Shown here: piece by piece, positions 1 to 64,000 of the stretch
Layout: the number at the start of each line of letters is the position of its first letter
Position numbering within the stretch: the first letter of the stretch is position 1
NCBI RefSeq assembly: GCF_002865645.1
Contig: NW_020194685.1
Span: 3,063,363 to 3,127,362, forward strand
From: Hyaloscypha bicolor E
Lineage: Eukaryota > Ascomycota > Leotiomycetes > Helotiales > Hyaloscyphaceae
Direction of reading: 5' to 3'
DNA: 64,000 nucleotides
Position numbers and translations under genes: made by a program
Notes under the pieces: model-generated
The model's input: the letters and a program-made list of their open reading frames with translations, nothing else
The model's database searches: none
Told to the model about the DNA's origin: nothing

Positions 1-37
1 ACCCAAGCAGAAATCCTCATTGGCTCAACAAGCATCA

Positions 38-1444
38 ATGTATGACGACTACGAGGAGGACTTAGATGCGGAGAGCACAAACGAGAGCAGAAGCTTGATA
101 ATAATCTTCCCAACCGAACGTCTTCTCAACGCTGCCAACCCACGTTCACACGCTCGTCTTTCGGAGCCATCACGATCTCGACCTGACGTTTCGGGAATTG
201 AAGACCGAACAAAAAGACGTCGACTGGAATACGAAGAGTATTCGTGTTCGACCAACCCACACACGGCCAAAGCCCGAGCCCGCGTTGCCAACCTGGAGCC
301 CTGCAACAAGCAGTACCAGCCTGGTAAAGCAAACGACACGAAGATAGCAAGATGTCACGTCGAGAATATTGTTAAGCGCTCCGAAGCACATCAACGTGCT
401 AGTTCGGCTGAGCAGCCTGCCTTGGTGGAGCAAGGTAGGAATGAATATGTTAATGCTCGTTATGCTCGCCGTTCGGAGGATGCTCGTGATTTGTCGGCAA
501 TTGGCAGGCGCAAGTCAGGGAAAGACGCGGAGACTAGTTCTCAGGGAGGCGACAACAGACTTACCAAGGAATGGGGGGTTTCAGCCACGTCCGCAACCAG
601 AGGGAGTAATATGAGAACCTCAACACATACGGATATTGCAGCAGGGCGCAAAAGGCGCGCGACGGGAGAGACACAGGTTGATGGCGGAGCAGCTGATAAA
701 GCTGATTTTGGCACGGTGTTGAGTAAATATCGGGTCTCGGGGGCATCAGAGGACCTGGCAGCATCTCGGGCTGAAGAGGGGGCTCTCAGAGCGCGCTTTG
801 GCTACCAGAAGTCTCACGCCTCAGACGACAACACCGAGTCAAGAAAGCACGCCGGAATGGACCCCGAGGACCTTATCGATGCCTCAGAGGCATCAAGGCC
901 TGGTGGTATGAGTGAGAAAGCTGCCTCACTCTCCAGCCTGCTGTCTCTTCTCGAGAAGCGCACAGATACCCAACGACAAAACTTCACAGCCGCCCACCAG
1001 CTCCAAGTCAGCACAAGTGAGGAAATCGCGCTCCTGCGAACGATTTCTAACCGCCACGACGAAGAGGTTGAGGCGTTCAAGCATTCCATTAAACGCGAAA
1101 AGGAGTGGCGAAAGTACCTGGATAAACTTACGAAGGAGCACAAAACGAGGATCGCGCAACTTGAGGCCAAGCTAAGCCGCGAGAGGGAGGATAAGCAGAA
1201 CTTCAAGATGGCGACGGAAGGACGGGTTGATGCGCTGCTGAAGCATCATCAGGAAGGCTCAGAGAAGATATTGGGGAAGATGGGCGCGTTGGAAAAGATG
1301 GTGGAGAAGCAGAGTGCGCAGATTTCGTACCTGATGCGACCTGTTCCGGTGGAGAGTGAGGGGTGTGAGAAGCCTAAAAGTCAGGCGAAGAGTACGTGGG
1401 TGGATTTGGAGCCTGCATTTGTTGATGGGTGGAATACGCATTGA
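38..1444 (+). CDS. Coiled-coil protein, family not recognised; 5' end possibly outside the window
   Basis: A long uninterrupted frame ends with TGA at 1442-1444. The first ATG in frame is at 38 (MYDDYEEDLDAES...), giving about 468 aa, but the frame is open back to base 2, so the true start or an upstream exon may lie outside the window. The N-terminal 280 residues are polar, rich in Arg, Ser and Glu, and look disordered. Residues about 295-430 are a heptad-like, Lys/Glu/Leu-rich stretch with almost no Pro or Gly, read as a long coiled coil (LLEKRTDTQRQNF onward). There is no signal peptide or membrane segment. A structural or scaffold role is possible, but I recognise no family. Sure as a gene, unsure as a function. 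Confidence 0.75.
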   Translation: MYDDYEEDLDAESTNESRSLIIIFPTERLLNAANPRSHARLSEPSRSRPDVSGIEDRTKRRRLEYEEYSCSTNPHTAKARARVANLEPCNKQYQPGKANDTKIARCHVENIVKRSEAHQRASSAEQPALVEQGRNEYVNARYARRSEDARDLSAIGRRKSGKDAETSSQGGDNRLTKEWGVSATSATRGSNMRTSTHTDIAAGRKRRATGETQVDGGAADKADFGTVLSKYRVSGASEDLAASRAEEGALRARFGYQKSHASDDNTESRKHAGMDPEDLIDASEASRPGGMSEKAASLSSLLSLLEKRTDTQRQNFTAAHQLQVSTSEEIALLRTISNRHDEEVEAFKHSIKREKEWRKYLDKLTKEHKTRIAQLEAKLSREREDKQNFKMATEGRVDALLKHHQEGSEKILGKMGALEKMVEKQSAQISYLMRPVPVESEGCEKPKSQAKSTWVDLEPAFVDGWNTH

Positions 1445-2822
1445 GATATGGAGCATCTGGCACAGGTTTTGCTTCGAGTGAGTTTTAGTGGACTGTTCGG
1501 CCAGCGACGTTGAAGTCTGCGCTCGGTACGACACCCTGGTAGGGCATGGGCACATATACTGTTAATAATAAGCATAGCAGCTAATGTAAATGGCCGGGCA
1601 CTTTCAAGTCTCAGTTCGCGTAGTGGAAGATTCCATGGTATTTTCTTTCACTTCTCCATCGATTCTGTCTTCCATCGCCAGCGCCCTCCCAAGATCAGGG
1701 ATGCGTCCAACGGTTACTTGGCGCGATTGCTGGAGGCAAACGAACATAAAGGGCTAAGTCGATATCAGTATCATAATAGGCCCAATCAACATGCAAGGGC
1801 GGGTCCCGTTTTTCGGAATATGAATATCTGTCTGTGTCCATTGTTGTCCTCGCAAAATACCACTTCTTGGAGCAACTAACTGCAAGTGATCGGATTTATG
1901 CTCCGCAAGCTCGGTAATCCATTTATAAGAGTGTGGATCCATCTCTTTTACAAACTGTCTCCGTCCAACCTTGTCAATTACCCCTTTATTCACAGAATAG
2001 AATATTCCAACATTAGAGCCGAAGTCGAGCTAAGACATGATCTGTTGCTATACATTTGAATGATCAACCGAGAAACCTACCTGCATTCTTTCCAGCGATC
2101 TTGGCAGCAGCTTGTACAATCCATCCCTTGGAATCCCAGACGGAAGTGAGGCAACAAAACACAACGCAGTTGCCGTGAGATATTTGAGCACCGCAAAACT
2201 ACTTGGCTCTAGTCTTGTAGCATCATGATCCATCTATTTTTGACACCCGTGACTGATCTCCAGTTAGGTCAAACTCTGATTTGCAGGAGCCAAGATTGAC
2301 GTAGGCAGTGCTGGAGAGGAAGGGCGTAAAATGCGCGAGTTGTCATGACTTGTCATTTTTATCCATTGGGTTTCTACTGGCATATTGATGAAGAGCTTTT
2401 TGAAAGACCCCTCACATAAGAGGAGGACCGCATCGAGCGCGGAAGGCGAGATGTATCGAAATCGTTCTAGAGATTGGAAAGTTATCCGTTCGTCGGGGCT
2501 TTCGTGAGGGAAAGCGTTCTCTGGAAACGTGAAATTCTTCGTGTCGAAGACGTTCAAGAAGCGGAGAAAAGGGTAATGATAGGAGACTAAGGAGCTCCAA
2601 TGTTGTAGGCAGCCTCTCTTGGAGATCGAGATGCTGAAGTGTGTTCCGCAGAGGCAGGTGGCACGAAAGCGACTTCGGGGTAGATTAGGGACCCTCGCGG
2701 GCCGGCGTTAAACCAAGCATACGTAGGTTGGGGAGTCTTGAGAGAATCCGGCACACGCGGTACTTCGCCTCAAAAATGGCAGTGGTCAGTTTTCTTCAGG
2801 GAGAACAAAAGACTGTGGGGTC
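1445..2822. other. Gene-poor stretch with short minus-strand frames, unresolved
   Basis: No convincing gene. The minus strand holds three short frames (2264-2557, 2048-2233, 1754-1993) in the order expected of exons, downstream of the STAND/C2H2 relic. They could be its decayed 3' part or a separate gene. I could not join them with consensus splice sites and recognised no motif. Confidence 0.3.
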
Positions 2823-5139
2823 TTACCAGAATGACCGAAGAACATCCACTTGTAATATACGTCTTAAATCATGGATCTTGGTCGTAAACTCTTCTAGCAG
2901 TCTCTGGGGGATGCGGGAATTAAAAATTGCTAGAAGGTTCTGTAGATCTTCGTTTGATATGGTGTCGGCCCTCGTGCCATTCTTTGCCAGATCTCGGCAT
3001 AGATCTAAGGCTTGATCACAGACGACACTAAAACCTCGTTCGATCTGAGTAAGGCAGCTAAGCGTATTTTGCTTCTCCATTTCCTTATAGAGCAGAGATA
3101 AGGCGGATTGAGGTCCACTAGGGCTGTTGCGAAGCATTCCCATTCCTGAATAAGTCTGAGGAATGCCATCAGGGTAAACGAAATGTGGAGAGACCAGACG
3201 AGAAGCCATGTTTGAGAACTCAATAATGTTAGCCGCCAGGCTCAAACTCCCTATAAGATCGAATGGAATAGTCCATCGCATTTCGGTGGCATCTGGGACT
3301 GTTGATTGCTCATCCCAGACAAACGCTTGCTGCGAAATAGAAACAGATATCTCAGAAGGGCGCTGCTGCTCCCAGTCAACAGTGTCATCGTCTGACCCTA
3401 ACTTGACACTCGAATCAACTTTGCTAGCCTTGCCTGAGGCGTCCGAGCCAAGTCCCGAACCTTCTTGGTTATTTCCTCCCAAGACATACAATGAATGCCA
3501 TCTGTTCTATGTGACGGGAAAGGTGACTTTTGAGTTTCTCTGAAGGCTTTGAACAAAGTGGGCAATTTTTCAGATCCTTTTGCGCTGGTCTTTGAAATTG
3601 TCGAATGATATCTTGTGATAGCGAAGAGGATTGGAGGTCGGGGTGATGTTCTTGAAGGTGTAACAAGAATTCCGATGGACTTGTGCATGGAGAGTGACCG
3701 TCAAGGTGGCAGCACCACTCAATCCGGTGATTTTGAAGCTCATGTTCATACCAATCATTATGGCCCTCAAATTGGTGATCCTCCATATCGCAATTGATGA
3801 ATGTGCAGATATGGCTCCAGGACGATTCTATCGGCAGACTCTCACATACTTCCAAGCTTCGTCGCTCTTCATCTGGCAGGTTACAAAGCAATAGGGGCAG
3901 AGAAAGTCTTTGCCCCCAGCTAGCCCCTTCGAGCGTGGTGGAACATAAAGCTTCTGGTTCCCAGTCCAAAGTGATGGATTTGTAGATGGTAATGACTCGG
4001 CCACAGACACGTTGTCTAGAGACAACAAATTCGCATAAAAGGTGGGGAAATCCGCAGAGCTGAATGTTGTGGCTCTTGAAAACTGACTGGATTTGCTGCA
4101 CTGCTTTTCGCTCACCGCTGGCCGTGTGGTTCCAGCTGCTCGACATCGGTTGCCGGAATGAGCGGTGCCAAAACTCATGTTGCCTCTAGGGCAGCCCGAG
4201 ATAGGTTAAGTTTAATATTCTCATAGTGTCTAGCACGGTGGTGCAGGAGCCGCCGCCTGCGTATAATCATTCGTTGCAGTCTTTGTTTCAAAGCTGTACT
4301 TGCCGCTGGGCATCTATCGTCGATGTAAGAGTTATCAAAAGGTTCAAAATGCCCCCAAATCTATGGCAACGGGCTTTTTGTTTCTGTCAAAGGTGGCCGG
4401 ACGGCGGATAAGTATCCTATAGAGGCAGGTGACTGTGAATCGAAGAGTTTCTACGAGTTGCGGAACCTCCAGAATAGGCGTTTGCGACTTATTCAAGCTT
4501 TGGGAGTCAATCGGCGGAGCACCCCGAAAAGCCTCGAGATCTGTATTAGCCACGGTATCTCTAATGCTGGTAAGTCGTCATTTAAAATCGACGTTTTCTC
4601 CCTGCGAACCACCTAGCTCATGTTCCGACGAATCATTCTCCTCTCCGGGAGCAGGATTCCGTATCCGAAAAGGATTTGGCTGCGGAATCAAACAATCTTC
4701 GGCTTTCGAACGGCTGAGGTTTGCCTTCCAACAGAGAAGCAGCTGACACGCGTTGAGTGATAATTGATATTCAAAGATGAAACCTACTCCCTTCAAGCTG
4801 GAAGTGACAAGGTAAATTAATATAAATACATTCCGGAAGAACCCTGGTTGAAGCTACTTGAGAAAATGCAAGGCGAGCTTACTGTATCAACCAGTCTGTT
4901 GAGAATATTACCGATCTGTTTCTTGTAGGAAGACGCTTCACGCAGTCTGTGGTCCAGGATAATCGGTAACTTGGACCATCATGAGCAGCTCCGACATTGC
5001 TGCACCATAGCTTATATCTACCAAATGTGTTTGAAACGTCTGTGAAGGAGATGTCCTGTTGAAAAAGATGGCGGGGTGGCATGAGAGAGGAGAGAACCCG
5101 TAGAAAGTCTTCGAAGCAGTGAAGCACCGATAATGACAA
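2823..5139 (-). pseudogene. Decayed C2H2 / STAND-N-terminal type fungal gene
   Basis: Read on the minus strand, successive pieces match the order of a common fungal C2H2 family but not in one frame. Around 5139-4950 is the N-terminal helical block (LHCFEDFLRVL, then NTFGRYKLWCSNVGA). Around 4690-4590 is an acidic linker, and 4520-4380 has an ETLRFTVTCLYRILIRRPA-like block. At 3940-3850 is LAGGKDFLCPYCFVTC, the usual first finger. 3820-3490 continues SHICTFINCDMEDHQFEG, then paired Cys/His and LKSHLSRHIEQMAF. 3330-2823 has FDLIGSLSLAANIIEFSN, resembling the N-terminal helix of fungal STAND proteins. Finger one and the next block lie in different frames, with a TAG between them and no workable intron. 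The first block also lacks an ATG in frame. Likely a pseudogene. The 3489 GTATGT could be a genuine donor, so individual junctions are uncertain. Confidence 0.6.
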
Positions 5140-5835
5140 GTTGAGATTGAATCATCCATCAAGGAGATAGCTTCTTGATCCCTGTTATCAAGCCTTGTTA
5201 TAGAGGCAATGTCGGATGGAGCAGGCGTCAGTGGTGAGCTCTGTCGTAAGCTTAATGAGCCGTGCCAAGCTAGAGTGCAACACTCAGGCGGCAATGTATC
5301 GTGTACACAAGTGCAGGGGATTCAAAAGAAAACGGTGGTGCGGATAGCTTGCCTAAGAAAAACCCGGCCCACCAGTCTTTCAATACCTGTCGCGAGCGGC
5401 TGACGTCCTGGTGGGCTGGCAAGGTGGAGCGAAGGCCATCAAAACGGGGGGTTCTCGGTAACCTTAAAGGAATTAGATGTGGCGAACCGCACTTCACTGG
5501 GGAATGACTATGGCATCAAAGATGTCGCCCTGTTGTCGCAGCAATAATCGAGAAAAGATGGCTCAGCAGCAGTTGAAGAAAGTGCGGGGCTGTCCGCAAT
5601 GATGACCCCGGCCGCAGGCGTCCGCGCATCGAGACTTCGGGCGACCGTCAAGCTCTTTACCGAAGCTTTCGTCCGTCTGTTACATTACTGCTGTTTCTAC
5701 TGCGTAACTCCCCCTTGCGAGGGGTCTTCCTACGTCAGCTAACTTCTTCATACAGTGTCACGCCGTCCCACTTCCAACTGAGCTTGGCTCGTCTCGTGCT
5801 GCCGGCCGGCGAACCTTACCACGTTGATTTACGAC
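5140..5835. other. Intergenic region
   Basis: Between two divergent relics. The short frames here on both strands show no family signature, codon bias or splice-consistent continuation. I see nothing further. Confidence 0.4.
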
Positions 5836-6925
5836 ATGTCCGGCTTTGAGATCGCGGGCGTGGTGCTCGGAGTACTCCCGATCATTATAACTGCGCTCGA
5901 CAGCTACGGAGAAGGGATCAAGGCCATAAAAAGCATGATAGGATATAAGGAGCTGATACGAAACCCCGTTCTCGACTTCCAAATCGAGACCCGCAGCTTT
6001 CAACGCGGCTGCAAGAGGCTCCTCTCGAGACTACGGATACCTTCCGAAGAAGTCGAAGGGCTTTTGAAGCTTCCAAAAGGGAAGCAGTGAAACGATGCCG
6101 CGCTGGATGCGAACATCCAGAAACTTCTCGGTCTTGAGGATTATGCCCAATATAAATAACTGGTGTTGCGACTGTTTTCTGAGACTGGATGATTTCTCGA
6201 GTGAAAAAAACTCCGATCGAACTCCGGTTTCGTTGTGAGTAGTCACCCAGACTCGTTATTCACTGTCAACACTGCCGTCTTGCAGCCTAGTTGGATGAGT
6301 GCTAGCCACCCCGAGAGGGCAAACGCTCTTGACAAATTTCTTGGGAAGACCAGTACATCCAGAAAAACATTCAAGGCAATAATGCTGGGCTTCGACCGCG
6401 GCGAGTATGCCGTTGCTCTCATGGACATACGAAACGACGTCAAAAAAATCAGCTCCCTCGTTGGCGATGCCATGGAGCTTGCAGCATTGAGGCGAGAACG
6501 GAGTCGCAGAGTCAACACGAAGTTCTGGTCCTCGATTCGTCAGTACGCTGACAGTCTTTTCCAATCGATAAGGTGGCAATGTGTTTGTGCCTCGGATCAT
6601 ACAGTCAACTTGCGCCTTCAGACCCGAGCAAAGAAGAAGCAAGATGCAGATGCTACATATCTCTTCGTAATTCTCTTTGCGTTTTCGGGGAACCTGGGCC
6701 CCAATAGCTCGCAGCCATGGATATGGAGGCAGGCTCAGGTGCAACTTTTAGATATTCCACAGGCGCAGCAAGTATCCTATTCAGAATAGTTGCTCAGATT
6801 TGAAGACTGATGCTTGATAATCCAGGGTTATTGGCTCCGTTCCCTTCGCCGGCATTGGGCCACCTCCTTCACCAACCCCCGGTTCAAAAATTGCTTCTCT
6901 ATGTGAAGCGCTCAGGCGCGCCATG
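5836..6925 (+). pseudogene. Broken DUF7580-type fungal gene
   Basis: The start is intact: ATG at 5836 begins MSGFEIAGVVLGVLP, the hallmark N-terminus of a large fungal family carrying the DUF7580 region, followed by EGIKAIKSM and CKRLLSRL. The frame then hits TGA at 6088-6090, and the matching downstream reading (NDAALDANIQKLLGL) is cut again by TAA and TGA codons before about 6210. Homologous sequence resumes at 6235-6789 (ALDKFLGKTS...FDRGEYAVALMDIRNDVKKI, then RRERSRR) and ends at TAG. A last family-like piece, PPSPTPGSKIASLCEALRRA, lies in another frame near 6850-6925. The kinase-like C-terminal half usual for the family is missing. One stop fits CAA to TAA, a RIP-type change. I call it a pseudogene with good confidence. 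Confidence 0.75.
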
Positions 6926-7785
6926 GTAACCATTCGTTTCATGTTCGTTTGTCGCCACGGAGCCTGAACCCTTGTTCTTTTAGTTTCTCGTCATCTTCCT
7001 GGCGCCTGGTTTTCATGATAGGTTGCGAAGCAACGCCAATCGAGCATAGCGCATGTCCTGTTCATTTCTACAACTAACCTTAAATGCTACAAAAGCTGTT
7101 GCAAACCTCGTTTCCTCCGCACCGGCGGGCCGCATCAAGCATCTTGACCCTCACGCGTCGTCCGACGGATGCACTTCGGCTCTCAGACCAAGGCAAACAG
7201 ATTTCCCTTTAAGGCGCATCACCGAGTACCAAGTTTCATCCCTTACAATCGGGTTTTCATTTGTTCCACGTCTTCCACGTGTGAGGGGTTGGAACATGTA
7301 ACATTCAGGCGGCGCGGGCCGAGTGCTTTTGATTTATGGTCAAATACTTCCCTTGTCTGATTCGTGGATTCCACTTGGTGGATGTTCTGGGCGCCGTCTC
7401 CTCACACTTCCCCACACTTCCCCACATAAACGAGATCATGCATCGGCACTCAATCCAAAACAACACCGGTTGTTCTTTCCCGAACGACTTCTCAGGAGCG
7501 CGTCCAGTACAAAGTCCAGTCCTACCATATGCCGCGCTTCAGTCGATTTTGTTTATCCAAAGTTTATCCATTAGCGGGTATGATTTAGGAATAGGGTCTG
7601 CTGTTTCTCCGCCTAGAACATGCATTGCACCGGAGGTTCATCCGAATAGCTTCATCTCGGAAGTAGCCGTGCAAGGTCACCGCAGTGTTTCTCCGAGACG
7701 ATTCCGCAGTAGCAATGGGTATAAATGGTTTCATACTACCCTCATATATTTCTTTAGCCAAATATTCATGTTTCTCTTGGCAACA
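6926..7785. promoter_or_regulatory. Upstream region of the xylanase gene
   Basis: No supported gene. The frame upstream of the xylanase ATG is open back to 7336, but it shows no family likeness and its content changes abruptly at the signal peptide. This stretch presumably holds the xylanase promoter. I did not identify a definite XlnR- or CreA-type site cluster. Confidence 0.35.
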
Positions 7786-9182
7786 ATGCACGTCTCAGCC
7801 TTACTTCCTCTTGCTGCTCTCGTCCCTGCTACCCTTTGCCAGCTCAATACCTTGGCCAAAGCAAAGGGATTGAAGTATTTCGGTTCTGCAACCGACAATG
7901 GCGAACTCTCTGATACTACATATGTTTCTATCCTATCAAATACCGGCCAATTTGGACAGATTACTCCTGGTAACACTCAGAAGTGGGTCTATACTGAGCC
8001 TACCCAGAATACCTTCAGTTGGACCCAAGGAGATGTCATCACTAGCTTCGCTGAAGGCAACGGCCAATTATTGCGATGTAAGCCTTCTCCTCTGCAATTG
8101 ATTTGCTGGTTGGAAATTATTGCGGCTTCCAGTCCATCAACGGCTTCCGAAGCATCATACTAATATTTGCAGGTCACAACCTTGTCTGGCACAATGAGCT
8201 TCCAAGTTGGAGTAAGGCACCCTCCCCACCATAATGAAGCCAAGACCCTGAGCATTTCAAGTCACCTCTGGCACCTGGACAAATGCAACCCTCATTGCTG
8301 CTCTGAAGAACCACATCGCGAACGAAGTCACACACTACAAGGGGCAGTGCTACGCCTGGGATGTTGTAAATGAAGCCTTCAACGACGATGGGACATACCG
8401 TGTTGACGTCTTCTACACCACTGTTCATCTAACCACTACCCACTCCCTACCAAAGAAACAGATCTAACTATTCACAGATTGGGCCAGAATACATCCCCAT
8501 CGCCTTCGAAACAGCCGCCCTCTACGACAGCACCGTAAAGCTCTACTACAATGACTACAACATCGAATCAGCCGGCGCCAAATCCACCGCTGCCCAAAAC
8601 CTTGTCTCCTCTCTCAAAGCCCGCAGCATCAAAATTGACGGTGTAGGCCTCCAAGCCCATTTCATCGTCGGACCAACTCCTTCTCTCTCCTCCCAAATCT
8701 CAAATCTGAAATCCTTCACCGCTCTCGGCGTTGAAGTTGCCTACACAGAGCTTGATATCAGATTCACGAGTCTCCCGCCGACAGCAGCCGGACTTACGCA
8801 ACAAGGGACAGATTATGCGAATACTGTTTCTGCTTGTGTAGAGACGACGGGCTGTGTGGGTGTCACGGTATGGGATTTTACGGATAAGTATTCCTGGGTT
8901 CCGTCCACGTTTTCCGGACAGGGGGAGGCTTGTCTTTGGTATTCGGACTTCACTCTGCACCCCGCGTATTATTCTGTTGTTTCTGCGCTTGGAGGTACGG
9001 CCGCAACAACCACACTAGTGACGAGCAGGACGACTTCAAGTGCGACTGCAACAACAACAACGGCGAGTGGAACAGTTGCGAAATGGGGACAGTGCGGAGG
9101 AATTGGATGGACTGGTGGAACTGTCTGTGTGGCGGGCACGACTTGTACCTACAGTAATGCTTGGTATAGCCAGTGTCTGTAG
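7786..9182 (+). CDS. Secreted endo-1,4-beta-xylanase, GH10 with C-terminal CBM1
   Basis: Hydrolyses internal beta-1,4 bonds of xylan outside the cell. My model has four exons: 7786-8077, 8173-8211, 8262-8422 and 8478-9182 (398 aa). All introns are GT-AG (95, 50 and 55 nt) and phases agree; the third donor, GTTCAT, is weak. Residues 1-18 ([18 protein letters not shown]) are a signal peptide. GH10 motifs follow: LRCHNLVWH (about 96-104), WDVVNEAFN with acid/base Glu148, and YTELDIR with nucleophile Glu255. After a Thr/Ser-rich linker, residues about 365-398 form a fungal cellulose-binding CBM1 ([12 protein letters not shown]...[12 protein letters not shown]) with its Cys and aromatic residues. 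I prefer the ATG at 7786 (A at -3) over 7768 (T at -3). Catalytic residues are intact, so it should be active. Confidence 0.96.
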
Positions 9183-9924
9183 GCTCGAGGTATCGGAGAG
9201 AAGTCGTTGAGGAGGTGAATGTGGGAAGAGGTGATTTGGTTGAGGGATTGAAAATCGGTTGTATATATTCTCAAACCAAAAGTACATATTCTTTCACTCT
9301 CCTGTTCCACTCCTCCGATTTTTACCCTCACAATCACGAATGCCATTCAACTTCTACAGAGACTCCACCTGTATTCTTTTATAAAAACAATATTCTTCTT
9401 TCAGTTGACGTTCGGAAAAGGAATGTAGTCAGTCACGTGCCTCGCCTCTCGAGGAGTTTGACTCAAAGCTTCGAACCTAGTCTTCATGCAGATATACTGT
9501 CGACCGCCTCTGAAGGGAAGAGCTTGGAATATACTGGAAGGGGCATTGGGTTAGGGTTACTACTTTTTGTGAATTAGTTGTGCCATATATATCTGAAGGA
9601 AACTGAGATAAAGGTTCGACCTAGCTTAGAACCGGACAAATACAGCTACTTAACTACTAAAACGGCCTATAATTGGAAACACATATACGACCGCTATAAG
9701 AAGGGCCGAATCGTTAAGCATAGTTTCACTGAATTTTGTTTTCTCTGCTATAATTAGAAGAAACGAGGTGAAGGAGCCTAGGAAAACCGAGGAAGCGACG
9801 AGGAGGCCTGAAAGAAGCGATAGCATGTGAGTGTCTGGATCCTGAGAATTATGACTTTGCAATCATAACACCGCACTTCATGCAAAACGAAAACAGTGTA
9901 GTAAGAATACTGGAGAGTAGAAAT
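9183..9924. other. Intergenic region between xylanase and kinase
   Basis: Convergent 3' region. Only a 70-codon minus-strand frame (9650-9862) with one hydrophobic stretch is present. It has no support as a gene, and I see no repeat or RNA gene. Confidence 0.4.
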
Positions 9925-10820
9925 CTAGTAGAATTGCTCTACACTTTGTCTTGCTGCCTCTTGCAGAGATTGAAGTACTTCTTTGGCGGAGCCTGCTTCA
10001 AGGTTCCAGCACCGCTTGATTATGTCCCCACACTCAATGCTTCCAACGTCTGGAAACTCATGGGCCTTGTAATTGGCTTCAACTTCGTCACTCTCCAGCT
10101 CATGAAACGGGTATTGGCCAGCCATAATGAAGTAGATGAGGGAGCCGAGACTGAATAGGTCGTCTTGTGCAACGGGTTGGCGCCGCCAATCGAAGTCTGG
10201 GTGTAAGAAACGACCATTGGCGCAGGCTGATGGTTGACAGCCGTTAAGGGAGGAGCCACTAAAATCCGCAATCTTCAAATTGAGATAGGTGTCGAGGAAG
10301 AAGTTCTTAGGTTCTATGTCGCAGTGAACCACATCTGCGGCATGGAGAAGCTGGAGTCCCTCGGCTGCCTCTCGTGCCCACTGGAGTCGTTGCGGCAGAG
10401 AAATCGAATCGTTTTTGGCAAGAATAAAATCCTTCAGACTGCCATTGCTCATATACTCCATAGTAAGGACGCACTCTTTTGGATCCCAATCGATGATCTC
10501 AACTAAGCGGGGATGAGCGCCTAGTGTTGTATATATTTGGAACTCGGTCGTGATGTCTCTGCGGCAGGCTTCGGCTCTAGGTCCAGGCCATGGTGACTTG
10601 ACTATCTCACCCGTAGATAATCGTTCCACAATTCCCGATGCCCCCCCCGCAATAAGCTCGCCCTTCGATAGCCGTGAAGCTTCATATAAGCGACCAAGCG
10701 GAATATCTTTTCCTTGACTGGCAGCTGCGGTCTAAAAACAATGTTAGGTAAAAAACCATATTACAAAGAATATGGTCTGCTTACCTCTCTAGTAGTAGCT
10801 TCTCCCTGGTCGCAGTCCAT
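9925..10820 (-). CDS. Small atypical protein kinase
   Basis: Two exons on the minus strand: 10820-10785 (MDCDQGEATTRE), then 10731-9925 after a 53-nt GTAAGC...TTTTTAG intron, giving 280 aa, which is little more than the kinase domain. Visible elements are a Gly-rich loop GGASGIV (41-47), a candidate ATP lysine in GEIVKSP (Lys57), catalytic loop HCDIEPKN (148-155), metal-binding segment ADFSGSS (Asp168), and the APE-to-DxxxxG region as DDLFSLGSLIYFIMAG. The catalytic Asp and Asn are kept. The usual Lys of HRDLKPEN is Glu152, and DFG reads DFS. These departures recur, as I remember, in a fungal-specific kinase group, so activity is possible. There is no signal or membrane segment. Substrate and pathway are unknown. 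Confidence 0.88.
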
Positions 10821-11065
10821 GATAATGCTGAAAGGATCGTTTATGTGTTGGTGAGGGTTGATGGTTTGATAATGAGGTTTATTTGTTAAGGAGCTTTCTA
10901 ATTGGCGCGCGACAATCGGCCTGCCAATCAACTGCCCGAAAAGTCTTAGTGTTGTGATGGGGCCGGAACCCGATTCTATGTTTAGCTTACCGAGCAGAAG
11001 GATATCTCCGCCAAACGCCCAACCTCCTCAAAATTGCTCACTTATCCCCTGCCTGGTGAGACATT

Positions 11066-11147
11066 CCAGACTAGCGGCCGCACGCGAATATCTCCAATAG
11101 TCTCTTCCAATCAAACCATTCGCATTTTAAGCGGCCGCTAGCACTGG
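11066..11147. repeat. 82-bp inverted repeat centred on GCGGCCGC arms
   Basis: CCAGACTAGCGGCCGC at 11066-11081 is mirrored by GCGGCCGCTAGCACTGG at 11131-11147, enclosing about 49 bp. A related single arm, preceded by a similar GAGACATT segment, occurs near 42070-42105. This looks like the end, or a miniature copy, of a dispersed element. No target-site duplication was identified. Confidence 0.6.
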
Positions 11148-11382
11148 AAAAGTCTCGGTGGACGAAGGGATAGTACAATCGATGGTGCTATGTGCGGGAA
11201 CGGGGCTCTCATTTTTTAGATCATCTGCCATTTGGGCAAGACTAGATCTTCAGCTGTTTCCTTTTTGTATTTACTTCTGGCAGCCTACTCAGGCCATGGT
11301 AGCTATTAAAAGCTCCTCAAGGCCTGGGGGGTGTGTTGCATGGCACTGGGCCCCCCCTCAGTGCCCTGCGCGTGCCTATGTC

Positions 11383-12284
11383 ACGTGCTCAGGGGCTTAC
11401 AGCGATATTAGTAACAATCGTCTAAATCGCATTTTAAGCCGTGCGCAAAAAGGGTCAGGAACACCAAACCCACAACACAACCACATATCGACCGTATCAC
11501 CATTTATTAATAAAACTCTATAATATTAATTAAGATAGATGGGGGCAGTGGTGCGATTAATTTAAGCTACTATGGTCCTCTTCTGGACTTATAATTATTA
11601 AGTTAATTGAGATCGGGCAAAAATGCGATTTTCTAGCCTCGCGCGCCAAGCCTCGCCAAGCCCAGCCCCTCGATTTTTGATTTTTGTACCCCTCTGACTA
11701 CTTCTCTATATAACTTTTAAACTACGCTTCTAGGCTTAGTACTATAAGGCTTAAATAGCTTATATAAGTGCCCCCTTGCTCTCTTTAAGAGCTTTTACTA
11801 ATCTAATAAGATTTGGGACTATAGCTAGAGAATTAATACTATTTTACACCAAAATTAAGAGTAAAATCCGCCCTTTACTAAACCACATAACTAATCCGCT
11901 TCTAGCTAAAGAGCCCTCTTATATAAAGAAAGCCCTAGATACCTCCTTACTCTCTCTAAGAGCTTAGACTATTTTAATAAGATTTAGGACCGTGGCCGGC
12001 GAATTAATACTATTTTACACCAAAATTAGGAGTAAAATCGCTTTTTACTAAACTATATAATTAATATGCTTCTAGCTAAAGAACCCTCTAGGCTATGGAA
12101 AGCCCCAAATGCCCCCATTAATTTAAGCCTATTAGCGTTTCAATTAAGGCTATTATTATTGAGAAATCGTAGAAAATAATTTCGTGATTTTGGTGTTCGC
12201 GACCCTTTTCGCGCCCTTCCTGGCCCTCGCTTAAAATGCGATTTAGACGATTGTTACTAATATCGCTGTAGCTCCTGGGCATGT
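11383..12284. mobile_element. 902-bp non-autonomous inverted-repeat element
   Basis: The two ends are inverted copies of each other over some 85-95 bp. A 41-bp core at 11399-11439 is exactly reverse-complementary to 12229-12269, and flanking bases match imperfectly out to 11383 and 12284. There is no coding capacity. The interior holds a direct duplication of about 170 bp (11768-11937 and 11938-12107), and a third unit seems to start at about 12108. This has the structure of a MITE or a deleted DNA transposon. I found no clear target-site duplication and cannot assign a superfamily. Confidence 0.8.
11768..12107. repeat. Two tandem ~170-bp units inside the element
   Basis: Landmarks such as GAATTAATACTATTTTACAC and CTTCTAGCTAAAGA recur exactly 170 bp apart. 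Many differences between the copies are C/T or G/A, as RIP would produce. Confidence 0.8.
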
Positions 12285-12412
12285 TTCACCCCTATATAAG
12301 CTCCTCCGGAGCACCCAATTTATGCTCTTTAGAGAGCGCATTTTGCACTGCGTTAAAGTAGAAATCGGTGGACGCTACAAACCGACTAAGAGGATCCCCC
12401 CTCTGTGTCAAA

Positions 12413-12570
12413 TTAGAGCTGGATAGGATAGAAGCTAACCAGATTGTTCATCGACACTAGAGTATTGGGGTGCTCCTCCACAAGCGTTTTCTTCCACGCC
12501 TCAAGCACCTTCTCTTCAAGCTTTATAGCGTCATGCAGTCCACCGAGGTCTCTATAGCTACCGGCAAGCG
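12413..12570 (-). pseudogene. Fragment of a TPR-type STAND (NLR) gene
   Basis: The minus strand reads GLHDAIKLEEKVLEAWKK followed by TLVEEHPNTLVSMNNLVSFY and then TAA. This is one repeat of the kinesin-light-chain-like TPR found at the C-terminus of fungal NB-ARC/NACHT proteins. Only about one repeat survives and there is no upstream ATPase domain, so it is a relic. It lies between the inverted-repeat element and the large ankyrin NLR. Confidence 0.65.
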
Positions 12571-13042
12571 GGGAGATATTTAGAGAGGGGAGGCTGAGGT
12601 TGGTTGATGACTTGAAGACAAGTTGCCTTTATGAAAGTATTGAAAGTGTACATCTTGTCTGAAATTGTACTCTATCTAGTGAAGCAGCAAGAAAAGCATT
12701 TGAATAAAGCGAGTGCTCCTCACCAGTCCCCTGCCGAAGCGCCGCGATGATGTCGAAGACGACTGAAATTACGCCCCCCGTTGTTAAGGAAAACTCTGAG
12801 ATCGACGTGGTAAGATGTGACGAACGTGTGCATTCTGTAAGAGGTTTTAGTTTTGAACCTCCAGAAGTATACGTCTTGGTAGCAGTGCTATGTGTTGTGT
12901 ATCCCGGTGCGACATACCTGGTTGTCTCCAAGTCTAGCCCGAATCATTTGTGTTTCGCCCACTGCTCTTCTCTGAAACTGGCAATATCCCTCCCCTTCGA
13001 CCGAGTGGTAAACAATCATTAAACCCAAGAGATATGCAGGAA
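12571..13042. other. Region downstream of the ankyrin NLR gene
   Basis: No supported gene. A minus-strand frame at 12629-12931 has no recognised motif. It could belong to the same relic as the adjacent TPR fragment, but I cannot show that. Confidence 0.35.
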
Positions 13043-16000
13043 TCAAGTAGAAATTCCGCCCCCAGAAGCTCCCGTTGCTTGGCCACTTAAATTCAAAGCC
13101 GAAATCGACGCCGAGGAATCGTTTTCAGACTCGATGGCAGAATTCTTTAGTGGGGGGAGATTGACAGGCAAGGATGGTTGCCGTGTAATCGGAATGGCAT
13201 TGCCTGGTATGAGTCCTGAAGATGTATGGTCCGACGCCAGTAGCTTTGCTACCTGAGTATGACCTTTATCCAAAGCAAACATCCTTGGTGTCATCTTTCT
13301 CTTGTTGCTCGATAAAGGATCCGTGCCCCATCTCAGTAGCAGCCGGACAGTCTCCAATCTACCCTCCTCTGCAGCCCAAGACAATGCCGTCCGGCCAGCA
13401 TCATCTTTCCATTCGAGCATTTTGAGCGAGTTTTCTTTATTTTCTTCTTCAAGAAGTAGAAGATGTCTGAGAACAGTGGTCTGTCCTTTTTCCGCAGCAT
13501 GCGAGAATGGTGTCCTTCCGTTCCTATCTTTGTGCTTGTGATCAGCGCCATGATCTTTGAGTAAGCTTATGATGACGCAGTAGCCCTTTTTACATGCCCA
13601 TACGAGTGCAGTTTGATCTTGTCTATCTAGAGTGTCCACCTCGGCGAGACTGAGCTGCTCTAGTAGGTAATGAACCACGTCTTTGTGGCCAAATTCAGCA
13701 GCATAAGAAAGAGCCGTGCGACCATCTGTATCTCGATCATTTAGACTCAACTTGTATGAGTTCAGGAAAAGACGCAAAAGTGGCAGGTGGCCGTTTCTTG
13801 CTGCAATGATAACCATGGTAGCTCCGGTCTTGTCTTTGATCTTACAGGATGCGTTGGCTTCCAAAAGTCGTTGCACTGTGGCAAAATGGCCAGATATTAC
13901 CGCCAGAGAGAGTGCCGTTGCATAGTTTTTATCTCGGGTGTCAACGACTGTACCACCAGCACCGCTTTCTAAAAGCAATGCCACCACTTCATTCCAGCCT
14001 AGGTGCGCAGCAAACATAAGTGGTGTACGGCCTTCCCCCAAGGTAACAGAGTTGACATCTGCTCCTCGATTAATAAGCATCCGAACCATTTGGCACCGAA
14101 CGGCTTGAGATGAGGTTTTCAAATCCAAGAAAGTATCCGATTTCAAGACAGGGTGATCCTTTATCGAGTTGCCAGCGGCATAGGAAAGTGGTGTAGCATG
14201 ATCCACATCTTTACAGTCGAAGGTGTCGTCTGACCCAGAAGCCTCTAGCAGCTCGTTTAGAATCAATGGAGTAGAGTTCAAGGCCGCACTGTGAAACGCA
14301 GAGAATCCGGTCACCCAGGATCGGTATCGGAGATCCGCTTTAAGCTCAAGGAGTCGCCTGAGTTTAAACCGCTTTTCTGCTCCCGAACAAGCCAAAAGAT
14401 GAAGGGGCGTGATTCCTAAGAAATCAGCTTCATTGATAGACAAGTTCTCTTGGTGAAATTCCAAGACCATTTCAGTAATTGACGAGCGTTGATACTTGCT
14501 TGTTTCAGCCGAATCCCTATCATCTCCGCACATTAAAAACCAGGTACCAGATCTGTTGGCATCATTGCAGCATGTCAAATCGATTTTGGGGCTAAGCATC
14601 AGCTCTCGGACGGCTGCAGCGCTTCCTGAAATGGCGGCTTCCATCCAAGGTGTACGTTTCGAACGCCGACTTCTAGAGTTTGGATTCGCCTTCTTTTCCA
14701 GCAGTAATCTCACAATATTGCCCAGGTTCCTCTGGGCGGCAAGGGACAGAGCCGAGAACCCTTCGTTATCAGTTGCCTCGATATCAAGCTCTTTGGTTTC
14801 ACACAGGAGTTTTACTATTGGCAAACTCCCACAAGCTGATGCGAGCATCAAAAGATTTCGGTTGTGGGGTGGGAATGTTTGGGCGATGGAAGCGTGGGAG
14901 TCGAGCAGTAATTTAACAATTGCGGCGTCAGCCCCTTGCCCCATGATCGCGTGTGAAAGCGCGTTTTGACCCTTATTATCGCTGGCGTCAATGAATATCG
15001 AAAATGATTCGCATTCCCTAAGAAGGTACTTGGCAATATTCATATAACCGTCTCTGCATGCCAACATTAATGCCGAACGGCCTTGGTGATCTTTGTGATT
15101 GACTTCTACACCTGGTACCTCTCCAAGGAGCCTGACCAAGTACTCATCGCCGGTGATGACTGCTGATAGAAATATTGAGCTGCCATCGCCGCTTACAGCG
15201 TTTAGTTCAATATCCTGCTCTTCAAGCAGAAGCTTAACAATCTCTGCAAGCCTAAAATGAACGGCTAAATGCAATGGTGACATCATGTAGATTCGGTCGG
15301 CAGCATTGAGCCACTGCTCCCTTGAAGCAGCGTGATGTGATTGATCTGCTAATAAAAGCTTCACAATATGACAATGTTTAGACCAAGTAGCGTACCACAA
15401 AGAATTGGCTCCCTGGCAGTCTTTTGCGTATCGATTCAGGTTGGTCTTCAGTTCTGGTTTCGTCAAAAGTAGACGGACTGTTTCCTCGTCACCATTTCGC
15501 GATGCCCACAGCAAAGGCCCCATATCTCTATTCATATCTCTTTCGTTTACATTTTCTGGGCGCAGGAGTTGGCGGAGTATTTCACCGTTGCACGATTCAG
15601 CCGCGCGAGTCATGGGTGTCCATCCATGGCGGTCTTTTGACTTCAGCATGTTGTCATGATCCGGAAACCGCTGGAGAATAGTCCTGACTACTGCTGCATT
15701 TCCTCCCATAACGGCAGCAGTAAGAATGGACACTGTGCCAGGGTCTTCCGCAACAAGATCTTTATTCGGGATCGCTTTTTTCCGGGCGTAATCTAGTAGC
15801 ATAGTCGTAACCAGTTCGTGTCCACCAATGGCAGCAAGAATCAACGGCGTTTGGTGATCCAGATTTTTCCCTGTAAGGTAGTGCCCAGCATGCTCTAAAA
15901 TTTGGTTTAACACAAGGAAGTGACCCTGTCTAGCGGCGGCGTGTAGCAAAGAATTCCCACTTCTTGAAGAGCTTGCATTTGAATCAAAGCCCGAATTCAG

Positions 16001-19000
16001 CAAGAACTTCACAATCTCATAGTGTCCTGTTTGCACAGCTAAGTGTATCGGGATTTTGTCATCAATTGTCTTTGCTTGTAGAACAGTATAGTCATGCTTG
16101 ATGAGAATTTCAACAATATACCAGTGACCGAATTCGATAGCGATCAGCAGAGCTGTATAATTCGTAGCTGGCGTGGTAATATGGACATCAGCTCCCCGGC
16201 TAAGGAGAATATTGACAATCTCTTCATGGCCGTTCGTCGCAGCGAGTATCAAAGGTGTTTTGCCATCCGTTTTCTTGGGCGCGTTTGGATTATTTATCGC
16301 TGGGCTGTTATGGTCTAGCAAAAGCGTCATGATCTCGGTTCTGCCATTCTCAGCGGCTAGAGCAAGTAGTGGGTTCCCGCTGTTATCAAACATTTCCTCA
16401 TCCTCGATTTTCCCGCTTTGTATTAAAGCTGAGAAAACTTTGCTGTGTCCTTCAGTGACAGCCCAAGTAATTGGTGACCCCAGAGTTAGACCCTTGATCG
16501 TAGGATCCGCTCCATAACTTAGTAGCGCTTTGACCACAACCTCATGCTCAGAGGCTGCTGCCCACGAGAGAGGGGTCCGGTTATCAAAATCTCCAGAGTT
16601 GACATTTGCCACGAGACCATTTCGCCTCTTTGGGTCAAGTAGTTGTGTAACTACGTCGGAATGACCGTTTCCAGCAGCCCATGACAGTGGTGTGCGATAT
16701 GATCCATCCAGGGAGTCGACAATGATTTCAGGCATTTCTAGCAGTGACTTGAGGGCTTCTGTCATTCCATGACCAGCTACCCATGAGAGAAGATATCTGT
16801 CAGTCCCTCCTTTGCCTAGATCATAGGCCCCATGTTTGAGCAAAAGTAAAACGACGCTTTCGTGGCCTTTAGTAGCCGCGACCGAGAGCGGTGTCGCTCT
16901 ATTTGAATCCCTTTCATCGATATCTATTTTTTTACCGCCTGGTATAACACCATCCTCACCCAAGATGTACCTGATGGCTAATTCGTTGCCGCACTGGGCT
17001 GCCTGGTGAAGTGGTGTTGAACCATTCAACTGTTTGTGAGACACTCTAGCTCCAATCTGTATGAGGAATCTGACAGTCTCCGCGTGACTTTTTGAGTTTC
17101 CACAAGCAGCCAAGGACAGCGGTGTACATCCTTTCCGATCTTCTTTACGAAGAGTGGTCTTGTCCTGGTTCAAGAGAGCTTTGACAGCGGCTAGATGTCC
17201 GTTTTTGGCGGCGATATGGACCGGAAGCTGTCCGTTGTCATCCTCTAGAAATCCGAGTTTGTTCGTCTTGGATTTCTGTTATACTTGTGGCTTCTAGAAG
17301 GAATCCCATGATAGCCGCAATTCCCCCTCTTGCCGCGCGATGCAGAGGCGTTGAGCCTCTGTTGTCCTTTGAGCTCAAAGAAGCACCACCTTCTACTAAG
17401 GTGCGGACAAGGCTTTCATCGCCATCTATGATAGCCCGGTCCAAGTCTGTGATGCCAGAGTCGAGCTGTTTCGAGTCAAGAGAATGGAAGATTGCTCCAT
17501 GGCCTTTGTCGAAAGCTATTTTAGCAGCCGTTGACCAAGTCGAGTCAAGTATTTCGATATTTGCTCCATGATCAACGAGCAGCTCAACCATGGCCTGCAA
17601 TCCACTCTCGGCAGCAAGATGAAGCACCGTTCGGCCAGGTTTCTCGCCGTCCGTTCTGATATCAACGTTGGCACCTCTGCCTAACAATGCCAAGACAGCG
17701 GGTTCTTCATTTGCAATTACAGCTTTGTGTAGAGCTGCGAGTCCAGAATTATTCCGTAAAGTGGAATCTGCTCTAAATTCAAGTAGCACATCAATCGTCT
17801 TCGAACTTCCGGAATCAACCCTGTAGTGAAGAGCTGTATTGCCAGCGGTATCTTTTTGGTCAATCTCACCCTGTCGTTTTAGCGGCCCAATGTTTTCCAA
17901 GAGCTGTCTCAGTGCACGGGAATGCCCATTGTAGGCGCACATTTGCAAAGGCGTAGTAGTGCTCCCACTGGCGACGCGCGACGAAAACCTCCAGTAAGCG
18001 CAAGTCCAATTTCGATACCTCTGTGACGGTATCTTATACATCCCAAGAACTCTGTCAAAAAGCTCTTTGTCCATTAAATCCTCTGATTCTCGGACGTGAT
18101 GGGACCAATTAAGGCTCGCGTAACGAAGGAGAGGACGTTTGCTTAGTTGCAGGTCACCGTTTTCAGCCGCAGTTTGACTCAGAACTTCACCTAAACTATC
18201 AAGCCAGAGGTAGGATATGCATCCTTTCGCCAGCTCCAAGTGACACTCTGGTAGCTCCATAGCGTATTTTGACCTTGAAGATGGAAGAAGCAGATGTTTA
18301 CGGGCGGTATCGTGGAACAGGCGAACATGCGAAACTCCTTCTGTGTCTGTCACTGGTCGTAAAAATGAGCCATATACTCTTTGTTCGACATTACGGCCAA
18401 TATCATCCGCCTCTTTTTCTGCAAGAGATATTGTGTCTGGCTTGCTTTCCAGTGCCAACAACATGTTCAGTTCCGACACTGTAAAGCGGCCCTGGGCGGC
18501 AAGAACGAACTGGAGTAACTTTTTTGTTCTGGGCGGGAGTGAGTTGAAAAGAATTGCGTTAGGTGAATTATTGCTCATCGAAAGCTGAGACAACAATTTC
18601 TCATAGAGTCCTTCAAGGTCTGAAGGTATTGACTGGAGTACTAGGTCCCAAGTAGACCCGCTATACGGTTCTGGGTCATTCCTAATGGCCTGAAGAGTGA
18701 GTTGGGGCCAAATGAAAGTTCGATCGGCTCCCTTGCACAATAGAGCTTGCAACTTTTCAATGTCCTTCTTCTGTATCATGCTTTCTCCTGCCAGCATTTG
18801 CACTTCATTGCGAATGAAAGACCTGATATCATCCTCGATGGCTGGTTCATTTTCCAGAATTATTCTGCTCAAAAAGTGCGTTTCTTGTTCTGTGGAGGGC
18901 GGTAGTTCCCGCCAAATCTCGGGTCGACTTGTGAGAAGAATTCGAAAACACAAGTGACTATCTGTCAGGCGGTTCAATTTTGGAAGGATCGAAATAAGGC

Positions 19001-20879
19001 GTCTGAGCAGCTCGCCCCGCTTCAGAAGGTCGTTCAGTTCGTCTAATGCATCGATCACCCAGAATATCTGGCCAACTTTCAAGCCCTCGCAAATCTTGGT
19101 CCAGAAAGACCATAATGAATCCCATGAAATGGTCCCATTAGTCGCGTCCCAGTTTTCAATCGCGTAGTGGCACAACTCGAAATTATTCCCAGCCAATGCC
19201 TGGGAAACCATAGACCTCAGAAAATCGAATGGCGTTGATTTATCTCCCGTGAAAGAATATTTGCACACAATGGCATGGTCTTTGTTGAGAGTTTCAGCGA
19301 TGAAATTGGATAGGAAAGTTTTCCCAGACCCCGGGCTACCAGTTACCCATAACAGGCTTGCTCTTTGCGCAGTACCGTTCCACTCGATGTAATTTGGAGT
19401 TGAACAGATCCATTGGCACGTGCCTTTGGTGGGTTGTGTGAAATCGCTTGACGGGCCGTCGAAATCGAAGGCGTTCTTTCCTCGAAGGGTATCTAGTATA
19501 TCTCTCTGTTTTCTCTTCACTAAAATCAAAGTTGTTCAGCCCTAGATCAAATCTGCAGCACCATCTCGAAGATGTCTTACTTACTGTCTGCCAATGAGTC
19601 TTTTCTGATGAAATTCACCATATCCCGGATTGGTCGCCACACAGCACTAAACGCCTGGCTATTCTCATCAGAAAATCTACACATTGCCCTGTGATCTGCG
19701 TTTAGACCAATTTGTATCTCATTAGGCAAGCCTAACGTTGCAGTATCCTCGTCAACCACCTATAAAGCGTCAGAGATTTGCAGGTTGATCAAATAAGCGA
19801 CAAAGGAATACAAACACGAGACATGAGGCCGTCAGTCGTGTACATTTCGTAGAAACTCAAAATTCGGAGAATTTTAGCGCCACGCTCAACAAAGTCGGAG
19901 TTAATTTGCACCAAAGTCCTCGACTGTCTCTTAAGGTCGGCAAGCAGCTGTGTGCTCGATCCTACCCCTACCGTATTGAATAGTTCTTTTAGCATGGATG
20001 CCCACTTGGCCTTGTCTGATCCGCGATGTGGCGCGCCCATGAATATCAGACCCGCTGTACGGTCCAAAATATCCGAGTATACGATCCGTTTGTTGTGAGC
20101 CAAGATCAAAGCCTGAAAAGAATCAGATAAAATCGCATAACTCCGAGGTCTTTCTAGAGACATACCTTTTTGATGATTAAGCCTCCAAGACTGTGCCCCA
20201 AGAAAATGATAGGACGAGAGCGTTTCTAGACAGTGTCAGCTGGTATAACGCTTTAGTATAATTGATTTTACCTGTTCGGTATCCACGTGATTCTTGACCT
20301 CTTGAAGCAACTGGGCCGAAAAGTGTTCCAGCTCGTGTTCCCAGCCTGAACTGGCGATGATTGAGTTGTATCCAAAAGACAATACATGGATTCTGTCTAT
20401 TTTCTTTCCGAGGAAATCTCTAAGCCAGACCTTACCATCGGCCTCCCAGGTCTTTTCCCAATCACCTTGGAGGCCATGGACTGCAATGATGCTGAAGTAA
20501 ACGCGTCAGTCTGCGAGACACCTCAAACCAACGAAGATACGATAGAAACTCACTAAACCGTGTCAGGTTCATTTTTGTCTTCCGCTGGCCATTCCCAGAG
20601 GCCAGCCTTCTCACGCTGGCCCGTTGTGGCTAGTTGTGTCGTGATCGGAAATGTGGCAAGAGAAGTCTGATTCTAAGAATATGTGTGAGCACGATACAAT
20701 TCCCGGCTTCGTATTGGGTTGCGTACATTCGGTGTCGGCGAGACAGGCGGCGGAAATGACAGCCGTCGGGCGGATACCGGGGAGTTTCCGGTCCCCTCAC
20801 TTGATTTCCTGAAGAATCTCGTAATGCCCTGCCCTGAGCGTGGCCGCTGAGGGTTTGGGGAGCCGCTAGGTGAGCTCAT
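13043..20879 (-). CDS. NLR-like protein: serine hydrolase - NACHT - ankyrin repeats
   Basis: Eight exons on the minus strand: 20879-20727, 20672-20554, 20491-20272, 20225-20166, 20112-19816, 19759-19585, 19519-17285 and 17244-13043 (2486 aa, all phases consistent). Residues 1-90 are Ser/Pro-rich. Residues about 91-340 are a DUF676-like alpha/beta hydrolase: YIIAVHGLQGD, WLRDFL, nucleophile Ser176 in GHSLGG, then FMGAPHRGSDKAKW and the final LNADHRAMCRF. The NACHT ATPase follows, with Walker A GSPGSGKT (402-409) and Walker B FWVIDALDE (about 494-502). About 40 ankyrin repeats run from about 895 to 2420. The architecture is that of fungal STAND sensors: repeats sense, NACHT oligomerises, and the N-terminal domain acts, often in nonself recognition or cell death. 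That role is inferred. The last intron (17245-17284) is only 40 nt with a weak GTATAA donor. If it is not spliced, there is a frameshift and the gene is two pieces. Confidence 0.88.
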
Positions 20880-21688
20880 CTCGTGCTTTTCACCAGAAGT
20901 GCAAGGTGAATATCTCCGTTGCCGACAGCAGCTCGAGATTTTGCGTATACACTCAGGCAGCAGTCCAGCCAAAGGCAAACCACAAGGCAACCTACGAAAG
21001 AGAACTTTGGGGCTCCGAATAATGACACTAGCCTGATCCAATCTTGGTCATCGACTTAAGCAGGGAAAAAACGCCCTGGGGGCTTTACTGCTGCCGTCCG
21101 ATTAGCTGCCTGCAGCTGAACGCCTGCAGCCTTCGATCAATCAACGCTATCCGACATAATCAGAAAAAGCAAAACACCAGAAAGGGTTGGCAGCACACAC
21201 ACCAGAATCCACACGCTACCCGATCGTACCTTCCACCCGGTTACCACTGGTGGTTCGTGAAAGCAACTGGGCTACTCGTGTGTAGGTTAAAAAAAACCCC
21301 TACCCTGAAGTGTGTTTCTAGCACGTTCGCCTCCACAAAACCTTGAATTCCAGCTGTCTTATTCGTTAGTACCCCGTCTTGCGGCGTCTGTGGATCCAGA
21401 CAGGGCATGGGTTTATTTACCCAAGTCACCAAGTATAAGTGCATAGCCACGTGAATAAGTAAATCAAATATTTGTTGCGAGCCATCGCAGGAGTCTAGGA
21501 CGTCTTATGAGCCAGGAGCACTATCCCAAGGAGGACTCCGGGCTGGGGCAACCTTCCTATGACTCTAGGAACCCCAGAGTTCTCCGGGTGCTGGTTCAAA
21601 GTCAAGCGCTTCAAATGTGTCAGTGTCAAGGGAGAGTCAGTCTAGTTTTCTATTCAGCAATGTTCTAGTGGCTCCTCGTACAAGCTAT
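20880..21688. promoter_or_regulatory. Upstream region of the NLR gene and 3' flank of TBCD
   Basis: The two minus-strand genes face the same way, so this stretch holds the NLR promoter on its left and TBCD's 3' flank on its right. The frames present are short and unsupported. No repeats or RNA genes were seen. Confidence 0.35.
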
Positions 21689-24600
21689 CTATATCTTCAG
21701 TCCCATCGCCCCTCGGAGCGCAAGCTCATCCGCCTTGCCCGCCTTTGCCCAATTCACACCCTTTCCCACACCTTTGAGAACGAAGCACCTATTATTAAGG
21801 GGTCAGTATACTTCTTTGGGAGTAGAACATTCCAGGACTTGTTGGACATTGGGCACTTACTCATCGATAGCAGCATTTCTGATTGTAGGGAACCTGTGGA
21901 GTGCAAGACGGGCCAATTGTTCCAGCGCATCTGGGTCATTCAGGCCAGCAAAGACCTTAATACAAGCTTCCAATCGGCGGATGCCAATCTTGCCCTTGCG
22001 CTGCATCGCATTCTTGACCAGTCGGTTCAGGTCGTCGAAGCTGCGGTTCATCTTCTGCAGGTACCCCCAATCGAAGAGGAAGCTCAAGGCTTCGAGACAC
22101 GGAATGGCGACTCTGTCTTCGTTGGGCCGTGTCTCCAATATCCGACTAAGGGAGTCGTATACAATGGCTGTGTGTCCCATTTCACAGAACTCGGCAAGTG
22201 CGGCACGGCTTGCCCGTATCAGATCTTCGGATCCTGTGTCGGCTGAAGTGATATATCCTTCCATGAACTCCCTCGCCCATTCGACTGCGTCGTCCCGGAA
22301 CAATGATCCATGAGCTAGCCAGTCGCTTGTCTGCAGCTCTAAAAGGAACAAGAAATACTCCTTAGATGAGGTGGAGAAGGACTCGAATTTTGAGTTTGTG
22401 TTTTGTACAATGTCAGTGCGCCTTTTTAGCGCACACGCAACGGCTTTCTGTCCTTCAACGCGGACACGATCAAGCTTCTCCGATGCTGCTCGGAGAACTT
22501 TGCCAAACAGCTTCTTGAACGCGTCCAACTTAATCTCATCCAAGGTAGGGGTTCCCCAGATAGCACGCGCAGCTTTAGTAGCTTCGATGCGGACCAAGGA
22601 TCCAATGTCGCCACGCGCATTCGTCGTATAATTATCTAGACCCTCGCCGATCATGTTAACGAAATCAGCAGTATGTGTGTGGAGGGCGCTGCTGCTTGCC
22701 AAGCAGCTGAGGATCGTGGCTTGAATCTCGACCTCTTGAAATTCGGTCCATCGATGCCAAAAGGTCGATATGAGGTCAGCCGTTCGTGGGTGAGCGTAGG
22801 TGTCGCCATCGTCGTATTGCTCTAGGGATGATATGCCTGCCAACGGAAATATTTTGAAGAGAGCATGAATGTATGATTTTCCCTGATTCGTGCGACCACC
22901 TTTGACTGTCGTTGCTGCACGACGATTGAATTCCCATAAAGTATCCGAGCGTTGATGATCATGATTATCGATCAGCAGTACTAGATCCGCAGCAGCGACT
23001 GATGCCACCTATTTCCAAGGTGTTGGGGTCAGCGTTCGTCTTTCGAGGATTTTCGAGACTTGAATGTTCCACGCGCGGTTGGACATTGCGACAAAGATGA
23101 ATTAACACGAGAAGTTGGGACTTACCTCTACTGCGCCAATGTCGTTGAGGTCGAGTATATTGTAGAGCAATGGACGTATGAGCTTCATCGTCTGCGGATC
23201 GGGAAGGAAATCCTTCATATGAGCCATCTGGATGAATTTGACGGCGAGGCCCATTTCCGAATGATCAATTTCCGTTAAAAAGGAAGTGTTGTGAAGGTAT
23301 TCGAGGAGAGTGAGGTCAGCTTTTGAGGGTTCACAGCGAGATAATGAAAGGCGATTCCCAGAGTGTGTTCCGACGACTGCTAGTGATTCGTATTGCCGAA
23401 AGACGCAATCAGCGCGCAAAATTGGACAAACAGCTATGATGATCCGGCTGCACGACTCTGCCATCAAATCGAGTTTTCTAAAACTGCTCCAATACATGTT
23501 GACCTCTACCAAGGCCGAGCGTACCTGAGTCAGAGCGATGGAGACAATGTGGGCAAGGTCGCATCTTCCGAAATTTGGGCTCGTATGCACTTCGAGTTCT
23601 GCACCAGCAGGAACAACCAGTTGAAAAAGCCTGGGGTATTCTAGGCCAGAATCAATTAAAGATGCGATGCGTTCCGTAGTGCATTCGTAATTGAAATTCT
23701 CAATGATAGCCGCCAAGGCGAGTATCAGACCATGTCGTTCCTCGACCTCCCGAGCTGCAAGAGCTTTCAGACGCTCTCCGACGATGTCCATTGCATCATT
23801 CACCACTTTCCAGGTGTCGCCCGGCTTCGTAATACTCGTCATTTGTTTAGTCAAGACAAGTTTCCCAATAGCGTCGGCAGCCACACGTCGTGCAGTCGCA
23901 TCCCCATCTCGGATTCCACGCCAGCCGAGCAATGCATTGAGGAGACCATGGTAGTAATGACCCGACAGTTCGCCAGCTTGCAATGCAACTTCCAGTACAG
24001 CCCTTGACCGAAGAGCCACAGCATGGTAGTCAACGACTTGGACAATTTTGATGCCTTCTACTATGATATTCGGATGGCGTCCGATAAGCTCCTGGAGTGC
24101 AGCAGATGATCCTCGCCGGATGTTCCCTGCTGGATCAAGTGATGCGGAGACGACCAATTCAGTTGCCAGTATCTGCAATGCCGAGGACTCATTGATTGGA
24201 CCACCACGGATAAAGACATCATCTTTGAGCTTGAGCCTCTGTAAGTCAACTGTTGTGTATCTGCGGGCCATTGCCCAGATGCCGAAGCACGACGCATCAC
24301 GAACATTAGTGCCAATTGAAGATCCGGAGGTAGACCGCTGTTCAAAAACCAAGCCCAGGCGAAGAGCATCGAGAATAGGAGGTAACTCGCCTGGGGGTAT
24401 AGAGCGACGATACAGGAGATGTGCCATGGTGAGCATGAGGCCATGCCATTCCAGCGGATTCACACGAGACAAGTCCCGTGTCTTCCTCTTGTGGCCACCT
24501 TTTTGCACGTACAAAGTGTTTTTCTGGAGACTTTCAAGAACGGCGGTTGCAACCTGAACGGCCATTTCTTCAGGTAACTTCAACGTAATGACACTCAAAG

Positions 24601-25792
24601 CCTTGCTGGCCGCAAGTCGAACAGGAGTCGATGGGTCTGCAAGAGAATCCAACAGGTGATCAATTGTAGCTTCGATGGCCAGGTCGGGATCCGGAATGCT
24701 ATCAGGGTTTTCAATGATAAGAACAGTAATGGTACGGAGCACCTTGAGCATCGTCTTTCGCGCGACCGCCGACGATCTAATAGTTTTGAAGACAGGCTCT
24801 TCGCCGGAAGATATATTTTGAATGCATCTGGAAATCTTCTCCAGATAAGGATTCATGTCTGTTGTACTCTGAGACGAAACAAGAATGCCTGCAAGGAATG
24901 AAAGAATGCCAATGTAGTAATAGGTTGAATGGCCTGATTGTGAAGAAATGAGAGAGCAAAAAGCCCATTGCACCAACGCTTTCAAGATGCCGAGTTCTTG
25001 CATGTCTTTTCGCATGGCAACGCGGACAAGAAGGATCTTGGCAGCATCTCTCTCCTTACCCGACGACGAGAGATACCGAAGAGCCATTGCAATGACGCGG
25101 ATTGTAAGTCCAGGGGTATTTCGAGGCCATGGCAGTCCAGGAATCATCGGTTCAACAATATCATCGGTGTCTTCCGATGAAATGGACGCCAGGTCAAACG
25201 GAGCCAGCAGCAACTGGGAGAGCCATAGAAGGACAATATATCTCTCTTTCCATTCCCACGAATCCGCAGTCTCCAGGTTGGCAGACTGTCCATGCTCCTG
25301 CTCACTGCCTTTCTCGATTGCAGATAGCAGTAGTTCGAGATGCCTTGTCTCGGTGCTGAAGAATCTGACAATTACCTTCTCTCCTCTGACCTTGCAGAAT
25401 GTGTACAGAAGCCTGCATATTGCTCTCGAGAGTGGTATCAGCAGCTGGGTATTTGTCTCTGGGAGTTTCGAGGGTGGGGATCGGAGGTATGCGAGGAGGG
25501 CGTCCGCGAGGGCAGGGACGAATTTGTCGAGGTGGGGGTCGAGAAGTTGAGGATCTTCTTGGAACGGCTCGAGCTGATACCGATTGTTAGCAGATGTGCC
25601 ACATGAGGGGGGGATTCAAACCAAGTTGACCAGCCTGTCGGTATCCCGTATGCGCACTCGTCGCCTGGTGGCTGATCTGCCCGACTTGGTTGCTTTCCAC
25701 AGGAACGGTCCCAATGACTTCGAAAGATCTGCGATGAGGTCCGCCGCCTTTCTCTGCAGCTTCACATCCTGCTCGTCCTCGGGTGCGTCCAT
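21689..25792 (-). CDS. Tubulin-folding cofactor D
   Basis: A beta-tubulin chaperone that acts with cofactors A, B, C and E in assembling the alpha/beta-tubulin dimer (Alp1 in fission yeast, Cin1 in budding yeast). Four exons: 25792-25622, 25573-23126, 23008-21861 and 21788-21689. Introns are 48, 117 and 72 nt, GT-AG, with phases in agreement, giving 1288 aa, close to the family's usual length. It is all-helical, HEAT-like throughout. Recognised segments are WKERYIVLLWLSQLLLAPFDL, NVRDASCFGIWAMARRYTT, RRGSSAALQELIGRHP and a C-terminal FVLKGVGKGVNWAKAGKADE tail. There is no signal or membrane segment, so it is cytosolic. The ATG at 25792 (AAGATGG) begins MDAPEDEQDVKLQ and is the first in a compact first exon. 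The gene is intact and presumably essential or nearly so. Confidence 0.94.
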
Positions 25793-26831
25793 CTTGAACT
25801 GTTTCGCCCGCAGTGTTGGCGTCCTAGGAGGTCATCGTCGAGCTGTAGTGCTGATGTCCCGCGTGAGTGTAGTACAGTACAATCCACGAGCCAGGCTGGT
25901 GGTACCTCCAAGGACGTCGCGTGTTCGAGGTAGGTTTCCACGCGTCAGCACTCTAAGTTTAGGCTGTGGCTGTCCCCGCGCTCGCCAATCATCGCCTCCG
26001 CGAGCAAAGTCTGGCCAAAAAAGCGGCACTGGATTTTGAATGTCCCGAGTTCAGTTAAGTTAACTTGGGACGGTACAGACACTTCCGGTTAAGAAAGCTC
26101 CCTCGGTCTATGGTCTATTTCAAGCCCATTCGCTCGGATTGTCTACGAGGTTTTGGAATATCCAATATCCCCCTCCGCCCCAACGTCCAAACTGAGCGCG
26201 GACAATGGTGTCCGGTGCCGCTTTTGCGATGCACAGCGGCCTCCGCCTCCGCCACCGCCACCGCCACGATCAGCCTGCAAGGAACGACGGACGGAACGTT
26301 GCACTTGCACTTCCCCCGCTGAACGCGTTCATGCCATGTGCGCTGCGCTGCGTTGCGCTGTCAGGCGGCCCCCAAATTGCAAAAGCTTAAACTTTATGCT
26401 TATTTGAAGGCGTGCAACAAAACCGCGACGGAATGCAATACATCCGAGGTATATCTGCACATATCTGCACATATCCGCACATATCACGCTACATCTGCAA
26501 TGTACTGTACCGTGCCAGGAACATCGAGGGGACTTCGAGTATTCCCACCACCACGCCACATGCGCCATCAACCCCGTGTCTAGTCGGTGACATTTCCCGC
26601 GGTTATAAATCGCTCCGTCTCCACCTCCGCCGAGGTGGTGTTGTCATTGACTGATTCCTTGCACAAATGCCCTCTTTATCGCCGATGCTCCGCGCGGACG
26701 TTCACATCGCCTTGAACAGGCCGCGGAGGTCTGGAGCAAGTCTCCTAGATATGATTCTACCCAATTCCCTCCAGACCTTATTTCCCCCTTGATCATTGTT
26801 CGCGTTCTACATCGGTCACCAAACCGGAACA
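25793..26831. promoter_or_regulatory. Divergent promoter region between TBCD and the SDR gene
   Basis: About 1 kb separates the two divergent start codons. It includes a (CCGCCA)-like run near 26230-26265 and three tandem 10-bp copies of TGCACATATC (the last CGCACATATC) at 26456-26485. A TATAAAT lies near 26604. No gene is supported. Confidence 0.45.
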
Positions 26832-27912
26832 ATGGGCAATACAATCAGCCAAGTATTCCCTCCCGAAGCCAAGTTCACCGAGAAGAATCTCCCCGACCAA
26901 ACCGGCAAGGTACATCTCCACTTCTCCCAGCTTTGCTCCAACTTATCCTCTAATAGCTACCAACAGGTATTCATCGTCACGGGCTCCTCCTCCGGTGTTG
27001 GCAAAGAGCTGGCGCAGATACTCTACTCCCACAACGCAAAAGTCTACTTCGCAGCCCGCTCAGCAGAGAAGACGGCCGCCACCATCGAATCCGTAAAGAC
27101 CGCTTTCCCGAACTCGAAAGGCCAAGCAGTCTACCTCCACCTCGACCTCGATGACCTGACCACCATCAAAGCCTCTGCCAACGAGTTCCTAAGCAAGGAA
27201 GACAAGCTCAACGTGCTGTGGAACAATGCCGGCGTGATGGTGCCCCCACAAGGTAGCAAGACGAAGCAGGGTTATGAACTGCAATTGGGGACGAACAACG
27301 TCGCGCCCTTCCTCTTCACGAAGCTATTGACGCCAATTCTGATCAAGACTGCGAAGTCGGAGCCCCCGGGAACGGTCAGGGTGGTTTGGACGAGCAGTAG
27401 TGCCGCCGAGGGCATCAGCCCGAAGAATGGAGTCGATATGAATAATCTCAATTACAAGGTCGACAAGTCTGCTTGGCACAAGTATGGTATTAGCAAGGCG
27501 GGCAATGTTTTTCATTCGAAGGAGTTTGCGAAGAGGTATGCTGGGGATGGGTTGATCTCTGTGGTATGTGGTCCCTCTCCGGCCCACAATCTACGACTAG
27601 TGCTGACAGCGACAGTCTCTCAACCCCGGGAACCTCAAGACTCCCCTCCAACGCAATGTACCTGGTTGGCAGATGACGATGATCAACACCATGTTACATA
27701 CTCCCATCCATGGTGCATACACAGAGTTGTTCGCGGGTTTGTCGCCGGACGTTACGCCCGATCATAATGGAGCTTGGATCATACCATGGGGACGCATAGC
27801 TCCTATCCGAAAGGACCTTGAAGCTGCAGGCAAGTCAGAGAAGGAAGGTGGCACGGGCATCGCAACCGAGTTCTGGGAGTGGAGCGAGGAGCAAGTTAAA
27901 GCCTATCTTTGA
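26832..27912 (+). CDS. Short-chain dehydrogenase/reductase (classical SDR)
   Basis: An NAD(P)(H)-dependent oxidoreductase of unknown substrate. Three exons, 26832-26909, 26967-27563 and 27616-27912, give 323 aa. The first intron (57 nt, GTACAT...CAACAG) is a multiple of three without stops. Reading through it gives a plausible but longer protein. Splicing joins PDQTGK to VFIVTGSSSGVGKE, the expected Rossmann start. Motifs are TGSSSGVG (cofactor), LWNNAGVM, a Ser in VWTSSSAAEG, and YGISK (catalytic Tyr and Lys). The N-terminus MGNTISQVFPPEAKFTEKNL and C-terminal TEFWEWSEEQVKAYL are typical of a common fungal SDR group. Upstream frame to 26796 lacks an ATG, so I start at 26832. No membrane segment is seen. 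Confidence 0.93.
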
Positions 27913-28768
27913 GCTATTGACCTTGGTATTGAGGTTTGAAGGGATTTTATGGGCTAGCTATGGTTGCCACTGAGCGCTCTTGGATATTTGGCTGTTCATA
28001 GGTTTGGGGCTTTGCTGGGATGCGCGTTTTGTGTCCTTGTATTTACGTTTTGCGATGAAAAATCCTTTTAAGACCCCTCTGTTTCGCCCTCAGATTCCAC
28101 CTAGCACCTTGGATTAGCTTCGTCTTCTGTTCTCATCTCATTTCGTTCCTTAAAATCATGCTCTTAAAGTCTCCACTCGGGTTAAGCAAAGTGCTTGACC
28201 GAGGCGAGTAAGCTATCTACCTTATGAGGTTCGCACGTGACTAGTGGTTCTGCCTTGCCTATTCTGGTGATTGTTAGGATGTTGTGATGTTTCCTACTTC
28301 TTAAACATTGGGCAGCAGGAATTCAAGCCCTCGGTTCCAAGTGCCACCTGCACCATCCTGGTCAAGCTCTCGTGGGCTGCTGCTTCCATGAGGCTGCAAG
28401 AGCCAGATGGCACCAATCCAATCGCCTGACATGCCTCACCGGCGCCCTCGCTTCCTGCCTTCAAGACACAAACCTGCGCCCTCGCAAATTTTGCACTCAT
28501 CCTCGCGGCTGCAAGAGCCAGGTCACACCCGGTGCACCTTTCCAGCGCCCTCGGCTCTTGTTTATTCGACGGAGTCTCATCAATTTCGGCGCCTTCGGTT
28601 CCTATCCTGCAACAAACAAATCCGTGAGGCCCCCTTCTTTCCCATTTCCTCACACTCTTTCGCAACTTCACTCTTCTTCACAACTCCACGGATCGCAAAA
28701 GCTCAGCGACTACGACATCCAATCTCGCATTCAAAACAAGTTCCACTATTCAGTATCCAAATTTCAAG
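27913..28768. other. Intergenic region upstream of the six-finger C2H2 gene
   Basis: Frames on both strands here overlap one another and run into the coding exon in the wrong frame. I see no family signature. The C-rich stretch 28640-28768 is the likely promoter and 5' leader of the next gene. Confidence 0.4.
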
Positions 28769-30092
28769 ATGCCTTTCGACTGGGAATCCACCCTCCAGGC
28801 CTCTCAGGGAGACGAATTCTTCGATTTCGCCGCTGCCAGTGGAGAATCCTCCGAGACTGGACCCTCCAGCGCGGCTCAAACCTGGGCGACGAGCAGCTCC
28901 CCATTCAACGAGGAGCTGCACAATTTCCCAACGCCAGACAACAATCACGGAGCTCCCTCGTACTCTTCATCCCAGCCATATGACAATCTCGCTGGCGATA
29001 CTACCGCATGGGCCGAAATGATACCAGCTCCACACCAGCACCAGCCTGTCAACATGGCCGCAGCCACATTCAATCTACCAGAAGAATCCAACGTCTGGGC
29101 TCATGACTCCAGCATTTCCACGACCAAGGCCTTCCAACTCCATTCGAGCGCACCGACAGAGACCCAAGATCACCTTCACTGTGACCCTCTCACGCAGACC
29201 GTTTTGGGCTCTGCCCAGTGGCGCATGGACAACCAGCAGCTCCAAGACAGCACCATGATGGACTGGGCGTTGCCTTCAGAAGGCAACCAATCTGAGTGAG
29301 TTTTTTTTTTTTAGCACCACGCTAAGCGGGCGCAGGTTGATGCAACCTCAGCACACATCCCACCCACGACGAATGATTCGTTGCCCCTGGCCGAGCTGCG
29401 TCATCAACTCTTCTTTTCAAACCGAGGCTGAGGCCAGTGGTCATTTGGACACCCATCAAAATGCAATGCTGGAGTCTTGGAATGGTCCAACCAAATGTAG
29501 CTGGCCCAACTGTTCCTCAACACTTTTCAAGGAGAAACACCTCCTCAATAGGCACCTCAGAAACATCCACATCACTCCTCTCCGTTGCTCCGTTGTCGGA
29601 TGCTCTCGCCTCCAGCCGTTTGGCAAGGAATCCGACCTCAAGCGCCATGTCAAAGAAATCCACGAAAACTTGCGCATCCTTTGCCCTGTTGAGTCTTGCG
29701 AATCAAACTCCATTGGGTTCGCGAGGAAGTACAATCTCGACAAGCATATGAGAGAGGAGCATGTCAATGTCAGGTGCACGCTGAATCACTGCGGCGCATC
29801 AATTCTTGATGGAGAACAGGAGTCACATATCAAGGATGCTCATGGTGACTACGAATGCGCTCTCTCGGCTTGTGGAGATGGTTTGCCCTCCCGTTTCACG
29901 ATGGAAGCAGCACGACTTCATCTTATCAGCGTGCATAAGATGGATAAAAACACCGCTTACAGTCCATTTAATCCCTACTACAGCCTCCGGAAGAATCACA
30001 TTATTGATCGAAAGGCTTTTGTGCGTTTTTATTTGATAAAGAAGTTCGAAGACTGTCAAGCTTGCTTGGACTCCCTCCCTGGAGCAAATTAA
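28769..30092 (+). CDS. Six-finger C2H2 zinc-finger protein
   Basis: Two exons, 28769-29295 and 29336-30092, split by a 40-nt intron (GTGAGT with a T-tract, acceptor CGCAG), give 427 aa. The ATG has A at -3 (TCAAGATG). Residues 1-175 are acidic and Ser/Gln/Pro-rich without structure, as in an activation region. The second half has six consecutive fingers: CPWPSC...HLDTH, CSWPNC...HLRNIH, CSVVGC...HVKEIH, CPVESC...HMREEH, CTLNHC...HIKDAH and CALSAC...HLISVH. The pattern is that of a nuclear DNA-binding protein. Several spacings are irregular, so some fingers may not bind DNA. Target genes are unknown. The next gene converges from the right. Confidence 0.9.
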
Positions 30093-30579
30093 ACTTCCAA
30101 GAATACAACTTCTTCTCGTTCGACCGTAGATTTTGATCATGGGGGTGTTGTCTTGGCCTCTATTCTTCCAACTTGAACTCTTCCCAGGTGAGAGTTGGGC
30201 AGGCGATGTTATCGAGGAGTCTTAGGATTGGCGAGAGCTGGAAGGACGTTCTTTCGAAGTGGCACTGGATTTTTCTTTCGTTTGGCTTGAGTGATTTGCG
30301 ACTAGACGCTTGACAGGGATATTGATCCAGGATTGGACTTGTGAAGGGCAAAGGACATTCTTCAAAGCTGCAATAGATATTCATACAGAAAATTGTTTTG
30401 TCATGCTCGACTTCTGCTTCAAAAACACTTGTGAACTCCTATCTATTTATTTCACTGATGCTCCCCACATACGCACACAGCCCGCCATCGAATCAGTGCC
30501 TGTTCATCATAGTCCCTCCCCCAACCGCAGCTCCTCGTAAAGCCTGCACGAAACCGGTTAGATATGGATCGCCTTCGAA
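30093..30579. other. Intergenic 3' region between convergent genes
   Basis: 487 bp between two convergent stop codons. Short frames only. I see nothing in it. Confidence 0.5.
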
Positions 30580-32202
30580 TTACTCTTGCCTCCACTTGAA
30601 CATATACGCCATCAAAAGGCTATTCAACACAGCGATAATCCAGCAAGCGAACCCAAACGCTCCCTGAAAATCATGCTCGAACAAGCTCCACAGCCCCGCC
30701 GCCATTCCACTCAAGAGCACGACAACAAAATTCGCCTTGAACAACGCTGCAAAATCCGGGCCTTCGTCAATATGAATGCCCCAGCCAAAGCTCGCCGGAG
30801 CCGCCGATTTGAGAAGGCTCGTCTCGAGCTTGCGAGGAAATCGCAGCATCCAGAACAGTGTGCCAGGCCCCTCGCTGCACTGAAGGTAGTGCAGAAACAG
30901 ATCTTCCGCGATGGGCGGATCTCCATCTAGAGGACACGGGTCGTAGATCCAGTTCTTCGCGTCGACTTCGCTCTTTGGGGGCAGGGCTAAGGGCTTTTGT
31001 AGAATCCCTACGCGGTGGCGATTCTCAAGTGAGAACTATGCAGTGTTACTGTATTAGCGCTCGCCTCGATGTGGAATACTTTGACTTACGCGGGCAAAAG
31101 ATATAGCTGCGGGTTTCAACAACCAAAACCTGGAACGGAATCCCCGCAGCCGGAGGTACTGTTTTCTGAGGGTCTGGAAGAGTGTACCGTCCGTCGAAAT
31201 ATTTGCCGTGTCGATCTCTGCCAAACTTTTCAGGTGGGGTCCAGTGTTGACGCACAATTCCAAGAATGAGAGATCGAGGCCGTTGTTAGCAGCCATAGGA
31301 GGCGTCTGCGAGGTGCAAGCAGGCGTGGGATTGCTTAGGCCATGAGCAATCTGCCTCGAACTATTGGAAACATTTGGGTGTTGAAGGTGTGCAGTTGGTG
31401 TAGAAGCCAGAATAGTCGTCGATGGGCGCGATGTGCTACTTTGTGAATTTCCGCCCGGTGTGCACTTCAGTATGCCGGAATATTTGTTCAGAACGTCTTG
31501 GGATTTGGTGTTGAAGTCCGCATACAGATCATGTCCACAAGCCTGTCAATAGTCAAAACTGCCCCTACTTAGCTAGCAATTCTCTGAACTTACACATGTC
31601 CATTCAATCCGCGAGTGATCTTTAGCTATTGGCTTTCTCCTCAACCTTGCCCACCAATTCCGAAGTGAAAGTAATTTGCGTGACGTGAATTGTGTACTCG
31701 TAGCAATCCACGGTCTCATTGATAACACAGCTTCCTCAAGCCACCCATGTTTGGGCTCCCAACTTTCCAGATGAACCTCTTCCTTAGGGAGCCTCGGTAG
31801 CTGCACGTGGTATTTAGTTGATTCTTGGGGGCAATCTATCTTGCTTATTTTTTCTAAGGAGTATTGTTCCTTTGATGTCTCTTGTAAGCCTAGTTCCGGC
31901 AGTGTACTAGGGTCGCATTCTTGCAGACTCCATGACCTCCCATTCAGAGGCATATTAAATGCCGAATTCCATGCAAATTCCGAAGCACGAATCGATGACG
32001 ATCCAAATTGAGGGTAGTCTTCTTCTGGCTTCGGGGCTGGTATGCCGTATTCTTCTGTGACACAATTTTCCACCCTCACTTCGGCTTCATCGTGCCCATT
32101 GTCCAATCCGACGGGTAGGGATTCGTCAACTCCTAGAACGGTCGTTTTATTGGATGGCCTCACAAACTCAGTGAGTTGCTGTTTTAGCTCAGAGAACGCC
32201 AT
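30580..32202 (-). CDS. Fungal protein with Cys motif and C-terminal membrane tail; perhaps the 3' half of the upstream C2H2 gene
   Basis: Three exons on the minus strand: 32202-31594, 31542-31090 and 31035-30580. Introns are GTAAGT...ACAG (51 nt) and GTAAGT...TAG (54 nt). From the ATG at 32202 the product is 505 aa. It has an acidic N-terminal half, a SRIEWTCACGHDLYADF segment typical of a widespread fungal family, then LDLSFLELCVNTG...TLRKQYLRLRG, and an ASFGWGIHIDEGP motif before two hydrophobic helices (about 440-500) ending KWRQE. This C-terminus is common in fungal proteins of unknown function and implies a membrane location. The frame continues upstream past the ATG to an in-frame TAG at 32251-32253, beyond which lies the C2H2 gene. 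The two may be one gene. Confidence 0.75.
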
Positions 32203-32250
32203 CGAAGAAAGTAGGTATAGTTTGACCTTTTCCAAATTCCGAAGGTTTGG

Positions 32251-32253
32251 CTA
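32251..32253 (-). other. Single in-frame TAG between two adjoining reading frames
   Basis: On the minus strand the C2H2 frame ends GAT TCT GAT TAG and continues in the same frame CCA AAC CTT CGG into the downstream gene without another stop for over 220 codons. CAG to TAG is a RIP-type change. The TAG also coincides with a possible intron acceptor (GATTAG): a 57-nt GTTGAA...TTAG intron would remove it in frame, though that donor is poor. Confidence 0.85.
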
Positions 32254-34567
32254 ATCAGAATCGCTAAGATCGCTATCAATATCGCTTCCACACTCGCTTC
32301 CTTCAACTCGATCTTCTTCGCCATCTTCTTCTGCACATGGAATAAGCCCCAAAAACCTCTCGAGCGCAAGTTTTGACTGTTTCTGCTTTTGAAGCTCGTC
32401 CAAAGAAGCTGCACGCCCATCTTCAGCAAGCTCGAGACGCTTTCTGATGAGAATAATTACATACGCCCTGTAATTATGCACAAGGTGTATTGCGCTTTTT
32501 TCCAACTCGTTCCGTGCTTCCCTCCGGAGACTCAATGCAAATTTCTTGAGGATACGACCTAAATTCCGCTCAAAGCGTTCCGATCCGAAGTTCTTGTAGC
32601 CGTCCACAATTAACCCGGAAATCAAATCGTCCTTAACCAGCATTTCAGCCAGCTCATCTACGGCTCCTCCGGCCGCAGCGGGATTGACAGAAGACATTGT
32701 ATCTCTGGTGGCCCAACTTTGAACAGATGCGACGGAGCCGGTCTCCCACTTCGCAGAGTCGCCAATTCCTTGGCCATCACCTGGAATCGGTCTCTGAGCT
32801 CTTGATACCATGCTATAATACCCGCTGTCTTTTGAAAAGCATGTTTTGGTGTCTGTATCATCAACAGTTTCCTGTGGAGCGCTGGAAGTTTTTATATAGT
32901 TTCGTGAGTCTGAGTACCGTTCGTTGCTCCAAGCCATGGGAAGGTCAAGCAAATGCTCGTCTCGCATGCACGCATTTTCTAGCATTTCCCTCCATTTGCC
33001 ACTTGTGGCAAAATGGCTATTCTTCAAATGCTGCCCAAAGTGATCTCTTCTCCAGAACTTCTTGTCGTGATTGCACTCTCCAAACCGGTGAATTTCCTGT
33101 AGATGTCTTATCCGCACTTCCCAGTCTTCATCTGTTGCCATCGGCACTCCGAGTCCGGACCCAGAGCGTGGAAAATCCTCGCCACAATATCCACATGTGT
33201 CTGTCTCGTTTGACTTTTTAGGATAATTCTGAAATGCATCAGAGTAACCAGGAAGTGCTGAACATGACCAAGAATACCAGCGAAGATGGACGCCATTGAG
33301 ATGTGGTTCCACTTCATTTTCGTTCTTAAAACGGTTCTTACAGTAAGCACATTCGTACGGCTTTTCTTGTTCATGTGCGCTTGAATAATTTGTTAGCTAT
33401 GGCTGTGGAAATCTGATAGGAGGGTCATACTTCAGCTCTGCTTGAGTCTCGAACTCTTTAGGCTTTATTGGACAACACTGGCATAAGTAGTAGAAACGCG
33501 GAATGTTACGTCCGCCACAGCCATTTGAAGTGCTAGGGCTGTAATTCAAAATAGAATGCCTTGAAATGTCTGTCGATTCTCGGAAGGCTCGAGTGGTTGT
33601 CTCTCCAATGATGGTTGGTAACGATTTTTCAAGGAGGTTGAACCCGCAGGACTAGGATTGAAAGGGTCGAAAGCTGAAGGCTCAAATTTTGGCTCATTCT
33701 CTGGAGGGAGCCACGGCGAGTCGACAATAGCTGATAGTGGCGGCGGAGAAGAGGCTCGTCGTTTCTGACCAGCCACATTATCAAGAGGCTCAGTTAAGTC
33801 GTCGTTGTTTTGAAATGAAAGAGGACCTATCTCGGCCCACCAACTGAATGGATCCCTTGGGTATGGATTATCAGTTTCTGGCCTGAAAAAAGACGGACGC
33901 GAAAGGGGCGGAAAAGAAGATCTCGGCGGAGCGTAGTCCGGATCCCTCCCAGCACTCAGTTTCTCCAACACCGACTTATCATGTGCTTGCGCATTTGTTC
34001 GGAACCGTTCGTGGACTGAATTCTGGAAACCAATCCCAGCAGATGATGCTTCTTCGGATTTTGATCTGTTTAAACGCAACAGTCAATTCATGGTTCTAGA
34101 GTCTGAACTTGACAAGCGAGTGCCCCATCATTCTGAAGGGGAGGAGGTTGATTTATCAACCCGGAGCGTAGTAGTTGGCAAACTAACCTATCTGACGCAA
34201 TGCCTTTGGGGACCAAGCTCGTATAGCTCGCATTTAGTGGATGCAGGTTTGTTCCTATTTCCGGATCCGTGCTTGCCCCGGCATTGTCGTATTCGATGGT
34301 TGATGTAAATCTTCTTCGATGCGGTAATTCTGGCTGCTCGTCCAGGCGGCTCCTTCTACTTCCAAACCTCCAGTGGAGGCTTGATCCAGGTTGAAAAGCC
34401 CGTGTATTAAAGCTCGGCCCGCTGATCTCATTTGGTTCGCCCCATTCCCATGCAAGATCAGGAGAGGGGAGGGGAGGAGGCACATGGTCGGCGCTGCGGG
34501 CCGGGATGTCGGTTGGAGGGGGCAGTGGAGGGAGTATACAATCCGCTCTGCGGTCCGGGACATCCAT
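32251..34567 (-). CDS. Fungal C2H2-domain protein
   Basis: Four exons on the minus strand: 34567-34188, 34065-33623, 33569-33431 and 33379-32251. Phases agree and the product is 696 aa. The start MDVPDRRAD followed by Pro-rich LPPLPPP, and SPDLAWEWGE, recall the usual N-terminus of this fungal family. Fingers cluster at about 290-430: LCQCCPIKPKEFETQAELNAH, PYECAYCKNRFKNENEVEPH, TDTCGYCGEDFP, then HLQEIHRFGEC and RRDHFGQHLKNSHF. The rest is helical and acidic, ending SDIDSDLSDSD before TAG. The intron between exons 2 and 3 is the least certain (GTTACC donor, 53 nt; a GTTCAA donor 21 nt upstream also keeps phase). The stop at 32251 is followed in frame by the next gene, so the C-terminus may be a break rather than a natural end. 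Confidence 0.75.
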
Positions 34568-34714
34568 TGAGATGGAAGACAATGGGAAACAAAGCCGAAT
34601 TTGGGTCAAACTGGTCGGTGGGACCGGCCTCGTGTATATACAGTTAAGGTGCTGCACAGCCTTGCCCTTTGCTACCGAGGCCGATAGCGATGCTCCTGCC
34701 AAAACCCCGAAATG

Positions 34715-37700
34715 ATATTGTATAATGCATTTGTATATATTACACTCGATACTAGAAAATCAAAATTTAATAATTAATGATTCTATTACTCATACGTAAT
34801 ATCCAAGCCTTATTAGATATATTTAAGTCATTTTGAGCTAATTAGATAAAGCAGATAATATTGATTCTAAGAATAATTCAAGTTAATAGATTATAGAAAT
34901 ATAAAGCCTATTATTTATATAACTTATTCCTCTTCTCTAATACTTTGCAGTACTAGAAACCTGATAGATTTATCTAATATTAAATTAATAATAAAGATAT
35001 ATATAATAGTAAATAATTCGTTTCATTTATATATCTTTTTAAGTTTTAGAAATATATATATTTTTAGGCTATAGATATTCGAATAGAAATACTAGTTTAT
35101 TTACTATTAATAAATATTTACTATTAAATCTAATTAGTTAAAATATATTAAGAATAAAATACTACTAATCTAGTTTTATAATACTAATATATATAGAAAA
35201 TTAGTATAGAAAATTAAGGTAATAATTAACTCTTTATTTACTATTAATTTTATTATTCCCAGCTTTCCTATAGGTTTTTTATTCTTATACTAGAATATAA
35301 ATAAAAAGAAAAGAAAAGGAGAAAGAGAAAAAGATATATATATATATATAAATTTAAAGAAGTAATTACTACATATTAGAAGTATTAATTTTCGGTAATT
35401 TTCAAGCGATTTTCGGGCATTTCTTATTCTATTCTATTATATTTTACTCTATTATACTCTATTCTATAGACTTTCTATTTATATATCGAAATATAAATAA
35501 AGAAAATAAAAGAAAAAGGAAAAAAGAGAGAAATATTTATTTTTAAAAGAAGTAGTTATTATATATTATAATTTTTAGTATTTCTTATTTTATTTTAATT
35601 AATATAAAAATACTATTAATTACTAGAAACTTGAAATCTCTATAATATTTATTAACTAGCTATATAGTAAAAGTATTAGAGTTAATATATAATATAGATT
35701 ATATATAGTCTAGAAATCAAGTTTATTTATATTAATTAGTCTCGTTTTTCTAATACTAAAATACTAATCTTTAATACTTTATAATAATATAAATTTAGGA
35801 ACTAAATTTTTAAAAAATATTAATAGTAAAAATATATATAATAGTAAAAAATTATTTTATTTTTTGGCTTATTTAAATAAAAATATATATATATTTCTAT
35901 ATTTAAATATTTAGATAAAAGAATTATTTTATTTACTATTATATAGCCTATTATTATTATATTCGAATTTTTTATAGAAATTAAGAATATAATACTATTA
36001 ATTCTATTTAATAATATAAAAGTATATATAAAATTAATATAAAAAATAAAGATTTTTGCTATATTTATACTAATAAAAATAATTAATAGTAGTTTTCTTA
36101 TTATAGGGCCTCTAGTTTAGTATTTTATATATTAAGAAAAGAAATAAGAAAAGAGAAAAAGAGGAATATATATATATAAGTAAGTAAGTAATTATAATAA
36201 TAGAAAAGTTATAAAAATATAGAATAAATTATATAATATTTACTTTATATTAACTATTTCTTTATTTCGATTATTTAAAGACTTTTTTATATTACCTAAC
36301 TCTTTTTTCTTATAACTATTTTCTTATTATTATATAATCTCTATATAAGCTTTTAATATATTTTAAATAGAAATAATTTATTAAAAAATAATTCAGATTT
36401 AAGGCCTATACTAATTGCTTTTATTTTCTATTTCTTTAATATTTTAATATCCTCTTTTAATATATAGCCGTTTATATAAATTAAAACAATTTCCCAGTTA
36501 ATAATAAAAGCAAACTTTAAGTTACTATTACCTGAATAAGCTATTTCTTTTACTAGATAATATATAGAACTAATATAATTAGCTCTAGTCTTATAAAATA
36601 ATAGTAAAATAGAATGAGATTATTAGTATTAATTAAGGATTTAAAAGACTTTCTAAGTTTTGAACCTATAATATAAACTATATAAATACTCTTTTAATTA
36701 GTAAAGTATTATATAATTATCGAGTTTTTAAAGCTATTCTAATTTAATACTAGTAAGTTATTTAACTAGCCTAGCTATAGAACTTTTCTAATTAGGTTTA
36801 ATAAAGTTTTATAAATTATTAATTTATATAAAAAGTATATAAATAAATAAGAAATCTTTATAGGCTATATTAAGCTAAAGAATTATTATAATAGTATATA
36901 TAATAATTATAAAAGGTAAAATAAGAAAGCTAATTACGAAATAAAAGATATAAATAAATATAAGTTTAAATATATAGAGGAACTATTAAAGAAAAAATAT
37001 AAAATAATAAAAAAAGAATTATAAAGCTAATTAATTATAAACTAGCTAATAGAAAAAAGACTTAATAAATAAAGCCTGGTTATATAGTAAATAAAGAGAT
37101 TTTATATATTTAAAAATATTTAAAAATATGGCTTTTATATATAGAAAAATATATAGAATTCAATTATCTAGTTTTAATTCATAAAATAAACTAAAACTCT
37201 AGAAATAGCTAATTAAATCCTAACTAAATAAATAAATTCTAACTAAATATAGCTTGGATTTAATTATAATAAAAGATTTAATTATTTCTTATAATTAATA
37301 GGCTTAGTAATATGTTTTATATAAGTTATATAATAGAATTATTTAAGAGAAATAAGCTTAACTATTTTCAGATACTAGTAAAAAGCAGGTATTTTCTGAT
37401 ATTTAATATTAGTAATAGAAATAGAAATAGGTAATTAGATTAAAAATAATAGATAGTTATTAGGCTTTAGAAAGGAATTAGAAGATCTAGAAAATAGCTC
37501 TTTTAATATAAGTATATTAGATTCTAATAAAGATATAGAAATTAGGTAATTAAATAAATTTATAATAGGCTTTTTCGAGGCAAATTAATTTATAGTTAGA
37601 TTAGAGTTTACTAATAGATCGGAATTCTAGATAAATATATATTAGAAAAAAAGAATAAAAAAGAAAGTAGATTTATATAATTATTTCAAACTCTGCCCGA

Positions 37701-40700
37701 GAATTAATAATAGTAAAAGAACTAGAAGTTTTATATTTTAGTTTATTTATTTTAAAAGTTATTTTAAAAGTTTTACTTTCCGAAATAATTAATTATATTC
37801 TAAAGTTTATAATAAAGGAATTATTAGAATTAAGAATATAATTAAACCAAATTAGCTTTTTATATTTAGTATAATTAAATATTCTAAAAGTATTATAATC
37901 GGATATATTATTATTAGTATAGCTATTTCTTTGGGAATCACGTATATAGTTACGGGATACGGGATACGGGATATGAGTAATAGGATATGGGATACGGGAT
38001 ATAGTTATATGACCTTGCGTCCCATTAGTAACTCGACTAGTAGACTAGATTTCTTTAGGCTTAGCAGATTTAGGGATCGCATATTAATACTATAATACTA
38101 TAATCCCTACTTCTAAATAATAATAATAACTTTACTAACTAATATAACTAGTATTTCTATACCTATATAATAGTATTATATATTACTAGTAAACTAATAA
38201 TTATTTAATATTTATATAGTAATACCTATTTCAAGTTTCTAGATATTAGTAAATAATAGCTTAAGGCTATAAATATATTTCTTAACTAATTAAATTATTA
38301 ATAAAATAATATTATAGAACTTGAAATTCCTTTTATTACTAAAATAAAGCTTAAATTACTTCTTTTAAAACTAGAAAGTAATATAATTATAGAACTAGTA
38401 TTCTTTAAATATTAGCTAAATATATTTTAATATAAACTTTTTAATAGAAGAAATAGTATAGTTTTAGAAATAATAAATATATTTAGTTATAAATATTAGT
38501 AATTATATAATAAAAAAAAGGGAAATATATTTACTAGCTTTTTTATATTTTAATTATATCTTAATATTCTTTTAATAAATATCTAGTAATATATATTCGA
38601 ATTTATATATAATTTAATATATTAGAAACTTCTCTAGTATTAAGTATATTTTACTCTTTTTTCTTTTTTTATTAGAATTATTTATTAGCTATATTAAAAT
38701 TATAAAAATAGTAGAAAATAGCTTTATAAGATTATTTATATATTAAGAAATAGGAAGTTATTTAGTATAAAGAGAATTATATATTATAATAGTTAGATTA
38801 TTTTGGTATTTAGTATTTTGAATTACTTGAAGTTTTATTATATTAAAAGAGCTATTATTAGCAGAATTAGCTCTATTTCTAAAAGTATAAAATTTAAAGA
38901 AAAAGAAATAAAATAAAAGAAATATTAAAATTTACTAAGGGCTATTTATTAAAATAGATTTAGAAAGCAACTATTAAGAGATATAGGTATTAGAAATAAA
39001 CTAGCTAAAAAGAGAAAAAGAAGCTAAAATACTATTAGATATTATAGAAAGCTAGCTAATACTAGGTTATATAAGGGCAATAAAATAAGTAATAGAAATA
39101 GAGGCTTATAGATTAAATTCAATACTATTAGATCTATAAATATAGTACTAATTATAGAATTTAATAGTAAACTTATAAAAGTATTCTTTAGAATCTCGGG
39201 CTATATTTAAACAGGTATTTTATTATAGAATTATATACTTTGAAAAATTAATTAAAGTTAATTCGAATATTATAATTAAAATTTTAAGAAAAATTAAGGA
39301 ATTTAAAATACAGAATTAGTTATATAAATAGCTAAAAAAGTAATTTCTATAAATAAATAATAAAGAAGCTAAAGAAAAAAATATATATCTTATATATTTA
39401 AGCTAATTAATTCTTTCTGAAATTACTTGTAATTTAAGTTATTATTTCTAATATAAAGAAAGCTTTCCGGGAGAATTAGTAATATTATAAATTAAAAAGT
39501 CTAATTACTTTATAATATTTGAATTCAGAAATCAAGATTAAACTAGAAGATTTTATTTAAGATATTTCCTTTTATAATAGCTGCTTTATATTTCCTATAT
39601 AAAATAACTAATTTAACTAAAACTAGAAATATTATGATATATATATATATAATTATAAATTATAGCTTAAAATATATAATATATATAAATATATAAAGAA
39701 ATATTATTATTTATTCTAATATTTAAAAGCTTTAAAATATTGAAATTAATATTCTAGAAAAATAGAGTTTAATAATATTAATTAAATATTACTAGTAAAA
39801 GATATTTATTAAGATTTATGAAAATTAGTATATGAAATAAACTAAATAACTTAAAAAAATATGAATTTTATTCTAATATTTATAATTTTTAAGAATTCTA
39901 TTATAGAGTTTTATATTTATAGATTAACTATATTATTTAATTCCCTATCCCAAATACTAGTAAAGAAAAAAAAGCTTTTCTAAAACGTGATTTTAGTATA
40001 TAAAATCTATTTTAATTATATATATATTCTATAAATTAGTATATTTAAAAACCTTATTTCTAATTTTAGATATATAAAATACTAATAATATAATTCAATT
40101 CTATAGATTCTAAGAATTATATTACTTTTTATTTACTAGTTCTATAAAATAATTCTATAAATAGATATTAGCTAAATTATATATATATATACTAGAATAA
40201 GATTTCAAATAGCTTTAATTAAAAAAAGTAATATAATAAATAATATAGAAAAGCCTAATTTATATATTACTAAAATAATTAGGAAATCTTTAGCTTTTAT
40301 TATTAGAATTTAATATATTAATTCTTAATACTTTTTCTAAAATAGAAATAGTTTTAAATATAAAAAATAAAAGTATATTTTTATAATAAAAGAAAGCTTA
40401 TTACTTTTATTAGCTCGAAAGAATATAGAAATATAGCCTAATTAAATATAAGTTATAAAATACTATTATATTATTAAATAAGATATATAATTTAATATAC
40501 TAATATAAATCCAAATAATAACCCGAGAATAGATATTAATATTAAATAGAAATAGCTTATTATATCTATTAATTAACTAAATATAATTCGAGCCAGATAT
40601 AATATTTATTTATTTATTTAATTATATTCTTTTTATTTATTAAATAATAGCTTCGAAATTAAGAATATATAATATTATAAATAAGATATCTTTATATAGA

Positions 40701-41638
40701 ATTTAATTAATTAGCTATTTTTTCAGAAATAGTTATATAAAAGCCTTTATTTATAGTTTTTAATTTGGCTATTATTAAGCTCTTTTTATAGAACTTTAAA
40801 TAGCTAAATATTTTTTTTTTTTTTCTTTTAAATATATCTATTTACTATAAAAGCCTAATCTTTTTCTATAAATATATTACTTGAAATTTATTAATATTAT
40901 ATTTATAATACTAAAATTTAATAACTATTTTATTATTAATATAGCTTATCCTAAATAATATAATAATCTGAATATATAGATTTAGTATATTTTAAATAAT
41001 TATATATTTATAAATGCCCTAGAAATATAGTTATTAATAAATTATTCTTTCTAAAACTATCTAGCTAAAGGTAATTTTAATATTTTGGGCGATTTTTTCA
41101 GTTATATAATAGGCCCGTATCCAGTTAATAATATAAGCTTGAATTAGATCTAGATCTATTCTTAAATAAGGTATTTTAATAGATTTATAAAGGGTTATAA
41201 TTATTTTAATAGTTTTAATGATTTTTATAGTATTATTAATAAGGGAAATATAAAATCGCAATTTCTGAAAGTAATTAAAATTAAATAAGACTTATTAAAA
41301 AGTACTAAATTACTATAGTAACCGAGCGATTTTTGGTATATTAATTCTTTTAAACTTTATAAATAATAAATAGTTAATATTAAAGTATATTTATTACTAA
41401 TAATAATAGTAAGTAATATATATAATTAATTCTTGATTTATAATTAAACCTTAATACTATTAGTTCCAGGGTCTAGCCCTAATTAAATACAGTATTTCTA
41501 ATGCCTAAAGTAATACTAAAAGTCAAGTGCAATATTCAAAAGCACTACAAAGTGCGAATATGCTATATGCAAAGTGCTAATATCGAATGCAATTAAAAAT
41601 CGGGGTTTTGGCAGTACAGGGGTTAGAGGCCTCGGTAT
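34715..41638. repeat. AT-rich RIP-mutated island 1
   Basis: About 6.9 kb of extreme A+T sequence (TA, AT, TTA and ATA words dominate; C and G are scarce outside AGC/GCT/CCG remnants). No intact frame of useful length exists on either strand. Stops are mostly TAA and TAG, as from CAA, CAG and TGG. This is what RIP does to repeated DNA, so the island is read as old transposons, not genes. Around 36940-37300 the plus strand keeps a long frame if TAA/TAG are read as Gln. A less degraded patch lies at 37920-38090. Confidence 0.85.
37955..38015 (+). repeat. GGGATAC heptamer repeats in the AT-rich island
   Basis: Degenerate tandem copies of GGGATA(C/T) (GGGATACGGGATACGGGATA, then TAGGATATGGGATACGGGAT), followed by GC-richer unique sequence to about 38090. 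They contrast with the surrounding base composition. Confidence 0.6.
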
Positions 41639-42290
41639 TTGCAGGGGAAAAACTGAAACGACCCCCCCTCAACCCCCCCCCCCCCCCGGGTGTCGATTAG
41701 GGGTGTCAATTACCAGGATTAGGGGTGTCGATTGGGAGCAGACTATCTACTAAACCAAAGCAGAGGCGCTCGGACAGGAATACCAAAACTCTGGCTTTTT
41801 CTTTAATTTAATTTAATTTTATAAAGAATTAATATAATCTAATACTTGCTTTATATCTTTATAGCGCTAATAAAAGGCATTCAAATATAAACTTTTTATA
41901 AAATTTGGATTAGTAATTATTCTTTAAATTAAAGAAGTTAAAAAATCACATATTTTAAAGCTTAAAAGTAAGCTTAAAAAAACCTAGAAGTTTAGTAGTA
42001 ATAAGTCCCTAAAACCAGATACAAGAGCCTTATAAGCCTATAATTTATAAGGCCTTATTCCTTTGTCCGGCGAGACATTGCTATATTAGCGGCCGCATAT
42101 AAATATCCTTAATTCGGATTATATTCTGGGATAGGGCTCAAAAACTTGAACTTAATTAGTTAGTATATAAACTCCCTTATATTAAAAAATCTAACTTAAA
42201 TTTTTTAAAGAGCTTAAGTAGCCAAATACAAGTGGTTGACACCCCTAATAAATACCAGGAGGGGTCGTTTCAGTTTTCCCCCTTTGCAGG
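41639..42290. mobile_element. ~650-bp MITE-like inverted-repeat element
   Basis: The left end GCAGGGGAAAAACTGAAACG (from 41641) is mirrored by the right end at 42261-42287, which in reverse complement reads GCAAAGGGGGAAAACTGAAA. Just inside, TTAGGGGTGTC on the left pairs with GACACCCCTAA on the right. The interior is AT-rich and non-coding, and contains a long C homopolymer near 41673 and a relic of the GCGGCCGC arm near 42091. No coding capacity is present, and the target-site duplication is unclear. Confidence 0.7.
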
Positions 42291-42389
42291 CACAGCCACC
42301 TGAGATTTCCGTAATTAGAAGGTGTCACTCACTAGTTCTAATCGCTCACACCCCCTTCCCGCTCAACTTGGATTTTGGAGACCTTAATA

Positions 42390-42545
42390 CAGGGAAACCC
42401 GGTTATAAGGGTAATCTCTTTATAAGGGTAGTAAATCGGGAACCAAATTTTTTTTCCTACCAAAATTAGTCTGGATATAAGGGTAACTCCTTTATAAGAG
42501 TAATTATTCTGGAACCGGCCGTACCCTTATAACCAGGTTTCCCTG
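42390..42545. mobile_element. 156-bp Tc1/mariner-type MITE with TA duplication
   Basis: The ends are inverted repeats of about 24 bp: CAGGGAAACCCGGTTATAAG at 42390 and its complement, with one C/T difference, ending at 42545. The dinucleotide TA flanks both sides (42388-42389 and 42546-42547), the target duplication of Tc1/mariner elements. A CAGGG... terminus fits the pogo/Fot1 side of that group. Internal GGGTAA...TTTATAAGGGTA copies repeat the end motif. It is non-coding and must be mobilised in trans. Confidence 0.85.
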
Positions 42546-42547
42546 TA

Positions 42548-44592
42548 CTACAATTCGAAGAATTAATACGATATTCACAATATTTGGAGTATTGTCAACT
42601 TGAAAGGTTTTAGAATCTTCCAAAGGCTTTGAAAAATCGAAAAAAAATTGGTAGGGTAGGTGTGGGCGGGAAGGGGGTTTGGGCGGTTGGTGGGTGACCC
42701 CTTCTACAGGGGTATTTTGTGCATCAGCCTCCTTCCAGGCTTAATCTGTGTGCAGCATGGTAACACAGGACCTCGTCAGATGGATTCCTGGAACAATTTC
42801 CTGTGTTATATATCAGCTCTTTCTTCAATCTGCTTCGTATCACCAGGTGGCACTTATCAACGAGATAGTCAAAGCTGGAAGAAACTTGCACACAGAGGAG
42901 AGATGGAGACCTCATATACGAATATTTGCATCCGCCCTCTAGAAATAATGCTTCAATAATCAGATTTTGTATAAGGCTTTGGTAATCTAATAGATGCAAC
43001 CCTCCTATTTTCCCCCTTTCTAGATAGAGCTCGATTATTTATAAATTATCAAATACAACTGTTAATTTTTTCAATGTAGCTGCAGCAAGAATATATTGTT
43101 CTTATAACGATCCTAATTAATTACACTTAACTCTCGTATTGCATCTCAAAGTGAATTGCAATGTTGGATTAGCTCCCAGGCTGGTTATTTCAGTGATCAA
43201 TAACCGTCTTAATTTGAGCAGCATTATTTCGTAACCAGTACTCACCTTCTCGTAAATACTCACACCGCGATCGACACAACGAAAAGAAGGTGAGATCCCA
43301 TTTTTTCTGGCAGCCCGGCACCAACCAGCTTGATGATGCCAGTTCTAGGCTCAGGAATTAAGGTGCACTTACAGCGGCAAGGACTGCAATCGGAAAACAA
43401 AATGCTGATGCCCACTTGGATCAGATTCAAACTGTTACGTTTCTAGCGGACGATGATCGATGGTTAAAGCCAAGATCAATCCAGAGAGCTTGGGCGAAGT
43501 CTTGAAAGTAATTTGAGTGTGAGAGGGTAGAGCTGAGATGGCTGACGTTGGGCGGTGGGGTGGGCACCGTGGGACGACGACACATAGGTCGAGTAATCGC
43601 ATGACCAAAGGAAACTAGATAACCTGTGTAGAGGTCCGGATAGACTTGGAAGGAGAGGACTCTGTTCAAGAGAAAAAACTCCAGTAGATAGCTAGAAGTA
43701 GCATCCTGAAAGAGTGACTTACTGGGAGAGACGAGTCCCTTATTCCTTTTCTGAGTGCTTGTCCCAATCCGGCTCCGGCACTCAGGGGCTTGCCTCGCTT
43801 ATTTGAGCCAGAAAACGTCCGTAACACACGTCAATCGTTTGATGTTTTGACTTAGATAGAACATATATAGTTGCACAAATGCATCCAACTCGAAATTTCA
43901 GAGTCGCAACCGATATAAGTTTTGTAGAAAAATTGGTATTTTGAAGTGTTGGGGGCGGAAGAAGCGAGTTACTTGCTTGGAGCCCAACATTGTGGTTGTC
44001 CGCAGGTCTTCATACCATCCATCTACTTTCCCTGAAAGAAGTCTAGCATTGCGCTCCAATACGTCATTAAAACAACAAGAGTGTTTATTGCCCCGATTTA
44101 ATCACACTCTTGAAGCCTCATTTTCGTGATCTCTAAAACAAAACCATGGTGTTCTCATTTGTCATTCCCACGGCAAGTAGCGATTCCGCTCCCTGAATTT
44201 GGAATACCATCACCCCACTGTCCAATGAGTCCAAACTACCCCGCAGTACCAGACCCGTAACTGGCAGCCACAACGGCAAGGCGCCGGGGCCAAGACCAAA
44301 ACGTACAATGGTGAAAAAGAATGAAGGCATATTCCGGAATTCCGACCAAAGCAATTACACATGGCTGTCCTGCTCTCTTTTCGTTCGTGCCTTCCCTGAG
44401 AAAGCTCCCCTGCCCAGCTGAGCTCTGCGTGAGGCTTACATGGAGAGCTCCGAGCTATAGCTTATAATCGGGAAGTTCTCCAGCCTCAAAATTTTCTCAA
44501 ACCCTCACACCACTGTCGTTCCTGGCTTCAAGTCTTTGATCAAAAATTCTTCCAATTACTTTCAGAGAACGCCAATCAGCTCGAAAACAACA
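42548..44592. other. Gene-poor stretch
   Basis: About 2 kb with scattered short frames (for example 42660-42959 plus and 43427-43669 minus) showing no family signature. 44350-44592 should contain the promoter of the cupredoxin gene. Otherwise I see nothing supportable. Confidence 0.4.
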
Positions 44593-45366
44593 ATGTATGC
44601 ATCAATCGGCTTTCTTGCAGGCCTAGCAGCCACTGTGGTTGCAAAAACCATCGTCATCACCGCCGGCACTGGCGGATTGGCGTTCTCTCCCGACACCATG
44701 ACCGCTGCTGTAGGCGATGTACTGGAATTCCACTTCGTGGGCAGCATCCACACTGCCGTGCAAGGCGACTTCAGTTCTCCATGTGTCCAGTCCAGCGGGG
44801 GTTTTGACTCTGGAAAAATCAGCAGCGTAGGTCATCTCCCGCCTCCTACTAGATATCAAGTGGCTGACATTGTCATGATTTGCTAGGCCAGCGTCTTCCA
44901 AGTCACAGTGAAAAACACCGATCCGATGTGGTTCTTCTGCGCAACACCCACTCATTGCCAAGGCGGTATGGCCGGCGTCGTGAACCCACCTTCAACTGGC
45001 GATTCCCTGGCTGCTTATAAATCCGCGGCGGGAAATGCACCTTCTTCGTCATCATCTGGGAAGGTATCAGGTGGCGTCGTTTTGCCAGTAGGAAGCTCTG
45101 GCTCAAGCTCCAGCGCGACTCCCGCCCCGCCATCCACTTTCTCAGGTGCTAGCGCAGCAACCTCCACTGTATCGGGTGTAGCTACTGCTTCTCCTTCGAG
45201 TATGACACCGGCAGGAGCCGGGAGTCCAACCAGTAGCTCTTCGGGAACGACGTCCCCGACGCCTAATTCTACTGGGGCAGGAAACTCGCTGATCGCGACG
45301 AGTGGAAATATCGTGCCTCTCGGTCTTGTGTTCGGGTTAGGGGCTTTCGTTGTTTTGATGGCTTGA
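44593..45366 (+). CDS. Extracellular cupredoxin-like, Ser/Thr-rich, probably GPI-anchored protein
   Basis: Two exons, 44593-44826 and 44887-45366 (60-nt GTAGGT...CTAG intron, phase 0), give 237 aa. The upstream open frame begins at a TTG, so the ATG at 44593 (ACAACAATG) is chosen. Residues 1-17 (MYASIGFLAGLAATVVA) are a signal peptide. Residues about 18-135 form a plastocyanin-like fold with the expected type 1 copper ligands: His in GSIHTAVQGDF, Cys in FFCATPTHCQGGM, the following His and the Met. A Ser/Thr/Pro-rich region follows, and the C-terminus is hydrophobic (GNIVPLGLVFGLGAFVVLMA), as for GPI attachment. Fungal homologues are cell-wall or surface proteins. Electron-transfer partners are unknown. 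Confidence 0.92.
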
Positions 45367-46339
45367 GGAAGAAGATACGAGAGCAAAGTTAGGGAATTCG
45401 TGGCTTGGAAATGTTGGCTCCATTTCAAAGTTACGGTGGGAATAATATGCGTTACATGTTCTTTCATACATCTGGCAAAGAAGGTCGAAACTCTCTCGTT
45501 GCATTCTTCCCTTTCGTCGAGTATTAGGAACTACCCACCCCACACCTCGAGAGCAGCAAGGAAAGCTTCTGTTCCATTTGATCTCTTCTCTTAGCAAAAT
45601 CGAAAGTTATTAAAATTGAACTACCTGGCAAGAAAAGAAGAAAGTCAGAAATAGCATCACTGAGTTCAGTTAACGAATGGTAAAATGAATGCAGCAGAAA
45701 ACTTCCTGTAGGTTGCAATCCCAAAGAGTAGCAGGGCGATGCGTGTCATAACAATGGCTCAGAATCATCCTTTCAGCCGATCTTCAAACATTAGAGAAAC
45801 CCCAAGGATCTAACCAGAACTCTTCACCAAGCAAACGAACATTACAGGAGTCACTACCGAAAAAGAAAAAGCCAAAGTAATTAGATATCATGAGATGTTA
45901 GCATGTCTAGCACGAAGCATATTACTTGGAGAATATGAGAGGATCAAGGAATAATTTGCACTTGCGACAGATAAAATTGGCTCGGGGCATGGCAATACTT
46001 ATGTAGAAAAGGCTGTTTGTAGAGGAAGTACCACTCCTGGAAGTGTGCCCTTTTCTTTTTGCTAGGTCAGCGAATCGGCGGTGAGCCTGCACGGAAACAC
46101 AACACGATGATCGAAAAAATAATCAAACATCCTCCTATTTGTCAGCTTTCCTCTCTCACTGTCAATCGTGGGGGTTTTGCAGTGTGCAACGGACGTGCTG
46201 GTTCAAACTCCGGAGCGTGTGCCTACAGGTAACGTTTAAGGTGTCTTAGTTTAGTAGGACGTCCTGTAAGTTGCTGAGTTGATTACTTGCAATTGTCGGC
46301 GTTGACTTCAGCCAACGCGGCAACGCCACCGTAACGGGA
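45367..46339. other. Intergenic region
   Basis: About 1 kb without a supported gene. The frames present are short, overlap one another and show no signature. Confidence 0.45.
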
Positions 46340-46591
46340 ATGGAGCCGCGAGTGATTCGAACAGAAGAAATTGGGAAGAGGACGCAATACCTTGCCGAAG
46401 GTATAGACTCTCGAACATCTGCCATGCAAAGTTGTATCGAGGACATTGAACAAGGACTAGACGGATTGAGGGCGGATATAAGAAGACAATTGGAGTACAT
46501 AATTAGGCTAAACGCGCAGATGGAAGCCAGCATCGGGGCGACGAAAAACTTGGCAAGTATTCTACAAGGGATCTTAGATTTTGCCGAACGT
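46340..46591 (+). CDS. Possible exon of a short helical protein
   Basis: ATG at 46340 opens an all-helical, charged segment (QYLAEGIDSRTSAMQ...EDIEQGLDGLRADI...GILDFAER) that runs into a canonical GTAAGT donor at 46590. The first 83 residues look like real coding sequence, with coiled-coil spacing. I could not find the next exon with a consistent phase, and the frame read through ends at 46762 in low-complexity sequence. No family is recognised. It may be a fragment. Confidence 0.4.
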
Positions 46592-46758
46592 AAGTACTCC
46601 CCTACAATGGCTCCCTGCAGCGGCTCATTACATGCAGGGAAGACAAAACAAATGGAGGCTCGGGTCCAAATATTTGCGGCAATTTTCTCAATCTCGTATC
46701 CCACTCCCACTCCCACTCGGCGACGGGAAAGAAAGGCTCATATAAATGCTCGGTGCAG

Positions 46759-47157
46759 ATGAATAAACGGCTATTCATGATCTCACATTCATGTTACGAG
46801 AAGCCGGAAGCATTAGTATTCAAGCACAAGGCCAAGGACGGTGGCTTCTTCGATTACCCCGATTTCCAGACTGGCTTTGATCGGATAGAAGTGATATCAT
46901 ATTAGCCAATGGACTTCGGAACAGGATGGCATGGCAAGATACTCACCAATGACGCTGATGTGCGCCGTGCTTGCCCAAGGACTTGCAAAGCGAGATGGGT
47001 TGATTTTTTCTCTGGTGTCCATAACATCAACGACGACAATCTCAGCGAGGGACCTGAATTGCGAAATGTTGCTGTTGCCAGCGGCTCGCTCGACTGGGAG
47101 TCATTGATGATAAATATAAATAGGAAGGCTTTCGATGACCTGAGCTTCATTAGGTAG
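46759..47157 (+). pseudogene. Small open frame interrupted by one TAG
   Basis: ATG at 46759 opens 48 codons (FKHKAKDGGFFDYPDFQTGF and so on) to TAG at 46903-46905. The same frame then runs 84 further codons (MDFGTGWHGKILTNDADVRR... ) to TAG at 47155. Composition is similar on both sides, and CAG to TAG would explain the break. The family is unknown. It could be two exons with an unrecognised intron, or a decayed gene. It lies about 200 bp upstream of the tRNA gene. Confidence 0.4.
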
Positions 47158-47372
47158 TTGTTAAATCCAATAATGATAATACCATTATAGTGTGTTCAAA
47201 TATTTGCAGTTATTGGGTCTTGAAATTTTGATGGGGTGCTCCCCGCTTTAAAGCTTGGAAAAGGGGAGAGGCTGACCAATCAGAGCTTGAGCACTTGGCG
47301 GAAAGGAGCTCCAAAGCTCAGACTAGTATGTAATAAAATAAGGAAAAATTGTGCTAATTATTCCAAGTCTTC

Positions 47373-47420
47373 GTAAGTTGCCAGGACGCATCTGCATTAA
47401 CGTTTACTAACAACTTCTAG
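47373..47420 (+). other. Spliceosomal-type intron 1 within the tRNA acceptor stem
   Basis: 48 nt: perfect donor GTAAGT, perfect branch site TACTAAC at 47405-47411, acceptor TTCTAG. It separates acceptor base 6 from base 7. Its removal makes the seven-base acceptor stem contiguous. Confidence 0.88.
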
Positions 47421-47452
47421 GTGGCTCAGTTGGTTAGAGCGTTGGTCTCATA

Positions 47453-47484
47453 CTCAGTATGATTAAGCTGATCACAGTTTGGCC
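47453..47484 (+). other. Canonical tRNA intron after position 37
   Basis: 32 nt immediately 3' of A37, the universal eukaryotic nuclear position. Bases GTATGA near its start can pair with the anticodon region, giving the usual anticodon-intron helix. Confidence 0.85.
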
Positions 47485-47493
47485 ATCCAAAGG

Positions 47494-47544
47494 GTATGCA
47501 TCACCAGTTCTTACCACAAAACAAACCACTAATCATCATTGCAG
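47494..47544 (+). other. Spliceosomal-type intron 2 within the tRNA variable loop
   Basis: 51 nt: donor GTATGC, branch-like CACTAATC around 47527-47534, acceptor TTGCAG. It falls between bases 46 and 47. Removal joins ATCCAAAGG to TCGAGAG. Confidence 0.85.
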
Positions 47545-47591
47545 TCGAGAGTTCGAGTCTCTCCGAGGACAGCATACCCCTAGGGAGTCTA

Positions 47592-47597
47592 TTTTTT
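47592..47597 (+). terminator. Pol III T-run terminator of the tRNA gene
   Basis: Six T residues begin 21 nt after the discriminator base, a normal RNA polymerase III termination signal. Confidence 0.75.
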
Positions 47598-48102
47598 GCA
47601 TTTTGGGACTGTTTCCGAAGCAGATGCACAATTCTGATTGTGTCGGAAGCCGTCCCAGAAGTTACCTTTGGATTTTTTTTGGTGTTATTTATTACTATTT
47701 TAGCGAGTTTAACCGAGAAACAGAGCGCAATCCAGCGTGTTCATTTAGGAGGGCTTCAGCGTGCTGCGACTTTGCGTATCTTTTTTTTTTGCTCCTTTAG
47801 AGTATCTTTTTGATTTATTATTGATGTTTTTTGGGGCCGTTTTGCAAAGTACCGTAAGCTAGCTGAGCCGAGAGGGTGAGCCGAGGGCGATTGGCACCTG
47901 ATGTTACGTGGCACCAGTCACGTGGTGCCACTACACATGACTTAGCGTGTAGCCAGTGCTTTTAGCCCGGCAGACAGCCTTCAGCTCAATTCAAGCTCTT
48001 TACCACCACTGCAATATCACCTTATCGTGACACCTGAACAGCAACACAGCAAGCTCACTAACCAAAAGTGATGCATAAGAGGAAGAATTGATTCATAATA
48101 CG
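47598..48102. other. Intergenic region with a short palindrome
   Basis: No gene is supported. It contains a perfect 9-bp inverted repeat, GTGGCACCA (47908-47916) and TGGTGCCAC (47923-47931), around a 6-nt GTCACG spacer, and T-rich runs near 47780. Confidence 0.5.
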
Positions 48103-48353
48103 AAGGCCGCGGTTAGAATTCAGGGTGATTTAGCAGTCAGGTGCTATAATTCCCCGAGAAGATTCTGCTTTAGCGCTAGAAGTCCCTATAATTATAGGCT
48201 TCGAGCTCATAAAGTTTTAAAACTAAATCTCGCACATTTTTGCGTGAACTAGCCACGGCGTAAAATTCGCTAGAGTAGCTTATAAATCCCTATTGTTCTA
48301 TAGGGGTTTATTAGTCGGTCCCCTGTATTACCCAGACTTTTGACCGCGGCCTT
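48103..48353. mobile_element. 251-bp MITE-like element
   Basis: It begins AAGGCCGCGGT and ends with the complement (ACCGCGGCCTT). The inverted similarity extends to about 28 bp with six mismatches. It is non-coding inside, with a small hairpin near 48290-48312 (CCCTATTGTTCTATAGGG). The target-site duplication is not evident, so the exact borders may shift by a few bases. Confidence 0.7.
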
Positions 48354-48863
48354 ACTTGAGTCTGTCCGAGTAGAAGGGTGGGTGTGACGGCGGGGCTAGA
48401 GCAATGGTCAAGGCTCAAAGATCTCTATTTCCTGTCTTATAGAATACAAAGCTAAAGAGAAGAAGAGAGAGAGGATAAGAGAGAAGAAGTACTAGCTAAA
48501 ACGACTGAAACGCCGGCGCCTGACAGGTGAAACTAGTCAGGTGATAGCCACCCCATGTGACCCTAGCCAGCGCCGTCACAGCGGGCAATCGTGCTCAAAA
48601 TTACTCAGCATAATGTACTTCTCAGCATCGAGAGTTGAGCGTTGAGCCCAGCACCGTTTGGCGGACAAATCGGCTTGATGAGGCTTGGTTCTTCGAGGTG
48701 CGAGGTGGGCGAATAACAGCCAAATAGAAGAGCCGAGAGAATTCGCACATTTGGCCATTATACATGACCCGATTCTGTAAAACAAATACCAAGTGGCTAA
48801 GGTGTTATTAGAAATCTATTGAAACATTGCCCCTAGTTTACAACGCCGTGATATATACAAAAC
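48354..48863. other. Intergenic region
   Basis: Contains a purine-rich run (GAGAAGAAGAGAGAGAGGAT) near 48457-48478 and a 69-codon minus-strand frame (48576-48785) without recognisable features. It is the 3' flank of the glycosyltransferase gene. Confidence 0.4.
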
Positions 48864-50078
48864 CTATGCAGCCGCCTCAGCATTCTCAGCTTTCTTGCTC
48901 TCTAGAAATTTTTCCCACATTGTCTTATATATGCCCGTCTTCCTAGCCTCAACGAAGCCTGGATCACCATCATAAAATCGACACATATTCATCCAATCCC
49001 GATCCCACAGATCCGTCAAATCCGTCAGATTGTTCCACTCTCCCCAAGCCTTATTCCAAAGCTTCGCATGTAACACCCTTACCGGACCCTCCTTCAGCTC
49101 AAGACCCCTAGAAACGTCATGATCTGGGACCCGATGCTCGATGAAGTTCTCGGGCAGCGTATTCCACACCGACGGCAATTTGTGAACTGGGAATGAACCT
49201 TCTTGGGAGAAGGCATTCTTCGAGCTCAAAACTCCCTGCTCCATGAACCGGATATCGTAGTCGCCGGTCATCCTCGCGGCCCGCATGAGCTTCGCATGCA
49301 TATCCAAATTTGGTTTCAAGACTAGGAATCCGGCATTGATATTGTACGCCATAAACTGGCTGACCCCCGAGTAAACGTAATCGCAGAATTCCTCTCCACT
49401 CTTCCCACCACTCGCCACGACCGCCTTGTCCTCCGGCCCTAACGTTTCCCGATTACAGTGCTGCACCGGCGCAACCTCAAATATATCATCGATATTCCTG
49501 ACCGGGAAGGCGTCGGAATCGAGAAACACGATCCGCTTCCATTCTACCTCTTTCCATATGTTGAGTTTGGACAAGACGTCGATCCAGCGTTTCGTGCTGA
49601 TGATTTCGTCGGGTATGATATCATCCAACAGCTCAATCTCCTTGACAATCGCGCCTTGCCCCCTGAAAATCCTCCTATTCTCCTCTGGTATAAACGGACA
49701 CACAAATATAATAACAGGGTATTTCGAGCGGTATGGGGACCACAGGAGACGCCATATGATCTGCTGCGCAGCTTCGAAGTACGGCCCGCGGGTGTCGGGT
49801 TGGCGCGTGCAGTAGAAGGTCGAGAAGGCGAATTTCGAGGGCTCGTTGATGTTGTGCGGTGGGTACTTGGAGAGGAATGCGAAGTCTATTCGGGGGATGG
49901 GGTCGTAGGGGAAGACGAGGCCTAGGTCGTCTGTGTCTGCGAGAGGGTGTTTGTGGCCGATTAGGCCTGCGCGTGCGGCGTAGGGGAGATTATTCCCATA
50001 GGAGAGGTAGAAAACAGAGAGAACGAGGAAAATTAATCCTGCTGTGAAGATCGGCTTGACTGTTCGTGGAACCGCCAT
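48864..50078 (-). CDS. Type II membrane glycosyltransferase, GT8 (glycogenin)-like
   Basis: Single exon of 404 aa. ATG at 50078 opens a short cytosolic tail (MAVPRTVK), then a signal anchor at about 9-27 (PIFTAGLIFLVLSVFYLSYG), typical of Golgi type II enzymes. The luminal domain has the GT-A fold marks: a DxD metal/nucleotide-sugar motif in RIVFLDSDAFPV (Asp187-Asp189), YNINAGFLVLKPN, and a late HAKLWNK corresponding to the C-terminal His motif of the GT8 family. Fungal relatives are annotated as glycosyltransferase family 8 or glucose N-acetyltransferase-like. The donor sugar and acceptor cannot be told from the sequence. The gene is intact, with normal base composition. Confidence 0.9.
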   Translation of the reverse strand: MAVPRTVKPIFTAGLIFLVLSVFYLSYGNNLPYAARAGLIGHKHPLADTDDLGLVFPYDPIPRIDFAFLSKYPPHNINEPSKFAFSTFYCTRQPDTRGPYFEAAQQIIWRLLWSPYRSKYPVIIFVCPFIPEENRRIFRGQGAIVKEIELLDDIIPDEIISTKRWIDVLSKLNIWKEVEWKRIVFLDSDAFPVRNIDDIFEVAPVQHCNRETLGPEDKAVVASGGKSGEEFCDYVYSGVSQFMAYNINAGFLVLKPNLDMHAKLMRAARMTGDYDIRFMEQGVLSSKNAFSQEGSFPVHKLPSVWNTLPENFIEHRVPDHDVSRGLELKEGPVRVLHAKLWNKAWGEWNNLTDLTDLWDRDWMNMCRFYDGDPGFVEARKTGIYKTMWEKFLESKKAENAEAAA

Positions 50079-51529
50079 TGAAGAAAAGAGGCAGGCGATC
50101 TGCGGCGGAGGCGCTGAGACATAGATTGTGTTTGAAGAAAAAAAGAAAGCGGGATTGAGATTGAGATTGAGGTTACATTTGGAACCTGGGGTTGAAGCTA
50201 ACCTCGGAGGTCTTTGCCTTGTGATTCATGGCGTTACTCCTTGCCGGACTGGGTTAACTTATTCTTGAATGCCCCTTGTCTAACTGAACGTGGATGCTGC
50301 CGGGTCATTAAACGCTGTGGCGTAGTCACCAAGCCAGCCGCCAGGTGTTCATTATTCCCGAGGGTTGAGTACTTCGCTTAGTAATTTTACCCCTATTCCT
50401 GCGAACCCAAACACGACTGGACTTGAGCAGATTTCAGCTTTTCCCTGAGCTGAAGGATTACAAGGTGAGATCCTAAAGCCGCCTGAGATGATTGGGTTAT
50501 TTGAGGTTAGTATTGATGGTTACTCAAGGGGCCAATTGCTAACAATCATTCTGCGCGGCCATCTGGATTTGAAATGTCCAGCCCTCCCTTTCACCTCAAC
50601 TGCGACATGCAGAGCGAACTCAACCTTGACATTGTTGCACAAACATCCGACCCGACAATTTAGATACAATATGAGTGAGAAAAATGCTTTTAACTTTTAT
50701 CAATTAAAGCTTGCAAAAGTCGAGGGGAGCCACCCTCTTCGCTTGATAGAAAGCCGTTTCATGAAAGCACTTCAAAGTCGTCGCATCCTTTCCCAAAAGG
50801 TCGTGGGTTTTGATGGTATTCTCAGAGGATTTCAGCATCCGAAATTTGTTTTGGGATGCTGTTTATTATAAGGATATTGATGGCAGAAGTGTTTTAAGTG
50901 CTCGAGGGAGAAGCTCTGCTATAAATGAGTGGGCGAGGTGTCATGGGCATTGGTCGCTTGAAGGAGAAAAAGTTAAAGTAATGCCGTGATGTATCGTCTT
51001 GAAACCGATTAGCTTTCAACATCATTAACTCGAAACTTGCACTCACGCAAAAGCATTAATAGCCACATTCTAGCCCATCACGGGCTGATGATTCGGTTAA
51101 TCTTCAATGAAGAACACCACCTTCTGAAACTGTGTCCGTCGATTGTGCCTGTGATTAGTGTTGCCATAGAAGAAGTTTCTCGTGGCTCTAACTCCTTTAT
51201 TGTCTGCTCGCTGAATCCGAGCAAGTAGGGGGATGTCGTACCCCCATCCCAATCTCCCAGGAACCCATGAGGGGAATAAGCAATGCTGGTACATCTAGCC
51301 CAGTAGGCCTCGTCTAGGGCTTATTGATTGCTTGACTTTATCTTGTGTCACTGGAGGTGGAACGAAGCGGAGTATGAATCCGTAGATAGGGCGGAGATAG
51401 CTTGGGAGGCTGCCGCCTGATTGCAGTGAGATTGAACAAGCTCAAAGATAGGCGTAAACTATGATTGGAAAGACTGACTCAAAACACGAATCCCTCCAAA
51501 GAAGCATTTCTGCTCAAAATTACCTCGCG
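50079..51529. other. Intergenic region with weak frames
   Basis: 50079-50290 is the probable promoter of the glycosyltransferase. A plus-strand frame near 50671-50871 (MSEKNAFNFYQLKLAKVEGS...) and a following frame to about 50990 could be exons of a small gene. I found no confident splice pair or family, so I do not call it. Confidence 0.35.
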
Positions 51530-52564
51530 TCACACCACTAAGTCGTGCCTATTCCTTAAATGCCTTTTCCATCCATCTTTCCGCGTAAACCCCACTGAAC
51601 CAGGCATTGTCTCGGAATATTTGCAACCATCAACTGTACAGTAATATCTCTTTGTAAAATCATTGGGGTGAACAGAGTCTGTGTGCCGTTTGAGGTCTTT
51701 AGTAGTGTTGAAGGCTTTGTCGCATGTTATACACCACTCGTCACGGGCGTGGTAACGGACGTGGTGACTTGAAATATTGTTAGCATTTAGTATGTCGAGG
51801 TATAAGTTAGGGTCAGAAATCGACTAACTTGAGTTCATATTGCCGGGAGAATGTTTTGGAGCACGGTGGATAGGGGCAGGCTAATCGAGAAGGTTGGAGC
51901 TGGGCGGGTGTTGCGGCCGGCGATAGAACATGTTCGGGGGGGTTAACGTGCGATTGATCCCGAGTTAGCATACTCGGACCACCATTGTCTTGAGATTGTG
52001 CTAGGGGGGTGCTAGCTTGCGTATCTGCTAGCAGAATTTTATTGCCTACCAAGTGGTTAGGAGTGCGATTCTGAGCTAGAAAGCCGAAACTTGCTTACCT
52101 TGTGGGGTGATGTTTAGGGGAGAATCTCGTGGCTGTATCCCAAGGTCATCTTGAGCACCTGGCAGTGTGGAAGCCGAGAATTTTGATTCTGGACGATCCA
52201 GCTGTATATTTCTTGACGCCATGTCTCGTTCCAGTTCTGTAGGGTTCCAAAGCTCCCTTGGGAGGAAAATGGTTGGCGGTGTTGCCGGTGGTGGTGGTAG
52301 TAGTGATGATGGCGGTGGTGGCGGTCCCTGTGCTGCATAACCGCTACCAGAAGAGCTCCACCTACTTCTCCACCTGCGCCTTTTCCTCTTGCTTTTTCTC
52401 CTTAAACTCCACTGAATGATTTTTTTGGTCTTCCGCACAAATACCCGGTTGCGCCGGTAGCACCTATAGCGCCAATAGCAGAATATTAAGGTACCGAGAG
52501 CTACTAATCCAACAACAGTTCCAATAAGAATGCCTGTTACAGAGCTTGGGCTGCTGGAGTCCAT
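51530..52564 (-). CDS. C2H2 zinc-finger protein with N-terminal transmembrane helix
   Basis: Three exons on the minus strand: 52564-52099, 52045-51829 and 51767-51530 (introns of 53 and 61 nt), giving 306 aa with consistent phases. The ATG at 52564 begins MDSSSPSSV, directly before a hydrophobic helix at about 10-31 (TGILIGTVVGLVALGTLIFCYW), followed by a very basic stop-transfer segment (RRKSKRKRRRWRSRW). A Pro-rich and Ser-rich spacer leads to a classical finger split by an intron, CPYPPCSKTFSRQYELNHH, then CITCDKAFN...HTDSVH and a final CTVDGCKYSE...HLRNRH. The combination suggests a membrane-tethered regulator, with fingers on the same side as the basic patch. The upstream open frame starts at TTG, not ATG. 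An additional 5' exon cannot be excluded. Confidence 0.82.
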
Positions 52565-52716
52565 TGAACGAGGGAATATATTCTTTCCATACTGAAGGGA
52601 GTGTGAAGTAGATCGCTGAACACTGTATTGATCGATCAACGACTTCAAATGAATCAGATCCCACCAAAGGAAGACAGAAAACAGTGAAGCAGCGAGCCAT
52701 CCAGTGTGTCAAAAAA

Positions 52717-52752
52717 GTATTCAAGGTATTCAAGGTATTCAAGGTATTCATG
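52717..52752 (+). repeat. Four tandem 9-bp repeats at the island border
   Basis: GTATTCAAG is repeated three times, then GTATTCATG, immediately before composition drops into AT-rich island 2. Confidence 0.85.
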
Positions 52753-55700
52753 AATATTCATGAAAATCTTGAATAGAATATGAGTAGCGTAATTCTCAAA
52801 AATTTAGAGTAGAGTAGAATATATATTCATGAATATTAAAGAAAAAGAATTATTTATTATATTTCTCTTATTTATAAGAATTAGATTAAGGCTATATTAG
52901 AATACTGTATTAATAATTCAGGAAATTACTAGAAAACCAAGTTCTTTAAGGCTTTATTAAAGGAATTCCGAGAATATAACTAGGAAATACCTAAAATTAG
53001 CTATAACTTTCTTAATTGGATTATTATATAAGTCTAGAATAAAAGAATTTCTTCTAAGTTTTATATTAATATATTTAATAAAATATTAAAGAAATTACTA
53101 AAAAGAAAAGAAATAAAAGAAATAATTTAATACCGAGAATTTATAAGGAAATTATCTATTTTAGTAAGAAATTATATTCTTAAAAATATAAATTTCAAGC
53201 CTATAGATATTTCTATTTATAAATATAATAAGATATATAAAAAGGTAATAATATCCTATTAATATAAAAAGAAGAAATACTATTTTAATATTACTAATAA
53301 CCCAGATATATCTAAACTTAGATAAGAATATTTAGATATAGTAGTCTATAATATAGTTCCTAAACCAGAAAATAATTATTCTTTACTAGTTTCTTTTATT
53401 ATACTTTCTAATATTACTATAAATATAAATAAGAAAAAAACCCAGCTTATAACTAATTATATAAAACCTATTAAAAGTAGTAAACCTAAAAGAAATAATA
53501 TTAACTAGCTAGTAAGAAATCTAGAAAAACTATTTATTATTACTATAACTCAAGAGAATTTATAGAAATAATTTAATATAGCTATTATTATAATTCGGAA
53601 AGATATCTATAGCCTATTTATATAATCTAGCTAACTATAATAGATATAATAGTATTAATAGTCTAGTAAATATAATTCGGGTTTTTAGAAAAAATATATT
53701 AGAAGTTATAATAGAAAATATAAAGAATATTATAATAGCTATAGTAATTAAACTAAAATAAGTAAAAAGTCTAGATAATTATATTCTAAAAAAAGTTAGT
53801 CTTAAATATAATTAGAAAATACTATTTAAGTTAATATAGCCTATAGTATAGACCTAAAACCGAGAGAATAAATTTATTATAAATACTATAATAAAGATAA
53901 GAATAATAATATTAATCTAGAATATATCTATATTTCTTAGTTCTATTACTTATTAATGGAAGAGCTTATAAATTATAGATATATTTACTAATTTAATAGA
54001 AAATAATATAAAGGGCTATTTAAGTCTAAATAAAAAAGTATTTCCTTTTTCCTTACTAGTAAATACTAGTAATTTAACTAAATTATTTCCTAAGTCTAAA
54101 AAGAAGAATTTAATTATAACTTGAATACTTAATTTAAAAATATCTAGAGATTAATAAGAAATATCTAGTTTACTAGATAAGAAAGAGAAAAGGAAACTAG
54201 CTAACCGGGATTTATATATAGATATAAATAAGTTATATTTAGGGAATCTAAATAGCTACTTTATTTTAGAGGAAATTATATTGGAATTACTAATATTTTA
54301 GGTTCTAGAATTAATAAATAGTATTAAAATTTGGCTATAAATCGTATTTCTATTAATATTATAATAGGTTTCTTATTAAAAAAAAAAAAGAAATAGAAAT
54401 AGCTAAAAAGGTTTTCTAAAGAAAAGCTAGAATAAAAGAAAAGCTATTTTATATAAGAGGCCAGAAGAATACTACTCTAAGAAATAATAAATAAAAAAAT
54501 AGTCTAGCTAAGAATATAGATATTAATACTTCTGAAAATAAATAAAACGAATTAGAAATCTAGTATATTTTTAACTATAATAAATATAAGACTCCTAAAA
54601 TTAATAATATTTTAATAAAGGTATTAAAGAAAATAACTATTTTATTTCTAAAAACTTAGAAGAAAATAAGAATATTTATTAATACTTTAAAAATATTAGA
54701 TCTAGCTATTATACTTTAGAACTAATAAATTAAGGATAATATTTTCTATTTTACTATTTTATAAATAGAAAATACTATTATAGTAAGTATAGTTAAATAT
54801 ACTAGGAGATTTATAAAGCTAGTAGCTATGGCTTATATAATAAATAAAATATTTAAAGAATTAGAAATACTAGCTCAAGTACCTAATACTAATAGAATTA
54901 TTTAATTTAAAGGTAATAGTATAATATTCGAATATTACTAGCTTATAAATATATTATATAATCTCTATATTTCTAATTTGTATTTCGAGAACCTTAAGAA
55001 AGTATTAAATATAAAGAAATAATTAATACTAGGGCTAAAGTTAATATTTTCTCCGAAAAGATCTCTAGAAATATTAGTAAAGTAATATATAATATTATAG
55101 ATTATTAAATATTTACTATTACTAGAGCAGAATTTAAATTTATAAAAATAGTAAAGTTTAGAGCTAAGATTATAAATAAAGTAAAATATGAAAATGTATT
55201 TTTTCTAATTAAAAGAACTTTAAAAATCCTATTTAATTAATTATTCTTAATAAAGATAAAAATAAATATTATATATAGAAGTAATAGTTTATAGGATAGA
55301 AGATTTACTAATTCTAAAAATAACTAGAATATTTATACTATTATAATTATTTCACCTTTAAAAAATACCAGGAAATAGAAAAAAGTAATAGTTTAAGAGT
55401 ATTAAGCTTCTAGAATTAAGGAATTAAATAATATAAAGCGAGAAACTAAAAGTAAAGAAGAAAAATAAAGCCTAGTATTATAACTAGTAGTAATATTAGG
55501 GGAAATAGGAAGATGCCGGAATTTCTTATAAATTCTTTTATTTTAGATTTAAGAATTTAGGAAATTAATAATATTTTTAGAGAAACTAAAGCAAAAAAAG
55601 CTCTAATTAGAATATTATTAAGAATAGTTCCGGATTTAATAGAAAAAGAAGTAAAAAGAGTATTAAGTAAAAATATTTCTAAAAAAGAAATAAAGTAATA

Positions 55701-56389
55701 TCTTCTAATAATAAAGAAATATATTTCTAAAGCTAAGAAATATAAAACCTAAGACTAAAAAGAATTCTGGAATATATAGGAGTTTAAAGAAGATATATTA
55801 AAATACCGGATAAAAAGGTATTTTTTATATCTAACTAGAAAGAAGCTAAATAAAAAGGTTATAAATTCCGGAGATTAGATAAAAAGAGTACTAAAGAAAA
55901 TAGCTAAAATACTTAAAGAAAAGAATAATAATTATAGTTTATTTCTAGTTATAAGAATATATAAAATAAAAAATAAGAAGATTTAACTAGTAAATACTAA
56001 TAATAGAACTAGAAAAGGCTCTAGTAAATATCTGAACTAGTTTAAGAAATTTAAAGCTAGAGAATACTTATAGAAATATACTAGGAAATATAAGAACTAT
56101 TTTTTACTAAAAATATTAGCTATTTTAAAAATTTTATAACTTATTTCGAAATGCTTTAAATAATTAGATATTAGTAATTAGCTCTAGGAAAAAGAACTAG
56201 TTATATTCCAAGAATTAATAATTAATTAAGAAAATATAATTATATTTAATTAGAAAGAAGTAGGAAAAGTTTATAAGAATATTAAATATAAGGCCTAGTA
56301 AGAGAAGAATTTCCTATATTTTAAAGCTCTAGTACTAGTAATAGTAAAAATACTATTAGAATACCTAAATTATAAAGTTTTTAAGAAAT

Positions 56390-58690
56390 ATAATAGATCT
56401 TACTGAAATTCATAATTCTTAGTTATAAAAAAGATTATTAGAACTTATAGATTAATTAATACTACTATAAAAATGAATTTAGTAACCTTATAAAATACTA
56501 ACCTATTTCTGTTTACTAATAAGATTTTAGAGAAATTTACTAGATATATTTATATTTCTCTAATTAATTTCATTTTCAAATATAATTAACTTATACTAGA
56601 TACTTATAATAGAAATTTAACTATATTTATAATATCTCTAAAGCTATTAAGAATAACTATACTACTTTAGGAAGCTACTAATTCTATTATATAGTTTATA
56701 TAGGTTATTATAACTATTCTAGAGAATCTATTTCCCAAAATCGCTATATTATTTATTAATAATATTAGAATTAAGAGACCTTATATAGACTATAATAAAT
56801 AGCTTATTTTATCTAGAATTTAGTATTTTATATTTAAATACTTTTAAAACCTAAATATAATCTTAAATAGAATTAAATAAGCCAGAGCTAGTATTAAAGA
56901 AAAATTATAGTTCTATTATAATAGTATAGTTATTATTAGCTTTATTTATAAAGTATTTGGAAGAAGCCTTTTAAGTTCAGAAATTACTAAAATCTTGAGA
57001 TAAAAATATTATAATAATATAACTAAAGGTAAAGTATTTATTAGAATTATTATTTACTATTATATTTGAATTAAAGATTTTATAATTATTACTAAACCTA
57101 TTTACTATTTAATAAGGAAAGATATAATATAGGACTAGAATAATAAATAAAAGCAAGCTATATAAATTCTTTAAGAAAAGCTTATTATTACTTTAATACT
57201 TTATAAATTATATTATAATTTATTAGAAAGTTAAGAAATAATTATATTAGTAATAGATATTAGCCTAAATAGCTAGAATAAAACTTTTAGTTAATATAAT
57301 AATAAAGGGAAAAAGAAAGTAATATAATACGAGTCTAAAATCTAAAATAATATTAAATAGAAATATAATACTATTAAAAGAAAATACTAAAAGCTAGTAA
57401 AGTATTTATAAAAAGTATAATTCTGGCTATATAAAGTTTACTTTATTCTTAAACTAAATACTAATACACTTATTATATAGCTAAGTAAAGCGGCTATAGA
57501 TCTTTCTAGAACTCTAGTTATTTACTAGCTAGTATGAATTTAACTATTTAATTTTAAAGTTAAGTATATTAAAGAAATTAAATATACTATTACTAATAGA
57601 TTATTAAGATATTTATAGTAAGAAGGCAATATTAAAGATAATAAGAATATTAATAAATAGTTAGTAATAGAGCTTAATACTATTGAAATAGTACTTATTA
57701 GACAGAAGATTTAGTTAAAGGAAATAGTTCCGGTTCGGTTATATAATATTATTTTAAGAAATCCGACTCTCAAGCCCTTTATTAGATATTTAGATAATAG
57801 TATCTAGTTATTAGAGATTAATAATTAAAGCCTTATTATATCTAAAAGCAAATTAGTAATATTAAAAAATAATAAAATCCGGAAATTATATAGTAAAGGC
57901 CATAACCTTTTATATATAATTTCTAGTAAAGTAGTAAATAATAATATTAACTTCTATACTTTACTTAATAACCCGATTATTTTATTAGATTTCTTAGATA
58001 ATAGCTATTTTAAATAATACTAGAATATTATATAATATCTTATAATATTTCCTAGATTAGAAGAAATATTTAAAGCCAAATTTTAAAAATTAAGTAAAGA
58101 AGCTTTAAATTATAGTATAAGAAATTAATTACTCTAGAGAATTATATCTAAAATATACTTATTTCGACTTATTATTAATAATTAAGAGTAAAAGGAGATT
58201 ATTATTAAAGAGCTATATAATAAGATTAGATATACCGGAAAAGAAAATACTTTTTATTTAATAGCTAGCTATTATTACTAGGAAGATTACTATAACTATA
58301 TATAGAAATATATTAATACCTATAAAATCTATTAATATAAGAATAAAAGAAAATAAGAAAAAGCTTTATATTTAATAAAAGCTATATTTCTTTTCTATTA
58401 CTTTAGGATTAATATAATTAAATTACTAGACTATAAAAGATATAACTTACTAGTTATTACTAGAGGTAATTTCTTAGAATAGATTAAAGCTAGATCTTTA
58501 AAGAACCTAACTAGTAAGAAGATTACCAAGTTTATTTAAGTAGTTTAAGGTAAATAGTAAATCGGAATTCAAAGAAATAGTAATTTAGGAACTTAATAAG
58601 CTAGGGATTAATAGAATTATTATTTTGGCTTATAATTTCAAAGGAAATAATATAATTAAAAGAGGATATTAACTAATTATTTAAATACTT
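56390..58690 (+). pseudogene. RIP-mutated Ty3/gypsy retrotransposon pol
   Basis: Reading the plus strand and ignoring stops, the polymerase order of Ty3/gypsy elements appears. RT block 1 is near 56396-56490 (FLVIKKIIRTYRLIN, from a typical YRNPWFLVKKK...YRLINA motif). The catalytic FxDD is now FINN at 56752-56763, both Asp codons having become AAT by G to A. RNase H begins near 57247 (VIDISLN). The integrase core is near 58438-58540 (YNLLVITRGNFLE, then SKKITKFI) and 58561-58680 (ELNKLGI...AYNFKGNNIIKRGY). Active-site Asp codons are lost and many Gln and Trp codons are stops, so it is dead. LTRs were not located. Confidence 0.75.
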
Positions 58691-61600
58691 ATTATATTTA
58701 TAATAAGTAAAAAGAAGCCTTAAGTTAACTTACTATTATATATTCTATTTACTAACTAAGTTATTATATATAAACTAACTAGATTTACTTTCTTTTATAT
58801 AATCTATAATAGGAAAGCTATATTACCTATAGAAATATACTTTTTAACCTAGAGAATACTTGAATAAAGTAAAGTTTATAATAGAGAAATACTTTTAGAG
58901 ATATATATAAAGCAAATATAGATAAGAAATAAAAATATTAAAGAAGCTAGAATAAAGAAAAACAAATAATACTAAGAAAGAAAGAAGTAATTTAATATTA
59001 TTTACTAGATTTATTTAAAGCCTATTTCTAAAAAAAATCTAGTTCTTATATATAATATTAAATTAATAGATTAAGATAAGTCAAGAAATATAAAGCTATT
59101 ATATTACTAGCTTAGCCTATATAAAGTAAGATATATAAATTAATTAAAAGAATACTATATACTAAAAAAGCTTAATAATACTATACTTTAAAGAATATAT
59201 ATTAGAAATTAATTTAAGTAATTTATTAAAAGAAATAGATTCTAGTATTTCCCTAAAAACGAAGTTAATAATAAGTATATATCTATAAATAAATATTTTA
59301 AGACAGATATAGAACTAGAAAAGAAAATAGTTATAAAGTATTATAAGTAAAATAGTATTTAGGAAATTAAAAAAGCTACTAGTATTATTATATATATTCC
59401 AGAATTACTAGAATTAGAGAGAGTAAAATATATCTCCTTTATAGAGAACTAGAAAGAAGTATCTAATAATAGAAACTTTTCCTAATCTAGAATAAAGCTA
59501 GTTACTTTTAATTCTTTATATATCTTTTACTTTTTTCTTCTAACTATTCTTTATAATTTTTAGAGAATATTATTATTAGATTATTATTCTGGAAATCGAA
59601 TAAGCTTTATTATTACTTATTTCTTACTATTATCTAATTATTATTACTAGATAATATTATTAATATGAGATTCTATTATTAGATCTTAGAAATCAAATAT
59701 AAAATATTTCTTTTAATATAAAAATAAATAGAGAATTAAAAGATTATTTTATAAACTCTTAATTCCGAACTATAATAATAAATAGTAACTATATTTAAAA
59801 ATAAGAAAAGAAAAAAAGAAAAAAAGAGGCCTTTTATATATATTTTATTAAACTAGAAATTTTTTAGAAGCTTTACTTACCTTTTTAACTAGTTATTCTT
59901 GCGGCTTATACTAATCTAAAGCTTAACTATAATACTTATAAATCTCGATTTTAACTTAAACTACTATTATAAGTTTTCTTATAATATCTAAATAAACTTC
60001 CTAATTAGGAGTTATATATAAATGAAATAGCTAAACTAGAAACCTTATAAAAGAGAAGAAAAACCTTATTAAATCTAATAGTTATTTCCGAAAATACTTA
60101 ATAATATATAATTCTAGAGATCTTTTAGATATTAAATAAACTAGATCTATTTATTTAAAGCCTATCTTATACTAGAAAACCCACTTCTTTTCCTATATAT
60201 TTATAGTTATATTTAAGGTATATATTATAGCTACTTTAAAAGCATATACTAAGGCTTAGTTAGTATATTATATATTTCTATTTCTATAAAGAACTTCTCT
60301 TATATAGAACTTTTTCTCTAATTATAATACTATTTTATTACTAGAAACTAGTTACTTTTTTAAAAAGCTAGTATAATTTATTAATTCTTACTATTAAATA
60401 TTATCTAAATAATTCCTATATTTTTAATATTAATTCGGAATACCTAATTTTTCTACATTCTATATTAACTTTAATATTAATTATTTCAAACTCAATAATA
60501 GTACTATAAATTCTATTTATATTATCTTATAGTTTTTCTTTTTATATATCCCGATATTTTTAGTATTATTTTTATAGATATAAATATTACTTTAAAGTTC
60601 TAACTAACTAAATAAATATAATTAGCTTTTAGAAAAGATATAGATTAGTTTCAGAAAAAGTAATACCTTATTTTAAGTTATTTCTTAATTCTATTATTCT
60701 AACTTCTTTTTTATTAATACTTATTTTATACTTTTCTAATATCTTTAATATATTTATATATTTTATCTTTTATATATTTCCTATATTATTTCCCTTCTTT
60801 TATATTATTTTTTGAGTTAATAGAAATATTTCTAAATAAATAAAAAGTTAGAATATATCTATATTATAAAATTTTCTTTATTTTCTTTTATATTCTAATA
60901 TTTTAGATACTATTATTATATTTATATTTCTATTATATTATTTTCTTATTTCTCTATTATTACTATTTAGTTTAATCTACTTTAATTATTTCCTTAATTA
61001 TATTTCCTTAGATATATATTTTTATATTCTTTTCTATAATAAAAGCCTAATTCTATATTTTACTTTTTATAATTATTTCTAATTTATAATTATATTATCT
61101 TAAATATATCTAATTATTATATCTATTTTCTCTATTATATATATTATTATTTTAGTTTTATTTTCTTATTAAGAAAAAAGAAAAACTCGAATATATATAA
61201 TATCTTTATATAATTCAAGTCTATTCTAATTTACTTTTTATTTTAAAATATACTTAAAAGAAATTCTTATAATCTCGAGAATCTTTAACTTTATAACTTA
61301 TAACTATTATACTAATAATACTTTTATAACTTATTAAGAATAATAAAATAACTAAAGTATAGATTTCTTAAACTAGTAAAGTATAATAGCTAGTTCTTAT
61401 AAGCTATAATATTATTAAAAGCCTATAGATTAATAGTATTAAAGTTTAAAGTATTAAAGAAGCTTAAGTAGTTATAAAAGGCCTACTAATATTAGAAAAG
61501 ATAGCTATAATTACTGAATTTAATACAAATATCCTAGATAAGCTAAGTAATATATATAATAAACTCTTAAAATAAAAAACCTTTATTAGAGACGGAACTA

Positions 61601-63218
61601 GACTAGAATTAACTAAAGAGAAGCTAAAGAATTACTAAGCTAATAATAAAGAATTCGAGAATATTATTAAAGGCATTTCCAAAAGCAGATAAAAGAAGCT
61701 TAATAAAATTAAGACTATAATAAATAGTCTTAATATTAAGAATTAAAATGGAATTATATTATATAATAAAGCCTTTAACTAATATATTAATAATATCTAT
61801 AATAATCTTAGTAAAAACGTTTATAAGAAGTTATATTCTTTTTTTAAAATAAAAGCTTTAGTATATAAAGCTATTTAGTTAATTAATAAAGCTATTTTAA
61901 AGTATATTAAGAATAAGAAGTATTAGAATACTAGTATATTTACTAAATTAGATATTACTAAGGTACTTAAATATACTAAAGCTATTTCGGAACCTAGAGA
62001 ATTGAAATTTAAGCTATTATTAGCTAATAATCTCAAGGCTAAATAATATACCTTTAATATTTCCGGAATTCTAATTAAGGAAGTTTATAGTAATAAGCCT
62101 TTTCCTACTTTCCGAAATAAGCCTAAAAAATAGGCCTCTATTATAATTTTAGCTTTAATTTAACCAGATCTAGCTAAGAAAAATAGAACTAATTTAATAA
62201 AGCCTAGTAAGAAAACTATTAGTAAAGCTAGTAGAACTAATATAACTAGATAAGAAGAACCTAATAAGAATAGAGAATAAGCTAAACCTAAAACTTCTAA
62301 TAAATAATAAAGATCTAAATACTAGACTAAGTATAAGATTAGTAAAATAAAGGAAAGTAAGAAAGAATTCTTTATTCTAAAAAGAAAAATATTATCTAAA
62401 AAGATTTCTATAATTATATTTAGAACTAAGAAGTAGAAGACTAAGAATATTAAGTTTAGAGAACTTAATAAAAGTATTTAGTATATCTATAAGATACTAG
62501 TTAAATAGAAGTTAATACTTATTTAGTAAAATAAGTATATTTTTAAGGAAATATATAGTAGTATTATAGGACCTATTTATAAATAAGAATATTATAGGAT
62601 TAATAATAGATTTCTTAAAGCTTCTTATATAGGATATACTTAATAACTTACTAATACTTTCTCTATTAATATACGAGATATTAAGGATACTTTAAAGCTA
62701 GTTACTAAGATTTATAAAGTTATTAAAATCAAGAAGTATATTTCTATTATTTAAATAAATAAGGAAATATAGGATTTCTTTTTTAAGACCCAGAAAATTA
62801 AGTAATATAAATATAAGTACTATATTTCTAATTAATTCCGCCCAAATTTATAGCTCTAATTCAATATTATAGTTCTTGTTCCTAAGTCTAATACTACTAA
62901 TCTAGGTATAAATAGTTATATTTATAAGAAGAATTACTTAAAATAAGTTAAAAAGCTTAGTATTTGAAAACTTTTAATAAAGGAAATAGAGATACTATAG
63001 TTCTATTTTTAAAAAATAATATATTAATATATAAAGATCTTAGTAATAGCTACTTTATCTTAGCCTTTTAATTCTTAATAGCAAATCTATTAATATAGCT
63101 CGGGTTTTACGAGGTATTAAGTAAGTATTTTATTTATCTAGTTACTTACTTTTAGCTAGCCTAATACTTTATTTCTGGAAATATTAATTATAATTAATAT
63201 AAAGGCAATACTAAAGAT

Positions 63219-63998
63219 CTGGCTATTACTAAAGCTTTAAATAGCGAATTCTACTTTAGTAAAGAGTATTGAAATATTAGCTATATTTTTCTTATAAATT
63301 ATAAGAAGGCTATTACCTTTAGTAAAAAGTTCTTTAAAAATATTAATTACTTCTCTATTTCTAATAAATTTAAGCCAGAAATAGCTAAGGAAATAGGCAA
63401 GTATTTACTAAAGATAATAGGAGAAAAAACTCCGAGTATAGTTTATTTAACTAGATAAATAAATGCCTTTAGCTAGGTAATTTATAAGTCTGGAATTATA
63501 GGAAAATATTAATTCTCGAATAATATATAAGTTAAAAAATAGCTTAATAATAATTTACTACTTAATAGGCCTTTTATTATAGTTTTAATAAGTCTAGTTA
63601 CTATTAAGAATAGAATATACGAAAATGAAGTCTCTTATAAAATTATTAAAGCCTTTTATCTAGAACTTTCTTCTTTTATTAAAGGTTAATTTAAGAATAT
63701 AGTAAATAATATAAAATTTGAAGAAGCTATTTATTTAAAGTATATTAGTATAATTTATAATATAATTTACTATAATAAGCCTTTTTAATACCTAATAGTA
63801 AAGGCGGAAATTAAGTAATAGTTAAAGGCGAATACTAATTAATATAAAGAACTATATCGGATTTAGTATAAAAATATAGTTAAGTAGGTTCGGATTACTT
63901 TTAAATAAGTTCGGGAATATAAAATAAGACTATTTGAGAATAATAAGTCTTATTTTAGGTATATAAAAGAGAAATTAGATTAGCTAATAAAGGAAGCT
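63219..63998 (+). pseudogene. RIP-mutated coding stretch of unknown family
   Basis: One frame runs about 260 codons to the window edge with some fifteen interruptions, all TAA, TAG or TGA where Gln or Trp would be expected. Fragments such as TKALNSEFYFSKEY, FSISNKFKPEIAKEIGKYLL and IGEKTPSIVYLTR read like a globular protein, and the C-terminal part is helical and charged. Probably a protein of a mobile element. I do not recognise it. Confidence 0.55.
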
Positions 63999-64000
63999 CC

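Follow-up and report, generated by a model that had tools for sequence, protein, structure and literature searches.

Nuclear tRNA genes are generally taken to have a single intron each, in most cases after base 37, which a dedicated endonuclease removes. The elongator tRNA-Met(CAT) gene at positions 47367-47571 of the window, the whole 64,000-nucleotide stretch of the Hyaloscypha bicolor E genome analysed here, is broken by three segments of 48, 32 and 51 nt and raises the question of what the additional segments are and how they would be removed. All its parts lie on the + strand. Exon 1 (47367-47372; tRNA nt 1-6, GTCTTC, whose partner is the 3' acceptor strand CGAGGAC) stops at a 48-nt intron of the spliceosomal type (47373-47420), which separates nt 6 from nt 7, opens with GTAAGT, holds the branch site TACTAAC (47405-47411) with the branch A at 47410, 10 nt before the 3' splice site, and closes with TAG. 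Exon 2 (47421-47452; 32 nt, tRNA nt 7-37) supplies the D arm and the anticodon CAT and is followed, directly after A37, by a canonical tRNA intron of 32 nt (47453-47484). Exon 3 (47485-47493; tRNA nt 38-46, ATCCAAAGG) leads into a second spliceosomal-type intron, which splits the variable loop between nt 46 and nt 47 and measures 51 nt (47494-47544; GTATGC...CTAAT...GCAG), with its CTAAT branch site at 47529-47533 and the branch A at 47532, 12 nt before the 3' splice site. Exon 4 (47545-47571; 27 nt, tRNA nt 47-73) contributes the T arm, the 3' acceptor strand and the discriminator A.

Removal of all three segments leaves a 74-mer that ARAGORN calls tRNA-Met(cat) with a complete cloverleaf and a score of 116.2; its acceptor, D and T stems have 7, 4 and 5 bp, respectively, and a single U.U mismatch lies in the anticodon stem. 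In the unspliced window, ARAGORN run without introns found 0 genes, comparison with Rfam at the gathering score gave 0 matches, and ARAGORN run with introns reported a Met gene with wrong boundaries (score 100.5). The sequence-only reading had placed the gene and its junctions exactly here, which direct reading of the sequence bore out base by base; it had further expected gene finders to miss the unspliced locus and the triple-spliced sequence to give a high-scoring Met-CAT with D, T and seven-pair acceptor stems, and the ARAGORN and Rfam results agree with it on each point. When both GT-AG segments only were taken out, the score was 112.2 but the call was Leu(aag) with a wrong 15-nt intron, because the 32-nt intron remained in; once this was also removed the call became Met(cat). 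The 32-nt intron contains a UAUG that could base-pair with the CAUA in the anticodon loop. The minimum-energy fold of the unmodified 74-mer differs from the cloverleaf, and in the fold of the partly spliced precursor a UCAUAC-GUAUGA pairing is made and the normal anticodon stem is absent.

The two extra segments had been taken for introns of the spliceosomal type, and this reading was supported: donor, branch site and acceptor are as in the pre-mRNA introns of the same fungus. Six of the latter (48-117 nt) were modelled in the window via homologous proteins, and they carry the same kind of signals in a less strict form, with GTAAG donors in 4/6 and weaker ones in 2/6, and with branch sites reading CTAAC or CTAAT in 3/6 and CTGAC in 2/6, none being found in the remaining one. 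Regarding protein-coding content, residues 1-480 of the tubulin cofactor D frame of the window share 88% identity with Hyaloscypha variabilis and 87% with Stipitochalara longipes, and the GH10 xylanase shares 84% with H. hepaticicola, which puts the genome close to Hyaloscypha within Helotiales. On the - strand, at 13043-19535, two adjacent open reading frames encode an NTPase domain of the NPHP3_N/NACHT type together with a very long series of ankyrin repeats, which looks like a fungal NOD-like receptor gene.

Signals this short could arise by chance. In 200,000 dinucleotide shuffles of the 48-nt intron all three signals were present in 13 (6.5e-5), and in as many shuffles of the 51-nt intron in 1 (5e-6). 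Strict consensus segments, defined by GTNNG[TCG], by CTAA[CT] with the branch A 10-13 nt from YAG and by a length of 44-62 nt, number six on both strands of the 64-kb window, and two of the six fall within the tRNA-Met locus.

The arrangement recurs in 12 further tRNA genes of the genome (82.04 Mb, 76 contigs); with the window gene, 13 modelled tRNA genes, for Met, Glu, Ala, Thr, Lys, Cys, His, Gln, two Ile and three Arg, carry 18 spliceosomal-type introns, none of them at 37/38. In hand numbering, and besides the two introns of the Met gene, position 6/7 is interrupted in Glu-CTC (L021), in Ile-AAT (L098) and in the second Ile-AAT gene (L101), which has another intron at 27/28. Position 7/8 is interrupted in Arg-TCT (L002), in Arg-TCG (L015; second intron at 10/11, with a 3-nt exon between) and in Gln-CTG (L031; second intron at 13/14, with a 6-nt exon between). 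The remaining introns lie at 8/9 in Lys-CTT (L102), 12/13 in His-GTG (L043), 24/25 and 71/72 in Arg-CCG (L055), 30/31 in Cys-GCA (L094), 51/52 in Ala-AGC (L023) and 53/54 in Thr-AGT (L007). A canonical intron at 37/38 is found as well in the Met, Ile (L098), Cys, His and Arg-CCG genes. The internal exons of 3 nt in Arg-TCG and 6 nt in Gln would be hard for the spliceosome to handle unless the introns leave sequentially.

These genes were obtained in several ways. In the genome search with the tRNA model RF00005, 63 of 3058 candidates were scored and at least 28 tRNA matches were obtained; further loci came from pattern searches and BLAST, and 19 tRNA genes were modelled by hand and program, 11 of the 28 RF00005 matches and 8 from the window and later searches. 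The other 17 RF00005 matches were excluded (14 repeat copies, L004 and L016, from a family in which no anticodon loop is readable, and the bacterial-looking L024), as were L103, L039, L108 and six additional members of that family. Six modelled genes have no spliceosomal-type intron: Ala-TGC (L001), Lys (L003), two Gly (L005, L006), Val (L008) and Phe (L017). Because the 19 are those genes that could be modelled and not a sample of the genome, 13/19 is no rate. The genome-wide tRNA model search listed 5/13 interrupted genes, three more match when searched singly, and the window gene was missed; the model treats the spliceosomal-type introns as inserts, or its match ends early. No tRNA was visible at 14 further B-box places that were inspected.

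Several tRNA-like sequences met in these searches are of a different make. Eight (L004, L016, L079, L082, L089, L095, L099 and L115) have a D arm and a T arm and no readable anticodon loop, in place of which stands a long hairpin that often starts with a GAAAC-like loop. The acceptor ends pair in most of them, and an AATAAG-like element lies upstream of some; the Rfam tRNA model recognises L004 and L016, and for L079, L095 and L099 no Rfam family was matched at E values up to 1. Another 14 tRNA-like copies (L009-L014, L018-L020, L022, L025-L028) lie inside a repeat, 12/14 within 12 kb of a contig end and the others at 20 and 38 kb, and by eye show many C-to-T type differences, as if affected by RIP. 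Two further tRNA-like genes, L039 and L108, combine D and T arms with an anticodon arm enlarged by long unexplained inserts.

The 18 introns form a uniform set. They are 48-56 nt long (mean 51.2), with 17 GT donors and one GC donor and with G at +5 in 18/18; the acceptors read CAG in ten, TAG in six, and AAG and GAG in one each, the AG in 18/18 having been a prerequisite of the modelling. A CTAA[CT] branch site is present in 16/18, with the branch A 10-13 nt from the 3' splice site; the exceptions are intron 2 of Arg-CCG, which has TTAAC, and intron 2 of Gln-CTG, in which no branch site is recognisable. Extended-consensus donors, a CTRAY-type branch site near the 3' end, AG acceptors and the likeness to the fungus's own pre-mRNA introns mark these introns as probable U2-type ones. 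T4 runs occurred in 1/16 introns against 2.6 expected (P 0.18, so that avoidance is not significant), and in 0/18 of the later set. Other kinds of mobile or self-splicing intron were considered and rejected. Group I and II introns have a conserved catalytic core and span hundreds of nucleotides; the segments here are just 48-56 nt, and no Rfam family is found in the window at the gathering score. Introner copies were rejected for the six of the 18 introns that were searched genome-wide, each of which matches itself alone.

Another possibility is that the tRNA endonuclease cuts the extra segments at bulge-helix-bulge (BHB) sites, as in archaea and red algae. Multi-intron tRNA genes with BHB motifs, interrupted outside 37/38, are indeed described for Cyanidioschyzon merolae and archaea (PMC9602550, PMC3978253), and several introns per tRNA gene are likewise given for C. 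merolae, where they lie in the D, anticodon and T arms, and for Thermoproteales (PMC9602550, PMC8450103). BHB introns, however, are defined by structure and not by a GT/branch/AG consensus, whereas the present ones have consensus donor, branch and acceptor signals. Over 16 introns, 0-3 of the 4 pairs of the BHB central helix could be formed (mean 1.56, approximately chance) in a test that is crude and also misses the three canonical introns to which it was applied. Cleavage at BHB sites would moreover leave the common donor, the CTAAY motif and the 10-13 nt spacing unexplained; this explanation is disfavoured, and we consider it very improbable.

Chance was further addressed by a decoy control, in which consensus segments were removed, in combinations of up to four, around 143 unique B-box-like anchors before ARAGORN was run, a hit being a splicing gain of at least 2 points or a tRNA seen solely after splicing. 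The loci had been chosen for tRNA likeness, and they were identical in the real and decoy runs. The real signals (141 candidate introns, 364 combinations) gave 11/143 positive anchors, 7 of the 11 only when spliced, versus 0/143 for decoys with reversed motifs (126 candidate introns, 307 combinations) and 0/143 for decoys with complemented motifs (151 candidate introns, 360 combinations). Two looser runs gave 10/86 real hits against one decoy hit and 13/127 against two, both of these latter decoy gains being below 2 points. The repeat copy L013, one of the 13 real-signal hits of the second looser run and likewise with a gain below 2 points (102.6 versus 100.8), was taken as spurious and is absent from the stricter 143-anchor run. 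The tRNA-Met gene of the window is among the 11 hits, though labelled Leu(aag) with the 32-nt intron left in. Gln and Lys are absent from the 11 automated hits, and their models were drawn by hand; ARAGORN scores them at 117.5 and 107.8, respectively, the anticodon of the Lys model being unclear because a canonical intron is present. Coding exons of 6, 3 and 2 nt are weak evidence taken alone, and would leave room for a chance resemblance or an assembly error, but the shuffles, the density of consensus segments in the window and the decoys rule out chance, and the 13 loci are spread over 12 contigs. We therefore give this explanation practically no weight.

Are the interrupted genes then the working ones? 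The sequence-only reading had proposed a count of other Met-CAT genes, and no uninterrupted elongator tRNA-Met gene was found in the genome by BLAST and pattern search. The spliced Met sequence matches by BLAST the window's own exons alone; of 54 pattern places, three hold its D-arm string GCTCAGTTGGTTAGAGC, namely this gene and the two Ile genes. Genome BLAST with spliced Ile, Gln, Cys, His and Arg-CCG gave 10 matches in all, at the interrupted loci only. When the first models of Glu, Ala, Thr, Arg-TCG and Arg-TCT were searched, a second locus was found for Glu alone, and it is itself interrupted. As very short exons would escape BLAST, these negatives apply to uninterrupted copies only. The second Glu-like locus (L103) shows no 5' exon, has 5 nt inserted in its D arm and carries a 51-nt segment (GTAAGG..CTAAT..TAG) within its T loop; it is perhaps a decaying gene. 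For the initiator tRNA-Met, genome BLAST with a Neurospora-like sequence did not find the gene, and BLAST with 11 fungal tRNAs gave no match at all; of 13 places with an anticodon-loop pattern, the one inspected, the only exact GGGCTCATAACCC (L140), is AT-rich DNA in which no tRNA lies. The initiator gene, too, may be broken into short exons.

The tRNA-Ile(AAT) genes L098 and L101, on different contigs, have identical 74-nt exons and differ in their introns: a 51-nt GTATGT..CTAAT..TAG segment at 27/28 of L101 is absent from L098, and a 10-nt canonical intron of L098 is absent from L101. Similarly, Lys-CTT L102 has the intron at 8/9 and Lys-CTT L003 is without one. Furthermore, the first Met intron and the 6/7 intron of L098 have near-alike 3' ends (CTAACAACTTC, then TAG or ATAG), which, together with the matching D-arm exons that follow, suggests shared descent or gene conversion. 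It could be argued that the loci are pseudogenes, dead tRNA genes with random insertions whose working copies lie elsewhere, as the genome does hold 14 tRNA-like repeat copies and a Glu-like locus that combines a D-arm insertion and a missing 5' exon with a GT-AG segment, and as its tRNA set was recovered in part only. Against this, the stems are still paired after splicing in the 13 modelled genes, uninterrupted Met, Ile, Gln, Cys, His and Arg-CCG genes were not found by BLAST, the two interrupted Ile genes are identical over all 74 exon bases, and splice signals at both ends are not expected of random insertions. Decay of this kind is thus a highly unlikely account of the set.

The flanks and interior of the genes bear on which polymerase makes the transcript. 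In the Met gene, TGGCTCAGTTGG at 47422-47433 and AGTTCGAGTCT at 47550-47560 (both on the + strand) are the A box and the B box, and each is contiguous. An AATAAG element at 47337-47342 (+ strand) lies 30 nt before nt 1, and a T6 run at 47592-47597 (+ strand), 20 nt past the discriminator, is a candidate Pol III terminator. AATAAG is found 22-49 nt upstream of nt 1 in 11/13 interrupted genes and also upstream of 4/6 modelled genes without such introns, with 14/19 in a recount over a list of 19 genes, against a background of 0.0144 per 38-nt window, and a run of at least five T lies 12-72 nt downstream in 13/13 interrupted genes. The AATAAG elements, the T runs and the A and B boxes argue for Pol III transcription. 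The idea that introns spare the internal promoter was rejected: by hand count, 5/18 interrupt the A or B box (nt 8-19 or 52-62), roughly as many as the length of the boxes would predict, and the promoter is thus not spared. These broken boxes would be easier to understand if Pol II made capped host RNAs from which the tRNAs were processed out after spliceosomal splicing, and recruitment of the spliceosome would be easier as well. However, the contiguous A and B boxes of the Met gene, the T runs close behind all 13 genes and the sharing of AATAAG with tRNA genes that have no such introns speak against a Pol II origin, which we regard as unlikely. Nor is the interruption a general habit of Pol III genes, at least of those tested. 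Judged by match extents, 16 genome matches of 5S rRNA run end to end without large inserts and four U6 matches are full-length within 105-112 bases; hence, of the Pol III genes tested, the invasion appears limited to those for tRNAs. Taken together, U2-type spliceosomal introns within Pol III tRNA genes are the best reading of these loci, and as judged from sequence a very probable one.

Both parts of this reading are already known separately, a spliceosomal intron in U6 and interrupted tRNA genes elsewhere. Rogers reportedly described in 1993 mRNA-type introns in fungal nuclear rDNA (cited in PMC11782384), whose transcript is made by Pol I; these are likewise mRNA-type introns in a fungal noncoding RNA gene, and no tRNA is involved. 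The canonical eukaryotic intron at 37/38 is present here as well, the 18 spliceosomal-type introns sitting elsewhere in the tRNA. The closest precedent is the U6 RNA of fission yeast, which has an mRNA-type intron and is thus, like the tRNAs here, a noncoding Pol III RNA with a spliceosomal intron (PMC10484740). There, U6 is a component of the spliceosome with the intron near its catalytic bases, whereas in H. bicolor many tRNAs are affected and the four U6 matches are uninterrupted. According to the tRNAscan-SE 2.0 paper, a eukaryotic tRNA gene has one intron at most (PMC8450103), and the words 'spliceosome' and 'spliceosomal' have 0 occurrences in the main text of a review of tRNA introns (PMC4090602). 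Spliceosomal-type tRNA introns would be a class for which tRNA gene finders make no provision. No report of spliceosomal introns in tRNA was retrieved from the open-licence literature, exact-phrase search included. Scans of viral and prokaryote contigs returned nothing, a result of no evidential value because fungal sequences would not be expected among them.

On this basis a route of maturation can be proposed for the tRNA-Met of the window. The A box, the B box and AATAAG would direct Pol III transcription up to the T run, and the spliceosome would then excise the 48-nt and 51-nt introns, by which the acceptor stem and the variable loop would be restored. RNase P, RNase Z and the tRNA splicing endonuclease require both of these elements. 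The 32-nt intron after A37 would subsequently be excised by endonuclease and ligase, a role that we assign to them because of where this intron lies and because it may pair with the anticodon. A point against this route is that Pol III transcripts lack the cap from which splicing usually profits. Since no uninterrupted elongator tRNA-Met was found, the supply of elongator methionine in this fungus would depend on the spliceosome. More broadly, it is probable, if somewhat less so than the nature of the introns themselves, that spliceosomal introns have invaded the nuclear tRNA set of a fungus at many positions between acceptor stem and T arm, in genes that have no uninterrupted copy, which would couple Pol III to the spliceosome and make translation dependent on spliceosome and endonuclease alike.

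If this is confirmed, tRNA maturation in this fungus would take two unrelated splicing machines, and the spliceosome would be able to handle short, structured and probably uncapped Pol III transcripts with coding exons down to 2-8 nt. Moreover, in genomes of this kind the tRNA gene counts obtained with standard finders would be incorrect. The identical tRNA-Ile paralogues that differ by one intron might provide a test bed for intron gain, and the system as a whole one for cap-free splicing and for links between splicing and translation.
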